Assembly: GCF_032813545.1 (NCBI RefSeq)
Contig: NZ_CP136520.1
Span: 3,404,001 to 3,468,000 of the forward strand
Length of the DNA: 64,000 bases
Source: Nodosilinea sp. E11
Lineage (GTDB): Bacteria; Cyanobacteriota; Cyanobacteriia; Phormidesmidales; Phormidesmidaceae
Direction of reading: 5' to 3'
Part shown: piece by piece, positions 1 through 64,000 of the stretch
Layout: each line of letters starts with the position of its first letter
How positions within the stretch are numbered: position 1 is the stretch's first letter
Notes under the pieces: generated by a model
The model's input: the letters and a program-made list of their open reading frames with translations, nothing else
What the model was told of the DNA's origin: nothing
Databases searched by the model: none
Translations under genes and position numbers: made by a program

Positions 1-31
1 GCCAGATAGAACACAAAACCCCGCCTTTCCC

Positions 32-403
32 TTAGCTAGTGGTTGACACCAGGTTGCGTTCGACCACCCGCTGCCAGCTCTGGCTCAGATCGTCTTCGCC
101 ACGGTGAGCTTCCCAGGGGCCAGCATCAAAGCCTGCAATGCTCCACTGTCCTGTGAGGTGGTTGCCATTCTCAGATACAGTGCCGGTATAGTCAATCGTT
201 GGCATACCAGGGGCTAAATAGCGTTTGGTAAACTGCACCTGACGACCAACCACCGTGCCGCTCAGGTGGGCTTCACCCAGATAACCAGCATCAAGACTAC
301 TGCCGCTCAGCCCATTGCCTCCCTGCACCAGGGTGGCCTCAAACCGAGTTGGCTGGTTTCGCTGCCAGTAGGTACCCAGCCACATGCCACTCACATTTGC
401 CAT
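32..403 (-). CDS. hypothetical protein, 123 aa
   Basis: I do not recognise a named family. The protein is soluble and rich in Gly, Thr and Trp, with alternating short beta-like segments (SGMWLGTYWQR near the start, LTGQWSIAGFD near residue 90), which suggests a small beta-barrel or lipocalin-like fold; that is inference. There is no signal peptide and no membrane segment. The ATG at 403 was preferred to an in-frame start 15 codons upstream because the extra residues are Arg-rich and unlike the rest. It is divergent from recR, with about 95 bases between the two starts. Confidence 0.55.
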   Translation of the reverse strand: MANVSGMWLGTYWQRNQPTRFEATLVQGGNGLSGSSLDAGYLGEAHLSGTVVGRQVQFTKRYLAPGMPTIDYTGTVSENGNHLTGQWSIAGFDAGPWEAHRGEDDLSQSWQRVVERNLVSTTS

Positions 404-484
404 CGGTTTACCTGACCTCCGCTGCCTGATCCCCGCTGTCCTACCCAACAGCCTTACACGTACAATTTAGACATTGAGCAATGC

Positions 485-490
485 AAGGAG
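485..490 (+). promoter_or_regulatory. ribosome binding site that points to an ATC start for recR
   Basis: AAGGAG is seen nine bases before an in-frame ATC codon at 500, but 24 bases before the first conventional in-frame start (TTG at 515). The spacing supports the ATC start. The ATG at 481 is in another frame. Confidence 0.5.
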
Positions 491-499
491 CTTTGCCCC

Positions 500-1093
500 A
501 TCTATACCCGTCCCTTGGCTCGACTAATTGAAGAATTCCAACGACTGCCTGGGGTTGGCCCCAAATCGGCCCAGCGGTTGGCGCTGCACATTCTCAAACG
601 CCCGCAGAACGAGGTGCAGGCTTTAGCGCAGGCACTGCTCGAAGCCAAAGCCCAGGTGGGCCAGTGCTCAGTGTGCTTTCACCTATCGGCAGACCCGGTG
701 TGCGACATCTGCCGGTCTACCAGTCGCGACCCCCAGACCCTTTGCGTCGTGGCCGACTCCCGCGATGTGATTGCCATTGAAAGGACCCGCGAGTATCGGG
801 GGCGTTACCATGTGCTTGGCGGGCTCATTTCACCCATGGATGGCATTGGCCCCGAACAGCTCACCATTGGCCCGCTCGTGCACCGGGTCAACCAAGAGGG
901 CACCCGGGAAGTGATTATTGCCATTAGCCCTAGCATTGAGGGCGACACCACGACTCTGTATGTTGGCCAACTGCTCAAGCCCTTTACTCGGGTCACCCGG
1001 ATTGCCTTTGGCTTGCCCATGGGAGGCGATTTAGAATATGCCGACGAAGTCACCCTGGCACGGGCATTAGAAGGACGGCGGGATTTGGAGTAG
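500..1093 (+). CDS. recR: recombination mediator protein RecR
   Basis: RecR works with RecF and RecO to load RecA on gapped single-stranded DNA. Seen: the helix-hairpin-helix [15 protein letters not shown] near the N-terminus, a C4 zinc finger ([16 protein letters not shown]) around residue 57, and a Toprim domain with [13 protein letters not shown]. Length (about 197 aa) is normal for the family. The start is unusual: cyanobacterial RecR typically begins M-V-Y-T-x-P-L-A-R-L, and here the reading frame gives ATC-TAT-ACC-CGT-CCC-TTG, that is I-Y-T-R-P-L, behind a well placed AAGGAG. A TTG at 515 is the conventional alternative but would remove the conserved YTRP. Confidence 0.93.
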
Positions 1094-1246
1094 ATCATGG
1101 AGGAACATGGTTAAGCTAGGGGCTTCACCTGAGCTGTCTGGCTAGAGAGCAGGGCCTTTAGCTAAGTCTTATACAATTCTGAACCTGTTCTGGCTTGCCT
1201 GGCGCGTAGGTTAGATTAAGAATGCACGGCCCGCTGATAGACATTC

Positions 1247-1278
1247 ACTGCAATCAGGGCTAACTGCAATCAGGGCTA
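1247..1278 (+). repeat. tandem direct repeat, 2 x 16 bp
   Basis: ACTGCAATCAGGGCTA occurs twice head to tail at 1247-1262 and 1263-1278, in the gap between recR and the first histidine phosphatase gene. It may sit in the leader of the downstream gene. Confidence 0.9.
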
Positions 1279-1335
1279 CTGTACTAGGGGCTACCGCCTT
1301 GGGCACCACTGTCCTTTTCTTACCGCCAGGCACCG

Positions 1336-1980
1336 ATGGGAGTTTTTCTTTACTTTTTGCGCCATGGTCAAACGGCCTATAGCCTCACGGGGGGCTATTG
1401 TGGCATGCCCGAAAACGACCCTGGCCTGACTCCCGAGGGTATTGCCATGGCCCAGGAGTTTGCGGAGACCTATGCCCACCTGCCCTGGAGCGCTGCCTAT
1501 GTCAGTCCCCTGCGGCGAGCGGTCGAAACCGCTCGCCCCCTGTGCGAACTGATCGGGATGGAGATGCAGCTGCGCGACGGGCTGCGGGAAGTGATGTATG
1601 GCCGTTGGGAGGGTATGCACCCTACGGTGGTCGATCGGGAACACCACGATGAGTATGTGGCCTGGCTGACCGACCCCGCTTGGTATGCGCCCGTTGGCGG
1701 CGAACGGGCCGTAGATATTGCCCGCCGCTCAGCTCAGGTGCTCGATGAAATTGAGCGCAATCATATCAGCGGGCATATTTTAATTGTTTCGCATAAAGCC
1801 ACCATTCGCATTATGCTGTGCACGCTGCTGGGCATTGATGTGGGTCGCTATCGCGATCGCCTCGATATGCCGGTAGCAGCTGTCAGCGTGGTGGAGTTGG
1901 GCAACCGAGGGCCGTTGTTTCACACCATTGCCGATCGCTCTCACCTAAGCGATCAGCTGCGATCGCTCCCCTGCACCTGA
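1336..1980 (+). CDS. histidine phosphatase family protein (phosphoglycerate mutase-like)
   Basis: Branch of the phosphoglycerate mutase/acid phosphatase superfamily, which moves phosphate through a histidine intermediate. Seen: the catalytic LRHGQTAYS close to the N-terminus, SPLRRAVETA around residue 56 with the phosphate-binding Arg, an acidic LREVMYGRWEGM, and the second catalytic histidine in IVSHKATIRIM. All catalytic positions are intact, so activity is likely; the substrate cannot be read from sequence. Thirteen bases separate it from a paralog, and the two are probably cotranscribed. Confidence 0.88.
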   Translation: MGVFLYFLRHGQTAYSLTGGYCGMPENDPGLTPEGIAMAQEFAETYAHLPWSAAYVSPLRRAVETARPLCELIGMEMQLRDGLREVMYGRWEGMHPTVVDREHHDEYVAWLTDPAWYAPVGGERAVDIARRSAQVLDEIERNHISGHILIVSHKATIRIMLCTLLGIDVGRYRDRLDMPVAAVSVVELGNRGPLFHTIADRSHLSDQLRSLPCT

Positions 1981-1993
1981 GGACAAGCACCCT

Positions 1994-2647
1994 ATGCCCC
2001 TGAGGCTTTACCTGCTCCGCAACGCCGAAACCGAGTACTGCCGCACTGGCCGCTATTGCAGCCAAGATGGGGTGGCACTCACGGTGCAAGGGCAGCAAAT
2101 GGCCGACTATTTTGCTAAGGCCTACCACCACGTCGATTGGCAGGCCATTTTTTGCAGTCCCCTGCACCATGCTGCCGCTACGGTGCAGCCCCTGTGCAAA
2201 ATCACTGGGCTCGCGGTACAGCGCCGCGAGCAGTTGCGAGAGCTCTCCTTTGGTCGGTGGGAGGGAATGGCCCCCACCCAAGTCAACACGCTGTTCCACG
2301 ATGATTACATTCGCTGGCTGGCCGACCCCGCCTGGAACACCCCCACCGACGGCGAAAAAGCGATGCAGGTGGCCCGCCGCAGCTCCGATGTGCTGGCAGA
2401 GATTGAAGATACCTATCCCGACGGCAACGTGCTGGTGGTATCTCACAAGGCTACTTTGCGCATCATGCTGTGCACGCTGCTGGGCATTGATGTGGGTCGC
2501 TACCGCGATCGCCTAGCCATGCCCGTCACCGCAATTTCCCTCGTTGAGCTGATGGACTATGGCCCCTTTGTGCGCCAGCTCAACAACTGTTCTCACCTAC
2601 CTTTGCATCTGCGTCGCCCCTGGGCAGGCAACGGCTCTGACAGTTAG
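1994..2647 (+). CDS. histidine phosphatase family paralog lacking the catalytic histidine
   Basis: A tandem duplicate of the preceding gene with the same domain layout: SPLHHAAATVQPL, LRELSFGRWEGM and VVSHKATLRIMLC are all recognisable. The signature RHG motif, however, reads LRNAETEY: the phospho-accepting histidine is asparagine (codon AAC) and the following glycine is alanine. From family knowledge this should abolish the phosphohistidine mechanism, so the protein is probably a pseudo-enzyme, perhaps a ligand-binding or regulatory partner of its neighbour (inference). The frame is open to full length, which argues against simple decay. Confidence 0.85.
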   Translation: MPLRLYLLRNAETEYCRTGRYCSQDGVALTVQGQQMADYFAKAYHHVDWQAIFCSPLHHAAATVQPLCKITGLAVQRREQLRELSFGRWEGMAPTQVNTLFHDDYIRWLADPAWNTPTDGEKAMQVARRSSDVLAEIEDTYPDGNVLVVSHKATLRIMLCTLLGIDVGRYRDRLAMPVTAISLVELMDYGPFVRQLNNCSHLPLHLRRPWAGNGSDS

Positions 2648-2872
2648 TACCCTTGGTGCCCGACTAGCTTGTCTCTAGCCCAACCGTTCCAGGCCCTAGT
2701 TTTCTGGGGGCATTGGTTGCCATGGGGTGCCTTGCGCCTAGGTTTGTGGACCGCGCCAATTCGGGTTTTACGCTTCTATAACCCTCTATCCAACGAAATA
2801 TCCCGCCTGCCAGATGTCAGCGACTCAAAAAACCGGTCTGATGAGAGAGAAGAGCAAAGGGATGGAACCAAC

Positions 2873-5800
2873 ATGACTGGATGGTTGAGTGAGATACAAG
2901 GACAGAGTATGGGTTGGCTGCATCTGGTACAGGTACCGGTGGCACCTGTGTCGCCGCGTGTCACAACCCCAGAAGATGCTGCGCTCATTTTTTCGGGGCC
3001 GCAGTTTTTTATTGCTTTACTGTCAGGGATAGTGCTGGCCTTTGGCTTTCAGTTACTACTCACCAACCTGTCAGTAGCTGTTGGCATCTCTGCGGTCGGG
3101 CAGAGCCACTCTAGCCGACGCGCTAGCAGCAATGGCAGCAGCCCACCCATTGCCACCGCCGTGGGCCTCTGGACCGTGATTACAGTGAGCCTGGCTCTGT
3201 TTTTCGCCTGTCTGCTTGCGGTCAAGCTCAGCCTCTACAGCAGTGCCCTCCTAGGAGCGATTACGGGCCTAGTGATTTGGGGCACTTATTTTTGTTTGCT
3301 GTTTTGGGTCAGTTCCACCACGGTTGGGTCTTTAGTGGGCTCGGTGGTCAAAACGGCTACCTCTAGCTTCCAAGCGTTGATGGGCACGGCGACCTCGGCG
3401 ATGGGGGCGCGTGCTGCTAGCAGCCAGGTTGTCGCTACGGCTGAAGCCACCGCTGCCGCTGTTCGCCAAGAACTAATGTCTGGCTGGGATAGTAACGACA
3501 TCAAAGACACTCTGCGGGAATATCTTTCTGGCCTGCGATCGCCCGGTATTGATACCGCTGCCATAGAAGGGGAGTTTGAGCGTCTGCTGCAAGAATCGGG
3601 CGTCGTCGCTCAAACCGATCGCGATGTGCTAGCTCAAATTGATCGCGGCGCCTTTGAACAACTTGTGAGCCGTCGCACTGACCTCTCTCCCCAAGAAACT
3701 CGACGGATTGCCGATCGCCTCTATAAGAGCTGGTCGCGAGCCCTGGGCCAGGCCTCGGAGCGCAATTCTATAGAGCAGTTGGTCGATTACGTCAAGTCGG
3801 CCCAGCGCGATGATTTAGTCTCGGGTCAACTGAGCGATCGCCTCGGTCAACTGCTATCAAACGACGACAAATCATCGTCCTCTGGTGGAGCGTCTTCCGG
3901 TTTACTACAGCAGGGTCTAGGCATGCTGATGGGGGTGGCCATGCAACGCCTCGATCTGTCTGACCTCGATATGGCTGACATTACTCGCCAGCTAAAGCAA
4001 GCGCAGCACCAGGTCACCGATACCGTCGCCTCCCTCACCTCGGGCAGTGAAAATGAAAGCGAGTCTTACAACGTCATTAAGGCGGATGTTGAGACCTATC
4101 TTTCTACCGCTTATCCTTGGCAGCTTCAGCCCCAGCGCATGAAGCAAGACTTCTGGCAGGTAATCTACGACCCGACAGCCGATCCGGGTCAGCTGCGTCA
4201 GACCCTACGCCCGCTCAATCGCGCTTACTTTGCCGATATTCTGGCCCAGCGAGGTCTACTCACTCAGCAAGAAATCGCCCAAGTCTCTGCCCAGCTAGAT
4301 GCCGTGCGTCAGCAGGTGCTGGCAGAAGTGTCTGAGCGCTACCGGTTAGAGGCCGCTAAAACGTTGCAGACTCGGGTTTACACCTTCTTGCAGCGCGCCG
4401 ATCGCCAGGACTTGGTGGCGGGTGACGATACCCAGACCTTTGAGCAGATTATTGCCGATCCCTACGCCGATGCCGATGAACTGCGCGATCGCTACACCAG
4501 CTTTAGCTACGACGCCTTCCGTGATGCCTTGAGGGCACGCGGTGATCTAAGCGAAGCTGAGATCGAACAGGTAGCCCACCGCCTAAAGCGGGCCATGAAC
4601 ACCGTCCATGCCGATGCCGTAGGGCTTCAGACCGCTGCCACCACCCGCATTGACAACCAGTGGCAGGCACTACAAGACTACCTGCGGTCTACCGGCAAAG
4701 CCGAACTCAGCCCAGAGATGATTAAGGCCGACATTCGCGCCCTATTGGACGAACCCGATGCTGGTCTCCACCAAGTGCGGCAGCACTTAGCCCAGTTTGA
4801 CCGCGACACCCTGGTGCAGTTGCTCAGTCAACGCAACGACCTCAGTGAGGAGCAGGTGCAGGCGACCCTTGATAATGTCGAGGCCACCTGGTACCAGACC
4901 GTTCATGCGCCAGCGGCCCTGACCGCCCAGGCCAAGGCCAAATACAACGAGGCTACCCAGGCGATCGAAACTTACCTGCTCAAAACCGGTAAGCCAGAGC
5001 TAAATCCTGAGGGCATTAAGCGTGACCTTGATCTACTCATGCACGATCCTAAGCTGGGTTTGCAGGCGGTAGGCGATCGCTTGGCTGAAATGGACCGCGA
5101 TACCCTGGTGAAGCTGCTCAGCCAGCGAGGCGACATGACCGAGGCTGAGGTCAATCAAACCATTGACAGCATTCAGGGCAGCATAGTCGATGTGCTCAAG
5201 CTACCTCAGCGGCTAGCTCGCCGGGCCAAGACCCAGGTAATGTCCTTTGAGGAAGCTCTAGAAGACTACCTGCGCAACACCGATAAAGCAGCCCTCAACC
5301 CCGATGGCATTAAGCGTGACCTGCGGCTGTTGCTGCAAGACCCTCGCCTGGGAGCCGATCGCCTACAAACCCGCCTGAGCATGATTGACCGCGATGCCGT
5401 TGTCGCTCTGTTGGCTCAACGCCCCGACATGACCCAGGCCGAAGCCGAGGCGGCTGTCGATCGGGTGCTCGAAATTCGCCATCAGATCTTCGCTCAAATT
5501 CAGCAGGTGCAAGCCAAAGTTAAGGGTGTGATCGACGGCATTCTAGGCCGTATTCGCCAGTACCTAGAGTCTCTCGATCGCCCAGAGCTAGACTACTACG
5601 GCATTAAGCGCGACCTGCAACAGCTGATGGCTGACCCCAAAGCTGGCTTTGACGCCCTCAGCACTCGTCTCAACCAGGTCGATCGAGATACCTTAGTCGC
5701 CCTGCTCAGCTCCCACGACGCCATTTCTGAAACCGATGCCCAACGGCTGATTAACCAGGTAGAAGAGGTGCGCACCTCTGCCCTCAACAAGGCCGAACAG

Positions 5801-5965
5801 CTTGAGCACGAGGTCGAAAAGCGTCTGGCCGAAATGCGCTACCAGGTCGAAAAGCAAGTTGAAGACACCCGTAAAACCGCTGCAACCGCTGCCTGGTGGA
5901 TCTTCGGTACCGCTACGGTATCAGCCATCTTTGCGGCGCTCGGGGGTGGCCTAGCTACCCTATAG
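2873..5965 (+). CDS. large membrane-anchored helical repeat protein, 1030 aa, function unknown
   Basis: Not assigned to a named family. Seen: hydrophobic segments near residues 44-66, 95-118 and 121-147, a Ser/Gly-rich linker at 333-343, then a long acidic helical region, and a final hydrophobic segment at 1006-1030 (TAAWWIFGTATVSAIFAALG). The middle holds about seven copies of a 70-75 residue unit spaced about 100 residues apart (near 208, 400, 498, 597, 695, 795, 891), best conserved in the last four, with consensus YL...K.ELNP.GIKRDL..LL.DP then DRDTLV.LLSQR.DMT. Both ends therefore reach a membrane, with a large helical domain between. The ATG at 2873 was preferred to a TTG 68 codons upstream; ATG at 2909, behind AAGGA, is another option. 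Confidence 0.8.
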   Translation: MTGWLSEIQGQSMGWLHLVQVPVAPVSPRVTTPEDAALIFSGPQFFIALLSGIVLAFGFQLLLTNLSVAVGISAVGQSHSSRRASSNGSSPPIATAVGLWTVITVSLALFFACLLAVKLSLYSSALLGAITGLVIWGTYFCLLFWVSSTTVGSLVGSVVKTATSSFQALMGTATSAMGARAASSQVVATAEATAAAVRQELMSGWDSNDIKDTLREYLSGLRSPGIDTAAIEGEFERLLQESGVVAQTDRDVLAQIDRGAFEQLVSRRTDLSPQETRRIADRLYKSWSRALGQASERNSIEQLVDYVKSAQRDDLVSGQLSDRLGQLLSNDDKSSSSGGASSGLLQQGLGMLMGVAMQRLDLSDLDMADITRQLKQAQHQVTDTVASLTSGSENESESYNVIKADVETYLSTAYPWQLQPQRMKQDFWQVIYDPTADPGQLRQTLRPLNRAYFADILAQRGLLTQQEIAQVSAQLDAVRQQVLAEVSERYRLEAAKTLQTRVYTFLQRADRQDLVAGDDTQTFEQIIADPYADADELRDRYTSFSYDAFRDALRARGDLSEAEIEQVAHRLKRAMNTVHADAVGLQTAATTRIDNQWQALQDYLRSTGKAELSPEMIKADIRALLDEPDAGLHQVRQHLAQFDRDTLVQLLSQRNDLSEEQVQATLDNVEATWYQTVHAPAALTAQAKAKYNEATQAIETYLLKTGKPELNPEGIKRDLDLLMHDPKLGLQAVGDRLAEMDRDTLVKLLSQRGDMTEAEVNQTIDSIQGSIVDVLKLPQRLARRAKTQVMSFEEALEDYLRNTDKAALNPDGIKRDLRLLLQDPRLGADRLQTRLSMIDRDAVVALLAQRPDMTQAEAEAAVDRVLEIRHQIFAQIQQVQAKVKGVIDGILGRIRQYLESLDRPELDYYGIKRDLQQLMADPKAGFDALSTRLNQVDRDTLVALLSSHDAISETDAQRLINQVEEVRTSALNKAEQLEHEVEKRLAEMRYQVEKQVEDTRKTAATAAWWIFGTATVSAIFAALGGGLATL

Positions 5966-5983
5966 CCCACTTGGTCAAATGAG

Positions 5984-6019
5984 AAGCAGCCGTTCTATTG
6001 ATTTAGGATGGCTGCTTTC
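5984..6019 (+). terminator. stem-loop after the large repeat protein gene
   Basis: AAGCAGCC pairs with GGCTGCTT (8 bp, extended by one G-U pair) across an 18-base loop, followed by a short T run. It lies 18 bases past the stop codon. Confidence 0.6.
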
Positions 6020-6074
6020 CGCATTTCAGCCCCCCTCAACGTAAAGCTACGCCTTTAGATACAGAGTTTTGACT

Positions 6075-7298
6075 ATGAATTTTCAGTGGTTTACGCCTCT
6101 TCTAGCCCCCATAGTATTAGGGTTAGCCATCGCCAGTTGTGCCGCCTCCCCGCCAGAAAATGGCACAGATACTTCGGAGGCTGGACAGGCCACAGACCCT
6201 GCCCCTGAGTCCCCTGAGGCAGCCTTACCGGTTGTTGACTCAGTGGAGCCGCTCACCCTGGTCGAGGGGCTAGAGCACCCCTGGGGCATGACCTGGCTAC
6301 CCAACGGCGATCTGCTGATTACCGAGCGTCCAGGCCGTCTGCGCCGGGTCAGCAGCAGCGGAGAACTCGATCCGACCCCCATTGCCGGTGTACCCGATAT
6401 GTTCACCGCCGGTCAAGGCGGTCTATTAGACATCGCTCTGCACCCCGACTTTGAGACTAACAACTGGGTTTACTTTGCCTACGCTGACGGCACCTCCCAG
6501 GCCAATCGCACCCAGGTGGCCCGCGCCCGCCTAGAGGATAATGCCCTCGCCGATTGGGAGGTGATCTTTGCCGTCAACCAAGATAAATCCGATGGCCAGC
6601 ATTTCGGGTCACGCCTGCTGTGGCTGCCCGATGGCACTCTGCTGGTAGCCATTGGCGACGGCGGCAACCCACCGCTACAGATTGGCGGCGATCTAGCCCG
6701 CAACCAAGCCCAAAATTTGCAAACGCATCTGGGTGCAGTTGTGCGCCTCCGCGACGATGGCTCTGTGCCCGACGACAACCCCTTTATCGATGACCCCACA
6801 GCCGATCCCCTGATGTGGAGCTATGGTCATCGCAATATTCAAGGATTGGCCCTCGACCCCACCACCAACCAAGTCTGGTCAACGGAGCACGGCGCTCGGG
6901 GCGGTGACGAACTCAACCGCCTGGCCCCTGGAGAAAACTATGGCTGGCCGATCGTGACCTTTAGTGAAGAATACAGCGGCGGACCTATCACCTCTGAGAC
7001 CTCGCGCCCCGATATGGTCAACCCCGTCACCTACTGGACTCCGGCGACTGCCCCCTCAGGGCTAGCGGTGTATCGGGGCGATCGCTACCCCCAGTGGCAG
7101 GGACAGATTTTTGCAGGAGGCCTTGTTTCCCAAGATATTAAGCGCATTGAAGTCGATGCCAACGGCAATGTGGTCAACGAAACCCCTATCCCCATTGGGC
7201 AGCGGGTGCGCGATGTACGCCAAGGGCCAGACGGCTATCTCTATGTGCTCACCGATGCCGCCAACGGGCGCTTAATTCGTCTTGAACCAACCTCTTAA
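6075..7298 (+). CDS. PQQ-dependent sugar dehydrogenase, lipoprotein
   Basis: Member of the glucose/sorbosone dehydrogenase beta-propeller family, periplasmic enzymes that oxidise sugars or related aldehydes with pyrroloquinoline quinone. Seen: a signal peptide ending in the lipobox IASC at about residue 25, a Pro/Glu/Thr-rich linker (to about 57), then the propeller with GMTWLPNGDLLITERPGRL, GLLDIALHPDF, WSYGHRNIQGLALD and WSTEHGARGGDELN. Length (407 aa) is usual. The ATG at 6075 follows a TTG two codons upstream and is the better start. Whether this organism makes PQQ is unknown from the window, and some family members may use other cofactors. Confidence 0.85.
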   Translation: MNFQWFTPLLAPIVLGLAIASCAASPPENGTDTSEAGQATDPAPESPEAALPVVDSVEPLTLVEGLEHPWGMTWLPNGDLLITERPGRLRRVSSSGELDPTPIAGVPDMFTAGQGGLLDIALHPDFETNNWVYFAYADGTSQANRTQVARARLEDNALADWEVIFAVNQDKSDGQHFGSRLLWLPDGTLLVAIGDGGNPPLQIGGDLARNQAQNLQTHLGAVVRLRDDGSVPDDNPFIDDPTADPLMWSYGHRNIQGLALDPTTNQVWSTEHGARGGDELNRLAPGENYGWPIVTFSEEYSGGPITSETSRPDMVNPVTYWTPATAPSGLAVYRGDRYPQWQGQIFAGGLVSQDIKRIEVDANGNVVNETPIPIGQRVRDVRQGPDGYLYVLTDAANGRLIRLEPTS

Positions 7299-7303
7299 CG
7301 GCG

Positions 7304-7338
7304 AAACGGGGGCACCCCGTTTGCGAGTGCCCCCGTTT
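7304..7338 (+). terminator. strong stem-loop after the sugar dehydrogenase gene
   Basis: AAACGGGGGCAC (7304-7315) pairs perfectly with GTGCCCCCGTTT (7327-7338) over an 11-base loop, five bases past the stop codon. It has no long T run. Confidence 0.75.
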
Positions 7339-7418
7339 GACTTCACCGGTATTAATGATCAACTGTCTGTGGAAGAGAGCACACTTTTGATCGCGCCCGC
7401 ATTCTAGATTGCGCAGTG

Positions 7419-7643
7419 TTAGGCAGCGTAGTCAAAGACAGCATCTAGGTAAAGGCGGTTAATGCGGCGATCGCTAACACCATTCTGCATCAGAAAAAGC
7501 GACAGGGCCGCACAAAATACCCGATGCTGACTCCAGGATGGATGGGTTTCTACGTAGTCTCTCATTGCTTCAAACAACTCTTCTGGCACCTCGACGCTCA
7601 GGCTGATTCTCGACGCCATTGCTGCCATAGACTGCTCACTCAT
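7419..7643 (-). CDS. DUF2811 domain-containing protein, 74 aa
   Basis: Small cyanobacterial protein family of unknown function. Seen: ISLSVEVPEELFEAMRDYVE, WSQHRVFCAALSLFLMQN and SDRRINRLYLDAVFD, the pattern I associate with DUF2811. The start resembles ribbon-helix-helix proteins (a beta strand followed by VPEELFEAM), so DNA binding is conceivable but not shown. The ATG at 7643 was chosen; an upstream in-frame extension of 67 codons has no conserved character. A start six codons further in (MAAMASRIS region) is also possible. Confidence 0.75.
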   Translation of the reverse strand: MSEQSMAAMASRISLSVEVPEELFEAMRDYVETHPSWSQHRVFCAALSLFLMQNGVSDRRINRLYLDAVFDYAA

Positions 7644-8117
7644 CGCCACTTCCCCAATCTGAAAATTAGACACCAGAACACAGCCCCTCCACCCTTCTGG
7701 CGGATTGGATCCCTTACTGTGAGGGAATCCTAGAGCCGCCGACCAGGTCAGAACAGAAGCGCTGTGTAAGCCGGTCGAACCATTGTCACTAGTGGGCCGG
7801 GGGATGTCAATCTTGCCAAGGTGGCCCCAATCCGCTAGCCTCACCAGACTTCAAACGAGGTATTGAGGGTTTCAGCGATCCCCATCGTTTCCCTCAGTAG
7901 CTGCTGCCACCAATAAGTACTAGAGTACCTGTGAATAACGCCCATGGCCATCCCATGGCCAAACCCTTAGCACTGCGTTCAAAGCTGGGGAAAACTCCTG
8001 TAAAACTGGGGAAAAAGTTGGGGAAAACCTCGTTGGATTTAAAAGAAAAGATTAAATCCCGCTGGGCTACAACTTTTAAGCAGTTTCCCTAAACATGGTC
8101 CCGTCCCTTGCACCCCC
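7644..8117. other. 474-base intergenic region with iterated TGGGGAAAA and a hairpin
   Basis: No gene is supported. TGGGGAAAA occurs three times (near 7986, 8007 and 8019) on the plus strand, followed by a perfect 8-bp stem, GGATTTAA (8035-8042) with TTAAATCC (8052-8059). The stretch lies downstream of rsgA and upstream of the DUF2811 gene (both minus strand), so it may hold that gene's promoter and the rsgA terminator. Confidence 0.6.
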
Positions 8118-9260
8118 TTAACCCAGGGGCAATTCTCCATCAGGTGCCGAGTCAAGGTAGTCTGCCTGATCGTCAAGGTTATAGCGCAGTTCGTCTAAGT
8201 CTTGCTTTTGACTGCGGCGAGATGGGCGACGGTACTTTTTAGTCTGAAGCCGAGGCTCGTGGTGGCGCTGCCCTTTCTCGCCTACTCTGACTTTCAGGGC
8301 AGCATCGGGGTCGCGCTGTTGACGGAGGTCTGCGTCATACTCGATCGCCTCCGCTAGCAGAGTGAGGTAAAACGGGTAGCGGGGCCAGGCCGTACCTACA
8401 GCACAGCCTGGGTCGCCCCGGTGCAGGCAGTCATTAAACTGGCAGTCTTCTAGGGCCAAGCGCTGACGAATTTCTGGGAAACACTGTCCCAGCGCCTCTG
8501 GTGGCAAGGTTAGGTCAGGCTGGTTAAAGCCAGGCGTATCGGCTAAAAAGCCGCCTTCTGGTAGTTCAAATAGCTCCACATGGCGGGTGGTGTGGCGACC
8601 CCGCCCCAGCTTGCCCGAGACGGCTCCAGTTCTTAAACTAGCCTGGGGAATCAGGCGATTGATCAGGCTAGATTTACCCACCCCCGATGGCCCAGAGACA
8701 ACCGTTGTGCGGCCTTGCAACTGCGATCGTAGCCCATCGAGAGCATCTCCCTCTTGCAGGCTGATCGCAGTGGGTGAGTAGCCCCATTGACCTAGCTGGT
8801 CTTGCCAATAGTGGAGCGTCTCGGCACTGACTAGATCCTGCTTGTTGAGGCAAAGGCTAACCGGCACGCCGGTGGCTTCAGCTTTTACCAAAAATCGCCC
8901 CAACTGCTGGGGGTCGAGGTCAGGTTCGGCCAGGGCAAATACTAGCAATATCTGGTCGGCATTAGCGACAGGCGGGCGGTCGAGCAGGCTTTGGCGGGCC
9001 CCTAGGGTAGCGATCGCCGCCCGCCCGTCAACCCAATCGATCGCCTCTAGCTGTACTCGGTCCCCCACCATCACCTGCTGACCGGTCTTCTTCAGCCGTG
9101 CCCGGCGAGTGCACAGCAAGACTGTCCCCCTACTACTCGGAGCATCGGGGGTATCTAGGCGCACGCGGTAATAATTGGCCTGGGTAGCCACAACGACCCC
9201 CCAAGGGCCCACGCCCTCCTCCCCAGCCATGTCTTTCCTAGGGTCGTAGGGCGCAATCAT
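8118..9260 (-). CDS. rsgA: ribosome small subunit-dependent GTPase RsgA
   Basis: Circularly permuted GTPase that checks late 30S subunit maturation. Seen: an N-terminal OB-fold; permuted order of G motifs with NKQD at 139-142, then GPSGVGKS at 190-197, then DTPGF at 241-245; and the zinc cluster with Cys273, Cys278, His280 and Cys286. The C-terminus carries a basic, Gln/Arg-rich tail (RRPSRRSQKQ region) followed by an acidic end, longer than the bacterial core. Its ATG overlaps the tusA stop by one base (TAATG), so the two are translationally coupled at the end of the dnaJ-tusA-rsgA run. Confidence 0.95.
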   Translation of the reverse strand: MIAPYDPRKDMAGEEGVGPWGVVVATQANYYRVRLDTPDAPSSRGTVLLCTRRARLKKTGQQVMVGDRVQLEAIDWVDGRAAIATLGARQSLLDRPPVANADQILLVFALAEPDLDPQQLGRFLVKAEATGVPVSLCLNKQDLVSAETLHYWQDQLGQWGYSPTAISLQEGDALDGLRSQLQGRTTVVSGPSGVGKSSLINRLIPQASLRTGAVSGKLGRGRHTTRHVELFELPEGGFLADTPGFNQPDLTLPPEALGQCFPEIRQRLALEDCQFNDCLHRGDPGCAVGTAWPRYPFYLTLLAEAIEYDADLRQQRDPDAALKVRVGEKGQRHHEPRLQTKKYRRPSRRSQKQDLDELRYNLDDQADYLDSAPDGELPLG

Positions 9261-9508
9261 TAAGCAGGACGGCGCACATGCAGGGCAAAGTAGTCGGTGC
9301 AGTCTTCTAAGTGCTCGATCACGTAGCCTTCCATCGTCAGGCTGTCGGGTACCTGCTCGACTGGCTCACCCGCATCGAGCCAGACCTCAAGCAGAGCACC
9401 AGGAGCCATTTTGTCGAGTTGCAGCTTAGTGCGCACAAAGTTGATAGGGCAGGGTGTGCCGCGCAGATCGAGGCGATCGCTAGGCAGCGCCGAAAAAGCA
9501 GTAGTCAT
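9260..9508 (-). CDS. TusA family sulfurtransferase-like protein
   Basis: TusA-type proteins carry sulfur as a persulfide on a conserved cysteine, for tRNA thiolation or cofactor synthesis. Seen: [22 protein letters not shown] around residues 13-35, with the conserved cysteine in CP; the usual CPxP reads CPIN here, so the second proline is absent. Length is 82 aa, typical. It overlaps dnaJ upstream by four bases (ATGA) and rsgA downstream by one base. The exact role (TusA itself or a paralog) is not decidable, so no symbol is given. Confidence 0.85.
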
Positions 9509-10626
9509 CCGCGAAATAGCCCCCCTAAAAAGCCCTCTATGCCCCCTCGGTTGACCTTTTCGCCGCGAATCTCGGCCAATTTCTCGACCAACTCACGCTC
9601 TTCAGGCTTCATGCGCGTCGGGATATCAACCTGAATAGTAATCAGGTGATCCCCCCGGCTGACAGGATTGCCCAGCTTGGGCACACCCCGATTGTCTAGA
9701 GTCAGCACAGTGCCTGGCTGGGTCCCCGCAGGAACATCCAACTCCTCTGGACCATCCACAGTGTCGATGGTGAGCTTGCAGCCCAAGATAGCCTGCAAAT
9801 AGCTAATCTTAAGGTCAGAGAGAATATTGATGCCATCGCGCTTGAAAGCCGCATCCTCGGCCACAAACAAGTAGACGTACAAATCTCCCGCCGGGCCACC
9901 GCGTAGTCCAGCATCTCCCTCATTCGACACCCGCAGTCGGGTGCCATTGTCTACTCCCGCCGGCACAGTAATTTTGAGCTTTTTCGTTTCCTGGGTTTGA
10001 CCGCTGCCACCACAGACCTCACAGCGATCTTCAATCACTTCGCCAGTGCCGTTACAGGTGGGGCAGGCCGACACCTGAGTAAAGCTGCCAAAGGGAGTGC
10101 GGGTGGCCCGACGCACCTGACCAGTACCACCACAGGTGCCGCAGGTAGTTGGGCGTGTGCCTGGCTTAGCCCCGCTGCCGGTGCAGGTGCCGCAGGTTTC
10201 TAGGTGGCTAATTTTGATTTCTTTTTCACCACCAAACACCGCCTCCTTGAAGTCGAGGCGCAGATCAAGACGCAAATCATCGCCGCGAGTTGGCCCTCGC
10301 CGCCGGGTTCCCTGACCCTGCCCCCCAGAAAACCCGCTGAAAAAGCTCTCAAAGATATCGGCAAAGCCACCCATATCGCCGAAGTCTTGGTACCCACCCG
10401 CACCAGCTCCAAGCCCTGCTTCCCCAAAGCGATCGTAACGGGCACGAGATTCAGGCTCAGACAGCGCCTCGTAGGCGCGGTTGATTTCTTTAAACGTGTC
10501 TTCAGCCCCAGGATCTTTATTGACATCCGGGTGGTACTTTCGGGCTAGGCGACGGTAGGCTCGCTTAATATCGTCTTGATCGGCGTTGCGCGAAATACCA
10601 AGAAGGTCATAGAAATCACGGGCCAT
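9505..10626 (-). CDS. dnaJ: chaperone protein DnaJ (type I Hsp40)
   Basis: Cochaperone that delivers substrates to DnaK and stimulates its ATPase. Full type I layout is seen: J domain with HPD in RKYHPDVN (about residues 31-38), Gly/Phe-rich linker, four zinc repeats [24 protein letters not shown] and CEVCGGSG between about 147 and 215, and the C-terminal substrate domain. Length (373 aa) is standard. It lies 117 bases behind dnaK on the same strand and overlaps the TusA-like gene by four bases. Confidence 0.97.
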
Positions 10627-10685
10627 AGGGGGCTACCTAGACAACTCCAGCAACAATCAAACATTAAACCATTTTAAAAGGAGTG

Positions 10686-10704
10686 CCCACCTTGGCTAGG
10701 TGGG
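10686..10704 (-). terminator. weak stem-loop between dnaK and dnaJ
   Basis: CCCACCT pairs with AGGTGGG over a five-base loop, 40 bases after the dnaK stop. Read on the minus strand it is followed by CACTCCTTTT. It may attenuate rather than end transcription into dnaJ. Confidence 0.35.
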
Positions 10705-10719
10705 ATACCCGCCCCCTAA

Positions 10720-10749
10720 ATTCCGGTCTCAGTCATTCCGGTCTCAGTC
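10720..10749. repeat. tandem 15-bp duplication across the dnaK stop codon
   Basis: ATTCCGGTCTCAGTC occurs twice in tandem (10720-10734 and 10735-10749). The second copy contains the complement of the dnaK TGA stop at 10744-10746. It looks like a recent slippage duplication. Confidence 0.9.
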
Positions 10750-12705
10750 AATGGCCTCGTAATCAGCAGTGACGGTTGCGTCTAGCCCTACGTCACCGTC
10801 GTAGGTGGCATCGTCGTCCACATCCGGTTCACTGTCTGGTTCAGCATTGAAGTAGGCCGCAGCCGGAATCCCCATATCAACGTCCTCATCGGGTTGAACC
10901 TCCCGATAAAAGTTGGCCCCTACCGCAAAGATGGCCGATTGCAAGGCATCAATAGCTCCTTGGAAGGTAGCGACCTCAATGCCGGGTGTATGGGTAGCGG
11001 CCCGCAACTCATTGGCCTTTGCTTCGAGATCGGCTCGGGCCGTATCGTCGAGCAGACTACCGTGGTCGCGCAGTGTGGCCTCGTAGCTGTAAAACAAATT
11101 GTCGGCTCGATTGATGAGTTCAGCGATCTGTCGCCGTCGATCGTCTTCACCAGCGTAGGTTTCGGCTTCGATCCGCATGCGATCGACCTCATCATTGGTG
11201 AGGCCACCAGTATTGGTAATACAGATACTCTGAGCACGCCCAGTACCTTTATCGAGGGCGGCTACCTTGAGAATGCCGTCGGCATCAATTTCAAAAGACA
11301 CCTCAATCTGCGGTACGCCCCGTGGAGCCGGAGGAATGCCAGTCAGCTCAAACTTGCCCAAGCTCTTGTTGTCGCGCGCCATGGCGCGCTCTCCCTGTAG
11401 CACATGAATTTCTACGGATGTTTGTCCATCAGTGGCCGTAGAAAAGACCTGAGACTTGCTGGTAGGAATAGTCGTGTTGCGCTCAATGATTTTGGTAAAT
11501 ACTTCTCCTAGAGTTTCAATGCCTAAAGACAGGGGGGTCACATCGAGCAGCAGCAGGTCTTTGACCTCGCCACCGAGCACCCCGGCCTGAATGGAGGCCC
11601 CTAGGGCTACCGCCTCATCGGGATTAACTGAGCGATCGGGCGGCTTGCCGTTGAAATAGGCGCTAATCGCTTGCTGCACGGCGGGAATGCGGGTCGACCC
11701 CCCCACTAATAGAATGCGATCAATCGCTTCGGGGCTGAGGTCGGCGTCTTTGAGGGCCTGCTTGACCGGTTCCAAGGTTGCTTGTACCAACTCTGAGGCA
11801 AATTGCTCAAACTGTGCGCGAGTCAGAGCCATTTCTAAATGTTTTGGCCCTGATTCATCAGCAGTGATAAAAGGCAAGTTGATTGAGGTCGACGGCATAT
11901 TTGACAGCTCAATTTTGGCCTTTTCAGCAGCTTCACGAATTCGCTGCAACGCCATGCGGTCGGCAGAAAGATCGATACCTTCCTGCTCTCGAAAAGCCGC
12001 TGTCATCCATTCGACAATGCAGTTATCGAAGTCGTCACCACCGAGATGGTTGTTGCCAGCGGTGGCTTTGACCTCAAAAACACCGTCCCCTAACTGCAAA
12101 ATAGAGACATCAAAGGTGCCACCGCCAAGGTCAAAGACCAAGACGATTTGGTCTTGGTCTTGCTTGTCGAGACCATAGGAGAGGGCAGCCGCCGTAGGCT
12201 CATTAATAATCCGCAGTACCTCTAGGCCAGCAATGGTGCCAGCATCCTTGGTCGCTTGACGCTGGGCATCGGTGAAATAGGCAGGTACGGTAATCACGGC
12301 CTGGGTGACTTCGGTACCCAAATAGGTTTCAGCATCCTGCTTCAATTTTTGCAGAATCATGGCAGAAACTTCCTGGGGCGTAAACGCCTTGCCACGAATC
12401 TGCACATCTACCGTGCTATCGCGTCCGCTGACGCAAACGTAAGGCACCCGGCTGCGTTCAGCCTCTGTGTCTTCCCAACGACGGCCGATAAATCGCTTGA
12501 TACTGTAAACCGTATTTTCGGCATTAGTCACGGCTTGCCGCTTGGCTAGTTGGCCTACCAGACGTTCGCCGTTTTTGCCAAAACCAACAATGCTGGGTAC
12601 CGTGCGGCCCCCCTCAGTGCTGGAAATTACCGCTGGTTTACCGCCTTCGAGGACGGCGACACAGCTGTTGGTTGTTCCTAGGTCAATGCCGATTACTTTT
12701 CCCAT
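10744..12705 (-). CDS. dnaK: molecular chaperone DnaK (Hsp70)
   Basis: ATP-driven chaperone for protein folding. Seen: the N-terminal [30 protein letters not shown], the phosphate loop [24 protein letters not shown], the linker [18 protein letters not shown], and a substrate-binding domain followed by an acidic tail ending in DYEAID. Length 653 aa. Positioned grpE-dnaK-dnaJ on the minus strand, which supports the housekeeping chaperone set. Cyanobacteria carry several dnaK paralogs, so the paralog number is left open. No CIRCE element was seen upstream. Confidence 0.97.
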
Positions 12706-12921
12706 AACCCACGGTGCTCAACTTGATCGTTCGCCATATCCTTCTGCCGTCAGCCCAGGTTAAAGGTCCCCGGGCGATGTGACTAGATTGCCCGCTTATG
12801 CCAAGGAAGTTATCGTTCGCTGCGGGACTTTATGATGATACTGGTTAGATCTAGTTAGCTAAAGGTTTTTCTAGGCTCAACGGAGGCAACTTCATCAACG
12901 CTAGAATGCACCTGGCATTAT

Positions 12922-13623
12922 CTATACAGAGTCGGCTCCATCTCCAGCTTCAGCGTTATCAGGAGCATTCTCTGGAGGAGCGGCCACTTTAACCATAGCG
13001 TGGCGTAGGACTCGATCGCCCAGTTGGTAACCCCGCACAAATTCTTCAATCACGGCCCCTTCGGGATGCTCGGCGGTGGGCTCGCGCATGACGGCCTCGT
13101 GGAGCAGGGGGTCAAACTCCTGACCTTCAGCCCGCATTGCCGATACTCCAAGGCGCTTGAGGGTCTCAACCAGCTGCTTATAGACGCTCTGATAACTCTT
13201 GTGTATGGTCATCTCGGCTTCGGTCTGTGGCTTAATCTGCGATCGCGCCCGCTCAAAGTTATCAACGACTGGCAGGAGCTCAATGACGGTGTCGCCCTTA
13301 ATCTGAGTAGCTAACTCATCTTTTTCTTTGCTCGTGCGCTTGCGGTAATTTTCGAAATCAGCAGCAATTCGCATTGACTGGTTAGCTCGATCTTCGAGCT
13401 GAGCCTTGAGTCCAGCTACCTGACGCTCTAGATCGGCGACCAAAGCGGGATCACTACTCCCTTCGGAGCCTGTCCCACCCTCAGCGGGCTCAACGGTAGC
13501 GGCGGCGGCTTCTACCACATCCTCAAAATCAATATCAAGAGCGGCATCCTCTTCAAGCAGCTCTTCAATTGCCTCAGGATCGGAAGCGGGATCGTGTTCG
13601 GTTTGGTGAATATCGTCAACCAT
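12922..13623 (-). CDS. grpE: nucleotide exchange factor GrpE
   Basis: Releases ADP from DnaK to reset its cycle. Seen: an acidic, Glu-rich N-terminal region, a coiled coil (LERQVAGLKAQLEDRANQ), then RIAADFENYRKRTSKEK and ELLPVVDNFERA, and the C-terminal beta domain with LLHEAVMREPT and GYQLGDRVLRHAMVKVA. Length 233 aa from the ATG at 13623; an upstream in-frame ATG adds only 11 poorly conserved residues. It heads the grpE-dnaK-dnaJ series and diverges from pilB. Confidence 0.96.
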   Translation of the reverse strand: MVDDIHQTEHDPASDPEAIEELLEEDAALDIDFEDVVEAAAATVEPAEGGTGSEGSSDPALVADLERQVAGLKAQLEDRANQSMRIAADFENYRKRTSKEKDELATQIKGDTVIELLPVVDNFERARSQIKPQTEAEMTIHKSYQSVYKQLVETLKRLGVSAMRAEGQEFDPLLHEAVMREPTAEHPEGAVIEEFVRGYQLGDRVLRHAMVKVAAPPENAPDNAEAGDGADSV

Positions 13624-13988
13624 GCTGGTACGTAACCCGACGAATGAATGCAACAACGTTACCCAGGCCAGAGCCTACCTTAGCGAAACCTAATCTTGCG
13701 CAGGGGCCTGATCCTAGCACTGTTTCTCATTCTATCGTGAATTGTGGGTTTAAGGACCGCTGGTTGCCGCTTGCCTTTAGAAAACTCTTACCACCTAGGG
13801 GCTTGACAAGCCACAGGGTCATCGTGGTGCAGATAAATTGGATGAGGGTATTATCGAGACTACAGGGTCAACGCGAGTGGGGCTTGCGATCGCGCCAACC
13901 AGTGAGTCTAGCCCCTGCTTATAGGGCATACTGCCTGCATACGGTTGGTTTCAGGCCTGTTTTACATCAGCACTTTGGCATCAGCGCT
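13624..13988. other. 365-base divergent region between grpE and pilB
   Basis: No gene or RNA is supported. It must hold promoters for both directions. An in-frame extension of pilB upstream runs through this region without a stop, but it enters grpE in antisense and has no conserved features. Confidence 0.5.
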
Positions 13989-15995
13989 ATGACTAATTCC
14001 TCCTCCTCCCGGCGAGCTCTGGTACTCCAACGGAGCTTTTCGCCCTTTGGCAACAAGCTCATCCAGTCGGGCTATGTCGATTCTGAGCAGATGCAAAAGG
14101 CCCTGGCAGAGAGCCGCAAAACTGGGCAATCGCTGACCGATGTACTCGAGTCTCTGACTGGACAACAGCTCTCCCCCGAATTGCTACGCCAGTACAAGAA
14201 GCAGCAGCTATTTGAGCTAAAAATTCTCTACGGGGTTGAGTCCCTTGACCCAGAGCTGAACGATATCTCACCGGCCCAGATTGGACACCTGATCGATACT
14301 TTGGTACCGGTTGATACCTGCCGCCGCCATCGTTTGGTGCCGTTGTCCAAAGACGACGGCGAAGTGCCATCCATGCTGGTGGCCATGGTCGATCCTGAAA
14401 ATCTGGAAGCTCAAGACGACCTCAACCGAATTTTGAGGGCCCAAAATCTGACCCTCAAACGCATGGTCATCACCGTTGAAGACTACCAGCGGTTGATGTC
14501 CACCTACCTTGATGACGCTGTTGCTCGCCAGAAAAAAGAAGAGCTAGACGCTGCTGTAGACGTCAACACCAGCCTCGAAGAACTCGATTTTGGTGAAGGC
14601 AGCTTAGAAGATGTGATTGACGAGGAAGCTGACCTCGGGGCCGCTCTCAAAGATGCAGGCGCGGCTCCGGTGATTGCCTTGGTCAACAAAATTTTAGCAA
14701 AGGCATTACAGGAAGGGGTGTCTGACATTCACGTTGAGCCCCAGGAGGAGTACCTACGGGTGCGCTTTCGGAAAGACGGGGTGCTTAAGGAAGCCCTGCC
14801 TAAAATGCCTAAGAAAATCATCCCCGCCGTTACTGCCCGCTTTAAAATCATTGCCGAGTTAGATATTGCCGAGCGCCGGGCTCCTCAAGATGGGCGGATT
14901 CGGCGCGTGTTTCAGGGCCGCAAAGTCGATTTCCGGGTCAACACCTTGCCCAGTCGCTGCGGCGAAAAGGTAGTGCTGCGCATTCTCGACAACTCCGCCA
15001 CCCAGCTGGGGCTAGATAAGCTAATCACCGATCCCGATTCCTTGCGCATTGTGCAGGAGATGGCCTCTCGTCCCTTTGGCCTACTGCTGGTTACCGGACC
15101 GACCGGCTCGGGAAAAACCACGACCCTATACTCGGTGCTGTCGGAACGTAACGACCCTGGTATCAACATCAGCACCGCCGAAGACCCGATCGAATACACG
15201 CTGCCCGGCCTTACCCAGGTGCAGGTGATTCGCGAAAAGGGCATGGATTTTGCGTCGATTTTGCGAGCCTTCCTACGTCAGGATCCTGATGTGATTCTCG
15301 TAGGTGAAACCCGTGACCGAGAAACCGCTAAGACCGCAATTGAAGCGGCTCTCACCGGTCACCTAGTGCTAACAACGCTGCACACCAACGACGCAGCCGG
15401 GGCGATCGCCCGCCTCGACGAAATGGGTGTCGAGTCTTTCATGGTTTCTAGCGCGCTGATTGGGGTGCTGGCTCAGCGCCTAGTGCGGCGGGTATGTACC
15501 GACTGCCGCATTCCCTACAACCCATCCCCCGAAGAGTTGGCTCATTTTGGTCTCAGCGCCTCCTCCGAGTCAGATATTACTTTCTATAAAGCCAATACCC
15601 TTTCTGTCGAAGAACTTAGCGCTGCTAAGGAGAACAACACCCTTTGCGCGAAGTGCCAAGGCGGTGGCTACAAGGGCCGGGTTGGGGTATACGAAGTTTT
15701 GCGCGTCACCGAGCGTCTGCAAAAGCTGATTTCGGAAGGGGCTCCCACCGAGTTGATCAAAGAGGCCGCTGTAGAAGAGGGCATGCAGACCCTGCTTTCC
15801 TATAGTCTCGACCTAGTCCGTCAGGGCTACACTACCCTAGAGGAAGTAGAACGGGTGACTTTCACCGATACGGGACTGGAGTCAGAACTCAAGGCCAAAC
15901 GCAAGGCATCGTTAACTTGTGCCTGCTGCGCCGCCGAGCTTCAGCAAGAATGGCTCGACTGCCCCTACTGTCTCACGCCCCGTTTCCATGATTAG
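13989..15995 (+). CDS. pilB: type IV pilus assembly ATPase PilB (GspE family)
   Basis: Hexameric ATPase that drives pilus extension. Seen: an N-terminal GspE domain (SGYVDSEQMQKALAES), Walker A GPTGSGKTTTLYS near residue 369, an Asp box (PIEYTLPGLTQ), Walker B with RQDPDVILVGETRD, and a tetracysteine zinc site (CTDC near 503, CAKC near 554). The last 25 residues add a second Cys4 cluster, CACC and CPYC, after AKRKASLT. The ATG at 13989 gives 668 aa; a frame opening 140 codons earlier is not credible. First gene of pilB-pilT-pilC. Confidence 0.95.
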   Translation: MTNSSSSRRALVLQRSFSPFGNKLIQSGYVDSEQMQKALAESRKTGQSLTDVLESLTGQQLSPELLRQYKKQQLFELKILYGVESLDPELNDISPAQIGHLIDTLVPVDTCRRHRLVPLSKDDGEVPSMLVAMVDPENLEAQDDLNRILRAQNLTLKRMVITVEDYQRLMSTYLDDAVARQKKEELDAAVDVNTSLEELDFGEGSLEDVIDEEADLGAALKDAGAAPVIALVNKILAKALQEGVSDIHVEPQEEYLRVRFRKDGVLKEALPKMPKKIIPAVTARFKIIAELDIAERRAPQDGRIRRVFQGRKVDFRVNTLPSRCGEKVVLRILDNSATQLGLDKLITDPDSLRIVQEMASRPFGLLLVTGPTGSGKTTTLYSVLSERNDPGINISTAEDPIEYTLPGLTQVQVIREKGMDFASILRAFLRQDPDVILVGETRDRETAKTAIEAALTGHLVLTTLHTNDAAGAIARLDEMGVESFMVSSALIGVLAQRLVRRVCTDCRIPYNPSPEELAHFGLSASSESDITFYKANTLSVEELSAAKENNTLCAKCQGGGYKGRVGVYEVLRVTERLQKLISEGAPTELIKEAAVEEGMQTLLSYSLDLVRQGYTTLEEVERVTFTDTGLESELKAKRKASLTCACCAAELQQEWLDCPYCLTPRFHD

Positions 15996-16165
15996 CGGAC
16001 ACGATTAGCGATCGGTTAATTGAGAGTTCTGACAGCATTTTGTCGCAAAGTGGGCATCTTGTTACCAGCAATGGACTTTTCGGCACGAACAGTTTGCTCG
16101 GCTTAGCCTAAGCTTCTCTAACCCTGTACTCTCCCTATAATTCTCCATCCCCACGAGGTAGCCCT

Positions 16166-17290
16166 ATGGAATTGATGATCGAAGACCTGATGGAAGAGGT
16201 GATTGAGCGGGGCGGCTCTGACCTGCACCTGTCCGCAGGACTGCCCCCCTACATCCGCATCAGTGGTAAGCTCACCCCCACCGAGCACGAGCCCATGACC
16301 CCCGAGTCGTGTCAGCGGCTCATTTTTAGCATGCTCAACAATACCCAGCGCAAACAGCTGGAGCAAACCTGGGAGCTAGACTGCTCCTATGGGGTAAAAG
16401 GGCTGGCCCGGTTCCGGGTCAATGTCTATAAAGATCGCGGTACCTATGCCGCTTGCTTGCGGGCGCTCAGCTCTAAAATTCCGTCTATGGAAACGCTGGG
16501 TTTACCCAATATTGTGCGAGAGCTGTCGGAGAAGCCGCGGGGACTAATTCTAGTCACCGGGCCAACGGGCTCGGGCAAATCTACCACTCTGGCTTCGATG
16601 ATTAACAACATTAATCTGACACGGCCAGAGCACATTCTCACCGTTGAAGACCCTATTGAATTTGTCTACGAACCCATCAAAAGCCTGATTCACCAGCGCC
16701 AGATTGGAGAGGACACTAAGAGTTTTGCCAACGCCCTGCGAGCTGCCCTCCGGGAAGACCCCGATGTGATTCTGGTGGGTGAAATGCGTGACCTAGAAAC
16801 CATTTCGCTGGCCATTTCTGCTGCAGAAACTGGGCACTTGGTATTTGGCACCCTGCACACGAGTTCGGCTGCCCAAACCGTTGACCGGATGATCGACGTG
16901 TTTCCCCCCGAGCAGCAGCAGCAGATTCGGGTGCAGCTCTCAGGTTCGCTAGTGGCGGTACTCAGTCAAACTCTAGTGCCGAAGGCTAATCCTAAACCAG
17001 GCGAATTTGGCCGAATCATGGCTCAGGAAATTATGGTGATTACACCCGCTATTGCCAACATGATTCGGGAAGGCAAAACTCCCCAAATTTACGGTGCAAT
17101 TCAAACGGGGGGTAAGCTGGCGATGCAAACCCTGGAGAAAGTTCTGGCCGATCTTTACAAATCAGGCACTATTTCTTTTGAGGCGGCTATGTCTAAGACC
17201 TCTCGTCCTGATGAACTTCAGCGGTTGATTGGGGGCGCGCCAGCACCCAATGCGGCAGCTCGCCAAGGGGCGGCGGCTGGTCGTCATTAA
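16166..17290 (+). CDS. pilT: type IV pilus retraction ATPase PilT
   Basis: Hexameric ATPase that depolymerises pili for twitching and DNA uptake. Seen: an N-terminal PAS-like domain with GGSDLHLSAGLPPYIRI, Walker A GPTGSGKSTTLASM near residue 132, EDPIEFVYE, Walker B with REDPDVILVGEMRDLET, TLHTSSAAQTVDRMIDVFP, and ANMIREGKTPQI near 290, the region matching the AIRNLIRE motif. Length 374 aa. It follows pilB by 170 bases and precedes pilC by about 207. The last 20 residues are Ala-rich and probably disordered. Confidence 0.96.
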   Translation: MELMIEDLMEEVIERGGSDLHLSAGLPPYIRISGKLTPTEHEPMTPESCQRLIFSMLNNTQRKQLEQTWELDCSYGVKGLARFRVNVYKDRGTYAACLRALSSKIPSMETLGLPNIVRELSEKPRGLILVTGPTGSGKSTTLASMINNINLTRPEHILTVEDPIEFVYEPIKSLIHQRQIGEDTKSFANALRAALREDPDVILVGEMRDLETISLAISAAETGHLVFGTLHTSSAAQTVDRMIDVFPPEQQQQIRVQLSGSLVAVLSQTLVPKANPKPGEFGRIMAQEIMVITPAIANMIREGKTPQIYGAIQTGGKLAMQTLEKVLADLYKSGTISFEAAMSKTSRPDELQRLIGGAPAPNAAARQGAAAGRH

Positions 17291-17432
17291 CCTCCAGCGA
17301 TCGCGCTCAGGTGAGGTCATCTGAGCGCCCTAGGCCATAAATGCTCTCTCTTGGTGACGCCAGATAGGAAGAGGGATTTAGCTAGATTAGCTGGAGCAGA
17401 GCCCAATAATACGCGAGTTCAGGTAGATTTAG

Positions 17433-17454
17433 CGGGTTCGGCAACCCGAACCCG
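17433..17454 (+). other. 9-bp hairpin upstream of pilC
   Basis: CGGGTTCGG pairs perfectly with CCGAACCCG over the tetraloop CAAC, 43 bases before the pilC start. It has no T tail, so it may act in message processing or stability rather than termination. Confidence 0.6.
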
Positions 17455-17497
17455 TCGCTATAATTGCAGTACCTTTAAGCCATTGAGCCACTGAGCC

Positions 17498-18718
17498 ATG
17501 CCTACCTACGTTGCCATTGGTCGTGATACCAGCGGATCCCAGCGCAAAGAGCGAGTTTCTGCTGAGAACCCCAATGAGGCCCGCAACCTCTTAAAAGATC
17601 AGGGCCTCTACGTGATGGACCTGAAGGAAGAAGCCGGCTTCAACATTGATCTGGAGAGTATCAAAACCTCCATGACCAAGGTGACGGTGAAGGATAAAGC
17701 AATCTTCTCCCGTCAGTTTGCCGCTCTGGTAAATGCGGGGGTGGCCTTGGTGCGAGGGCTGGGGGTACTGGCAGAAGACTGCTCTAACCCAAAGCTGAAG
17801 AAGGCGCTACTGGCCATCAACGCCGATGTGCAGCAGGGCACCAACCTATCGGATGCGATGCGTAAGCACCCGGCCTGTTTTGACAATCTCTACGTGGCGC
17901 TCATTCAGGCCGGGGAAGTGGGCGGGGTCCTTGACGAGGTGCTCAACCGTCTAGCGAAGCTGCTAGAAGACTTGGCCCGATTGCAAAACCAGATTAAGTC
18001 AGCCATGGCCTACCCAGTCACAGTGGGGTTTTTGGCGGTGATTATCTTCGTCGGTATGACGGTGTTTTTGCTGCCAATCTTTGCCGATATGTTTGAGGAT
18101 TTGGGGGCTGACCTGCCGGTGTTTACCCAGCTGATGATGCTGATTAGCCGGTTTCTGCGGCAGCCCTTGAACTGGGTCTTTATGATTGCGGGGATATCGG
18201 CGGCGGGGTTTGCCTACCGGCGATATTACGCCACTCTCAATGGACGTCGAGTCATTGACCGCCTTTCCCTTAAGATGCCCCTATTTGGCGACTTGATTCA
18301 AAAAACCGCCACCGCGCGCTTTTGCCGTACCTTTGGTTCGCTGTCAAAATCTGGGGTGCCGATTCTAACGGCCCTCGAAATTGTGCGCGATACGGCGGGC
18401 AACCAGGTGATTGCGGAGGCAGTCGATGAGGCTCGCAAAGATGTGCAGGGCGGCGGCATGATTAGTCTTGCACTCCAAAAGCATTCGGTGTTTCCCAGTA
18501 TGGCCATTCAGATGATCAGCATTGGGGAAGAGACCGGAGAATTAGACGCGATGCTGATGAAGGTGGCTGACTTCTATGAAGATGAGGTGGAACAGGCCGT
18601 GAAGGCGCTTACCAGTATCATGGAACCAATCATGATTATGGTGCTGGGGGGCATGGTCGGTTCGATTCTGATATCGATGTACCTGCCGATGTTTAAAATT
18701 ATGGATGCGATTGGCTGA
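17498..18718 (+). CDS. pilC: type IV pilus inner-membrane platform protein PilC (GspF family)
   Basis: Polytopic platform protein that couples the PilB/PilT motors to pilin assembly. Seen: an N-terminal cytoplasmic segment (SAENPNEARNLLKDQG), two related T2SSF domains (FSRQFAALVNAGVALVRGL and FCRTFGSLSKSGVPILTAL), each with the EVGGVLDEVL or EETGELDAML pattern, and hydrophobic segments near residues 171-196, 221-240 and 370-395. Length 406 aa, standard. Confidence 0.95.
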   Translation: MPTYVAIGRDTSGSQRKERVSAENPNEARNLLKDQGLYVMDLKEEAGFNIDLESIKTSMTKVTVKDKAIFSRQFAALVNAGVALVRGLGVLAEDCSNPKLKKALLAINADVQQGTNLSDAMRKHPACFDNLYVALIQAGEVGGVLDEVLNRLAKLLEDLARLQNQIKSAMAYPVTVGFLAVIIFVGMTVFLLPIFADMFEDLGADLPVFTQLMMLISRFLRQPLNWVFMIAGISAAGFAYRRYYATLNGRRVIDRLSLKMPLFGDLIQKTATARFCRTFGSLSKSGVPILTALEIVRDTAGNQVIAEAVDEARKDVQGGGMISLALQKHSVFPSMAIQMISIGEETGELDAMLMKVADFYEDEVEQAVKALTSIMEPIMIMVLGGMVGSILISMYLPMFKIMDAIG

Positions 18719-18747
18719 CCAGTCTTTAAACCATCACGGCTCTACAT

Positions 18748-18784
18748 CTGTGGCCAAGACAAGTTTGCCTTGGCCACAGTTTTC
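18748..18784 (+). terminator. intrinsic terminator after pilC
   Basis: CTGTGGCCAAG pairs perfectly with CTTGGCCACAG (11 bp, 10-base loop) and is followed by TTTTCT, between the convergent pilC and geranylgeranyl reductase genes. Confidence 0.85.
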
Positions 18785-18809
18785 TAGCAGGTAGACCTTG
18801 AGGAAACCA

Positions 18810-19937
18810 TTAAGACAGCAGGCCTCCACTCAGTCGTTGAATGGCCTTCTGGACGACTTGTCCATAGCTTAATTCGCCGCAGAATACCTTGACCATCGTG
18901 AGAGTGCTGGAGGGGCGTTTGATTCCAACTCGATAGGCGAGGGCGGGGGCTTGATAGACTAAGCGGGCAAGGCGTCTAGCCCAGCGCATTTCTTCGCCCC
19001 ATTCTGTATTCATCACCTGGCTGTAGATTTCGAGGGCGCGATCGCGACCTGCTAGGGCTTGGGCGATCGCCTCCGCAGCCTTCATCCCGCTCCAGATTGA
19101 GGGTCGAATGCCCTCAGCCGTAAAGGGATCAACTACGCAAGCGGCTTCACCGGCCAATACAGCCCGGTGGGTATGCAAGACTTGAGGGCCATCCCAAACA
19201 AAAATTGGGTGGCCAAAGTGCTGCACAGAGCTGGTGTCAACGTCAAAAGCCGCAGCATAGTCAGCGACTGGAGTGCGTAGGTCTTGCTTGCGTTGGGGAC
19301 CGGAACGAAAAACACCACCGCCAATGGAATAACCATCGGCTTTAGGGAAGTTCCACAGATAGCCCTGCTGAATGAGCCCTAGGTCAAAGTGCACAACTGG
19401 GTCCTCGGGGACAGTTAAGCGCGGCTCAGCCTCGAGGGCTGCTGCTAGTTTGTACTGGCGCTGGGGAAAGCCTAACCACTTAGCCATCGACCCGCGTGCC
19501 CCATCGGCGGCAATCAAAAAGCGCCCTTGCACCGGGCCACGACTGGTGTTGACTTGCCAGTGGTCTCCTTGGTTTTCAAGGCCTTGGGCCTTGGTGCCAT
19601 CCCAGAGGGTAGCTCCCTGCCTTTGGGCCTGTTGCACAATGAAGTGGTCAAATTCGTCGCGGCGCACCATCCACAGGGCCTTTTCGGCAGGTAGCTCAGC
19701 ATCAATGGGATCGGCCAGATCAAAGGTGTAGCGCACCTTGCGTACCTTGACAGAGATGGCTGGAGAAAAGTCAAAATCAAACCACTGGGCGACTTGGGGA
19801 GAGACACCCCCGCCACAGGGCTTATAGCGGGGCAGCTTGGCCGCATCGAGCAGCAGCACCTGATGGCCGACCTTGCTCAGGTGATAGGCGGCGGTTGCTC
19901 CGGCAGGGCCTGCGCCAACAATAATGCAGTCGTACAT
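18810..19937 (-). CDS. geranylgeranyl reductase family FAD-dependent oxidoreductase
   Basis: Flavoprotein family that reduces geranylgeranyl groups to phytyl in chlorophyll and tocopherol synthesis. Seen: an N-terminal dinucleotide-binding motif CIIVGAGPAGATAAYHL, the family signature RYKPCGGGVS at about residues 39-48, and GEAACVVDPFTAEGIRPSI, the second FAD motif, near residue 260. Length 375 aa. ATG 19937 is preceded by AAGGA at ten bases; the longer start at 19964 is less likely. It lies 37 bases behind the phytyltransferase gene. It may be ChlP or a paralog, so no symbol is given. Confidence 0.85.
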   Translation of the reverse strand: MYDCIIVGAGPAGATAAYHLSKVGHQVLLLDAAKLPRYKPCGGGVSPQVAQWFDFDFSPAISVKVRKVRYTFDLADPIDAELPAEKALWMVRRDEFDHFIVQQAQRQGATLWDGTKAQGLENQGDHWQVNTSRGPVQGRFLIAADGARGSMAKWLGFPQRQYKLAAALEAEPRLTVPEDPVVHFDLGLIQQGYLWNFPKADGYSIGGGVFRSGPQRKQDLRTPVADYAAAFDVDTSSVQHFGHPIFVWDGPQVLHTHRAVLAGEAACVVDPFTAEGIRPSIWSGMKAAEAIAQALAGRDRALEIYSQVMNTEWGEEMRWARRLARLVYQAPALAYRVGIKRPSSTLTMVKVFCGELSYGQVVQKAIQRLSGGLLS

Positions 19938-19974
19938 GGTTTGTTGCGTCCTTAGCAATCTCATCTGTTTTGCC

Positions 19975-20973
19975 CTAGGCCAGCCAGCACGCCAGGGGGA
20001 ACATCAGGTATTGCAGAAAAAATAACTTCCAAATGAACTGATAGAACTGGGGGTAGGCTAGTTTTTTCGTCGGAGTCATGGCTTGACCAGGTCGGGGTAC
20101 GCAACGGCTCATCCACCACAGCAGGGCCAGGGCGAGCAGATGCGACCCGATTAGAAAAATCTGATTGACGCCAACCAGCCAGGGAGCCGCCAACGCCATA
20201 CCCAGATAGCAGGCAGTGAGGATCCCTAAGGCCACATTAAACACCGTGCGCTGCCCCAACTTGAGGGAGAGAGTACTGATGCCATAGCGCCGATCGCCCT
20301 CAATGTCGGGGATATCTTTAAACAGGGCGATCGCAATGCTAAACAGCAGAATAAACGCCGTCAAAGCCCAAACTCGACCAGGGATAGTCAGGGGGAGTGC
20401 AAGGCGATCGCTTATGTGCAGAAACAATCCCAGGTTTACGATTGCTCCCCGCACAGCCAAAATGCACACCGAGGCCCAAAACGGAAATCGCTTGAGGCGA
20501 ATAGGCGGTAGCGAGTAGGCAGTGCCAATCGCCAAGCTGAGGCCCACAGTCGCCAGCAGCCAGGGACCACCGACTATGGCTACCACTATGGCTCCCAGGC
20601 CTGCTAGGCCGACAATCCAGCGACCGTCGGTGACCGAAAATTCTCCGGCGGCCAGGGGGAGGTGGGGCTTATTGATGCGATCGATGGCGATGTCTTCAAG
20701 CTGGTTAAGCCCCACGATGTAGAGATTGCCCAGCAGACAGGCCACCCAGGCAATGGCCACTACCCCGAGCCATACGCCGGGAGTGGGTAAGATCCTGTCC
20801 CTCACATCAGCTAAGACAACGGCCGCAATACCCAGGACACTAAGGCTAGTACCAATTACCGTATGGGGCCGCCAAAATTTCCACAGAGAGTAGAGCCAGG
20901 GCAAAGGAGTTTTGGTAAAGCGCAAACGGTTACTGGGAGGAACCGTGGAGTTTGGCGAAGCAGCGTTGGGCAT
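19975..20973 (-). CDS. homogentisate phytyltransferase (UbiA family)
   Basis: Membrane prenyltransferase that joins phytyl diphosphate to homogentisate, the committed step of tocopherol synthesis. Seen: the first Asp-rich motif NQLEDIAIDRINKPHLPLA at about residue 115, a second acidic motif FKDIPDIEGDRRYGI near 218, FWRPHTVIGTSLSV at the N-terminus, and about eight to nine hydrophobic segments. Length 332 aa. RPHT and the NKP.LP pattern match the plant VTE2/cyanobacterial HPT group more than menA or chlG. The adjacent geranylgeranyl reductase fits supply of the phytyl donor. Confidence 0.88.
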   Translation of the reverse strand: MPNAASPNSTVPPSNRLRFTKTPLPWLYSLWKFWRPHTVIGTSLSVLGIAAVVLADVRDRILPTPGVWLGVVAIAWVACLLGNLYIVGLNQLEDIAIDRINKPHLPLAAGEFSVTDGRWIVGLAGLGAIVVAIVGGPWLLATVGLSLAIGTAYSLPPIRLKRFPFWASVCILAVRGAIVNLGLFLHISDRLALPLTIPGRVWALTAFILLFSIAIALFKDIPDIEGDRRYGISTLSLKLGQRTVFNVALGILTACYLGMALAAPWLVGVNQIFLIGSHLLALALLWWMSRCVPRPGQAMTPTKKLAYPQFYQFIWKLFFLQYLMFPLACWLA

Positions 20974-21067
20974 AGATGAAAATAATGGTGCCAGAGCCTC
21001 AGTTCTCTAGCTTATCGGCTGATGGCTAGCTTAGCGGCAGCGCGCCCAGATCAACAGCGTTTTTGGG

Positions 21068-22153
21068 CTAATCTGCGGTGGGTTTACCCCGCATCGCTTC
21101 GATATCTAGCCAGGTAATGATCACGCCGGCTACGGGCACTGCCAAAAACAACCCTAACACTCCCGCCACTGTAACTCCTACAATCAAGGCAAAGAACATG
21201 ACCACTGGGTTAATGTCTAGGGAATCTTTCATGATGTAAGGCAGCAGCAGGTTCTCTTCAACCTGTTGGAGGCTAACGCACACCACCAGCGCTTGAATGG
21301 CCAGCCATACCCCCTGGGACAGCAGCAGCAAGGCTACTAGCCCCACCCCTAGGGTGGCTCCAATGCCGGGAATGAGATCAAACACCCCGGCAATTAGTGC
21401 CAAAACCAAGGGAAAGGGGACACCCAAAATTAAAAATACGACGAAGGTGGAAACACCGAAGAAGATCGACAGCAGCAGTCGCCCCCAAAAAAAACCAAGT
21501 AAGTTGCGCTGTAAAACGGTATTAAATCGCTCTTTATGGCGAATGGGAACATTATTGAGGAGCCACCACCAAATTTTGGCCCCATCTAGCATCATAAACA
21601 GGGTGACTACCGCAATGAGAATAGCCAGCCCCAGGTTAGCTAAGGTCGATTGCAGTAGCCCCAGCCCGGTGGTTAGCAGTCCTACGGCTTGTTCTTGCAC
21701 CTGGGGTTCTAGCCCCTCTAGGTTAACGGGCAGGTTCAGCGTTTCTAACAACTGCTCAAGCCCGCCAAACCAGGGGATGACCGAGTCAGAAAAGTCTTGG
21801 GCACTGGCGGCTAGCTGCTGCCCCTGAGAGAGTACGGCCATCCCCAGCGTTAGAGACAGACCACTGGCCAAGGCTAGGCAGACGATAAACACGGCGATCG
21901 CAGCTACCCCTCGCGGCATCCATCGGCTGAGCCAGCTAGCGGGGTAGTTGAGCAAAAACGCCACAATAGTGGCGGTGACAAACACCACTACCAGCACCTC
22001 AAAATAGACCAGGAGCTGAATCACCGCCCAACCACTGGCAAACAGCAGCAGAAACCGCACTAGGGCACTGGTGCTCAAAATAGCCCAGAGATTATCTCGG
22101 CTGCGGGGGGCTATACCTTGGGCCGTCTCTTCCTGATGCTCCTCAGTTTTCAT
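21068..22153 (-). CDS. AI-2E family transporter (PF01594-type permease)
   Basis: Polytopic membrane protein of the YdiK/PerM/TqsA type. Seen: an N-terminal hydrophobic pair, a long amphipathic periplasmic region (about 105-165), then further segments including GVFDLIPGIGATLGVGLVALLL, the family's most conserved stretch, and VMFFALIVGVTVAGVLGLFLAVPVAG. Length 361 aa from the ATG at 22153. Family members export varied small molecules or cations; AI-2 export should not be assumed. It overlaps the DUF2288 gene by 11 bases, so the two are coupled. Confidence 0.88.
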   Translation of the reverse strand: MKTEEHQEETAQGIAPRSRDNLWAILSTSALVRFLLLFASGWAVIQLLVYFEVLVVVFVTATIVAFLLNYPASWLSRWMPRGVAAIAVFIVCLALASGLSLTLGMAVLSQGQQLAASAQDFSDSVIPWFGGLEQLLETLNLPVNLEGLEPQVQEQAVGLLTTGLGLLQSTLANLGLAILIAVVTLFMMLDGAKIWWWLLNNVPIRHKERFNTVLQRNLLGFFWGRLLLSIFFGVSTFVVFLILGVPFPLVLALIAGVFDLIPGIGATLGVGLVALLLLSQGVWLAIQALVVCVSLQQVEENLLLPYIMKDSLDINPVVMFFALIVGVTVAGVLGLFLAVPVAGVIITWLDIEAMRGKPTAD

Positions 22154-22448
22154 GGGCGACGAGATCTTGCACCAGCACAAAGGGTTGAACAATCAATGAT
22201 TGAAACTGCTTCTTCGCAGTCTGATCCCAAATCTCAAGCTGGAAGGGAGAGGGTTTGGTGATCAAGTCTTCGGCAATCCAGTGATTGACGGCGGTGGTGT
22301 TATCGGTGGCGATCGCCACCCCCACTTCAACTAAATCTAAGCTAGGGTCGATCACGACTACGGCCCCTCGATTGGCATGGGGGCTAATCCATGCCCAGTC
22401 AGCGGGAGCGACCATTTCTGATAGTTCGTGCTTGAGGTCTTGGCTCAT
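22143..22448 (-). CDS. DUF2288 domain-containing protein, 101 aa
   Basis: Conserved cyanobacterial family of unknown function. Seen: ADWAWISPHANRGAVVVIDP, LDLVEVGVAIATDNT, VNHWIAEDLITKPSP and LIVQPFVLVQ, the pattern I associate with DUF2288. It is soluble with no signal peptide. Overlap with the downstream AI-2E type permease gene suggests cotranscription. Confidence 0.82.
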   Translation of the reverse strand: MSQDLKHELSEMVAPADWAWISPHANRGAVVVIDPSLDLVEVGVAIATDNTTAVNHWIAEDLITKPSPFQLEIWDQTAKKQFQSLIVQPFVLVQDLVAHEN

Positions 22449-22567
22449 GGGCTTGAGAATGCGCGAGTTTGTTACAGGCTACCAGATGACAAGCGGAGGG
22501 TGTAAGTAAGTCAGTGAGAGGCCTAGACGGTAGCAGGAGTAAGGCTTGAGCGGGAGAGTGGATGAGG

Positions 22568-23230
22568 TTAGCGGCCCAGGTCGTGAAGTCGGTGGATCTC
22601 GGTAGCGCATTGGGCCGTAAGGGCTTCTAACCCCTCGCGGGCGGTGGAAGGGGGAGGCGCAATGGGTGCGCCAATGCGAATCGTGAGGGGGACAGGGCGA
22701 GGGATAGAGGAGCCTTTTCTAAACACCCGATGGGTACCCCAGAGACTGACAGGCAGCAGCGGTACTTGAGCTTTAGCAGCAATTAACGCTGCCCCAATTT
22801 TGGGTGCGGGAATGCGACCATCGGGGGTGCGGGTGCCCTGGAGAAAAATGCCCACCGCCCAGCCCTGCTCAAGCTGTTTGAGAGCTTCGCGAATAGCGCT
22901 GCGATCGGCACTGCCCCGCTTGACTGGGTAGGCCCCGTAAAGGCGAATTGCCTGGCTGAGCACCGGCACCTGAAACAACTCCTCCTTTGCCATATAGGAG
23001 ACTGGGCGACGCACCGCCGCAGACAGCAGCGGCGGGTCAAAGTCACTGGCGTGGTTGGCCACCACAACTAGCCCCCCGGCTTTAGGCACCTGGTCGGCCC
23101 CATAGACCCGGCCCCGAAAATACAAACCCAGCACGGGGCTAACCACCGACCATTTAAACAGGTGGTACCACAGCAGGTTTACAGGGGGTTCGCGATCGCG
23201 GCTCATCTCAGACCTATTCTGTAACACCAT
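22568..23230 (-). CDS. lysophospholipid acyltransferase family protein (PlsC-like)
   Basis: Likely adds the second acyl chain to lysophosphatidate. Seen: the catalytic NHASDFDP (HX4D) near residue 61, RLYGAYPVKRGSADR for substrate binding, FLQGTRTPDGRI where the common pattern is EGTR, and VPLLPVSLWGT. The E-to-Q change in block III is noteworthy but I recall FLQGTR-like forms in this group. The start is uncertain: ATG 23230 has GGGAG upstream, ATG 23206 is also plausible, and a longer form would overlap fabD. It follows plsX-fabH-fabD, which fits phospholipid assembly. Confidence 0.88.
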   Translation of the reverse strand: MVLQNRSEMSRDREPPVNLLWYHLFKWSVVSPVLGLYFRGRVYGADQVPKAGGLVVVANHASDFDPPLLSAAVRRPVSYMAKEELFQVPVLSQAIRLYGAYPVKRGSADRSAIREALKQLEQGWAVGIFLQGTRTPDGRIPAPKIGAALIAAKAQVPLLPVSLWGTHRVFRKGSSIPRPVPLTIRIGAPIAPPPSTAREGLEALTAQCATEIHRLHDLGR

Positions 23231-23276
23231 CACCGTCTTCTCCCACAACCAGAGAAATTTGGGGCCAGGACTGAGC

Positions 23277-24167
23277 TTAGCTCGCCAGTGTTGCTGTTTG
23301 CTCCAGGTTCCCCACATTGACTAGCGTTAATTCGCGGCAGGTGCGCTTGGTTAGCCCCGTGAGCACATTCCCCGGCCCCACTTCGATTACCGTGTCAATG
23401 CCTAGACCGGGCAACGCTAGGGTAATCTCACGCCAGCGAACCGACCCTGTCATTTGCTGCACCAGGCGCTGCTTCAACACGGCCCCATCGGTGGCAGGCG
23501 CGGGGTCTACGTTAGAGAGCACCGGCACCTGGGCGGTGGCAAAGAGAACCGGCTCTAGCACCGCCTCAAAGGTGGCGGCGGCATCGGCCATCAGCGGCGA
23601 GTGAAACGCTCCGCTGACATTGAGCTTGACGGCCCGCTTTGCTTTTATCCCTTCCATCACCGCTGTCACCGCCTCGGGAGTACCTGAAATTACCACCTGG
23701 CCAGGGTTATTGTCGTTGGCCAACACCACGCCGGGGGTAGCCTCAAGTTTTGCGGTTAGTTCGTCGGCATCAAAGCCCAGCAAAGCGGCCATCATGCCAT
23801 CAGAGGCCTGAGACATCAACTCAGCACGGCGTTGCACTAGGCTCAAACCAGCGGCGAAGTCAAAGACTCCAGCCGCGTAGAGAGCCACATATTCGCCTAG
23901 GCTGTGGCCTGCAACGACCGCTGGAGAATGCCCGTTCTCTTTAAGGACATCAGCAAGAATGCTTTCTACCACGTACAGGCAGGGTTGGGTGTACAGAGTG
24001 CTAGATACTTTGTCGCCCGCATCTTGCACAACATCTAACACCGACCAACCCAGCACCGACTCGGCTTCAGCAAAACGCGATTGGGCGAGGGGAACGGTTG
24101 CTAGATCTGCCCCCATACCGATTGCCTGAGAACCTTGCCCAGGAAACACCCACGCTGCGTTTGCCAT
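23277..24167 (-). CDS. fabD: malonyl CoA-acyl carrier protein transacylase FabD
   Basis: Loads malonyl groups on acyl carrier protein for fatty acid elongation. Seen: FPGQGSQAIGMG at the N-terminus, the nucleophile serine in VVAGHSLGEYVALYAAG near residue 90, the Arg-containing VQRRAELM, and GAFHSPLM with the catalytic histidine near 199. Length 296 aa, standard. It lies 165 bases behind fabH on the same strand. Confidence 0.96.
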   Translation of the reverse strand: MANAAWVFPGQGSQAIGMGADLATVPLAQSRFAEAESVLGWSVLDVVQDAGDKVSSTLYTQPCLYVVESILADVLKENGHSPAVVAGHSLGEYVALYAAGVFDFAAGLSLVQRRAELMSQASDGMMAALLGFDADELTAKLEATPGVVLANDNNPGQVVISGTPEAVTAVMEGIKAKRAVKLNVSGAFHSPLMADAAATFEAVLEPVLFATAQVPVLSNVDPAPATDGAVLKQRLVQQMTGSVRWREITLALPGLGIDTVIEVGPGNVLTGLTKRTCRELTLVNVGNLEQTATLAS

Positions 24168-24332
24168 GCCAGTACCTTACTTACTCTGCAAAGCAATACT
24201 GTCTCACAAAATGTTCGTGTGAAACAGAGCGGCTTGGGGGCGATCGCTCCAAAGATGCAGCAACGGGTCAATGCCCCTAAACCAGAGGAGGCACCGGCTG
24301 TTACCCCAGCCTGGGCAGAAGTGAGAGCAAGA

Positions 24333-25328
24333 CTATCCCCACTGGATAATAGCGGCCCCCCAGGTTAGCCCAGCCCCAAAGCCAGCGGTGGCAATCACAT
24401 CGTCAGGCTGAATTTTGCCCGCCCTCACGGCTTCATCAAGGGCGAGAGGAATGGAGGCTGCGGAGGTATTGCCGTGGTTGGCCATATTGCTGACCACTCG
24501 TTCTGAGGGCACATCTAACCGATTGGCCACGGCATCGAGAATGCGCTGATTGGCCTGGTGTAAAACCAGCCAGTCAATGTCAGCAGTGGTGAGACTGGCG
24601 CGAAACAGAGCCTTCTCAATCACTTCAGGAACACGGCTGACGGCAAACTTATAGACCTCACGCCCGTTCATGGTGATAGGAGAAAACGTGCCTTTCTGAA
24701 CAGCGATATCTTTTACCAAATCGGCGGATTCAGTTGCATAAGCAAGATTGAGGCAGTGGTTTAAGGTGCCATCGCTACAGAGTTCAAAGCCCAGCAGGCG
24801 ATCGCGCTCACTTGCCCGCAGCACTACGGCCCCCGCCCCATCGCCAAAGAGCACACAGGTGGTGCGATCGTCCCAATCAACCCAGCGGGAGAGCACGTCG
24901 GCCCCGATCACGATCACATTTTTGAACACTCCGGTGCGGATGTATTGCGACGCCGTCACCAGGGCAAACACAAACCCCGAACAGGCCGCTGTCAGGTCAA
25001 AGGCCACGGCGCGCGTAGCACCCAGAGCCTTTTGCACCTGACAGGCCGTGCCAAAGAGATCGTCGGGGGTCGAGGTCGCCAGCACAATCAGATCGATCTC
25101 TTCAGCCGCCATGTCAGCCATCGCTAGAGCATTCTGAGCAGCTTCAGTGGCTAGTGAGGCAAGGGAATCTTGCGGGGTAGCTATGTGGCGCTGACGAATG
25201 CCAGTACGTGCCGAGATCCACTCGTCGGAGGTATCAACGCGCTGGCTGAGGTCATCGTTAGTGAGCCTTACGGTTAAGCAAGCCGAACCACTGCCCACCA
25301 GTGACACACCGGGCATAAACTGTTCCAC
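24333..25328 (-). CDS. fabH: beta-ketoacyl-ACP synthase III FabH
   Basis: Condenses acetyl-CoA with malonyl-ACP to start fatty acid synthesis. The catalytic triad is visible: cysteine in [14 protein letters not shown] near residue 116, histidine in [15 protein letters not shown] near 258, and asparagine in [17 protein letters not shown] near 288. [14 protein letters not shown] near 37 binds CoA. Length 331 aa. Only three bases separate the plsX stop from its ATG. Confidence 0.97.
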
Positions 25329-25331
25329 GGG

Positions 25332-26366
25332 CTATTCTCCGTCTGCTGCGGGCATGGCAACCCGCTGGTACTGCGCCTGAATGCGGTCTTGAACGCGGTT
25401 GTCAACCGCCTCCTTGGCTAAGCGAATGGCGTTAAACACCGACGGTGCTTGAGAGCTACCGTGACTAATGACCGTCACTCCGGCTACGCCCAGCAGCAGC
25501 CCGCCGCCATGTTCCGCGTGGTCGACCCGTTGCTTGATGCGCCGCAGGTTAGGCTTCAAAATTGAGGCTCCAATTTTTCCGCGCACTCCCTGGGGTAGCT
25601 CTTCGCGCAAGATTTGCAGCACCGACTCGCCCACCGCTTCGGCAAATTTGAGCAGCACATTGCCCACAAAACCGTCGCACACCACGACATCAAACTGCCC
25701 CGAGAGAATATCTCGCCCCTCGGCATTGCCGGCAAAGGGAATGTTGGGGTTTTCTTCGAGCAGCTGGTGTGCTCTCAGTGCGGCATCGTTGCCTTTGCTG
25801 GGTTCTTCGCCAATGTTGATCAGCCCCACTCGCGGGTGCTCTACCCCCAGCACGTAGCGAGAGTAGATGGTGCCCATCATGGCGAACTGCTCTAGATATT
25901 TGGGACGACAGTCGACGTTGGCCCCCACATCTAGAATCAGCACGGACTTATTGGCCACTACGGTGGGAAACACGGCCCCGATCGCAGGGCGGTCAATGCC
26001 CTTGAGCCGCCCTAGCCGCAGCAACGCCGCCGCCATCGCCGCCCCTGAGTGTCCCGCCGATACCACGGCATCGGCCTGGTTGCGCTTGACCAAATCCATC
26101 GCTACGTTGATTGAGGCCTGCGGCTTTTTGCGCAGGGCGCTCAGCGGCTCTTCGTGCATCTCAATGCTGCCCTCGGCAGGCACAAGATCGATACCCTGGA
26201 GCTGCTCAGGGCTAGCCGTCGACGCCTTAATTTGGTCGATATCGCCGACTAGGGCTACATCGACATCTAGCTCAGCCTTGGCGCGAATGGCACCTGCAAC
26301 AATCTCGCCAGGGGCGAAATCTCCCCCCATCGCGTCAATGGCAATGCGTGCCCGGTTAAAACCCAT
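25332..26366 (-). CDS. plsX: phosphate acyltransferase PlsX
   Basis: Makes acyl-phosphate from acyl-ACP for the first step of phospholipid synthesis. Seen: IAIDAMGGDFAP at the N-terminus, VSAGHSGAAMAAALL, RPAIGAVFPT, LIDVGANVD-like LILDVGANVDCRP, and CDGFVGNVLLKFAEAV. Length 344 aa, normal. It heads the plsX-fabH-fabD-plsC run, 54 bases downstream of rpaB. Confidence 0.97.
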   Translation of the reverse strand: MGFNRARIAIDAMGGDFAPGEIVAGAIRAKAELDVDVALVGDIDQIKASTASPEQLQGIDLVPAEGSIEMHEEPLSALRKKPQASINVAMDLVKRNQADAVVSAGHSGAAMAAALLRLGRLKGIDRPAIGAVFPTVVANKSVLILDVGANVDCRPKYLEQFAMMGTIYSRYVLGVEHPRVGLINIGEEPSKGNDAALRAHQLLEENPNIPFAGNAEGRDILSGQFDVVVCDGFVGNVLLKFAEAVGESVLQILREELPQGVRGKIGASILKPNLRRIKQRVDHAEHGGGLLLGVAGVTVISHGSSQAPSVFNAIRLAKEAVDNRVQDRIQAQYQRVAMPAADGE

Positions 26367-26420
26367 CGGCTAAATCTGTGTTGAAAAACTTGAGCAAATT
26401 CTAGCAGACTACCCTACCGA

Positions 26421-27149
26421 CTATTCTTCACCCGGTTCCACTATCCGCTGAAACAGATAGCCAGTACCCCGAGCGGTGAGAATAAGTTCGGGGTTGCTAG
26501 GGTCGTCTTCGAGTTTGGCCCGCAGACGGGAAATGTGAACATCGACCACGCGGGTATCGACGTGACGCTCTGGGGTGTAGCCCCAAACTTCTTGCAAAAT
26601 CTCGGAGCGGGAGAAAGGCTCTCCAGAACGGCTGACCAGCAATTCTAGCAGGCTGAACTCCATGCCCGTGAGGCGAATGCGCTCGTCGCCTTTATAAACT
26701 TGGCGCTTGTTAGTGTCGATGCGAATAGTGTTGACAGAGATGACCCCAGAACTGGGGATGCCAGTCATGCCAGTTTTATCGACCCGGCGCAGCACCGAAC
26801 GAATGCGGGCCTCTAGCTCTTTGGGGGAGAAAGGTTTAACGACATAGTCGTCGGCACCCAACTCTAGGCCAGTGATGCGATCGGCCACATCGCCTAGGGC
26901 AGTGAGCATAATGATAGGGATGTCAGACTCTTTGCGTAGCTCTTGGCAGACACCGTAGCCGTCAAGCTTCGGCATCATCACATCGAGTACCACCAGGTCG
27001 GGATCGGCGTTGCGAAAGGTCTCTAGCGCCTCTTCGCCATCGGCGGCAGTAACAACGTCGTAACCAATCATCGATAGGCGGGTTTCAAGAATGCGACGAA
27101 TGCTGGCCTCATCATCGACTACCAGAATCTTTTCTTTGTTATTTTCCAA
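26421..27149 (-). CDS. rpaB: response regulator RpaB (OmpR/PhoB family, Ycf27)
   Basis: Essential cyanobacterial regulator that binds HLR1 sites to control photosystem and high-light genes and influences phycobilisome energy transfer. Seen: receiver domain with ILVVDDEASIRR, the phospho-acceptor Asp in LVVLDVMMPKLDGYGVCQELRK, TALGDVADRITGLELGADDYVVKPFSP, and a winged-helix domain with EVWGYTPERHVDTRVVDVHISRLRAKLE. The sequence is nearly the family consensus. Starts are non-ATG: TTG 27149 (LENNKEK, behind GGGAG at about 11 bases) fits known N-termini; a GTG at 27158 is the alternative. No HLR1 site was recognised upstream. Confidence 0.93.
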   Translation of the reverse strand: MENNKEKILVVDDEASIRRILETRLSMIGYDVVTAADGEEALETFRNADPDLVVLDVMMPKLDGYGVCQELRKESDIPIIMLTALGDVADRITGLELGADDYVVKPFSPKELEARIRSVLRRVDKTGMTGIPSSGVISVNTIRIDTNKRQVYKGDERIRLTGMEFSLLELLVSRSGEPFSRSEILQEVWGYTPERHVDTRVVDVHISRLRAKLEDDPSNPELILTARGTGYLFQRIVEPGEE

Positions 27150-27449
27150 GGCTCTCACGTCTCCCTACATAACGTCATATTCTATAAACAATCGCAACGT
27201 TTAATGATTAACTTTTGAAAGCTAACGCGTTGAGCACGCTACACAGCTACCGATACTGCGGGAGTCGGCTCCTGAAACGCTGCTGAAATCAGGACATACA
27301 ACGCTTGTCTATTCTAGGTGTATTGATGTATTGATTCATGCCCCATGCTTGAAACATCTACGCTTTAGGCTTTTTTAAGCTTTATTGCGGAGTCACCGCC
27401 AGCCTGCAAGGCCAACTATTGCCCTCAGTTATGGTGGGCAGGGGAAAAC

Positions 27450-28970
27450 ATGGCTAAATCGCGCTCAATTTTTGTCTGCAACGAATGTGGGGCTGAGTCA
27501 CCTCAGTATTTTGGCCGCTGCCCGGTGTGCAACAGCTGGAACGCCTTGGTAGAGCAAGCTCAGCCAGTGAAGGAGACGAGCGCTCGGGCGGCAGCCCTGG
27601 GGCGCAGCCGGGGCGGAGCGACAACCGCAAAAACCAGCCAGCCGCGCCTGGCCATGACCCTTAATCAAATTCAGGACCATCCCCAAGCTCGCTTGCCTTC
27701 GGGCTATGGCGAACTCGACCGGGTGTTGGGGGGTGGCATTGTGCCAGGGTCGCTGGTGCTGCTGGGGGGCGACCCCGGCATTGGCAAATCGACGCTGCTA
27801 TTGCAGGTGGCAAACCAGCTGGCGGCCCGACAGCGGGTGCTGTACGTGTGCGCGGAGGAGTCGGGGCAGCAGGTGAAGCTGCGGTGGCAGCGACTGGGGC
27901 CAGTGGGGAAGGTGGGCAGTGAGGAAGTAGGGGGTAGAGGGGAGAATTCAAAGGGTAAAGGTCAAAAGGTCAAAAAAGAAGCGGCAGAAGATCCGGAGGT
28001 CTATGAAACTTCTGGTATGGAGGCGGTGGATTCTCAGCTGTTTTTGCTGCCGGAGATTGACCTAGAGACGATTTTGATGGAGCTGGAGTCGCTGAAGCCG
28101 ACGGTAGCCGTGATCGATAGTATTCAGGCGCTCTACTACGCAGCGCTAACTTCGGCTCCTGGATCGGTTTCGCAGGTGCGGGAATGTACATCGGCGCTGA
28201 TGCAGCTGGCGAAGCGATCCAATATTTCGCTGTTTATTGTGGGGCACGTGACCAAGGAAGGGGCGATCGCCGGGCCAAAAGTGCTGGAGCACCTGGTCGA
28301 TACGGTGCTGTACTTTGAGGGCGATCGCTTTGCCAGCCACCGCCTGCTGCGCTCCGTCAAAAACCGGTTTGGGGCCACCCACGAGCTGGGCGTATTTGAA
28401 ATGGTCGATCGCGGTCTTGCGGAGATCAGCAACCCCTCGGCCCTGTTTTTGGGCAACCGCGACGAGCAGGTACCGGGCATTGCCACCATCGTTGCCTGCG
28501 AGGGCACTCGGCCCCTGGTGGTGGAGCTGCAATCGCTGGTCAGCCCCACGAGCTACAGTTCGCCCCGTCGTTCGACGACAGGCGTGGAGTACAACCGACT
28601 ACTGCAAATTTTGGCGGTGCTGGAGAAGCGGGTGGGCATTCCCCTCTCAAAGCTCGATGCCTACGTGGCGTCGTCGGGGGGGCTAGCGGTGGGAGAACCG
28701 GCGGCGGATCTGGGCATTGCGATTTCGGTGGTGGCCAGTTTTCGCGATCGCCTGGTAGACCCAGAGCTGGTACTAATCGGCGAAGTGGGCCTGGGCGGCC
28801 AGGTGCGACCGATCTCTCAGCTAGAGCTACGGCTAAAGGAAGCAGCCAAGCTGGGCTTTAAGCGGGCGATCGTGCCCAAGGGTCAGTCGGTTAAGGTCGA
28901 TGGGCTGGAGATTGTGGAAGTGTCGCGGGTGGTGGATGCGATCGCCCACGCGCTGAAGGGGAGTGGGTAG
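27450..28970 (+). CDS. radA: DNA repair protein RadA
   Basis: RecA-like helicase that extends branch migration during recombinational repair. Seen: N-terminal C4 zinc finger (CNECG and CPVCNSW), Walker A GGDPGIGKSTLLLQ near residue 108, the RadA-specific KNRFG in LRSVKNRFGATHELG, and a Lon-like C-terminal domain (SGGLAVGEPAADLGIA). About 40 residues near 150-190 form a Gly/Lys/Glu-rich stretch (KGKGQKVKKEAAED) between ESGQQVKLRWQRLG and LPEIDLETI. That stretch is not part of the usual core, and its DNA looks like a short purine-rich repeat. Confidence 0.95.
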   Translation: MAKSRSIFVCNECGAESPQYFGRCPVCNSWNALVEQAQPVKETSARAAALGRSRGGATTAKTSQPRLAMTLNQIQDHPQARLPSGYGELDRVLGGGIVPGSLVLLGGDPGIGKSTLLLQVANQLAARQRVLYVCAEESGQQVKLRWQRLGPVGKVGSEEVGGRGENSKGKGQKVKKEAAEDPEVYETSGMEAVDSQLFLLPEIDLETILMELESLKPTVAVIDSIQALYYAALTSAPGSVSQVRECTSALMQLAKRSNISLFIVGHVTKEGAIAGPKVLEHLVDTVLYFEGDRFASHRLLRSVKNRFGATHELGVFEMVDRGLAEISNPSALFLGNRDEQVPGIATIVACEGTRPLVVELQSLVSPTSYSSPRRSTTGVEYNRLLQILAVLEKRVGIPLSKLDAYVASSGGLAVGEPAADLGIAISVVASFRDRLVDPELVLIGEVGLGGQVRPISQLELRLKEAAKLGFKRAIVPKGQSVKVDGLEIVEVSRVVDAIAHALKGSG

Positions 28971-29102
28971 GGGTCAGGTGTCAGGTGCTGGGGATCATGA
29001 CTACCTAACGTTGTGAACCTCAAACCTGCGACCCTTACCCCTCTCCAGCATGAAAGGCTAAGATAATGTAAAGAAACTGAAACATTGCCTTGGAGGCGTG
29101 CC

Positions 29103-29375
29103 ATGAACCCCACCGTCGAAATCTACACCTGGAGTAGCTGTCCCTTCTGTATTCGGGCTAAGCGGCTACTCGATCAAAAAGAGATTGACTACACTGAATA
29201 CTGCATTGACGGGGACGAGGTGGCCCGCAGCGAAATGTCTCAGCGGGCTAACGGACGGCGATCGCTGCCGCAAATCTTTATTAACGATCACCACGTCGGT
29301 GGTTGCGATGATCTGTTCGCCCTCGATGCCCAAGGCGGCGTAGAGCCTCTGCTGTCAGCAGCCTCCGCCAGCTAA
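29103..29375 (+). CDS. grxC: glutaredoxin 3
   Basis: Small thiol oxidoreductase that uses glutathione to reduce disulfides. Seen: the active site SSCPFCIRAKRLLDQ near residue 10, LPQIFINDHHVGGCDDLFALD with the cis-Pro glutathione site, and a length of 90 aa. ATG 29103 follows GGAGG at a good distance; a longer form beginning at 29085 adds six unsupported residues. It is convergent with hpf across a shared terminator. Confidence 0.94.
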   Translation: MNPTVEIYTWSSCPFCIRAKRLLDQKEIDYTEYCIDGDEVARSEMSQRANGRRSLPQIFINDHHVGGCDDLFALDAQGGVEPLLSAASAS

Positions 29376-29408
29376 CCTGCATTATTCATAACGCTAAGGC
29401 AAGGCCCG

Positions 29409-29484
29409 TCATTCCCGTGAAAACGGGTATCTACGCGAAGCAACCTGCTCCCGACTGGGTTCCCGCCTCCGCGCGCATGACACC
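29409..29484. repeat. REP/nemis-like dyad repeat, degenerate copy
   Basis: The sequence begins CGTCATTCCCGTGAAAACGGG and ends GTTCCCGCCTCCGCGCGCATGAC. This matches the well known bacterial dyad that reads GTCATTCCCGCGAA and its complement at the ends, here with several substitutions. It lies in the grxC-hpf gap. Confidence 0.6.
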
Positions 29485-29532
29485 TTTTAGCGCCTACTCG
29501 CGTGAATAATCCGCGCTAAGCGCCATTAACGC

Positions 29533-29596
29533 AAAGACCCGGCTTCTTCAGGAGATACACAGATGATTCTGTGCTCTAGGAAGAAGCCGGGTCTTT
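29533..29596. terminator. bidirectional terminator between grxC and hpf
   Basis: AAAGACCCGGCTTCTT (29533-29548) pairs perfectly with AAGAAGCCGGGTCTTT (29581-29596), 16 bp. The 32-base loop holds an inner 6-bp stem, CACAGA with TCTGTG. It can serve both convergent genes. Confidence 0.9.
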
Positions 29597-29608
29597 AGTT
29601 AGGCAAGC

Positions 29609-30259
29609 CTAGCTGTGGGCAGCGGCCTCAGCGGAGTGCTTGGCTGTGCTGTTGCCGTTGAGGTGGCCATTTGAGTTGGCTTTGCGGGGCTGAATTAGCC
29701 CATAACCGCCGTGGTTGCGCTCATAGATCACGTTCATTTCATGGGTTTCTGCATTGAGAAACATGTAGAAATCGTGGTCAATTACGCTGAGCTGCTCTAG
29801 GGCTTCGGTCACGGTCATGGGGGCCATGGCGAAGTACTTGGTCCGAATCACCTCCTCCGGCAGCTGAGGCTCACTGGTGCTGAGCACGCGAGAGACATCG
29901 GTTGCTGGCGCTTCGTTGAGATAGGCTTCGGTGGTTTTACCTAGGTTGCCCTGCATACGAGTGTTGCGCTTTTCTTTGAACTTGCGCAGCTGGCGGCTGA
30001 TTTTATCGGCCACTAGGTCGATGCTGGCGTAGAGGTTTTCGTTGCTCTCTTGGGCTCTGACAACGGCACCGTCTACAAACAGGGTGACCTCAGCAGATTG
30101 GCTAGCCTCAATTCTAGGGTTTTTGGCTACGGATAGATGGACGTCAACCTCGTTGGTTAGGTGCTTGAAGTGGCTCACCGCCTTGAGGATTTTTTGTTCT
30201 ACATGCTCCCGAATCGCGTCTGTGATCTCAATATTTCTGCCATGGATTACCAGCTTCAT
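29609..30259 (-). CDS. hpf: ribosome hibernation-promoting factor, long form (LrtA)
   Basis: Binds the 30S decoding site and dimerises ribosomes in the dark or at rest; cyanobacterial homologs are known as light-repressed transcript A. Seen: an S30AE domain over residues 1-100 (IHGRNIEITDAIREHVEQK), a linker, then the C-terminal dimerisation domain with EEVIRTKYFAMAPMTVTEALEQL and VDHDFYMF-like IDHDFYMFLNAET. Length 216 aa. Regulation by light is known for relatives; no signal for it was recognised here. Confidence 0.95.
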   Translation of the reverse strand: MKLVIHGRNIEITDAIREHVEQKILKAVSHFKHLTNEVDVHLSVAKNPRIEASQSAEVTLFVDGAVVRAQESNENLYASIDLVADKISRQLRKFKEKRNTRMQGNLGKTTEAYLNEAPATDVSRVLSTSEPQLPEEVIRTKYFAMAPMTVTEALEQLSVIDHDFYMFLNAETHEMNVIYERNHGGYGLIQPRKANSNGHLNGNSTAKHSAEAAAHS

Positions 30260-30414
30260 AAAGCGGACTCCTTGATACGTCGGCTCATGGTTTCACCCTA
30301 ACACCTTGTATTCTGCACAACAGGGTCCGTTAGAATCCTTTGCATGGGTTGATAATTCTTGATTGCAAATCCCCGAAGAAATCAGCCATTCTCGATGATT
30401 TACGGTTGACAAGC

Positions 30415-31098
30415 ATGGCGCAAAACCACAAGGGAGCAACGATTTCCTGCGATGTTTACGACCTGGGGCTCAGACCCTTTGTAGACGTCTGGAGGTTGCA
30501 AAAGGACTTAGTGCAGCGCCACCGCGAGCAGCCCCAGCCCGATCGCCTGCTGCTAGTCGAGCACCCCGGTGTCTATACTCTCGGCCAGGGCTCAACGCTG
30601 GATTACCTCAGGCAGCCCGAGGCGGCGTTGCCCTACCCTCTGTTTCGCACTGAGCGGGGTGGTGAAGTCACCCACCATTGCCCCGGCCAACTGGTGGGCT
30701 ACCCAATTCTTGACCTAAAGCGGTACCAGAGTGACCTGCACTGGTACCTACGCCAGCTCGAAGAGGTGCTGATTCAAACGCTCGCTAGGTTTGGGGTAGT
30801 TGCCAGCCGCCAGCCGGGGCTGACGGGGGTATGGGTAGGCGATCGCAAGCTAGCGGCAATTGGGATTAAAGTCAGCCGCTGGGTGACGATGCACGGCTTT
30901 GCGCTCAATGTTTGCCCTGACTTAGCGGGGTTTCAGCCCATTGTGCCCTGCGGTATTGCCGATAAATCGGTGGGCAGCCTGGCCCAGTTTTGCCCAGGGG
31001 TAACGGTGGCAGTGGTGCGGCCTGTGATGATTGCCTGCTTTGGCCAGGTGTTTGGGGCTAGCCCGGTCATACAGAATGGCGACCCACTGGACCTTTGA
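30415..31098 (+). CDS. lipB: lipoyl(octanoyl) transferase LipB
   Basis: Transfers octanoyl from ACP to lipoyl domains, the first step of protein lipoylation. Seen: [16 protein letters not shown], the signature [19 protein letters not shown], the catalytic lysine in [20 protein letters not shown], and the catalytic cysteine in IVPCGI. Length 227 aa from ATG 30415; an upstream frame opening at 30340 lacks conservation. Its 3' end overlaps the convergent DUF721 gene by 32 bases. Confidence 0.94.
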
Positions 31099-31660
31099 GT
31101 CCGTGCACGGCGCAAATGCTACAGCGGCCCCAGCGCTTGAGTTCGCCCAGGGGGCAGGGGCACTGACACTGAGGACAGAGGGGTTGCTGGGCTGCGAGTT
31201 GCTGAGTCAGGCTAGCCCAGCGCTCAAAACTTTCTGTGGCTGTTTGGGGGCGCTGGGGCGATCGCGGAATGGCCCGAGGCTCAAAACAGGGATGTTGCCG
31301 CAGCCACTCTGGTACCTCTGGCAGGGCTGAAACAGCCGCTTTAGCAGAGGTACCAGCTTTGTTGTGTTTATACCAGTCGCCGCTAGAGAAGCGAATGTCT
31401 TGGAGTTGGAGCTGGAGGCGATCGTTGAGTTTGGCGAGAATCCTCAATCTCTCTAGGGTGAGGGTTTGTGCCCACATCGGGTTGGCCACGGCCACGTAGA
31501 GCACGTCTTGATCGAGGCGTACCGGAGCCGCCTGGCGGGCCACCCCTTCCCCCACCACGGCAGACCAGCTGTTAAGCACCCGACGATATTCCCCCCGCCC
31601 CCGCCAACGGGGCTGCTGCTCTAGGTGATGAATCACGCTATTGATCGAGTTCAGGGGCAT
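31067..31660 (-). CDS. DUF721 (DciA-like) protein with a C-terminal cysteine cluster
   Basis: The N-terminal 90 residues match the DUF721 fold ([35 protein letters not shown]), the family of the DciA helicase operator that helps load DnaB in many bacteria. The C-terminus has CPQCQCPCP and later CSIC, which looks like a zinc ribbon. DciA function is inference. ATG 31660 was chosen over a longer form (31723) whose extra residues are hydrophobic and unconserved. It is convergent with, and overlaps, lipB. Confidence 0.8.
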
Positions 31661-31895
31661 AGCAAACTGGGGCGGGCAGAAACACAACCATAGCGTAGTC
31701 AACGGTAGCGCAGTGCAACCCAACAGATTGCCGTGATGCTGTTGGGGCAGGTGATAGCAACGGGGGCAGAAGCCTGTTTGGTCGTCGTCTGGCCCCCTAG
31801 GCAGTTCGGCAATTTTAGAGAACTCAGATTACCCTGAGTTTAGGCCTTTTGCTTTGGCCAGTCTTCAGCCGCCGCGCAACTTCATCCCTAGACCC

Positions 31896-33476
31896 ATGGC
31901 TTCCATTCTTGACCCGCCCATTTTGACCAAAGTTGCCAAGATGAAGGAGCGTGTCTGTTGGCAGCATCCAGTTTTCATGGAGCGTCGCATTGACCAGACC
32001 CGCCTGATTCTCGAAGACGGTCACAGCGATGATGCGGCGTTTTCGTTTTTGGTGATTGGCGACAGTGGCTCTGGGCCGCACCCCGACCATCATCCCCAGC
32101 GGCGCATTGCCGAGCAAATGGTGCCCCATCTGCAAGACTGCCGATTTTTGCTACATACCGGCGATGTGGTGTATCAGGTAGGCTCTAGCGAGCAGTACCC
32201 CGAGAACTTTATTCACCCCTATCAAGAATGGCTCGTGGGGGGCGATCGCCCCGATCAAGTCGCCTTTGATGAGATGCTGTTTCGGTTTCCGTTTTTGGCG
32301 GTGCCAGGCAACCACGACTACTACAACCTACCTAGGCTATATAGCCTCTTGGTGCAGGTGAGCCGACCCGTGCGCCAACTGCTAAGGCTCACCCTCAACC
32401 CCAACGTAGGCTGGCGCGGCTCTGGGGTGGGCGATGCCTATGCGCGGGCTTTCTTAGACTATTTGAAAGGCATGCCCGCCGACCGGCTGGCCGATCACCT
32501 CGATCGCCACTACGGCCCCTGGAATGAAAAAAGCCTGGGGTTGCGCTACCAGCCGGGGCAGTTTACCCGCTTGCCCAACCGGTACTACACCTTCCGCTAT
32601 GGCGGCATTGATTTTTTTGCCCTCGACTCCAGTACCTTTAACGACCCGGTTCTGTCGCCCCAACAGGCGATGAATCCGACCCATCGGCAGCGGCTGGCCG
32701 CTCAGCGGGCCGCTATTCAACAGCAGCAGCAGCAGGTGAGGGAAGAAGCCTTGCATCTGCAAAGCACCGACCCCCACGCCCAAGAGCGCTTAGACGACCT
32801 CCAGGCCAAGCGTGAGCAACTGGAGGAAATGCTGCTCGATATTGAAAAGCAGATTCACCCCGGCCCCACCGCCCTGGTCGATACAGAGCAACTGCTGTGG
32901 CTGCGGGATGCCCTAATTGCCTCTTGGCAAGACTCCTCGGTGCGGGGGCGCATACTCTTTTTCCACCATCCCCCCTACGTGACGGAAGCCACCAAGTGGG
33001 ACCAGGGCCAGACTATGGCGATTCGCCAGAACCTGCGCTGGGTGCTCGACCAGGTGGCTGCTGCCGTACCCGAAATTGGTACCCACCGCCCGCCCGTTAA
33101 CCTGGTGCTCAACGGCCATGCCCACTGTTTTGAATACATCAAGACCGAGGCGACGGGTTACGCCGATAGCCACATGAACTGCGTAGTCTGCGGCGGCAGC
33201 GGGCTGAGTCTGCGGCGGCAGCGCCCCGAAGGCACCATGCTCTATGAACCCCTAGGGGCCAATGCCGATGGCAAAATGGAGTTTAAGCTAGTAGCCAAAT
33301 CGCAGCTGTATATTGGCTTGACGGGGCACAAAGCCAAGCGGCGGCGACCCTACTCGTTTGTGCGCATTGATGTCACCCCCGATCCGGTGCCTCAGTTTGT
33401 GTTGACGCCCTATATTTCGGAGCGATCGCACCAAGATTGGGAGGATTATGCCTTGGATCCGTTGGTGTTGAGTTAG
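31896..33476 (+). CDS. metallophosphoesterase (calcineurin-like), 526 aa
   Basis: Seen: the dimetal motifs in order, FLVIGDSGSG near residue 52, LHTGDVVYQ near 87, AVPGNHDYYN near 130, FFHHPPYV near 356, and NGHAHCFEY near 399. Between the GNHD motif and the C-terminal metal ligands lies a charged, probably coiled-coil insert (LAAQRAAIQQQQQQVREEALH, then LEEMLLDIEKQ). No signal peptide, so probably cytoplasmic. The first in-frame ATG at 31896 was chosen. The substrate cannot be assigned. Confidence 0.87.
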   Translation: MASILDPPILTKVAKMKERVCWQHPVFMERRIDQTRLILEDGHSDDAAFSFLVIGDSGSGPHPDHHPQRRIAEQMVPHLQDCRFLLHTGDVVYQVGSSEQYPENFIHPYQEWLVGGDRPDQVAFDEMLFRFPFLAVPGNHDYYNLPRLYSLLVQVSRPVRQLLRLTLNPNVGWRGSGVGDAYARAFLDYLKGMPADRLADHLDRHYGPWNEKSLGLRYQPGQFTRLPNRYYTFRYGGIDFFALDSSTFNDPVLSPQQAMNPTHRQRLAAQRAAIQQQQQQVREEALHLQSTDPHAQERLDDLQAKREQLEEMLLDIEKQIHPGPTALVDTEQLLWLRDALIASWQDSSVRGRILFFHHPPYVTEATKWDQGQTMAIRQNLRWVLDQVAAAVPEIGTHRPPVNLVLNGHAHCFEYIKTEATGYADSHMNCVVCGGSGLSLRRQRPEGTMLYEPLGANADGKMEFKLVAKSQLYIGLTGHKAKRRRPYSFVRIDVTPDPVPQFVLTPYISERSHQDWEDYALDPLVLS

Positions 33477-33534
33477 CTGGTGGTTAACAATCGGATGGGG
33501 ACAGGGCTGGGCCAGATCTAGGGAGACCTCTGCA

Positions 33535-34137
33535 ATGGCAACGGAACACATTTCACCACAGGCCGAGGCAATTTTACGTTTTTGGTTTGGCGACCCAGCC
33601 GATGCCTCTGGAGAGTACGGCCAGCAGCGATCGGTGTGGTTTAAGAAAGACCCGGCCTTTGATGCCACCATGCGGCAGCTGTTTTTGCCAGAGTATGAGC
33701 AGGCGGCGGCAGGCGCACTGAACGACTGGCGCAACCAACCCCGCGCCTGTCTGGCCCTGGTGCTGTTGCTCGATCAATGGCCCCGCAATTTATTTCGCGG
33801 GGACAGGCGGAGCTTTGCCAGCGATGGCGCAGCTCTAAAAACAGCCTATTTTGCCCTGGCCCAAGGCTACGATCAGCAGGTTTTACCGGTGGAGCGCATA
33901 TTCTTTTACCTGCCTCTAGAGCACAGCGAAGCGCTGGCGGATCAGGAACGCAGTGTAGCGCTGGCGCGATCGCTACACAGTGCCCACCCCGAATTTGCTT
34001 CCATCCTCGACTATGCTCTGCGGCACCAGCAAGTAATTCAGCGGTTCGGGCGATTTCCCCACCGCAACGAGATCTTAGGCCGCGCAACCACGGCAGCAGA
34101 GGCAGAGTTTTTGCGGCAGCCGGGGTCGAGGTTTTGA
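33535..34137 (+). CDS. DUF924 family protein
   Basis: Seen: ILRFWFGDP at the N-terminus, VWFKKDPAFDATMRQLF, LVLLLDQWPRNLFRGDRRSFASD, FFYLPLEHSEALADQE, and FGRFPHRNEILGR, the conserved signature of this bacterial family, which has a TPR-like helical fold. Length 200 aa. Its function is not established. It begins 58 bases after the metallophosphoesterase and may be cotranscribed. Confidence 0.9.
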   Translation: MATEHISPQAEAILRFWFGDPADASGEYGQQRSVWFKKDPAFDATMRQLFLPEYEQAAAGALNDWRNQPRACLALVLLLDQWPRNLFRGDRRSFASDGAALKTAYFALAQGYDQQVLPVERIFFYLPLEHSEALADQERSVALARSLHSAHPEFASILDYALRHQQVIQRFGRFPHRNEILGRATTAAEAEFLRQPGSRF

Positions 34138-34139
34138 TT

Positions 34140-34290
34140 GGGGCAAGGGGGCATGTGTCAGGTTTTAGGAGCAAGGTGACAACTCGATCCGAAATCTGAA
34201 ACCTTGGACCCGATTAATCCACCCCTGCCCCTCCCAGGAGGGGATCCCAATACCTGGAACCCGAAACCCTGTACCCGAACTCCTGGCCCG
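34140..34290. repeat. degenerate heptad-type repeats after the DUF924 gene
   Basis: From about 34150 the sequence runs GTGTCAGGTTTTAGG, then CTGAAACCTTGGACCCGA, then ACCTGGAACCCGAAACCCTG and TACCCGAACTCC. Several units are seven bases long with core ACCC(G/T)(A/G)(A/T). This resembles the short tandemly repeated repetitive sequences of filamentous cyanobacteria. Related fragments occur near 28970 and 42290. Confidence 0.6.
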
Positions 34291-34295
34291 TCCCC

Positions 34296-34973
34296 CTATC
34301 CCCCCAGCCGATAGCCTTTGCCGTAGACCGTGTGGATGATCGGCGGAGTGCCCTTGGGTTCGATCTTGCGGCGCAGCAGGCGTATTTGGGCCGCGACGAC
34401 GTTGCTGCTGGGGGCGTCTTGGTCATCCCAGACGCCTTGGTAGATCTGCTCGTGGGTGAGCACTTGGTTGGCGTGGCGCAGCAGGTAGGCCAGCAGACGG
34501 GTTTCTTTTTCGGAGAGTTCGGCGGGTTGCCCCTGGCGATGGGCAAGCTGGTTAGCTTCGTCGAGGGTGAGGTCTGCGTAGGTGAACCGGGCTGGAGGAG
34601 GAGAATCTAGGTTGGGCGATCGCCGCAGCAGCGCCCGCACCCGCGCCAGCAGTTCGCGCAGCTCGAAGGGTTTGACTAAGTAATCGTCGGCTCCGGCATC
34701 GAGACCATCGACGCGATCGTTGAGGGTGTCTTTGGCGGTGAGAAACAGCACGGGGGTGGTGTCTTGGCGCGATCGCACCTGGCGACAAATCTCTAGCCCG
34801 CTCAGCCCCGGCAGCATCCAGTCGAGAATCAGCAGATCGTAGCCGCCCTGGCTGGCTAGCTTGCAGCCCGACTCCCCATCAGTAGACACATCCACCTCGT
34901 AGCCCTCACGGCTGAGCAGGCGACTGAGCGGGTCGGCCAGTTCTACTTCATCATCAACGAGCAGAATCTTCAT
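34296..34973 (-). CDS. OmpR-family response regulator, RppA-like
   Basis: Seen: a receiver domain (ILLVDDEVELADPLSRLL, phospho-acceptor Asp in LLILDWMLPGLSGLEICR, AKDTLNDRVDGLDAGADDYLVKPFELREL) and a winged-helix domain (LSEKETRLLAYLLRHANQVLT, IIHTVYGKGYRLGG). The pattern fits RppA, a redox/nickel-linked regulator known in Synechocystis. Its usual partner kinase gene (rppB) is not next to it: glpK lies upstream on the same strand, and the DUF924 gene is downstream. ATG 34973. Confidence 0.85.
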   Translation of the reverse strand: MKILLVDDEVELADPLSRLLSREGYEVDVSTDGESGCKLASQGGYDLLILDWMLPGLSGLEICRQVRSRQDTTPVLFLTAKDTLNDRVDGLDAGADDYLVKPFELRELLARVRALLRRSPNLDSPPPARFTYADLTLDEANQLAHRQGQPAELSEKETRLLAYLLRHANQVLTHEQIYQGVWDDQDAPSSNVVAAQIRLLRRKIEPKGTPPIIHTVYGKGYRLGG

Positions 34974-35007
34974 GGGGAAGATAACGGGTTAAGGAATGGG
35001 ATGTGGG

Positions 35008-35043
35008 AGGGGATAGTGCCCACCCGTTGGAAAACTATCCCCT
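35008..35043 (-). terminator. stem-loop between glpK and the RppA-like gene
   Basis: AGGGGATAGT (35008-35017) pairs perfectly with ACTATCCCCT (35034-35043), 10 bp. There is no T tail on the minus strand, so it may be a weak terminator or a message-stabilising structure. Confidence 0.5.
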
Positions 35044-35067
35044 AGTGTATGCCATGGTGAAATGGCC

Positions 35068-36582
35068 CTACTCGACCCAGTTTTTAGCTCGATCCACAGC
35101 TTTCGTCCACATGGCAAAGTTGTCCTGGGCTTCGGCTTGACCAATACCGGGTTCAAACACGCGATCGATCGGGCGGCTTTCTACCAGGGTGCGGTAGTCA
35201 TGCCAGAAGCCCACCGCCAGCCCGGCGGCAAAGGCAGCTCCCTGGGCGGTGACATCGAGCACCTGGGGCCGCTCGACCGGAATGCCCAGCACATCGGCCT
35301 GAAACTGCATGAGGAAGTCATTGTTACAAGCGCCGCCATCAACCTTGAGCTGGCGGATGGGGGTACCGGCGTCTTGGTTGACGGCATCGACCACTTCTTT
35401 GACTTCATAGGCGATCGCCTCTAAAACCGCCCGCACCAGGTGTTCGCGTTGGGCCCCGCCAGTCAGCCCAAAAAACGCGCCCCGAGCGCTCATATCCCAG
35501 TGGGGGGCACCGAGACCGCTGAGGGCGGGCACAAAGTAGACGCCGTTGTTGTCGACGGCCTTTTGGGCCAAAATCTCGGTTTCGGCAGCGCTAGAGATCA
35601 CTTGCAACCCGTCGCGCAGCCACTGAATGCAGGCTCCGGCGGTAAACATACTGCCTTCGATCGCATAGCCAATGTGAGGCCGTTTAGCATTGTCTGTAGC
35701 CTTCGACCAGGCCACGGTGGAGAGCAGGTGGTTCTGCGATCGCACTACGTCATCGCCAGTGTGAGACACCAAAAATGCGCCCGTGCCGTAGGTGCATTTG
35801 AGCAGGCCAGGGCGATCGCAGCCGTGGCCGTAGAGGGCTGCCTGCTGGTCGCCAAAAATCGCCGCGATCGGAATTTCAGTACCCAAAATAGACTTGTCGG
35901 TGTGGCCAAAAATCCCAATACTGGGCTTGATCGTCGGCATGATGTGGGGCGGAATGCCGAACAGATCTAGCAGTGTGTCATCCCACTGACCGCTGGAAAT
36001 ATTTAGCAGCATGGTACGACTGGCACTGCTGTGATCGGTGGCATGCACCTGCCGCCCAGTCAGATTCCACAGTACCCAGCTATCAACGGTGCCCGCCAGC
36101 ACTTGGTCAAAGTCTACCGGGGGATCGGCTTCTTTTTTGGCCTGCTCTAGCAGCCAGGCCAGCTTGGTCGCCGAAAAATAGGCGTCGAGCACCAGGCCGG
36201 TGCGATTGTAAATTTCGCCCGCTTTACCCGCTTCGCGCAGCTGATTGCACAGAGGCGCAGTGCGACGATCTTGCCAGACAATGGCGTTAGAAAGGGGCCG
36301 CCCGGTGCTGCTGTCCCACAGCAGGCAAGTTTCACGCTGCACCGTGAGACCTAGAGCCGCAATATCCGTCGGCTTCAGACCAGCCTTAGCAATCGCTGCG
36401 CCCATGGCCCACTCGATTTCTTCCCAAATTTCACGGGCGTTATGCTCAACCCAGCCCGGCTGTGGATAGTACTGAGTTAGCTCCCGGTAGGCTTGGCCAG
36501 CGATGTCACCCTTCCGATCAAACACAATCGCCCGGTTGCCGGTGGTGCCCAGGTCCAGGGCCATGATGTAGTTAGCAGTCAT
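35068..36582 (-). CDS. glpK: glycerol kinase
   Basis: Phosphorylates glycerol to glycerol 3-phosphate, feeding lipid synthesis. Seen: the N-terminal phosphate motif MALDLGTTGNRAIVFD, AIVWQDRRT, YFSATKLAWLL, the FGGY signature region GCDRPGLLKCTYGTGAFL, and LKVDGGACNNDFLMQFQAD near residue 410. Length 504 aa, standard. Start is the ATG at 36582. No glycerol transporter or regulator is adjacent. Confidence 0.96.
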   Translation of the reverse strand: MTANYIMALDLGTTGNRAIVFDRKGDIAGQAYRELTQYYPQPGWVEHNAREIWEEIEWAMGAAIAKAGLKPTDIAALGLTVQRETCLLWDSSTGRPLSNAIVWQDRRTAPLCNQLREAGKAGEIYNRTGLVLDAYFSATKLAWLLEQAKKEADPPVDFDQVLAGTVDSWVLWNLTGRQVHATDHSSASRTMLLNISSGQWDDTLLDLFGIPPHIMPTIKPSIGIFGHTDKSILGTEIPIAAIFGDQQAALYGHGCDRPGLLKCTYGTGAFLVSHTGDDVVRSQNHLLSTVAWSKATDNAKRPHIGYAIEGSMFTAGACIQWLRDGLQVISSAAETEILAQKAVDNNGVYFVPALSGLGAPHWDMSARGAFFGLTGGAQREHLVRAVLEAIAYEVKEVVDAVNQDAGTPIRQLKVDGGACNNDFLMQFQADVLGIPVERPQVLDVTAQGAAFAAGLAVGFWHDYRTLVESRPIDRVFEPGIGQAEAQDNFAMWTKAVDRAKNWVE

Positions 36583-36648
36583 CGTACCTGTGGTTGGCAG
36601 CGCCCAAAGCGTAGCAAATTACGCCAAGCCCTGCCCCTGTCGTAAGGT

Positions 36649-36678
36649 AGGTTCTCACGCCGTCATGGGTGAGAACCT
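36649..36678. other. hairpin in the glpK-protease divergent region
   Basis: AGGTTCTCAC pairs perfectly with GTGAGAACCT (10 bp, 10-base loop). It could be an operator for either divergent gene. No T tail is present. Confidence 0.5.
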
Positions 36679-36817
36679 CGCCGCTATCCGTTATCCTTCG
36701 GCCCTGCCCACTCAGAAGTTCGGTATCCCCCTCCCCCGCTGAGCAGGCACTTGTGAAACAATTTTGATTAATCAATGGGAAACTACCCCCTTGCTGTTGC
36801 GCGTCAAAATTGTGTTT

Positions 36818-36823
36818 AGGAGG
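36818..36823 (+). promoter_or_regulatory. Shine-Dalgarno AGGAGG fixing a TTG start
   Basis: AGGAGG lies nine bases before TTG 36833, which begins KKGLWIPLKQ of the protease signal peptide. No other in-frame start nearby has a comparable site. Confidence 0.8.
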
Positions 36824-36832
36824 CTTGCTCCC

Positions 36833-37987
36833 TTGAAAAAAGGACTTTGGATACCCCTGAAGCAGTTGCTGGTTACGGTGCTAGCGGCGGTCATGATGCT
36901 GGTTGGGGCGATCGCACCCCCCGCCTATGCCCAAACTCCGGCCACAGCAGCCATTGGCAGCGAAAGCTTCGTCGCGGCAGCGGTGCGAGAAGTTGGCCCA
37001 GCGGTGGTGCGTATCGACACCGAGAAAACCATTACTCGCCAGACTCGCGATCCCTTCTACGAGGATCCCTTCTTGCGCGATTTCTTTGGCGGCATGCCTC
37101 GCCAACCCCAGGAAGAACTGCTGCGGGGTCAGGGGTCAGGGTTCATCATTGACAACACCGGCAACATTCTCACCAACGCCCACGTAATCAACGGAGCCGA
37201 TCGGGTGGTAGTCACTCTCAAAGATGGCCGCAGCTTTGATGCGATCGTCGAAGGGGTAGACGAAGTCACCGATCTGGCCGTGGTCAAAATCGACGACGGT
37301 GAGGACGATTTGCTGCCGGTGGCGACCCTAGGTGACTCAGACCAGGTCGTCGTAGGCGATTGGGCGATCGCCGTGGGCAACCCCTTGGGCCTCGACAACA
37401 CCGTCACCCTGGGCATTGTCAGCACCCTCAAGCGCACCAGCAGTTCCGTGGGCATTCCCGGCAAGCGCCTAGAGTTCATCCAGACCGATGCTGCCATTAA
37501 CCCCGGTAATTCTGGCGGGCCACTGGTGAACCAGCGGGGCGAAGTGATCGGCATCAACACCGCCATTCGCGCTGACGCCATGGGCATTGGCTTTGCCATT
37601 CCAATCAATAAGGCGAAGGAAATTAAAGACACGCTGGCGCGGGGCGAAACGGTAGCTCACCCCTACATTGGTGTGCAGATTGCCAACCTCACCCCCGAGC
37701 AAGCCAGGCGCAACAATGCCGATATCAACTCTGGGCTGGTCCTGCCGGAGGTCGATGGTGTGTTGGTCATCCGCGTGCTGGAGGGTACCCCCGCTGCCGA
37801 CGCCGGTCTGCGCCGGGGCGACGTGATTTTGCAGGTCAATGGCACTTCAATTCGCAGTGCCGACAATCTCCAGGTCAAGGTTGAAAACACTAAAATCGGC
37901 GACGCCATTGAGCTAAAAATTCAGCGGGGCGATCGCCCCCTCACCCTGCAAGTCAAAACCGCCGAACTCCGGGAGCAAGCTGACTAG
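36833..37987 (+). CDS. HtrA/Deg family serine protease (HhoA/HhoB type)
   Basis: Periplasmic trypsin-like quality-control protease with one PDZ domain. Seen: a signal peptide (two Lys, a long hydrophobic core, cleavage after PPAYA), the triad histidine in ILTNAHVI, aspartate in VTDLAVVKI, serine in AAINPGNSGGPLVN, and a PDZ domain from about residue 280 (HPYIGVQIANLTP, GDVILQVNG). Start TTG 36833, with AGGAGG at nine bases, gives 384 aa and a normal signal peptide; an earlier in-frame TTG at 36764 would add 23 basic residues. Which of HhoA, HhoB or HtrA it is cannot be told. Confidence 0.93.
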   Translation: MKKGLWIPLKQLLVTVLAAVMMLVGAIAPPAYAQTPATAAIGSESFVAAAVREVGPAVVRIDTEKTITRQTRDPFYEDPFLRDFFGGMPRQPQEELLRGQGSGFIIDNTGNILTNAHVINGADRVVVTLKDGRSFDAIVEGVDEVTDLAVVKIDDGEDDLLPVATLGDSDQVVVGDWAIAVGNPLGLDNTVTLGIVSTLKRTSSSVGIPGKRLEFIQTDAAINPGNSGGPLVNQRGEVIGINTAIRADAMGIGFAIPINKAKEIKDTLARGETVAHPYIGVQIANLTPEQARRNNADINSGLVLPEVDGVLVIRVLEGTPAADAGLRRGDVILQVNGTSIRSADNLQVKVENTKIGDAIELKIQRGDRPLTLQVKTAELREQAD

Positions 37988-38094
37988 CGCCGTCCTACCA
38001 CCTTGCGGAGAGAGCCTGGTCTATCCAGAAAGGCCTAGAAAGCTGGGCTAAGGCCGTTCTTTTCCCTGACCCAACGACTGTTCCCAACGACAAC

Positions 38095-38122
38095 CACTAC
38101 AACTCATTCACTACAACTCATT
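38095..38122 (+). repeat. tandem direct repeat, 2 x 14 bp
   Basis: CACTACAACTCATT occurs twice head to tail at 38095-38108 and 38109-38122, ending just before the Shine-Dalgarno of the DUF4870 gene. Confidence 0.9.
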
Positions 38123-38135
38123 TAGGAGACCGACC

Positions 38136-38480
38136 ATGCAATCGACTGAAGACACCGGTACCCGTAAACTTCTCTCCGCTGTTAGCCACGCCTCAATTTT
38201 TCTCAATGCTTTGGTGCTGTCCATCGGCGTGCCGATCGCCATTCTGCTGATCTCTGAAGATACCGTGATCAAAGACAGTGCCAAAGAGGCGATCAACTTT
38301 CACTTAAACATGTGGTTCTGGTGGACCGCCGCTGGCATCTTGGTCTGGCTGCTGGTGGGTATTCCCCTGCTGTTTGTGTTGGGCATTGTCAACTTCATCA
38401 TGCCGATCTTTGGCATCATTCACAGCCTCACGAAGCCCAACACCGTCTTTCGCTATCCCCTGATCCTGCGTCTGTTCTAG
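38136..38480 (+). CDS. DUF4870 domain-containing membrane protein
   Basis: Small membrane protein, 114 aa. Seen: LLSAVSHASIFLNALVLSIG, DSAKEAINFHLNMWFWWTAAG and FGIIHSLTKPNTVFRYPLILRL, the DUF4870 pattern, with three hydrophobic helices. Function unknown. AGGAG lies at a good distance before the ATG. It is convergent with the alpha/beta hydrolase gene, with 35 bases between the two stops. Confidence 0.88.
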   Translation: MQSTEDTGTRKLLSAVSHASIFLNALVLSIGVPIAILLISEDTVIKDSAKEAINFHLNMWFWWTAAGILVWLLVGIPLLFVLGIVNFIMPIFGIIHSLTKPNTVFRYPLILRLF

Positions 38481-38492
38481 CGGGGTCCCTGC

Positions 38493-38518
38493 TAGGGGCA
38501 TTGCAGGCAATGCCCCTA
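38493..38518. repeat. REP-like GC-rich palindrome overlapping the hydrolase stop codon
   Basis: TAGGGGCATTGC (38493-38504) pairs perfectly with GCAATGCCCCTA (38507-38518) around a 2-base loop. The right arm contains the complement of the hydrolase TAG stop. I recognise this GGGGCATTGC-type palindrome as a dispersed element common in cyanobacteria. It may also terminate both convergent genes. Confidence 0.7.
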
Positions 38519-39598
38519 CGTCTTCGTTTGCGTTGACCCACCTACCCTCTCCACCCAGTCCAGCGCTCGGTTCCACGCCCACCACGGATCACTGTCTCCG
38601 GCTTGGCGTTGACCAGCGCTGCTGCTGTAGTAGCCCACGTGGCCACCGTGGTTGGTCAACACTAGATCGAGGGTTGGATTGGCCGCGTCAATGTTTTGGA
38701 GGTCGGGGATGATCTCTGGGCTAAACATGGGGTCATCGGCGGCGTAGAGAATCAGGGTAGGAATGGTCAAGTCGGCCATGAATGGCAGGGGACTGCTGGC
38801 GGCGTAGTAGTCTTCGACTGAGGCAAACCCTAAGCGAGCGATCACCAATTCGTGGTCAAAGCCCCAAATGTTATTGGCGCGATCGATGGCAGCTAGGTCA
38901 AAGTGAGCGGGGTGGGCCTGGTATAACCGCTGGGCGAGGCGCTTGAGTTCTCGTGAGATCGCCTTTTCAAGCTGGCTTCTCAACGGCCCCTGGGTTAGAT
39001 ACTTCAGCGATCGGTTGGAGTCAAGGCTGGGGCACACCACCGCTACCCCGCCCACCTCTCCCGGCTCGAGACCGATTTCTGGCGATCGCTGCATAGCGGC
39101 CTTGGCCCCCCACAGCGCTAGCTGCCCACTGAGGGAATACCCCATGAACCAAAAGGGCGGCGCACAGCCCAGCGCTTTAGCCTGGGCGGCCAGGGCCACG
39201 TAATCGTGTCCTTCGTAGATGCCGTCCGAGGTGAGGGTGGGCGACAGCTCACCCGTTTTGCCATGGGCGCGCCAGTCAAACACCACAATGCCGTAGCCTC
39301 GGTGATAGGCCTTGCGGCTGAGAATTTCTAGCTGCCATTGGTCGTCGAGGCTGCCAGTAATGCCGTAGGTGGCGATGATGGTGCCTTTAGCTCGGTCAGG
39401 GACTGCCCAGCGGCCAAAGATCGGCACCTCCCCATACCCTTTGAAAATATGGTCTTGGTAGGTGATCGGCCCTAGGGTAAAGCCCCGCTGCCAAGACCGG
39501 TTAGCCACCAGGGAGGTGTAAAGGGTCATGGCTAGACCGTTCTGCAAAAACCAGGGGGGTACAAAGGGGGCTGCAAAGGGGTGCAGAAAAGCAGGCAT
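38516..39598 (-). CDS. alpha/beta fold hydrolase (YheT-like)
   Basis: Seen: the oxyanion region TIIATYGITGSLDDQW near residue 73, VVFDWRAHGKTGELSPTLT, the nucleophile elbow FMGYSLSGQLALWGAKA with catalytic serine near 160, an acidic residue in LILYAADDPMFSPE, and the final histidine in LTNHGGHVGYY. No signal peptide. The ATG at 39598 gives 360 aa; the upstream extension is a Cys/Pro-rich run that looks non-coding. Substrate unknown. Confidence 0.85.
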   Translation of the reverse strand: MPAFLHPFAAPFVPPWFLQNGLAMTLYTSLVANRSWQRGFTLGPITYQDHIFKGYGEVPIFGRWAVPDRAKGTIIATYGITGSLDDQWQLEILSRKAYHRGYGIVVFDWRAHGKTGELSPTLTSDGIYEGHDYVALAAQAKALGCAPPFWFMGYSLSGQLALWGAKAAMQRSPEIGLEPGEVGGVAVVCPSLDSNRSLKYLTQGPLRSQLEKAISRELKRLAQRLYQAHPAHFDLAAIDRANNIWGFDHELVIARLGFASVEDYYAASSPLPFMADLTIPTLILYAADDPMFSPEIIPDLQNIDAANPTLDLVLTNHGGHVGYYSSSAGQRQAGDSDPWWAWNRALDWVERVGGSTQTKT

Positions 39599-39675
39599 AG
39601 AACCGGGGGTAGACTGCCTACAGCATTTCAGAGAAAGCCAATCGCGACCATCCCCCCAACGGAGAAAAAGGTAGG

Positions 39676-40713
39676 ATGCGATCGCAGCAAGGGAGTACTG
39701 GGGTAATGGCTGAGGGCAGGATAGCGGGTGAGCAGGTGCGAGTAGGCATCGTGGGCACTGGGTTTGTGGCTCGCCTGCGGGCCGAAGCACTACAGACTAT
39801 AACCGGAGCGCGCTTGGTCGCCGTTGCCGGGCATAGCGCCGCCGACACCGAGGTCTTTGCCCAGCAGTATGGGGCTGTGGCCCTCAAAACTTGGCAAGAC
39901 CTGGTCGACTACCACGATCTCGATCTCGTCATGGTTTGCCACATCAACCGCGACCACGACACTGTAGCGGCGGCGGCCCTCCACTGCGATCGCCACGTCG
40001 TGGTCGAGTATCCCCTGGCCCTGAGTAGCGAGGCGGCCCAGCCCCTGCTGTCCCTGGCTGAGACCAAGCAACGGCTGCTCCATATCGAGCACATTGAGTT
40101 GCTGGGCGGCACCCACCGCGCCCTCAAGACCCATCTACAAGCCGTGGGGCAACCCTACTACGCCCGCTACTGCACCTTGGCCCCCAATCGGCCTGCCCCC
40201 CCAAAGTGGACCTACTGCCCCGATCTATTTGGCTTTCCTCTGGTGGGGGCACTGTCGCGGCTACATCGGCTGATCGACTGCTTTGGCCCCGTGGCTCGGG
40301 TCTACTGCCAAAACCACTACGCAGGCTTTTATACCGGCCCAGACGCCATTCCCTACTACACCACCTGCCTGTGCACCGCTCAGCTCACCTTTGCCACCGG
40401 CCTGATCGCCGAGGTTGTCTACGGCAAGGGAGCCGATGTCTGGGCCACTAGCCGCCGCCTAGAGGTGACGGGCAACCAAGGCCATCTCTGCTTTGAGGGC
40501 GACCAGGGCACCCTCAGCGATGCTGACGGGACTCATCCCATTGAGGTAGGATCGCGCCGGGGCCTATTTGCCACCGATACTGCCCAGGTCATCGACCACT
40601 TACTCACCGGGCAAGCACTCTACTGCCATCCTGCCGCCAGCCTGTATACCTTGCAGGTGGCCACTGCCGCCCAGCGATCGGCAGCCACCGGGCGAGTGGT
40701 AGAGGTAGCCTAG
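39676..40713 (+). CDS. biliverdin reductase-like Gfo/Idh/MocA oxidoreductase
   Basis: The N-terminus has a Rossmann fold (VRVGIVGTGFVARLRAEAL) and the whole protein follows the pattern I recall for Synechocystis BvdR, which reduces biliverdin to bilirubin with NADPH: HVVVEYPLAL, LLHIEHIELLGGTHRAL, the YARY segment, PPKWTYCPD, FGFPLVGALSRLHRLIDCFGP, EVVYGKGADVW and EVGSRRGLFATDT. Length 345 aa. ATG 39676 is used; ATG 39706 (MAEGRIAGEQ) is equally plausible. The bilin role is inferred from remembered similarity. A related sugar-type dehydrogenase is the alternative. Confidence 0.8.
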   Translation: MRSQQGSTGVMAEGRIAGEQVRVGIVGTGFVARLRAEALQTITGARLVAVAGHSAADTEVFAQQYGAVALKTWQDLVDYHDLDLVMVCHINRDHDTVAAAALHCDRHVVVEYPLALSSEAAQPLLSLAETKQRLLHIEHIELLGGTHRALKTHLQAVGQPYYARYCTLAPNRPAPPKWTYCPDLFGFPLVGALSRLHRLIDCFGPVARVYCQNHYAGFYTGPDAIPYYTTCLCTAQLTFATGLIAEVVYGKGADVWATSRRLEVTGNQGHLCFEGDQGTLSDADGTHPIEVGSRRGLFATDTAQVIDHLLTGQALYCHPAASLYTLQVATAAQRSAATGRVVEVA

Positions 40714-40967
40714 GCCGGTAGCGACGACCCGCTGTCCACCTTGCCTCAGTGAGCGCCACGGCTGTGATGCTTCACCCTCCCTATCAGGAACGGTTACAGA
40801 CCTATAATGACTGTCTTGGTGGTAGCCAAATTAGCTGGGCAGGGGCTACAGTTCACAGGCCTGAGTTGACAGCAGGGCTAAGGTTGATCAGATGATTTGG
40901 TAGCGTTGATGACGGCGGGGCGTTCATCCCCCTTGGAATCATAGGTCAGCGAACGGGAGCGAATTAT

Positions 40968-42149
40968 ATGACCGTATGTGAGTACAGACCTGGTTTAGAG
41001 GGTGTACCAGCCACCCAATCGAGCATTAGCTTTGTGGATGGCCAGGCTGGAATATTGGAGTATCGCGGTATTCCCATTGAGGAGCTGGCCCAGCGCGGTA
41101 CCTTCTTAGAGACAGCCTATCTGCTGATTTGGGGCGGGCTACCTTCTAAACCCGAACTAGAGGCTTTTGAGTACGAAATTCGCTACCACCGTCGCCTCAA
41201 GTACCGCATCCGCGACATGATGAAGTGCTTTCCCGAAAGTGGCCATCCGATGGATGCTTTGCAAGCCTGTGCGGCTGCCCTGGGTTTGTTTTACTCGCGC
41301 CGGGCGTTAGACAATCCGGTCTACATTCAACAGGCGGTGGTGCGGCTACTGGCCAAAATTCCCACCATGGTGGCGGCGTTTCAGCTCATGCGTAAGGGCA
41401 ACGACCCCGTGCAGCCCCGAGATGACCTCGACTACGCTGCCAACTTTCTCTACATGCTCAACGAGCGCGAGCCCGACCCGCTGGCGGCCCGTATTTTTGA
41501 CATTTGCCTGACGCTGCACGCCGAGCACACCATCAACGCCTCGACCTTTTCGGCCATGGTGACGGCCTCGACCTTGACTGACCCCTATGCGGTGGTCGCC
41601 TCGGCGGTAGGCACCCTGGCGGGGCCACTGCACGGCGGGGCCAACGAAGAGGTGATCGAGATGCTGGAGCAGATTGGCTCAGTCGAGAATGTGCGCCCCT
41701 ATGTGGAGCGCTGTATTGCCGAGAAGTCCAAGATTATGGGCTTTGGCCACCGGGTCTACAAGGTCAAAGACCCTCGCGCTACCATTTTGCAGGGGCTGGC
41801 GGAGCAGTTATTTGAAAAGTTTGGCCAGGACGAGTACTACGCGATCGCCCTAGAGATGGAGCAGGTGGTCTCTGAGAAGCTGGGATCTAGGGGCATTTAC
41901 CCCAACGTTGACTTTTACTCGGGGCTGGTTTACCGAAAGCTGGGTATTCCCACCGATTTGTTTACGCCGATCTTTGCGATCGCCCGGGTGGCTGGCTGGC
42001 TAGCCCACTGGAAAGAGCAGCTAGGCGAAAACCGCATCTTCCGCCCTACCCAGATCTACACTGGTCCTCGTAGCCAGAGCTATGTAGACCTGTCTAACCG
42101 CCCCCAAATTTGGGACAAACAGGGTTTCTCTGTGTCTTTGCCTTCTTAG
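40968..42149 (+). CDS. gltA: citrate synthase
   Basis: Condenses oxaloacetate with acetyl-CoA. Seen: the opening FVDGQAGILEYRGIPIEELA, LHAEHTINASTFSAM with the first catalytic His near residue 180, GPLHGGANEEVIEML near 227 with the second His, GFGHRVYKVKDPRA near 265, VDFYSGLVYRKLGIPTDLFTPIFA with the catalytic Asp near 318, and RIFRPTQIYTGP. Length 393 aa, standard for the short bacterial type. No other cycle genes are adjacent. Confidence 0.96.
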   Translation: MTVCEYRPGLEGVPATQSSISFVDGQAGILEYRGIPIEELAQRGTFLETAYLLIWGGLPSKPELEAFEYEIRYHRRLKYRIRDMMKCFPESGHPMDALQACAAALGLFYSRRALDNPVYIQQAVVRLLAKIPTMVAAFQLMRKGNDPVQPRDDLDYAANFLYMLNEREPDPLAARIFDICLTLHAEHTINASTFSAMVTASTLTDPYAVVASAVGTLAGPLHGGANEEVIEMLEQIGSVENVRPYVERCIAEKSKIMGFGHRVYKVKDPRATILQGLAEQLFEKFGQDEYYAIALEMEQVVSEKLGSRGIYPNVDFYSGLVYRKLGIPTDLFTPIFAIARVAGWLAHWKEQLGENRIFRPTQIYTGPRSQSYVDLSNRPQIWDKQGFSVSLPS

Positions 42150-42234
42150 GGAGCCACCTGATGGGTCAGACCCCCCTGGGCACTCTCTCCCTCAGCACAG
42201 ATTATTGATTCAGTGACGATTTTCAGGAACTCCT

Positions 42235-42265
42235 GCCCCTCTGGCGCTTGCGTCGGGGGGCTTTT
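42235..42265 (+). terminator. intrinsic terminator after gltA
   Basis: GCCCCTC pairs with GGGGGGC (7 bp with one G-U pair) around a 13-base loop, followed by TTTTG. Confidence 0.65.
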
Positions 42266-42409
42266 GTTTGGCTGGTAATCAGATTCAATGTGTCAGGTTT
42301 CAGGCCACCCCTTAAACTTGACACCTGATATAGCTGTAGCCAGCCTGGTTCAGACATTTTCCCTAAAAACGGTTGAACGTTTCTAAGGTTTCTGGATGTC
42401 CTCCCCCTC

Positions 42410-44080
42410 TCATCCCCCAACTGTGGCCCAGACGATGCCCATGAGTCCCGCTAGGCCTAGGTAATAGATCACCACCGGCAAGAGCTGGCGCACTAGCAGC
42501 CCCTCGCGCCCCAGCAATCCCACCGTGGCCGCTGCTGCCACCACATTAGAGACGCAAATCACGTTGCCCGCTGAGGCCCCCACGGTTTGCAAGGCCAAAA
42601 TTAGCGACGGCGGCGCGCCAATATTCTCGGCGACCCCAAACTGAAATAGCGAGAACATCATGTTGCTGACGGTGACGCTGCCCGCCACAAAAGCCCCTAC
42701 CAAGCCCACCACAGCGGCAAACAGCGGCCAGGTGCCCCCAGCTAGGGCCGACATGCCTTCGGCTAGGGCCAAGGGCATGCTGGGCAGACCAGCACTGTTG
42801 ACGTCGGAGTTAATAAAGACCCGCGCCATCAGCACCGCTGCCCCCAGGGCAAGCGTGGTTTTTTGCAGAATCGGCAGCGATCGCCCCACGGCCCGGCCCA
42901 GATCACTGGGTTTCATCTGGTGCAGAACGTAGGTGATGGCCACCACGAGCAAAAACATGGTGGCGGGGAGGTAGAGCGGCGTCGAGGCCACCGTGATGGT
43001 GGTGCCAAACATGCCAGTCCACGCCGCCCGTAGGCCCTGAAGCCAGCCCTTGAGCGGCAGCTGCGTCAGGCGTGACAGCACCAGCAGCACCCCGAGGAAG
43101 ACGTAGGGCAGCCAGGCTTTGAACACCGTCATTCCCGCTGGTGGCGGAGTGAGCGATGGCATCACGGTTCCTGACCACGTCTCGGGCCAAGTCTCTTCAG
43201 CCGGGAACTGCCATGGCTGCTCAGGTTGCAGCCAGCCTTGGCGAATGATCGTGACGACAATGGCCAGCCCCACCAGCCCACCGATCATCGAGGGGAACTC
43301 TGGGCCTAAAAAGATGGCCGTCAAGGCGTAGGGTACCGTAAAGGCCAATCCTGCCACCAGGGCAAACTTCCACAGGCGTGGACCCTCAGCCCTGGCCTGG
43401 CCCTCACCAAAAGTGCGGGTAATGATCACCACCAGCAGCAGCGGCACAAAGGTGCCGATCGCCGCATGGAGCAGCGCAGCCCGGCTACCCACCTGGGCAA
43501 TAAACTCCATCAGGCTTAGGTTTTGGGCCGATAGGGCGGCCTCTACCGCTGTGGCCCCGCCCAGCCCCGCCTCCATGCCAAACACTAGGGGGGTGCCCAC
43601 TGCTCCAAAGGTCGAGGGGGTACTCTGAATAATCAGCGCGGCCATCACCGCCGCCATCGCCGGGAACCCCACCGCTACCAGCAGCGGCACACAGATCACC
43701 GCCGGAGTGCCAAACCCCGAGGCCCCTTCGATAAAGCTGCCAAACAGCCAGGCAATCACGATCATCTGCACCCGGCGATCGGGCGACAGCGCCAGCAAAC
43801 TCTGACGAATCACCGCGATCGCCCCGGAGGCTTGCAGCACGTTGAGCAGTAAAATTGCCCCAAACACAATGAAGAGAATTTCGGCCGCGATCGCCACCCC
43901 CTGCACCAGCGACGCCGCGATATAGTTCACCGGCACCCGCCAGGCCAGACCTGCCGCCAGTGCCGTTACCACCAGCGCCCCTGGCATGGCTTGACTGGCC
44001 GGGCGGCGAGCTACCACCAGCAGCAAAAAAACCGTTAGCAGCGGAAGTAGAGCGACGAAAAACGCAAGAGTCAGGGGCAT
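42410..44080 (-). CDS. L-lactate permease family transporter (LctP)
   Basis: Polytopic inner-membrane symporter for lactate or glycolate. Seen: [97 protein letters not shown] and [25 protein letters not shown], the family's conserved blocks, with about 13-14 membrane segments. Length 556 aa. No dehydrogenase or regulator for lactate lies beside it. In cyanobacteria glycolate from photorespiration is an alternative substrate (inference). Confidence 0.9.
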
Positions 44081-44309
44081 CTGGCCAGCGGCAAGTAGAG
44101 ATGCTCAGAGGTTACTCTAATCTGGCGACCTGAGCAGGGAGACAATGGCATAGAATGTGCCGAGCCCCTACGCCCCTTCAATACTTCTTACCGAAACTTC
44201 CTATGAATCCCCGGCCTTCGCCCCGGTGGATGGGGAGAGATGACGGTAGAATCTAAAAAACTGTTTTTTCCTCGTTAGAGTCAATCGTACCGTTGCTAAG
44301 GACTGGCCC

Positions 44310-45428
44310 ATGAATCAAGGAATTGACCTACAGGGTAGCTTCGTCAATACCCTAGTTGATCTGGGGTTACCCGCTGGAGCGGCTAAAGCCCTGTGGCTAC
44401 CTCTGCCCATGGTGGTCATTCTGGTTGGGGCCACGGTAAGTATCTTTGTGACGGTATGGCTAGAACGCAAGATTTCTGCCGCCGCTCAGCAGCGGATTGG
44501 GCCAGAATTTGCCGGTCCCCTGGGCACCCTCCAGGCCGCCGCCGACGGCATCAAGCTGATTTTTAAAGAAGACATTACCCCCGCCAAGGCCGACCCCATT
44601 CTGTTTACCCTGGGGCCTGCGATCGTGGTGATTCCGGTCTTTTTGTCCTACCTCATTGTGCCCTTTGGCCAAAATCTGGTGATTACCGACATCGGCGTGG
44701 GCATCTTCCTCTGGATTGCCCTCTCCAGCATCGCCCCCATTGGCCTATTGATGTCGGGCTATTCCTCCAACAATAAGTACTCCCTACTGGGAGGGTTGCG
44801 AGCGGCGGCCCAGTCCATCAGCTACGAAATTCCCATGGCCCTGGCGGTATTAGCGGTGGTGCTAATGTCCAATAGCCTGAGCACCATCGACATTGTCAAC
44901 CAGCAGTCGGGCTACGGCATCCTGGGCTGGAACATCTGGCGGCAACCGGCTGGGTTCTTGATCTTCTGGATCGCGGCCCTGGCGGAGTGCGAGCGTTTGC
45001 CCTTTGACCTCCCCGAGGCCGAAGAAGAGCTGGTGGCGGGCTACCAGACCGAATATACCGGCATGAAGTTTGGCCTGTTTTATGTGGGTTCCTACGTCAA
45101 CCTGGTGCTGTCGGCGCTGATCGTCTCCATCCTTTACCTGGGCGGTTGGGAATCGCCGGTTTCGGTTAGCTGGTTAGCTAGTCTGATTGGGGTGAGCGAA
45201 ACCACTCCCTGGCTCCAGGTGATTACCGCCTCCTTAGGCATCATGATGACCTTGTTTAAGGCCTATGCCCTGGTCTTTATTGCCGTGCTGCTGCGGTGGA
45301 CCGTGCCCCGCGTTCGCATTGACCAGCTGCTCGACTTTGGCTGGAAGTTTTTGCTGCCGGTTTCTCTGGTGAACCTGCTGCTGACGGCAGCGCTCAAGCT
45401 CACCTTTCCCATGGCCTTTGGTGGCTAG
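44310..45428 (+). CDS. ndhA: NAD(P)H-quinone oxidoreductase subunit 1 (NdhA)
   Basis: Membrane subunit of thylakoid NDH-1, next to the quinone site, homologous to NuoH. Seen: [39 protein letters not shown] as the hallmark region (around residues 50-90), [62 protein letters not shown], and eight hydrophobic segments. Length 372 aa, normal. First of ndhA-ndhI-ndhG-ndhE. Confidence 0.97.
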
Positions 45429-45514
45429 CCCCGAGCCACTGCCTTACCCTATAGGTAGGGATGACTAGCACTACCCCACTCAATCACCTGTAAAACTCTG
45501 GAGGTCACCCCCCC

Positions 45515-46153
45515 ATGCTGGGTTTTCTCAAACAAGTCAGCGACTACGCCAAAGAAAGCTTACAGGCGGCCAAATACATCGGCCAGGGGCTGTCTGTTAC
45601 CTTCGACCACATGAGCCGCCGCCCGGTCACGGTGCAGTATCCCTACGAGAAGCTAATTCCCTCTGAGCGGTTTCGAGGGCGGATTCACTTTGAGTTTGAT
45701 AAGTGTATTGCCTGTGAGGTTTGCGTACGGGTGTGCCCAATCAACCTACCGGTGGTTGACTGGGAATTTGACAAAGCTACAAAGAAAAAAGATCTTAAGC
45801 ACTACAGCATTGACTTTGGAGTATGCATTTTTTGCGGCAACTGCGTCGAGTATTGCCCCACCAACTGCCTTTCCATGACCGAAGAGTATGAGCTAGCCAG
45901 CTACGATCGCCACGAACTCAACTACGACAACGTGGCCCTCGGTCGTTTGCCCTACAAGGTCACCCAAGATCCGATGGTGACTCCCATGCGAGAGTTGGCC
46001 TACCTGCCTAAGGGTGTAATGGATCCCCACGATTTGCCCCCCAACGCGCGGCGGGCTGGGCAAATGCCTCAGGAGATTTTAGAAGCAGCCAAGGCCAAGG
46101 AAACCGCTGAGGCCAAACTCGAAGCGAAGGGCGATGCCACCAAAGCCGACTGA
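45515..46153 (+). CDS. ndhI: NAD(P)H-quinone oxidoreductase subunit I (NdhI)
   Basis: Peripheral FeS subunit of NDH-1 that passes electrons to the quinone site, homologous to NuoI. Seen: two 4Fe-4S motifs, [12 protein letters not shown] and [17 protein letters not shown], and an N-terminal amphipathic stretch ([15 protein letters not shown]). Length 212 aa; the C-terminal 40 residues are Ala/Lys/Glu-rich and variable. GGAGG sits before the ATG. It follows ndhA by 86 bases. Confidence 0.97.
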
Positions 46154-46263
46154 GGCACCGGATGCACCGCGGGAAGAATGCGCCAGGGGAAGTTCCGTGG
46201 TACATTCGCCTAAGCTAAAACCACTGCTGCAATAGCTCGATTTTTTATCAGGAGTTCAGGATT

Positions 46264-46878
46264 GTGACGCTAGCGGAAGGGGTACAACTCGTTGCCTTTG
46301 GCATACTGACCGCGATGACGCTGGGGGGTGCTCTGGGCGTGGTGTTGCTAGATAACATTGTCTACTCAGCGTTTTTGCTGGGAGGTGTGTTTACCAGCAT
46401 GTCGGGCCTATACATTTTGCTCAACGCTGGCTTCGTGGCGGCGGCTCAGGTGCTGGTGTACGTGGGTGCAGTCAGTGTGCTGATCCTATTCGGTATCATG
46501 CTGGTCAATAAGGAGCAGCCGTTTGTGGCCGTGAAGCAGGCCTGGGTTGGCAAGGTCGCCACTGGGGCGGTCTGTGCTGGCTTGTTTGCCTTACTCACTA
46601 TCTCCACATTAAATACACCCTGGGCGATCTCAACCGAGGTGCCAACTGGCGATATGGCGACCGTGACAATCGGCATTCACTTCTTCACCGATTACCTGCT
46701 GCCCTTTGAGCTGGCTTCGGTGCTGCTATTGATTGCCCTGATTGGTGCGATCGTGCTGGCTCGGCGCGAATTTATCCCCGACGTTGCCCCTGGATCGCCT
46801 GAGTCTGAAGCCTTACAGCTACCTGAACGGCCCCGTGAACTGGTGTCGTCGATCGCATCTCCTGACACGGAGAGCTAG
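46264..46878 (+). CDS. ndhG: NAD(P)H-quinone oxidoreductase subunit 6 (NdhG)
   Basis: Membrane subunit of NDH-1, NuoJ homolog. Seen: LGVVLLDNIVYSAFLLGGVF, the conserved AAAQVLVYVGAVSVLILFGIMLV, and a final membrane segment ELASVLLLIALIGAIVLARRE; five hydrophobic segments in all. Length 204 aa. The start is GTG 46264, with AGGAG about eight bases upstream. Between ndhI and ndhE. Confidence 0.95.
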   Translation: MTLAEGVQLVAFGILTAMTLGGALGVVLLDNIVYSAFLLGGVFTSMSGLYILLNAGFVAAAQVLVYVGAVSVLILFGIMLVNKEQPFVAVKQAWVGKVATGAVCAGLFALLTISTLNTPWAISTEVPTGDMATVTIGIHFFTDYLLPFELASVLLLIALIGAIVLARREFIPDVAPGSPESEALQLPERPRELVSSIASPDTES

Positions 46879-47006
46879 TTAGCCCCTGAACCTGCATTGT
46901 GGGTTTAAGCTACGTCGATGGGGCATTGGCTAACTTTGCGATCGCTATTTTAAGCCCGAGACTCAGCCCGAAACTAGTCAAGATCAAAACGGATTGTTCT
47001 TCAGCT

Positions 47007-47312
47007 ATGCAACTTGAGTATTTTCTGCTGACCGCTGCCGCCCTGTTCTGTATTGGCATTTATGGCCTAGTCACCAGCCGCAACGTGATTCGAGTGCTGA
47101 TGTCCATTGAGCTGATGCTCAACGCGGTCAACCTGAATTTGATGGCATTTTCTAACTACCTCGATCCGGTAGGTATTAATGGCCAGGTGTTTGCCGTGTT
47201 TGTAATTAGTATCGCCGCCGCCGAAGCCGCGGTGGGGCTAGCGATCGTGCTCTCGATTTACCGCAACCGAGACACCGTTGATATGGAGCAGTTCAACCTG
47301 CTGAAGTGGTAA
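47007..47312 (+). CDS. ndhE: NAD(P)H-quinone oxidoreductase subunit 4L (NdhE)
   Basis: Membrane subunit of NDH-1, NuoK homolog. Seen: LYGLVTSRN-like [30 protein letters not shown] with the conserved glutamate, and [26 protein letters not shown] with the second glutamate. Length 101 aa is the family size from ATG 47007; an upstream frame start at 46899 adds 36 unsupported residues. Confidence 0.96.
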
Positions 47313-47365
47313 GCGCAAAACCCGTTTTACAATACGTAGGGTGCCCTTAGCATTGGCGGGCTGTT

Positions 47366-48286
47366 GTGCAACTTGATCAAGTGATTATTGTCCATAAGGC
47401 TGGCAATCGGCTGAGCCAGCAGTGGGCCGAGAAGTGCGCTAAGCAGATTGAAAGCCTAGGCGGAAAGGTGCTGCGCGGCCCCAGTGGGCCGAAAGACAAT
47501 CCCTATCCGGTATTTTTGGCTTCGGTTAGCCAGCCCATTAACCTGGCAATTGTGTTTGGGGGAGATGGCACCGCTCTGACAGCAGCGCGCAATTTGGCCG
47601 CAGAAAATATCCCGATTTTGGCGGTCAATATTGGCGGCCATTTGGGCTTTTTGACCGAAAGCTCTGAGGCGATGGATGACACAGAGGCGGTGTGGGAACG
47701 GCTGCTGAGCGATCGCTTTGCCGTCCAGCGGCGCATGATGCTCCAGGCTTGCATCTATGCAGGCAACCGCACCAATTTAGAACCCCTGAGCGAGGTATAC
47801 CTGGCCCTCAACGAGATGGCGATCAAGCCCGCCTCCCCCGATCGCATGATCACCTCCATGCTCGAAATGGAGATTGACGGCGAAGTGGTCGATCAGTATC
47901 AGGGCGATGGCCTGCTGATTAGCACCCCTACGGGCTCTACCGGCTACACCGTGGCCGCTGGGGGGCCAATCATTCATCCTGGCATGGATGCGATCGTGGT
48001 CACGCCTATTTGCCCCCTCAGTCTGTCGAGTCGCCCCATTGTGCTGCCGCCGGGGTCAGTCGTCAGCGTCTGGCCCCTGGCCGACCCCGATCTGACGACC
48101 AAGCTGTGGACCGATGGGGTGATGGGTACGGCCATTTGGCCAGGGCAGCGGGTCGATGTGCGGATGGCCGACGCGATGGCCAAGTTCATCATTCTGCGGC
48201 AAGATTATTCCTACTATGGCACCCTGCGCAACAAGCTGAACTGGGCAGGCACCCGCATCAGCTACGCGAACAACCATAGAAATTAG
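47366..48286 (+). CDS. nadK: NAD(+) kinase
   Basis: Phosphorylates NAD to NADP. Seen: VFGGDGTALTAARNLA near residue 70, the conserved VNIGGHLGFLTE, ALNEMAIKPASPDRM with the NE motif near 155, GDGLLISTPTGSTGYTVAAGGPIIHPGMDAIVVTPICP, and a C-terminal WTDGVMGTAIWPGQ. Length 306 aa. The start is GTG 47366. It follows ndhE by 53 bases and may be cotranscribed. Cyanobacteria usually have two paralogs, so which one is open. Confidence 0.95.
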   Translation: MQLDQVIIVHKAGNRLSQQWAEKCAKQIESLGGKVLRGPSGPKDNPYPVFLASVSQPINLAIVFGGDGTALTAARNLAAENIPILAVNIGGHLGFLTESSEAMDDTEAVWERLLSDRFAVQRRMMLQACIYAGNRTNLEPLSEVYLALNEMAIKPASPDRMITSMLEMEIDGEVVDQYQGDGLLISTPTGSTGYTVAAGGPIIHPGMDAIVVTPICPLSLSSRPIVLPPGSVVSVWPLADPDLTTKLWTDGVMGTAIWPGQRVDVRMADAMAKFIILRQDYSYYGTLRNKLNWAGTRISYANNHRN

Positions 48287-48316
48287 GCCAGGCACTAGGC
48301 CAAGCAATAGAAAAAA

Positions 48317-48619
48317 TCAAGAACTATGGCGATCGCGCTGAATATCGTAGATCGCCTTTTCCCAGCACCACTGCTCGCTGTGGTGGGGGTTACGCAACTG
48401 CACCTGCTCGACTAAGCGTTCGGCAACGGCGCGGTTGCCGCCAACCAAGCGCAGGAGCTGGCGCTCAGTACGACTCCGTACGGGCCGCGACGGCGCAACC
48501 GTGGCCGAGGCTGGAGACTTGGGGCGGTGACGACTGCTCTTCAGTTGGGGCTGGCGACGTCTGAGCCAGACCACTAGAGCAATAATCAGCGCGATCGCCA
48601 GTAGTAGAGATAAATCCAT
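48317..48619 (-). CDS. small membrane-anchored hypothetical protein, 100 aa
   Basis: I do not recognise a named family. Seen: a single N-terminal hydrophobic segment (LLLAIALIIALVVWL) followed by RRR, a basic Ser/Pro-rich linker, and a conserved-looking C-terminal region (LLRLVGGNRAVAERLVEQVQ, then WCWEKAIYDIQRDR). This suggests an anchored protein with its C-terminal domain in the cytoplasm. It is convergent with nadK, 30 bases apart. Confidence 0.65.
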   Translation of the reverse strand: MDLSLLLAIALIIALVVWLRRRQPQLKSSRHRPKSPASATVAPSRPVRSRTERQLLRLVGGNRAVAERLVEQVQLRNPHHSEQWCWEKAIYDIQRDRHSS

Positions 48620-48863
48620 GGGTGCAGGTCAAACGTTCTTAGGGTTCTGGATGTCCTAACCCGGTGATTATGGCTATAACTGTTCTACCCAAAACTCCCC
48701 GTCCCTGGTGCTGCTTCAGACTCTGATGCCACTAAACTCCCAGGGTTTGCTAGGCTTAGGAATGTATCTGGTCTAGCCTAAACCCTGGGGTTACATTGGG
48801 GCAACAACCCCCTGCTACCGGGTTAGGTAAGCGTTATCGTCCCTCATTTGCGCGCCGCTACCC

Positions 48864-49385
48864 ATGCCAAGAACCCAACGCAACGACAACTTCATCGACA
48901 AGTCCTTCACCGTAATGGCTGACATGATCTTAAAGATGATGCCTGCCAAAAAGAGCGAGAAAGAGGCCTTTGCCTACTACCGTGATGGCATGTCGGCCCA
49001 GGCCGATGGGGAATATGCCGAGGCGATGGAAAACTACCGCGAAGCCCTCATCCTCGAAGAAGAGCCCTACGACAAGAGCTTCATTCTCTACAACATGGGT
49101 CTAATCCACGCCAGCAACGGTGAGCACGAAATTGCCCTAGAGAAGTACCAGGAAGCCCTCGAACTCAACCCCCGCCTGTGCCAAGCACTCAACAACATTG
49201 CGGTAATTTATCACTACAAGGGCGAACAGGCCGAAGCTAGCGGTGACACCGACGCCGCCGAAAATTTCTTTGACGAAGCCGCCCGCTACTGGCTAGAGGC
49301 GATCACGATCGCGCCCAACAACTACATCGAAGCCCAAAACTGGATGAAGAACACGGGCCGCATGAAGAATGACATTTTCTTCTAG
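48864..49385 (+). CDS. ycf3: photosystem I assembly protein Ycf3
   Basis: TPR protein on the thylakoid surface that assists assembly of PSI, binding PsaA and PsaD. Seen: an N-terminal [21 protein letters not shown], then three TPR units: [40 protein letters not shown] and [20 protein letters not shown], ending in [15 protein letters not shown]. Length 173 aa, standard. A dispersed-repeat palindrome follows it. Confidence 0.97.
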
Positions 49386-49409
49386 GCAAAACTTCCAGAG
49401 CACGGCCCG

Positions 49410-49430
49410 TAGGGTGGGCACTGCCCACCA
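49410..49430. repeat. dispersed GTGGGCA palindrome, copy 1
   Basis: GTAGGGTGGGCACTGCCCACC, with arms GTGGGCA and TGCCCAC around one base. The reverse complement of its left two thirds recurs at 61047-61062. Confidence 0.6.
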
Positions 49431-49558
49431 CCTCTCCCTCGCCTGGTAAGCCTAACTTTTGCCGAGCTTCCCTCACCCCGCTAACGGTGGGTTTGGAATT
49501 ACCGCATTTCATCTCCTGATCCACCAAACCTCAGTTCTCCTTTCTAAACTCCTTTCCC

Positions 49559-49840
49559 ATGATTGATCTCGAACAGGTCCGCAAAGTTGCGCTTCTGGCC
49601 CGCCTAGAACTGTCCACCGAAGAAGAAGACCAGTTCACCGGTCAGCTCAGCGGTATTCTCGACTACGTTGAGCAGCTTAAAGAACTCGACACCGACGCTG
49701 TAGAACCCACCACCCGCGCCATTGAACTCAACAACATTACCCGCACCGATCGCCTAGAAAGCTTTGGCGATCGCGACACCATGCTCAACTGTGCCCCCGA
49801 TCGCGAAGACGATTTCTTCAGGGTGCCAAAGATTCTATAG
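49559..49840 (+). CDS. gatC: Asp-tRNA(Asn)/Glu-tRNA(Gln) amidotransferase subunit GatC
   Basis: Small subunit that stabilises the GatAB amidotransferase, which converts Glu-tRNA(Gln) to Gln-tRNA(Gln). Seen: VRKVALLARLELSTEEEDQFTGQL, ILDYVEQLKELDTDAVEPTT, and APDREDDFFRVPKIL, a nearly consensus 93-aa GatC. gatA and gatB are not in the window. Confidence 0.95.
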   Translation: MIDLEQVRKVALLARLELSTEEEDQFTGQLSGILDYVEQLKELDTDAVEPTTRAIELNNITRTDRLESFGDRDTMLNCAPDREDDFFRVPKIL

Positions 49841-49905
49841 GGCTAATGCTCTAGGCCCCAGTCGGCTGACTGCGCGTAGAAGCCGGTACCGAGTACCTGC
49901 AACCC

Positions 49906-50376
49906 TCAAAATATGATGATTGCGGCTAAAGCACCTGCTAAGACCCCATAGCAGCAGGCCAGCAGCGCTTTAAAGGAGCCTCGGTACTTGTATCGCCATA
50001 GCATGGAAGCTAGCGTAAACGAGTAAAGTAGCTCTTCGATCGGGAAATAGGCGGTCTGATTGTTTAGATCGATGCCCAATACCAGCATCGTCCAAAATAG
50101 AAAAATGACAAAGCTGTTGATAATGGGAGCCCGGCTTTCTCGAGTGGGCACCTGAAGCCGGGCAATAAACCCTAGATAGACCAAAACGGTGAGGGGAAAC
50201 AGTGCCGCTGCCAGGCTGCGAACGCCTGACCCGGTAGAATAATCGAAGGCGAAGACTACGCTAGAAAATAGCTGGTATAGCAAAAAGCCGACCGCTAAAA
50301 ATAGCACAAAGAAGCTTACCAGCCCTTTCGAGCCCTTAGTCCAGTCGCTAGAGGATTGCCGGGGGCGAGACTGCAT
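49906..50376 (-). CDS. hypothetical polytopic membrane protein, 156 aa
   Basis: No named family recognised. Seen: four to five hydrophobic segments (LVSFFVLFLAVGFLLYQLF; LAAALFPLTVLVYLGFIARL; IINSFVIFLFWTMLVLGIDL; a final LLACCYGVLAGALAAIIIF), and a soluble EELLYSFTLASMLWRYKYRG loop. The ATG at 50376 starts with Gln/Ser-rich residues; a longer frame to 50523 looks unconserved. It is convergent with gatC. Confidence 0.6.
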   Translation of the reverse strand: MQSRPRQSSSDWTKGSKGLVSFFVLFLAVGFLLYQLFSSVVFAFDYSTGSGVRSLAAALFPLTVLVYLGFIARLQVPTRESRAPIINSFVIFLFWTMLVLGIDLNNQTAYFPIEELLYSFTLASMLWRYKYRGSFKALLACCYGVLAGALAAIIIF

Positions 50377-50969
50377 AGTAAACCTCAAAAATGGCTGAGT
50401 TGGCGATGACGGTAATACTTGGCTTACCCGTTCAAGGGATGCGTTAAATGATTGATACGTCAAATGACCTTTAGGTGCCCACATAGGATGGGTAACCTTT
50501 AGCCTAATGCAGACCAAACTCAAGGGAGATCCAAAGGCTGCATTTGTGCTTCGTGCTCACCTGTATTTCTGGTCATCGCTGTAGATTAACAGGTTTTTAG
50601 AGTTGATTTTACCGCCCAATGGGTAGATTGTTGGCCCTATAGGCTTTTGGGTCAAACATCGACATCAGGCTAAATCTGGCCTGCCGCTTCAGCTAGACAA
50701 ACTGCTCTCCAATTTGAGCGGGCGTGAGTAGTAGCTTTGTTCTGCAAAGAAACAAGGCCAGTGGTGTCGAGCCACCGCGATCGCAGCAGCTGACGCTAAG
50801 ATAAATGAGATACTCTGCCCTTGGTGGGTGTTGATTAAGACAGCGATTTGGGGCAAAAAATAGGTTAAGGCGATGCGGTTCTACACTCATCTTTTTTCTT
50901 TTTCCCTAGATGCTGTGTTGCCTACGGATGGTTGTCCCTGTTTACCTTCCATGGATTGCTTAACCGCTA
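50377..50969. other. 593-base divergent region before the hybrid kinase
   Basis: Nothing coding was convincing; a 65-codon minus-strand frame near 50693-50890 has no conserved features. It includes one GCGATCGC-like site. It probably holds promoters for the divergent genes on either side. Confidence 0.5.
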
Positions 50970-53900
50970 ATGCCTCCAGTGCCCTCACCCAACCACGAAT
51001 CGGGACGTTTAGAAGCCCTGCGGCGATATAACATTCTAGATACTCCGCCCGAGCCTGGATTCGATCGCATCACAGCTTTGGCGGCCCGCTTATTTAATGC
51101 TCCCACGGCCCTCATTTCGCTAGTCGATGAATCGAGAGCTTGGTTCAAGTCGTCCTACGGTTTTGACCGCCAGTCAATCCAGCGCCATAACTCTATTTGT
51201 AACTATGCTCTGCTGTCTGATCAGGTGCTAGTGATTCCTGACTTGAGCCAAGATCAGCGCTTTGTCGATCACCCTCTGGTGCAGCATGGGCCTAGGGTTC
51301 GCTTTTACGCTGGGGCACCGCTGCTCAGCCAGGACGGCTTTAACCTCGGCACCCTTTGCATCCTCGATACTCAGCCCCGCGATCAATTTACCGACGATCA
51401 GCGGTTGGTCTTGGCTGATCTGGCTGCTATGGTCGTCGATGAGCTCGATTTGCGCCTAGCCGCCCACCGGGTAGCCGAAATTGATGCGGCCTTGCTGGCG
51501 GTAACCCAGGGGGTTTCAGCGCAAACGGGGGTAGCTTTTTTCGAGGCGCTAGTGCAGCACTGCACCCAGGCCTTGGGGGTCGACTATACCTACATTGGCT
51601 TGGTCAGCGGTGACGCGCCAGCGTCAATTCAAACGATCGCGGCCTGTACTCCGGCGGGCATGGCCGACAGGTTTGACTATCTACTGCACCATACTCCCTG
51701 TGAGCAGGTGTTGCTCAAGCGCAGTCTGTGTTGCTATCCCAGCGGGGTGAGGGCACAATTCCCCGAAGCTTTGCTGCTCAAGCCTTTGGGGATCGACAGC
51801 TATGCGGCAATGCCATTTTTTGATGCCCAGGGCCAACCTTTGGGCCTGTTGGGGATAATGGATAGTAAGCCCCTAGCCAACGTGCAGCTGACGGAAACCC
51901 TGCTGCCTATTTTTGCTCTGCGCATCAGTGCCGAACTAGAGCGCCAGCAGACCGATGTGGCCCGGCAGCAGGTACAGCAAGACTTAGAGCACCTCGTCAC
52001 CCAGCGTACGACCGAATTGTCTCAAGCTAATCAACGCCTACAGCTTGAAATTGCTGAGCGCAAGCACACCGAAGTTGCCCTCAAAAAAGAGCAGGAAATG
52101 CTGAAGGTGGTGCTAGAACATGTGCAAGCGGGGATTGTGGCCTGTGATAAAGCGGGTATTTTGACCCTCTTTAATCAAGCGGCCAAAAACTTTCATGGTC
52201 TACCAGAATCTCCTATTCCCCCTGACAAGTGGGCCAACTACTACGATCTCTATCTCGTCGATGGTCAAACCCCGATGCCCCAGCAGGCGATTCCGCTGTT
52301 TCGCGCCCTGAGTGGGGAACGGGTTAACAATGCCGAAATGGTGATTGCCCCCCATGGGGGGATCGCCCGAACGCTGTTGGCCAGCGGGCAGGCGATCGCC
52401 GATGTCGATGGCCAAAACCAGGGGGCGGTGGTGGTGATGCACGACATCACCGAGCGTAAGCAGATCGAAGACGCGCTGCGAGCCAGCGAAGCCCAGCTCT
52501 CTAGTATTTTCGAAACCATTCCCAATGGCATTGTGATCCTTGACCAATCGGGGCAACTGATCACCGCTAACTCCGCCGCTGAAGAGATGTTTCGGTTGAG
52601 TCGCAGTGAGCTGGCAGGACGAGCCTATAACGATCTGGCCTGGGCCATTACGGCAGTCGACGGGGCTCCCTTTGCCGAGGCCGATCTGCCCTTTAGCCAG
52701 GTCATGCGCACGGGGAAAGCGGTCTATGGGGTTGAGTTGGCGGTGACCCACGCCGATGGCACCCAATCTATTCTCTGTGTCAACGCTTCGCCTCTAGTCG
52801 ATGCTGACAACAATCTAAGTCAGGTGGTGATGTCGATTAGCGACATTAGCGATCGCACCCGGTCAGAAGCCATTCTGCAAGCTTCAGAAGAACGCTATCG
52901 ATCGGTGATTGAAACGGTGGCCGAAGGCATTGTGCTGCAACATGCTGACGGCAGTATTTTTACCTGTAACGCTAGCGCAGAGTCTATTTTAGGCCTTACC
53001 ACTGAGCAGATGGTGGGCCGCAGTTCCCTAGATCCTCGCTGGGCCGCCATTCGTGAAGATGGGTCGCCGTTTCCGGGCGATCAGCATCCGAGCATGATTA
53101 CCCTGAGTACTGGAGACCCCCAGACTAATGTGGTGATGGGCGTCTGCAAACCCGACGGCACCCTGACCTGGATCTCAATCAACAGTCGGCCGTTGTTTCA
53201 TCCCAACGACCCTATCCCCTACGCGGTGGTAGCCTCTTTCTTTGACATTACCGATCGCAAACTAGCCGAAGCTGAGCGCACTCAGCTAATTCGCGAACAG
53301 GCCGCCCGCCTAGAGGCTGAGGCCGAGCAGTTTCGATCGGCGCTGCTGGTCGATATCAGTACCCTTTTGGCGTCTTTACTAGACCATAGCCACACCCTGG
53401 AGCGGGTGGCTCAGCGAGTGGTGCCGGTGTTTGCCGACTGGTGCACCATCGATTGGGTAACCTCCGATCAAACGCTGGAACGTATAGCTGTGGCCCACTG
53501 TGACCCCGCTAAGGTAGACCTAGGCTGGCAACTCTACCGGCAATATCCCCAGCCCCTCAATGCCCCAGAGGGAGTGCCAAAGGTATTGTGCACAGGGCAA
53601 ACCCGTCTGCTCACCAATATGACCGACGGGGCGCTAGCGGCGATCGCCCAAGATCCAGAGCACCTGCGCCTGCTCCGGGAACTGGGGCTTAAGTCCGGCA
53701 TCATAGCGCCGCTGATCGCGCGCGGCCAGACCCTGGGTGTGATCTCCTTTGTGACCGCCGAATCTGATCGGCACTACACCCCAGCCGATCTGGCCCTGGC
53801 TGAAAACGTTGCCCACCAGGTAGCGATCGCTATCGACAATTCCCGTCTTTACCAAGCAGAGCAGACAGCCCGCAGCGAAGCCGAATCGGCCAACCGCATC

Positions 53901-55061
53901 AAAGACGAATTTCTAGCGGTGCTCTCCCACGAGCTGCGATCGCCCCTTAACCCGATTTTGGGCTGGGCACAGTTGCTGCAAAAACGATCGCCTGACGCCA
54001 CCACCCTGGCCCGAGGTTTAGAAACCATTGAGCGTAATGCCAAGCTCCAAACCCAGCTGATTGCCGACCTGTTAGACGTTTCTCGAATTTTGCAGGGCAA
54101 ACTTAGCCTTGATGCCGCTACTGTAGACCTTCGGGCCACCGTTGAAGCGGCCATGGAAACGGTACAACTGGCGGCTGAGGCTAAGGCCATTCAAATTCAC
54201 ACCCAGCTTGAACCCAATGTGCCCTCGGTTTTGGGTGATGCAGGGCGTTTACAGCAGGTGGTTTGGAATTTGCTGACCAATGCTGTCAAGTTCACCCCTG
54301 TCGGTGGCCAAGTGTACATTCACCTGGGGTTGGTCGATCCTAACTCCTCAGATGCTGCTGCCTTCGACACCATCTCCCAGGCCCAAATTACGGTGACTGA
54401 CACTGGTAAGGGCATTACCCCAGAATTTCTTCCCTATATTTTTGAGCGTTTTCGCCAGGCCGACAGCAAAACCACCCGACAGTTTGGCGGCTTGGGCCTA
54501 GGCCTTGCGATCGTGCGACAACTCGTCGAACTTCACGGTGGTACGGTTGCTGCGTCTAGCCGTGGCGAAGATCAAGGATCAACATTTACAGTGCGATTGC
54601 CCCTTGAGCGCAGTCTAGCTGACGCCTCCCAAGCCACTTTGCCGGCTGTCTCACTTCACCGCCCGGTGCTGTCCGCTAGCCTGACGGGAGTTAGCATTTT
54701 GGTGGTCGAAGATGAAGCCGATGCCCGCGATCTAATTGTTTTTGTGCTTGAGCAGGCCGGTGCGATCGTGACGGCTACTGCTTCAGGGCAAGAAGCTCTG
54801 AGCGTATTGCCCGACCTCAAACCTAACGTGCTGATTAGCGATATTGCAATGCCCGATATGGATGGTTACATGCTGATGCAGCAAATTCGATCGCAGGCAG
54901 CTACGTTAGGCAAGCCCCTTACCTTTAAAGCCATTGCCCTGACCGCCTATGCTGGCGACCTCAATCAGCAACAGGCCCTAGCCGCTGGTTTTCAACGTCA
55001 CTTAAGCAAGCCCTTTGAGCCAATTGAGCTAGTGGCTGCGATCGCCGAACTCATCTATTAA
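50970..55061 (+). CDS. hybrid sensor histidine kinase with GAF-GAF-PAS-PAS-PAS-GAF-HisKA-HATPase-REC layout
   Basis: A 1363-aa soluble sensor. Seen: GAF1 (about 20-160), GAF2 (170-330), a coiled coil (340-375), PAS units starting near 378, 507 and 640 with ASEAQLSSIFETIPNGIV and ITDRKLAEAE linkers, GAF3 (about 790-960), then the phosphorylated His987 in LSHELRSPLNPILGWAQL, N-box LLTNAVKFTP, G-boxes VTDTGKGI and QFGGLGLGLAIVRQLV, and a C-terminal receiver with VVEDEADARDL and phospho-acceptor Asp near 1291 (ISDIAMPDMDG). No transmembrane segment. No bilin-binding cysteine was recognised. The signal is unknown. A CheY-like gene is convergent. Confidence 0.93.
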   Translation: MPPVPSPNHESGRLEALRRYNILDTPPEPGFDRITALAARLFNAPTALISLVDESRAWFKSSYGFDRQSIQRHNSICNYALLSDQVLVIPDLSQDQRFVDHPLVQHGPRVRFYAGAPLLSQDGFNLGTLCILDTQPRDQFTDDQRLVLADLAAMVVDELDLRLAAHRVAEIDAALLAVTQGVSAQTGVAFFEALVQHCTQALGVDYTYIGLVSGDAPASIQTIAACTPAGMADRFDYLLHHTPCEQVLLKRSLCCYPSGVRAQFPEALLLKPLGIDSYAAMPFFDAQGQPLGLLGIMDSKPLANVQLTETLLPIFALRISAELERQQTDVARQQVQQDLEHLVTQRTTELSQANQRLQLEIAERKHTEVALKKEQEMLKVVLEHVQAGIVACDKAGILTLFNQAAKNFHGLPESPIPPDKWANYYDLYLVDGQTPMPQQAIPLFRALSGERVNNAEMVIAPHGGIARTLLASGQAIADVDGQNQGAVVVMHDITERKQIEDALRASEAQLSSIFETIPNGIVILDQSGQLITANSAAEEMFRLSRSELAGRAYNDLAWAITAVDGAPFAEADLPFSQVMRTGKAVYGVELAVTHADGTQSILCVNASPLVDADNNLSQVVMSISDISDRTRSEAILQASEERYRSVIETVAEGIVLQHADGSIFTCNASAESILGLTTEQMVGRSSLDPRWAAIREDGSPFPGDQHPSMITLSTGDPQTNVVMGVCKPDGTLTWISINSRPLFHPNDPIPYAVVASFFDITDRKLAEAERTQLIREQAARLEAEAEQFRSALLVDISTLLASLLDHSHTLERVAQRVVPVFADWCTIDWVTSDQTLERIAVAHCDPAKVDLGWQLYRQYPQPLNAPEGVPKVLCTGQTRLLTNMTDGALAAIAQDPEHLRLLRELGLKSGIIAPLIARGQTLGVISFVTAESDRHYTPADLALAENVAHQVAIAIDNSRLYQAEQTARSEAESANRIKDEFLAVLSHELRSPLNPILGWAQLLQKRSPDATTLARGLETIERNAKLQTQLIADLLDVSRILQGKLSLDAATVDLRATVEAAMETVQLAAEAKAIQIHTQLEPNVPSVLGDAGRLQQVVWNLLTNAVKFTPVGGQVYIHLGLVDPNSSDAAAFDTISQAQITVTDTGKGITPEFLPYIFERFRQADSKTTRQFGGLGLGLAIVRQLVELHGGTVAASSRGEDQGSTFTVRLPLERSLADASQATLPAVSLHRPVLSASLTGVSILVVEDEADARDLIVFVLEQAGAIVTATASGQEALSVLPDLKPNVLISDIAMPDMDGYMLMQQIRSQAATLGKPLTFKAIALTAYAGDLNQQQALAAGFQRHLSKPFEPIELVAAIAELIY

Positions 55062-55074
55062 TTCAAAGCCAAAC

Positions 55075-55102
55075 CAACCTAGGGGACTGTGCCTCTAGGT
55101 TG
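55075..55102. terminator. stem-loop between the hybrid kinase and response regulator genes
   Basis: CAACCTAG pairs with CTAGGTTG, extended by G-U and two G-C pairs, around a 6-base loop. It lies in the short convergent gap and can serve both directions. Confidence 0.5.
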
Positions 55103-55103
55103 C

Positions 55104-55520
55104 CTAAGGTTTAGACAAATTGTGATGTCCTTTCTCTAGCTGCTCCTTGTCTAAAAGGGCTGCAACCTTAGTGAGTAGGCCATCAAACTCGATAGGCTTA
55201 CGAATGAAGTTGTTGATGCCTAAAGACAACGCACAATTGGTATTGACGGTATCGTAGGCTGTGACCATCAAAATAGGCATGAACGGCAGGCTCGGATTCT
55301 GACGAATCTGCCGTGTAACTTCATAGCCATTCATGTCGGGCATCATTACATCCATCAAAATCAAGTCGGGGGGCGAATCCTCAACCTTAGCCAGGGCCGA
55401 CCCCCCATTCCCGGCGGTATCAACCTCATATCCAGCCGTTTCTAAAATAGTCTGTAGTAAAAACAGATTGTCGTCGATATCATCGACAACGAGAATACGG
55501 AAATCTGAAGGGGTACACAC
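55104..55520 (-). CDS. CheY-like response regulator, 138 aa
   Basis: A stand-alone receiver domain. Seen: ILVVDDIDDNLFLLQTIL with the acidic pair, phospho-acceptor Asp in LILMDVMMPDMNGYEVTRQIR near residue 58, TAYDTVNTNCALSLGINNFIRKPIEFDGLL with the conserved Lys. There is no output domain. It is convergent with the large hybrid kinase (43 bases between ends), so a phosphorelay from that kinase is possible but unproven. Confidence 0.92.
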   Translation of the reverse strand: MCTPSDFRILVVDDIDDNLFLLQTILETAGYEVDTAGNGGSALAKVEDSPPDLILMDVMMPDMNGYEVTRQIRQNPSLPFMPILMVTAYDTVNTNCALSLGINNFIRKPIEFDGLLTKVAALLDKEQLEKGHHNLSKP

Positions 55521-55856
55521 GGTAAAAAAATATAAAAAGGTTGAATGAGATTAGTCTAGTTCGATACCTACAACCTTAGCCTCAAACTTCAGACACAGAT
55601 CGGTTTATCTTACGTGTCTCTGTAGTGCTTCTAGAGCGCTCATGGGGCACTACAGGAGTCCTGTTTCAGGTACTGCAATATCAGCAAATCAGACGTTAGT
55701 TAGGAGCAGTTCTGCCCTAAGGTACATGTCGATCGTCGGGCCATTGCCCCACCCTTGAAAAGGAATGAAACGGAATCTAAGGTTGAATCGGTTCATATAG
55801 CTATTGAGTTTAGCCACCGAATCAAGCTGATGGTAGAGCATGAATAAGGGGATGCT
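55521..55856. other. 336-base divergent region with hairpins before glgC
   Basis: TGTAGTGC (55621-55628) pairs perfectly with GCACTACA (55647-55654); an overlapping ACAGGA/TCCTGT palindrome follows directly. No gene is supported. The region must hold the promoters of the response regulator and glgC. Confidence 0.55.
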
Positions 55857-57146
55857 GTGAATAAAGTATTAGGTATTGTGCTAGGTGGCGGTGCTGGAAC
55901 TCGCCTGTACCCATTAACCAAAACCCGAGCTAAGCCAGCGGTACCCCTGGGCGGGAAACATCGATTAATCGACATTCCAATTAGTAACTGTATTAACTCA
56001 GACATTTCTAGGATTTACGTGCTGACGCAGTTTAACTCTGCCTCCTTGAATGAACATATCTCCCGATCCTATAGTTTTTCGGGCTTTCAACAGGGGTTTG
56101 TGGAAGTGTTAGCTGCTCAGCAAACTCCAGAAAACTTAGATTGGTTTCAAGGCACCGCCGATGCTGTCAGGCAGTATCTTTGGCGCTTTAAGGATATGAA
56201 TGTCGACGAGTATCTAATTCTGTCAGGCGATCATCTGTATCGCATGGACTATCGAGATTTTATTCGTCGCCACCGTGAGAGCAATGCTGACATTACCCTC
56301 TCCGTAGTACCGATTGATGAGAAACGGGCCTCTAGTTTTGGTCTGATGAAAATCGATGATTCTGGCCGGATTATCGACTTTAGCGAGAAGCCCAAAGGCG
56401 ATGCCCTCCATCAGATGCAGGTAGATACCACTACCCTGGGCCTCTCCGCTGAAGAGGCCAAAGATAAACCCTATATTGCCTCGATGGGAATTTACCTATT
56501 TAAGCGACAGGTCTTGATTGATTTGCTAGACCAACAGCCTCAAAAAACTGATTTTGGCAAAGAAATTATTCCCGACTCAGCCAAAGACTACAAGGTGCAA
56601 GCCTACCTATTCAACGACTACTGGGAAGATATCGGTACCATTGAATCGTTTTTCAATGCCAACCTGGCCCTAGTCAAGCAGCCTAACCCCCTGTTTAGCT
56701 TTTACGATGAATCTGCCCCAATCTACACCAGAGCACGTTATCTGCCGCCAACCAAGCACCTGCAGTGTGAAATCAGCCAATCTATGATTAGCGAAGGCTG
56801 CATGCTGAAAGAATGTCGGATTACTAACTCGGTTATTGGCATTCGCTCTCGGATTGAGTCAGGCTGCACCATTGAAGATAGCTTGATCATGGGAGCCGAC
56901 CACTACCAAGACAATTTCGAGCGCCAGGGCAGCTGCGATCACACCACGATTCCCTTGGGCATTGGGGCCAATACCACCATTCACAAAGCTATTGTCGATA
57001 AGAATGCTCGTATTGGCTGCAACGTGAAAATCCTCAATAAAGACCGGGTTGAGGAAGCCGATTGCGAAGATCAGGGTTTCTGTATCCGCAGCGGTATTGT
57101 CACCGTGTTGAGAGGAGCGATGATTCCCGATGAAACGATAATTTGA
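55857..57146 (+). CDS. glgC: glucose-1-phosphate adenylyltransferase (ADP-glucose pyrophosphorylase)
   Basis: Makes ADP-glucose for glycogen, the committed, allosterically controlled step. Seen: [29 protein letters not shown] at the N-terminus, [49 protein letters not shown], and a C-terminal left-handed beta-helix ending [13 protein letters not shown]. Length 429 aa, the plant/cyanobacterial type. The start is GTG 55857 behind AAGGGG. Confidence 0.97.
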
Positions 57147-57539
57147 GATCTCTGCTCTCTCAATCTAGCAATAGACCAAAGCCAGAGTCTGCCTAAACGC
57201 ATACTCATGCAAGCAAAAGATGGCTAATCTTCCCTAGCCTCAATCAGGTTTCCCTAAAGGAGGAGTAATCAGCATTGCTCCTCCTTTTTTTGCTTTTCAA
57301 TGGAGCGGATCTTACCCAGTAGGTTGCCCTAAGAACTCTTAGGATGCGTATTGTCTCAGCATCACTATTGGCCTCAGCTCTACAGTATGTTGGGCGTTGA
57401 CCAAGGTCGCTTTTTGAACATCGCCGTCACTTTCCCGCGGTTAGGGGCTATACCGATGTCCACTAATGGATAGATGGCAGCACAAGTTTACATTTTTTAA
57501 TATTTATTCGACAGATTAATTTAGATTTTAGGAAACACA
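57147..57539. other. 393-base intergenic region between glgC and the SDR gene
   Basis: Contains the glgC terminator at 57256-57291. An AT-rich run just before 57540 (TTTTTTAATATTTATT-like) may be part of the SDR promoter. Nothing else was recognised. Confidence 0.5.
57256..57291 (+). terminator. intrinsic terminator after glgC
   Basis: AAAGGAGGAG (57256-57265) pairs perfectly with CTCCTCCTTT (57278-57287), 10 bp with a 12-base loop, and continues into a T run. Confidence 0.88.
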
Positions 57540-58343
57540 ATGGATTTTGGTATTCATGGCAAGGTGGCTGTCGTGACCGGCGGTGACTCTGGCATTGGCC
57601 TAGCCACTGCTAAGCTGCTGGCCCAGGAAGGAGTAAAAATTGCGCTCCTCGATAAAACGGCTGACCGGCTGGACGAAGCGCTGCAAGATCTGCAAACCGT
57701 CGGTGAGGCGATGGCAGTACAGGCTGACTTGCGCCATCTATCTGAGGTTGAAGCGGCTAAGCGCAACATTGTTAACCACTACGGCCATGTAGATATTTTG
57801 GTGAACTGCGCGGGTATTACCGGCGCTACCGGTGACTTTTTAGACATCAGTGATGACGATTGGCTTGAAACCTTAGAAGTGGATCTCATGGCGGCGGTCA
57901 GGGTGTGCCGCACGTTCATCCCGCTGATGCGTGAGACCGGTTGGGGACGAGTCGTGCTCGTGGCTTCAGAGGATGCCGTGCAGCCCTACGCCGATGAAAT
58001 GCCCTACTGTGCCGCCAAGGCCGGAGTGCTGAACTTTGCCAAGAATCTTTCCAAGGCCTACGCCAGCGATGGAGTGCTGGTCAATTCGGTAGCCCCTGCT
58101 TTTATTGCCACCCCTATGACCGACACCATGATGGAACAAAGGGCCGAAAAAATGGAGACGGATGTAGATGAGGCAATCACTACGTTTCTTGACCAAAAGC
58201 GCCCCCATCTAGAGCTTAAGCGCCGGGGCAAGGCCGAGGAAGTGGCGGCTGTCATTGCTTTTCTATGTTCTCAGCAATCTAGCTTTGTGGTGGGAGCTAA
58301 CTATCGAGTAGACGGAGGGTCGGTGGCCGGTATCGGACTATAG
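57540..58343 (+). CDS. SDR family oxidoreductase
   Basis: Classical short-chain dehydrogenase/reductase. Seen: cofactor loop VVTGGDSGIGLATAKLLA, DILVNCAGITGATGDFL with the NNAG-equivalent NCAG, the catalytic Ser in VLVASEDAVQPY, the YxxxK in MPYCAAKAGVLNFAKNL (Tyr near residue 157), and the C-terminal FVVGANYRVDGG. Length 267 aa. A FabG-like or alcohol substrate is possible; it cannot be told. It is upstream of the IS element on the same strand. Confidence 0.9.
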   Translation: MDFGIHGKVAVVTGGDSGIGLATAKLLAQEGVKIALLDKTADRLDEALQDLQTVGEAMAVQADLRHLSEVEAAKRNIVNHYGHVDILVNCAGITGATGDFLDISDDDWLETLEVDLMAAVRVCRTFIPLMRETGWGRVVLVASEDAVQPYADEMPYCAAKAGVLNFAKNLSKAYASDGVLVNSVAPAFIATPMTDTMMEQRAEKMETDVDEAITTFLDQKRPHLELKRRGKAEEVAAVIAFLCSQQSSFVVGANYRVDGGSVAGIGL

Positions 58344-58457
58344 CTCTGTGACCCTCGCCTTTGTCGCCCATGAACTGCATCTAGGGAGGGATGTGGCTGC
58401 CGATTGGCCCACGCAGGATAAAACAAGTCTGATCTTGCTATCACCACACGACTATCC

Positions 58458-58494
58458 ATGACCGCTGAGCGTCCAGACTTGCGCCTGCTGATTA
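58458..58494 (+). pseudogene. possible detached 5' end of the MFS transporter gene
   Basis: An ATG at 58458 opens MTAERPDLRLLI and meets the IS left end. Joining it to the downstream transporter at an ATTA-CAATG or ATTA-TTACAATG junction keeps the frame, giving ...LLITMNLGFWGVQIG or ...LLIITMNLGFWG. The exact junction depends on which TA is taken as the target, and under the standard TCAAG end it is out of frame. No strong Shine-Dalgarno precedes the ATG. Confidence 0.4.
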
Positions 58495-58550
58495 TATCAA
58501 GTCCGGCTAATAACCCTTAGAATGGTGAAGTTGAAAGGCGAGGATAACGG

Positions 58551-59168
58551 GTGATGGGGCGTCGTCTTACCCTGGCATCACATTTGAGCACCGAGGAACT
58601 CGAACAGCGTTATAAATCGGCTAAGAGCGGGATTGAACGAGGGCATTATCAGCTGATCTGGCTATTGCAATCGGGCAAGGGTACCGCTGAGGTCTCTGAG
58701 ATGACCGGCTACAGCCGAGCCTGGATTTATGAAGTGGTTAGAAGCTATAACCGTCAAGGCCCGGCGGCGCTTGGCGACCAACGGCAGCACAATCAGGGCA
58801 ATGGGCAAGTCATTCTTGAAGATGAAATGCAGACTTTACTGTACCAAGCCTTGCAAGAGGAACCCCCAGATGGCGGATTCTGGAATGGAGGTAAGGTAGC
58901 CGACTGGCTCAGTGAGCACCTAGGCCGTTCAGTTCATCGCCAACGGGGGTGGGAGATTCTCAAACAAATGGAGTTCTCTCTCAAGGTGCCTCGTCCCGAA
59001 CATCAGCACGCTGCCACCGAAGAGGAGCAGCGGGTGTGGGAAAAAAAATCTGCACGCTCAACTGACGGAAATCAAAGTCGCCCATCCCGACGCCGACGTG
59101 CAGCTCTGGGCTATGGACGAACATCGCTTGGGGCTCCATCCCATCCTGCGTCGGGTGTGGGTCGATAA
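58551..59168 (+). CDS. IS630-type transposase, upstream frame (orfA)
   Basis: N-terminal DNA-binding part: two helix-turn-helix-like segments (GTAEVSEMTGYSRAWIYEVV, then VADWLSEHLGRSVHRQRGWE), joined by ALGDQRQHNQGNGQV. The frame runs past an A8 tract at 59041-59048 into a non-homologous Arg/Ser-rich tail. Its natural partner is the second frame, one base out. Start may be GTG 58551 or ATG 58554. Confidence 0.85.
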   Translation: MMGRRLTLASHLSTEELEQRYKSAKSGIERGHYQLIWLLQSGKGTAEVSEMTGYSRAWIYEVVRSYNRQGPAALGDQRQHNQGNGQVILEDEMQTLLYQALQEEPPDGGFWNGGKVADWLSEHLGRSVHRQRGWEILKQMEFSLKVPRPEHQHAATEEEQRVWEKKSARSTDGNQSRPSRRRRAALGYGRTSLGAPSHPASGVGR

Positions 59169-59625
59169 CTGGCTTGGATCGCTCAGTGCTCCCGTCCACT
59201 GTCGCTATGACTGGTTTTGGCTCTATGGCTTTGTCCATCCTCGCAGCGGACAAACCTACTGGTGGCTGTTGCCTCGAGTCAATATCGACCTGTTTAATCG
59301 GGCCTTGGCTGATTTTGCCGAACACTTTGGCATTGGCCCCAAGCACCGAGTCGTGTTGGTCATAGATCAAGCTGGGTGGCACACCTCAGAGCAGGTGGTC
59401 GTACCCGAAGGTCTACATCTGGTTTTTCTGCCACCGTACTCCCCGCATATGCAACCGGCAGAGCGACTCTGGCCTATCCTCAATGAAGCTTTAGCCAACC
59501 GGGTATTTGAAACCCTAGACGACCTCTTGGAACGAGTAGAGCAGCGCTGTGTACAACTCCTAAACCTCACCGATTTCATCTCAGGCTTAACCCAGTTCCA
59601 CTGGTGGAGGGCATTTCAATGCTAA
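59098..59625 (+). CDS. IS630-type transposase, catalytic frame (orfB)
   Basis: Carries the DDE triad: Asp in AMDEHRLGLHP, Asp in VVLVIDQAGWHTS, and Glu in PYSPHMQPAERLW. In the same frame the codons upstream to the A8 tract read LHAQLTEIKVAHPDADVQLW, which continues the orfA product naturally if one A is skipped. Either transcriptional slippage on the A8 run, a ribosomal +1 shift, or a disabling insertion explains the split. Confidence 0.85.
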   Translation: MQLWAMDEHRLGLHPILRRVWVDNWLGSLSAPVHCRYDWFWLYGFVHPRSGQTYWWLLPRVNIDLFNRALADFAEHFGIGPKHRVVLVIDQAGWHTSEQVVVPEGLHLVFLPPYSPHMQPAERLWPILNEALANRVFETLDDLLERVEQRCVQLLNLTDFISGLTQFHWWRAFQC

Positions 59626-59656
59626 GTGTGGTTGATTAAACGGACTTGATATTACA

Positions 59657-60979
59657 ATGAATTTAGGCTTTTGGGGCGTGCAGATCGGCAATGGTCTGCA
59701 AACGGCCAATGCCAGCGCCATCTTCGAGAGCCTCGGGGCAGAAGCAAGCCAACTGCCGTTACTTTGGCTGGGGGCACCGCTGATGGGGCTACTCGCCCAG
59801 CCAATTGTCGGTGAGCTGAGCGATCGCACCCTCAGTCCTTGGGGCAAGCGGCAGCCTTATTTTCTAGGCGGTGGCCTACTGGTAGCGATCATGCTGGTGG
59901 CACTGCCCCTGGCGACCAGTCTGGCCCAGGCGGTGGCCCTCTACTGGCTACTACAGCTAGCCCTCAACATTAGTGTTGCTCCTAGTCGCCCCTTTGTGGG
60001 CGATCTGTTGCCTGCTCGCTACCGTACCTGGGGCTATTCGGTACAAGGGTTTTGTGTAGGGTTGGGCACGATCTGCGCGGCGGGCATGCCTTGGTTTTTA
60101 GAACATGGGTTTCATCTAGAGCCCACCGCCGCCGTCGGTGTTCCCCCGGTGATTGGTGCTGCCTATCTGGTAGGGGCAGCCCTATGTTTGGGCAGCACCC
60201 TGGCCACCTTTTGGGCCGTCAAAGAACCCTTACCTCAGCCCAGGGACTCAGCCATCACCTCAACAGCCGATAGCAATTCCGTTAATCTAGTCAGCGCTAT
60301 TGGTCAAGCCATGGGGTCGCTGCCGCCGATTATGCGGCAGCTAGCCGGGGTGCAGGCCCTCAGCTGGGCGGGCATCTACTGCATTTTTTTATATCTACCC
60401 ACTGCGATCGCTCTAAACGTACTCGGAGCTCCCAATCGTCAATCAGCCAGCTATGCCCATGGGGTAGAGTGGGCGGGTCTGTGCACCGCCTTTTACAACC
60501 TGATCTGTCTAGCAATCTCGTTTTTAATTCCAACGTTAAGTCGGCGCTGGGGCCGAGTTACCACCCATGCGATCTGTCTAATGTGCGGGGCCGTAGGGCT
60601 GATCTCGCTGCTGTTGGTACACAGCCGCTATCCAATTCTGCTTTCCATGGTCGGCGTGGGCATTGCCTGGGCCAGCATTTTGTCCATCCCCTACTCTCTA
60701 TTGATGGATAGTCTGCTCGAAGGGCAGAGTGGGGTCTTTATGGGGTTGTTTAACGGGTTTGTCACCCTGCCGCAGATCGCGATGTCCTTGGGGTTTGGCT
60801 GGGTAATGCGCCATATATTGCAGGGCAACCGCCTCTGGGCCTTGGCCCTAGGGGGCGTCTTACTCGGTCTAGCCGCCCTATTGATGTTGCGCGTCCCCGA
60901 ACCGGTGATTCCTTTAAAGAACGCCGAGGGTACTCAAAATGTGCTTGAACCAACCTCAGAGAAGGCATTGTCTTCTTAG
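59657..60979 (+). CDS. MFS transporter, SLC45/sugar-type, N-terminally affected by an IS
   Basis: Polytopic transporter of the GPH/SLC45-like group that moves disaccharides with cations. Seen: MNLGFWGVQIGNGLQTANASAIFESLGA, LWLGAPLMGLLAQPIVGELSDRTLSPWGKRQPYFL, and about twelve hydrophobic segments, ending in VPEPVIPLKN. Family members normally have ten to fifteen residues before the NLGF position, and here the IS ends eight bases before the ATG, so the original start was probably removed. Translation from this ATG has no strong Shine-Dalgarno. The substrate is inferred from the family. Confidence 0.85.
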   Translation: MNLGFWGVQIGNGLQTANASAIFESLGAEASQLPLLWLGAPLMGLLAQPIVGELSDRTLSPWGKRQPYFLGGGLLVAIMLVALPLATSLAQAVALYWLLQLALNISVAPSRPFVGDLLPARYRTWGYSVQGFCVGLGTICAAGMPWFLEHGFHLEPTAAVGVPPVIGAAYLVGAALCLGSTLATFWAVKEPLPQPRDSAITSTADSNSVNLVSAIGQAMGSLPPIMRQLAGVQALSWAGIYCIFLYLPTAIALNVLGAPNRQSASYAHGVEWAGLCTAFYNLICLAISFLIPTLSRRWGRVTTHAICLMCGAVGLISLLLVHSRYPILLSMVGVGIAWASILSIPYSLLMDSLLEGQSGVFMGLFNGFVTLPQIAMSLGFGWVMRHILQGNRLWALALGGVLLGLAALLMLRVPEPVIPLKNAEGTQNVLEPTSEKALSS

Positions 60980-61046
60980 GGCCTCTCGGTTCAACGGCAC
61001 TCTATCAGTTGGGTAAGAGGAGGACGAAATAGTTTCCCCATGCTTG

Positions 61047-61062
61047 GCAGTGCCCACCCTAC
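61047..61062. repeat. dispersed GTGGGCA repeat, copy 2
   Basis: GCAGTGCCCACCCTAC, the reverse complement of the left two thirds of the element at 49410-49430, between the MFS and msrA genes. Confidence 0.55.
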
Positions 61063-61123
61063 AGCGGTACAGTCACTGGCTTTGAGCGGGTATCTTTTGT
61101 CTTGGCAATCCCTTTAGATATGA

Positions 61124-61186
61124 ACAGCCCAAATGGCCCAGGGTTAGAGACAATGCTTGTCTCTAACCCTGGGCCATTTGGGCTGT
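61124..61186. terminator. 29-bp perfect hairpin between convergent genes
   Basis: 61124-61152 is perfectly complementary to 61158-61186 around a 5-base loop (ATGCT). The stem begins ACAGCCCAAATGGCCC. It lies between the transporter (plus) and msrA (minus), so it may terminate both, but no T tract follows on either strand. Confidence 0.7.
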
Positions 61187-61214
61187 GGGCCTTTAACTTG
61201 AATGAATCCAAGCC

Positions 61215-61880
61215 CTATCGCTCTACGGCCAAGCCCACAGGGCAAGCCACATTGGTACCCCCCAACCCGCAGTAGCCGCCTGGATTTTTCGCCAAGTACT
61301 GCTGGTGATAGGCCTCAGCGTAGTAATACTCTGGGGCCGCTAAAATCTCGGTGGTGATCGGGCCGTAGCCAGCCTGACTCAGAGCCTGCTGGTAGGCTTG
61401 CTTAGAGGCTTCTGCCAGCTGGCGCTGGGCTTCAGAGTGCACGTAAATGCCCGAGCGATACTGGGTGCCCACGTCGTTGCCTTGGCGCATGCCCTGGGTA
61501 GGGTTGTGGCTTTCCCAAAAGGTTTTGAGAATTTGCTCGTAGCTTACCACTGCCGGGTCAAAGACCACACGCACCACCTCATTGTGGCCCGTCAGCCCAG
61601 AGCAGACTTCCTGATAAGTGGGGTTGGGGGTGTACCCAGCAGCGTAGCCCACCGAGGTCGAATACACGCCATCAAGCTGCCAAAACTTGCGCTCGGCTCC
61701 CCAAAAACAGCCCATGCCAAACAAACCCAGTTCCATTCCAGCGGGGAACGGTGGGACTAGTGGGTTGCCGTTGACGTAGTGTTTGTCAGGCACAGCCATG
61801 GAGGTAGCCCGGCCAGGTAATGCTTCGTTAGCAGGCGGCATTTCAGACTTTTTGCCTTTGCCTAAACCAAAGAAAACCAT
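61215..61880 (-). CDS. msrA: peptide-methionine (S)-S-oxide reductase MsrA
   Basis: Repairs oxidised methionine (S form) in proteins. Seen: the active-site cysteine in [17 protein letters not shown] near residue 58, [56 protein letters not shown], and the C-terminal [19 protein letters not shown] with the likely recycling cysteines. Length 221 aa with an N-terminal extension of about 50 residues. Confidence 0.95.
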
Positions 61881-62006
61881 AGGAATTATTGCAATTTGTG
61901 TAGGAGTACTAGCTCAACTATAGCGTCAACCCCTAAACATTTCCTGGAGAGAAGCTGGTGTCCTCAAACTGTAGGTCGGGGGGCAATGAGCGGCGACAGA
62001 ATCGGT

Positions 62007-62037
62007 GAAAAATCCCCAGAACCGCGCGGCTCTGGGG
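62007..62037 (-). terminator. intrinsic terminator after the amidohydrolase gene
   Basis: On the minus strand CCCCAGAGCCGC pairs with GCGGTTCTGGGG (one mismatch), followed by ATTTTTC. It lies 58 bases past the stop of the hydrolase gene. Confidence 0.75.
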
Positions 62038-62094
62038 ATACCTGCAAACTGACTGGTATGAGTCGGTAATCACCTAAGGCCCTGGCCGTGGAGG

Positions 62095-63333
62095 CTACGG
62101 GTAGTAGCGATCGAGTCGCAGCACGGTTTCAAGCAGCACATTGGCTCCGTTCACGCATTCCTCAGGGGTGGTGTATTCCACCTCCGAATGGCTGAAGCCC
62201 CCTTCGCTGGGCACAAAAATCATGGCCATGTCTGTAAATCGACCCATCTCTAAGGCGTCGTGGCCTGCCCGGCTGGGCATAGGTAGGTAGCTGAGGCCAA
62301 CGCTGTCACATACCTCAGCAATAATCGCTTGAATGTGATCCGCTGCGGGGCTAGGCGCGACGTTCAGCTGGGGCACAATCTCGATTTTGGTGCCGGTATT
62401 CTGGGCAATCAGCCGCAGTTCTTCCTTTAGGTCGTCGATTAGATCATTGATGACGTATTGGTTGAGATCGCGCACATCAATACTGCACTGCACCTGCCCT
62501 GGCACAATATTGTCGGCGTTGGGCCACACTTGTAGGGCTCCTACGGTGGCCACCTGTTGACCAGGCGGGCGCGTGCCCAGGCGGTTGACCACTAGCACCA
62601 CTTGAGCGGCTGCCACGAGGGCATCTTGGCGCTGATCCATTGGTGTGGTGCCAGCGTGGTTGGGGCGTCCGGCAATGTGAATTTGATAGCGCTGCATGCC
62701 CACAATGCCCTGCACTACGCCGATCTGCTTTTGGGCGGCTTCGAGCACCCCGCCCTGCTCAACGTGGAGTTCGACAAAGGCGCAGATGTCATCGCGGGTG
62801 CGCTTAGATAGCGCTAGCTGATCCCAGTTCCCCCCAGCGGCGTTGACGCCCTCGTCGATGGCGCGACCGTCTTTGCGGTGGTAGTCGGCGGCCTCGAGGG
62901 TCGCAGTACCAGCGATGGCGCGACCGCCGATCATGGTGTCTTCTTCATCGGCAAAGACAATTACCTCGAAGGGATGCTCTAGGAGAATGTTGTTTTCGTG
63001 GAGAGTACGGGCTACTTCTATCCCGGCTAACACACCGAGAGTGCCGTCAAATTTGCCGCCGCAGGGGACGGTGTCGATGTGAGATCCGGTGGCAATGGCC
63101 GGGGCGTTGGTACGACCGTTGCGGCGACCAATCAGGTTACCAGCGGTGTCAATACAGGTGCTCAAACCCGCTTCTACCATCCATCGCCGCACCAGCTCCC
63201 GCCCTTGCAGATCTTCCGGGCTAAAGGCCAATCGACAAATGCCACCGTTCTTTAGCTGCCCGATCTGAGCTAGGTCATCGATGCTTTGGTTGAGGCGCTT
63301 GCCATTGATGCTAAGGGTTTGTAGTAGAGCCAT
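62095..63333 (-). CDS. Zn-dependent amidohydrolase, N-carbamoyl-L-amino acid hydrolase/allantoate amidohydrolase type
   Basis: M20-family peptidase fold. Seen: GSHIDTVPCGGKFDGTLGVLAG with metal-binding His and Asp near residue 83, FADEEDTMIGGRAIAG with the catalytic glutamates near 128, AFVELHVEQGGVLE with another His near 190, the dimerisation-domain NHAGTTPM, and MPSRAGHDALEMGRF near 360. Length 412 aa. Hydrolysis of N-carbamoyl amino acids or allantoate is known for the family; the substrate is not decidable. A candidate operator lies 83 bases upstream. Confidence 0.9.
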   Translation of the reverse strand: MALLQTLSINGKRLNQSIDDLAQIGQLKNGGICRLAFSPEDLQGRELVRRWMVEAGLSTCIDTAGNLIGRRNGRTNAPAIATGSHIDTVPCGGKFDGTLGVLAGIEVARTLHENNILLEHPFEVIVFADEEDTMIGGRAIAGTATLEAADYHRKDGRAIDEGVNAAGGNWDQLALSKRTRDDICAFVELHVEQGGVLEAAQKQIGVVQGIVGMQRYQIHIAGRPNHAGTTPMDQRQDALVAAAQVVLVVNRLGTRPPGQQVATVGALQVWPNADNIVPGQVQCSIDVRDLNQYVINDLIDDLKEELRLIAQNTGTKIEIVPQLNVAPSPAADHIQAIIAEVCDSVGLSYLPMPSRAGHDALEMGRFTDMAMIFVPSEGGFSHSEVEYTTPEECVNGANVLLETVLRLDRYYP

Positions 63334-63398
63334 GGGTATTTAGTGGGAGGAGTATGGTGAAGAGATGAAACGTTTGACTCCAGAAAACGTTACAGTCC

Positions 63399-63404
63399 AT
63401 CATA
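63399..63404 (-). promoter_or_regulatory. possible -10 box of the amidohydrolase gene
   Basis: TATGAT on the minus strand, about 66 bases upstream of the start codon. At a 17-base spacing the -35 position falls on the left arm of the inverted repeat at 63416-63443, but it is a poor match there. Confidence 0.35.
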
Positions 63405-63415
63405 AACCGTGATGT

Positions 63416-63443
63416 CTCTGTATACAGTTTATTGTATGCAGAG
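63416..63443. promoter_or_regulatory. candidate operator, 11-bp inverted repeat
   Basis: CTCTGTATACA (63416-63426) and TGTATGCAGAG (63433-63443) are complementary at 10 of 11 positions around a 6-base spacer. It is upstream of the amidohydrolase gene. The TGTATACA core resembles GntR-type sites; the regulator is unknown. Confidence 0.5.
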
Positions 63444-63536
63444 AGCTGCTCAAGTTTTGTTTAGGAAGAACTTTCTGTCGGCTAATGGGGCGAGGGGTTG
63501 CCCAGACTTGGGCGATCGCGGCTTTAGCCCAGCAAT

Positions 63537-63577
63537 GCCAATGAGCCACAACGGTTAAACTGCTGTGGCTCATTGGC
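63537..63577. terminator. 14-bp perfect hairpin after pheS
   Basis: GCCAATGAGCCACA (63537-63550) pairs perfectly with TGTGGCTCATTGGC (63564-63577) over a 13-base loop, past the pheS stop on the minus strand. There is no T run on that strand, so terminator is a moderate call. Confidence 0.55.
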
Positions 63578-63629
63578 TAACCCTAGTATTCCCTTGGGCG
63601 ACAACGACGAGCGATCGCCCGAGCCTGCC

Positions 63630-64000
63630 CTAAAACTGTCGCAGAAACCGCAGATCGCTGGTGTAGAGACGGCGAATGTCGTCGATTTGATGTTGCACCA
63701 TGGCCAGACGCTCTACCCCCAGCCCAGCCGCAAAGCCACTGTAAACTTCGGGGTCATAGCCAACCGCTTGGAGCACGTTAGGGTCGATCATGCCGCAGCC
63801 CAAAATCTCTAGCCACTTGCCCTGCCACTCGACGTCTACCTCTGCCGAAGGCTCAGTGAAGGGGAAGAAACTAGGCCGAAACCGCACTGGAATATCGCCG
63901 TAGAGGGCTTCTAGAAAAACTTTGATGGTGCCCCGCAGATCGGTGAAGGTGATGTCGGTGTCGACGGCAAAAAACTCGATCTGGTGAAAGACGGCAGCGT
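63630..64000 (-). CDS. pheS: phenylalanine--tRNA ligase alpha subunit, 3' part (runs off the window)
   Basis: Charges tRNA-Phe as part of an alpha2beta2 synthetase. Only the C-terminal 122 or so residues are present. Seen: [55 protein letters not shown], and [16 protein letters not shown], class II motif 3. The upstream part, including the start, lies beyond base 64000. Confidence 0.95.

Follow-up and report, generated by a model that had tools for sequence, protein, structure and literature searches.

What would a cyanobacterium do with a chain of 1030 residues that is hydrophobic at both ends and carries a tandem helical repeat in between? The question is raised by an open reading frame at 2873..5965 on the plus strand of the window, the 64,000-nucleotide stretch of the Nodosilinea sp. 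E11 genome analysed here. Our answer is that it encodes an undescribed cyanobacterial membrane protein that probably helps to keep photosynthetic membranes ordered. A literature search run without a model-strain locus tag, and hence weak, found no paper recognisable as describing this protein. An earlier note had described a membrane protein of this length with about seven repeat copies; the reading frame holds, and we found seven copies together with a degenerate eighth slot.

The gene and its locus

The initial methionine was invariant in an alignment with relatives (7 rows), which supports the ATG at 2873 as the start; a TTG at 2669 would give a longer reading of the same frame. The closest named relatives that we found came from two Nodosilinea strains and two filamentous cyanobacteria, with identities of 79-80%.

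The gene is flanked by histidine phosphatase genes on one side and by a glucose/sorbosone dehydrogenase gene on the other. The histidine phosphatase genes (PF00300) form a tandem pair directly upstream (1336-1980 and 1994-2647), and such a pair occurs too in loci L032, L034 and L035. Farther along the window, positions 7419-7844 on the minus strand encode a 141-residue protein with DUF2811 at residues 81-137, which short proteins in L084 and L085 resemble by eye. An Rfam scan of the window gave zero matches at gathering scores, and promoter and terminator scans gave results at chance level.

Membrane anchors and the N-terminal domain

Hydropathy peaked at residues 45-63, 99-117, 119-159 (a broad peak) and 1006-1030, placing membrane segments at both ends, as had been claimed. 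We take these peaks for three membrane helices near the N terminus and one at the C terminus, with a long helical middle between them. With limits drawn by eye, the helices span residues 45-65 (3005..3067), 98-117 (3164..3223), 125-147 (3245..3313) and 1005-1026 (5885..5950), all on the plus strand. Across 72 aligned rows the membrane segments are almost without charge, with a mean count of 0 in helices 1 and 2 and of 0.17 K/R and 0.03 D/E in helix 3; the C-terminal helix was likewise delimited from hydropathy and charge counts. It is preceded by a long helical segment with a TRKxAA motif (residues 962-1004; 5756..5884, plus strand), modelled at low confidence as one helix over residues 953-1029. 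The motif is also present, by eye, in family variants of about 500 residues.

Charge counts from the same 72 rows bear on sidedness. The segment after helix 3 carries 1.43 K/R versus 0.08 D/E, the segment before the last helix 4.24 K/R versus 3.33 D/E and the segment after it 0.21 K/R, while the loop joining helices 1 and 2, which the proposed topology puts on the cytoplasmic side, carries 2.93 K/R versus 3.75 D/E. These counts point both ways and lend mixed support to a cytoplasmic repeat.

The N-terminal membrane domain (residues 40-200; 2990..3472, plus strand) is, by profile comparison, homologous to a stand-alone cyanobacterial membrane protein of 216-237 residues (hhalign probability 97.7%, E=2.3e-12; reciprocal profile match in its own genome, 4.7e-7). 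Unlike the long protein, the stand-alone form has neither the repeat nor a comparable C-terminal anchor, and it gave zero Pfam or NCBIfam matches. Its existence would fit a reading in which the N-terminal domain does the work, as a sensor, channel or transporter-like unit, and the repeat offers stress proteins a platform to dock on. The domain is conserved as well as repeat copies 5-8, and in L072 and L056 the neighbours of the stand-alone gene include hemerythrin, DUF2382 and ferritin-like or catalase-like genes (catalase by eye); in 7 of the 17 matching genomes of the window's genus (for example, L082 and L083) the long gene is followed on its own strand, after ~2-2.6 kb, by a match to the stand-alone protein. 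However, the three helices are almost free of charged residues, no transporter family was found by the Pfam and NCBIfam scans and the fixed spacing of the modules is left unexplained, and we consider this reading unlikely.

Repeat copies and their spacing

We built a repeat profile from one seed (residues 695-769), searched it against the same protein and then iterated. This search, which the earlier note had proposed, recovered seven copies of a 68-residue core in the last round. The six non-seed copies scored 9.6 to 70.7 bits in the first round, prior to iteration, and even the weakest exceeded the best of 500 shuffles of residues 161-1000 (7.3 bits). On the plus strand, the cores lie at residues 214-281 (copy 1; 3512..3715), 406-471 (copy 3; 4088..4285), 502-569 in register (copy 4; 4376..4579, HMM match 504-568), 600-667 (copy 5; 4670..4873), 698-765 (copy 6; 4964..5167), 796-863 (copy 7; 5258..5461) and 894-961 (copy 8; 5552..5755). 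The motifs IKRDL..LL.DP and DRDTLV.LLSQR.DM are common to the last four copies, as had been noticed. Our main correction concerns the proposed unit of 70-75 residues, which stands as the conserved core but not as the period: with its linker of ~30 residues the core recurs every 98 residues, except that copy 4 follows copy 3 after 96.

The starts of copies 4 to 8 are spaced 98 residues apart, and copy 1 is separated from copy 3 by 192 residues, or about two periods. A two-module profile made solely from copies 3-8 matches residues 208-381, which cover copy 1 and the place of a second copy (E=9e-14). The double gap and this match thus reveal a degenerate eighth copy between copies 1 and 3. This slot 2 (about residues 302-376; 3776..4000, plus strand) contains a Ser/Gly-rich insert and yielded weak HMM pieces at residues 305-329 and 358-376 after iteration.

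The spacing was counted in a non-redundant set of 67 homologues, each with exactly seven strong copies, leaving out 22 rows that had other strong-copy numbers, broken genes, small membrane proteins or, in one case, an unrelated MlaD protein. The interval was 98 residues in 66 of the 67 for copies 6-7 and again for copies 7-8, in 63 for copies 4-5 and in 58 for copies 5-6 (94 in a further 7), and it was 96 in 66 of the 67 for copies 3-4. The distance from copy 1 to copy 3 was variable, at 183 to 234 residues. Because the intervals are near-fixed among homologues while the linkers of the window protein are only 3-20% identical to one another, the length of the linker is kept where its sequence varies.

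Comparison with known families

Neither the repeat nor the membrane domain was explained by any family in Pfam and NCBIfam scans, in line with the earlier failure to place the unit in a known family; no characterised family accounted for a repeat that proved regular. The sole Pfam match above its cut-off was to HU (Bac_DNA_binding, PF00216), at 28.1 bits for the whole protein versus a gathering score of 22.4 (E=2.4e-6), with its best stretch over profile positions 1-37 of 90. The match covers residues 740-776, corresponds to the first two HU helices only and could mislead automatic annotation. The resemblance lies in the helix-turn-helix part of the repeat, RDTLVxLLSQRxDMxExEV. After its first two helices HU carries DNA-binding strands; the long protein shows no strand part, is repeated and is anchored in the membrane, and a full-length HU fold was not found, since the models give helix only after the matched part (low confidence).

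Of 21 two-module fragments, 12 also matched HU at E<=0.01, and the match would be the basis for a tether that holds the nucleoid or DNA through HU-like motifs. The match ends before the part of HU that carries the strands, where our low-confidence models place helix, and the cores are acidic, with an average charge of -4.8; we regard such a tether as extremely improbable.

Spectrin-type repeats offer a comparison of architecture. They are helical modules of ~100 residues in tandem, with helices that continue between modules to give a spacer of set length, and the long protein, with its own tandem ~100-residue helical modules and linking helices, would work like such a spacer or scaffold. It differs in being anchored at both ends, in giving no Pfam or PDB sequence match to these repeats and in its helix pattern of one long and about three short helices (low-confidence models). 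The spectrin repeat was not among the 8 Pfam families listed for the window protein, HMMER filters dropping most matches above ~0.1. As to the three-helix bundle fold of spectrin, the two-module model (low confidence) produced zero Foldseek matches at E<=0.001.

Several other candidates were dropped. Searches of the PDB gave no significant match, the best being E 0.1 with the protein as query and E 0.016 with the profile (a chain named H12; annexin VI, 0.44). The NCBIfam model ExbD_2 reached E 5e-4 but only 20.4 bits versus a cut-off of 123, and a 469-residue protein with an MlaD domain (L074) was matched through a helical stretch (E=1.3e-4) and was discarded as a relative.

Linker helices and predicted structures

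Structure prediction, also suggested in the earlier note, supported helical secondary structure and failed to deliver the shape of the array. The full-length AlphaFold2 model (7 rows) had a mean pLDDT of 43.6 and a model of a two-module fragment (21 rows) one of 55.9, confidences so low that both are usable for secondary structure only; rod shape and array length are what we infer from them. An initial set of overlapping fragments was aligned out of register and was dropped. With the two-module model as query, Foldseek gave zero matches at E<=0.001 and VIA-align gave a Z of 5 or more in 0 of 30 chains, results of little weight given the confidence of the model.

In the full-length model, four of the five linkers that separate copies 3 to 8 are each spanned by a single helix of 44-47 residues. 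The helix of the remaining linker, that of copies 5-6, is interrupted near Pro680; the two-module model makes this linker one helix of 47 residues. The remainder of each core is modelled as about three short helices (all low confidence). A proline at the place of Pro680 in mid-linker occurs in 49% of 237 units and may kink the linker helix. Where the linker helix is unbroken, its continuity would explain why indels are rare.

Two rival explanations draw on these helices. The first, a tether between membranes as the earlier note thought possible, would be anchored by its N-terminal domain in one thylakoid or plasma membrane and by its C-terminal helix in the facing one, with eight stiff modules setting the gap. 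It is favoured by the hydrophobic anchors at either end, the near-constant spacing of the modules and the usual copy number, but insertion of a single chain into two separate membranes is unusual, and relatives vary from one to ten copies. In three other strains, fits of small-angle neutron scattering (SANS) data put the inter-thylakoid space at 430-555 A (PMC6920412); eight 47-residue helices end to end would measure ~56 nm (0.15 nm per residue, an upper guess), which is of the same order and suggestive only. The models from which a length per module would be read are of low confidence, and they place long helices nowhere but between copies 3 and 8 and near the C terminus. We rate a tether between two membranes as rather improbable. 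More doubtful still, in our view, is its elaboration into a bacterial molecular ruler. Here the eight modules, spaced almost identically, would form a doubly anchored rod across the space between two facing thylakoid membranes, or between thylakoid and plasma membrane. The rod would fix the width of that space, its length would be tuned by the number of modules, and stress would call up paralogues along with a CurT-like partner.

The second is a surface coat, in which both anchors share one membrane and the repeat lies along it, its amphipathic linkers dipping into the lipid in the manner of apolipoprotein-type helices. The linkers have a hydrophobic stripe at 98-102 degrees and a slightly positive charge (+0.7 on average), as illustrated by the basic linker between copies 6 and 7, LPQRLARRAKTQ, and the cores are acidic. 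The apolipoprotein A1/A4/E family (PF01442) was not listed for the window protein; the best of the paralogues scanned, L042, matched it at E=8e-8. That match has 32.6 bits, far under the curated cut-off of 90, amphipathic helices yield such matches easily and a helical bundle would need a hydrophobic stripe too. We regard the coat as a tentative alternative, less probable than the scaffold reading developed below.

Variation and distribution of the family

Both membrane ends are kept across variants, while the number of detected copies ranges from one weak copy to ten. Most of the members examined keep the length of the window protein. At the short end, L073 has 376 residues with one weak copy (its genome is 73% complete and its C-terminal match was made by eye), and variants of ~500 residues in four genomes also have one weak copy, although further diverged copies may escape detection. 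A 949-residue variant has six copies and a 1227-residue variant ten, including a weak slot 2. The best conserved parts are the two membrane ends and copies 5-8, with a mean identity of 59-64% to the window protein, compared to 30-49% for copies 1, 3 and 4 and slot 2. Two genes depart from these layouts: that of L054 is split over two separate frames, and that of L053 is only 287 residues long.

Within the phylum, 41 of 285 genomes gave a match to the two-module repeat profile and 46 of 292 to the whole protein; the latter figure includes genomes in which just the small membrane domain or a helical stretch was matched. Matches occurred in 17 of the 26 genomes of the window's genus. A midpoint-rooted tree of 63 rows placed 22 paralogue rows in a group of their own (support 99), apart from the group of the window protein. 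We found no relative on plasmids or phages, nor on viral contigs in a scan with two peptide patterns only.

Gene neighbourhood

We examined 56 loci with flanks, calling neighbours with profiles built from the loci and identifying representatives by Pfam; some loci are the same gene from two collections, some have a short flank on one side and L033 has almost none. Genes for YflT/DUF2382 proteins were nearby in 17 of the 56 loci, CAAD (CurT-type) genes in 11, BON lipoprotein genes in 11 and CsbD genes in 5; the small membrane protein was a neighbour in 3. Because 10 of the 11 CAAD-linked loci come from one genome family, this linkage represents few independent events. The eleventh (L052) has a different order, with CAAD on the strand of the long gene and ~0.1 kb behind it. 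In L053 and L056, YflT/DUF2382 comes shortly after the long gene and on its strand; in L092, L094 and L095, which belong to the window's genus, it precedes the long gene. None of these stress neighbours (YflT/DUF2382, BON, CsbD or CAAD) was found in the fetched flanks of the window copy and the nearest Nodosilinea-type loci.

Two loci have longer runs of neighbours. L056 contains eight same-strand genes (420-11028) that include the long protein, the small membrane protein, two genes of the YflT/DUF2382 cluster, a hemerythrin gene and a catalase-like gene (catalase by eye). Upstream of 9423 in L095, a BON gene, a YflT/DUF2382 gene and three CsbD-like matches precede a 43%-identical paralogue on the same strand. 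In a study of alkane-overproducing Nostoc punctiforme, Npun_F3786, F3787 and F3789 are reported as induced (PMC7660261), and these genes look like equivalents of the YflT-BON cluster that adjoins the paralogue, at the level of candidates.

CAAD shares homology with CURT1, which shapes thylakoid curvature (PMC4893482). AncM, named in a title in the reference list of PMC12462475, and CurT (CURT1 in PMC9950537) are thylakoid attachment and curvature proteins of Synechocystis. The likeness of the long protein to AncM and CurT is in the proposed job of keeping thylakoid membranes attached or shaped. CAAD is a Pfam family separate from the long protein, and AncM is likened by its proposed job only, not by sequence.

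Proposed function

We put the probability at about one half that the protein is a stress-linked, doubly anchored membrane scaffold or spacer, working at the cytoplasmic face in the interior of the cyanobacterial cell. In this scheme the modules would lie on the cytoplasmic (stromal) side of the membranes. Their array would be stiff and extended, because a helix of ~47 residues appears to run from one module into the next in the low-confidence models. It would brace or space regions of membrane, either thylakoid or thylakoid and plasma membrane, and may serve as the scaffold in a general response to membrane stress, alongside CurT-like, BON, YflT/DUF2382 and CsbD proteins. The earlier suggestion of a tether or scaffold fits this anatomy, with both ends kept while copy number varies and with spacing near-fixed. 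The link to stress comes from paralogues, which often have such genes as neighbours; the window copy and its nearest Nodosilinea-type loci have none, which weakens the scaffold reading.

Beyond gap-filling phycobilisomes, we know of no settled answer to what sets the distance between cyanobacterial membranes. The repeat family described here gives a definable domain to a protein lacking an explanatory Pfam or NCBIfam family, and flags the misleading HU match above cut-off. It is also a concrete candidate for membrane spacing with a length parameter that is testable, because natural homologues with the same two ends differ in module number, from one weak copy up to about ten.
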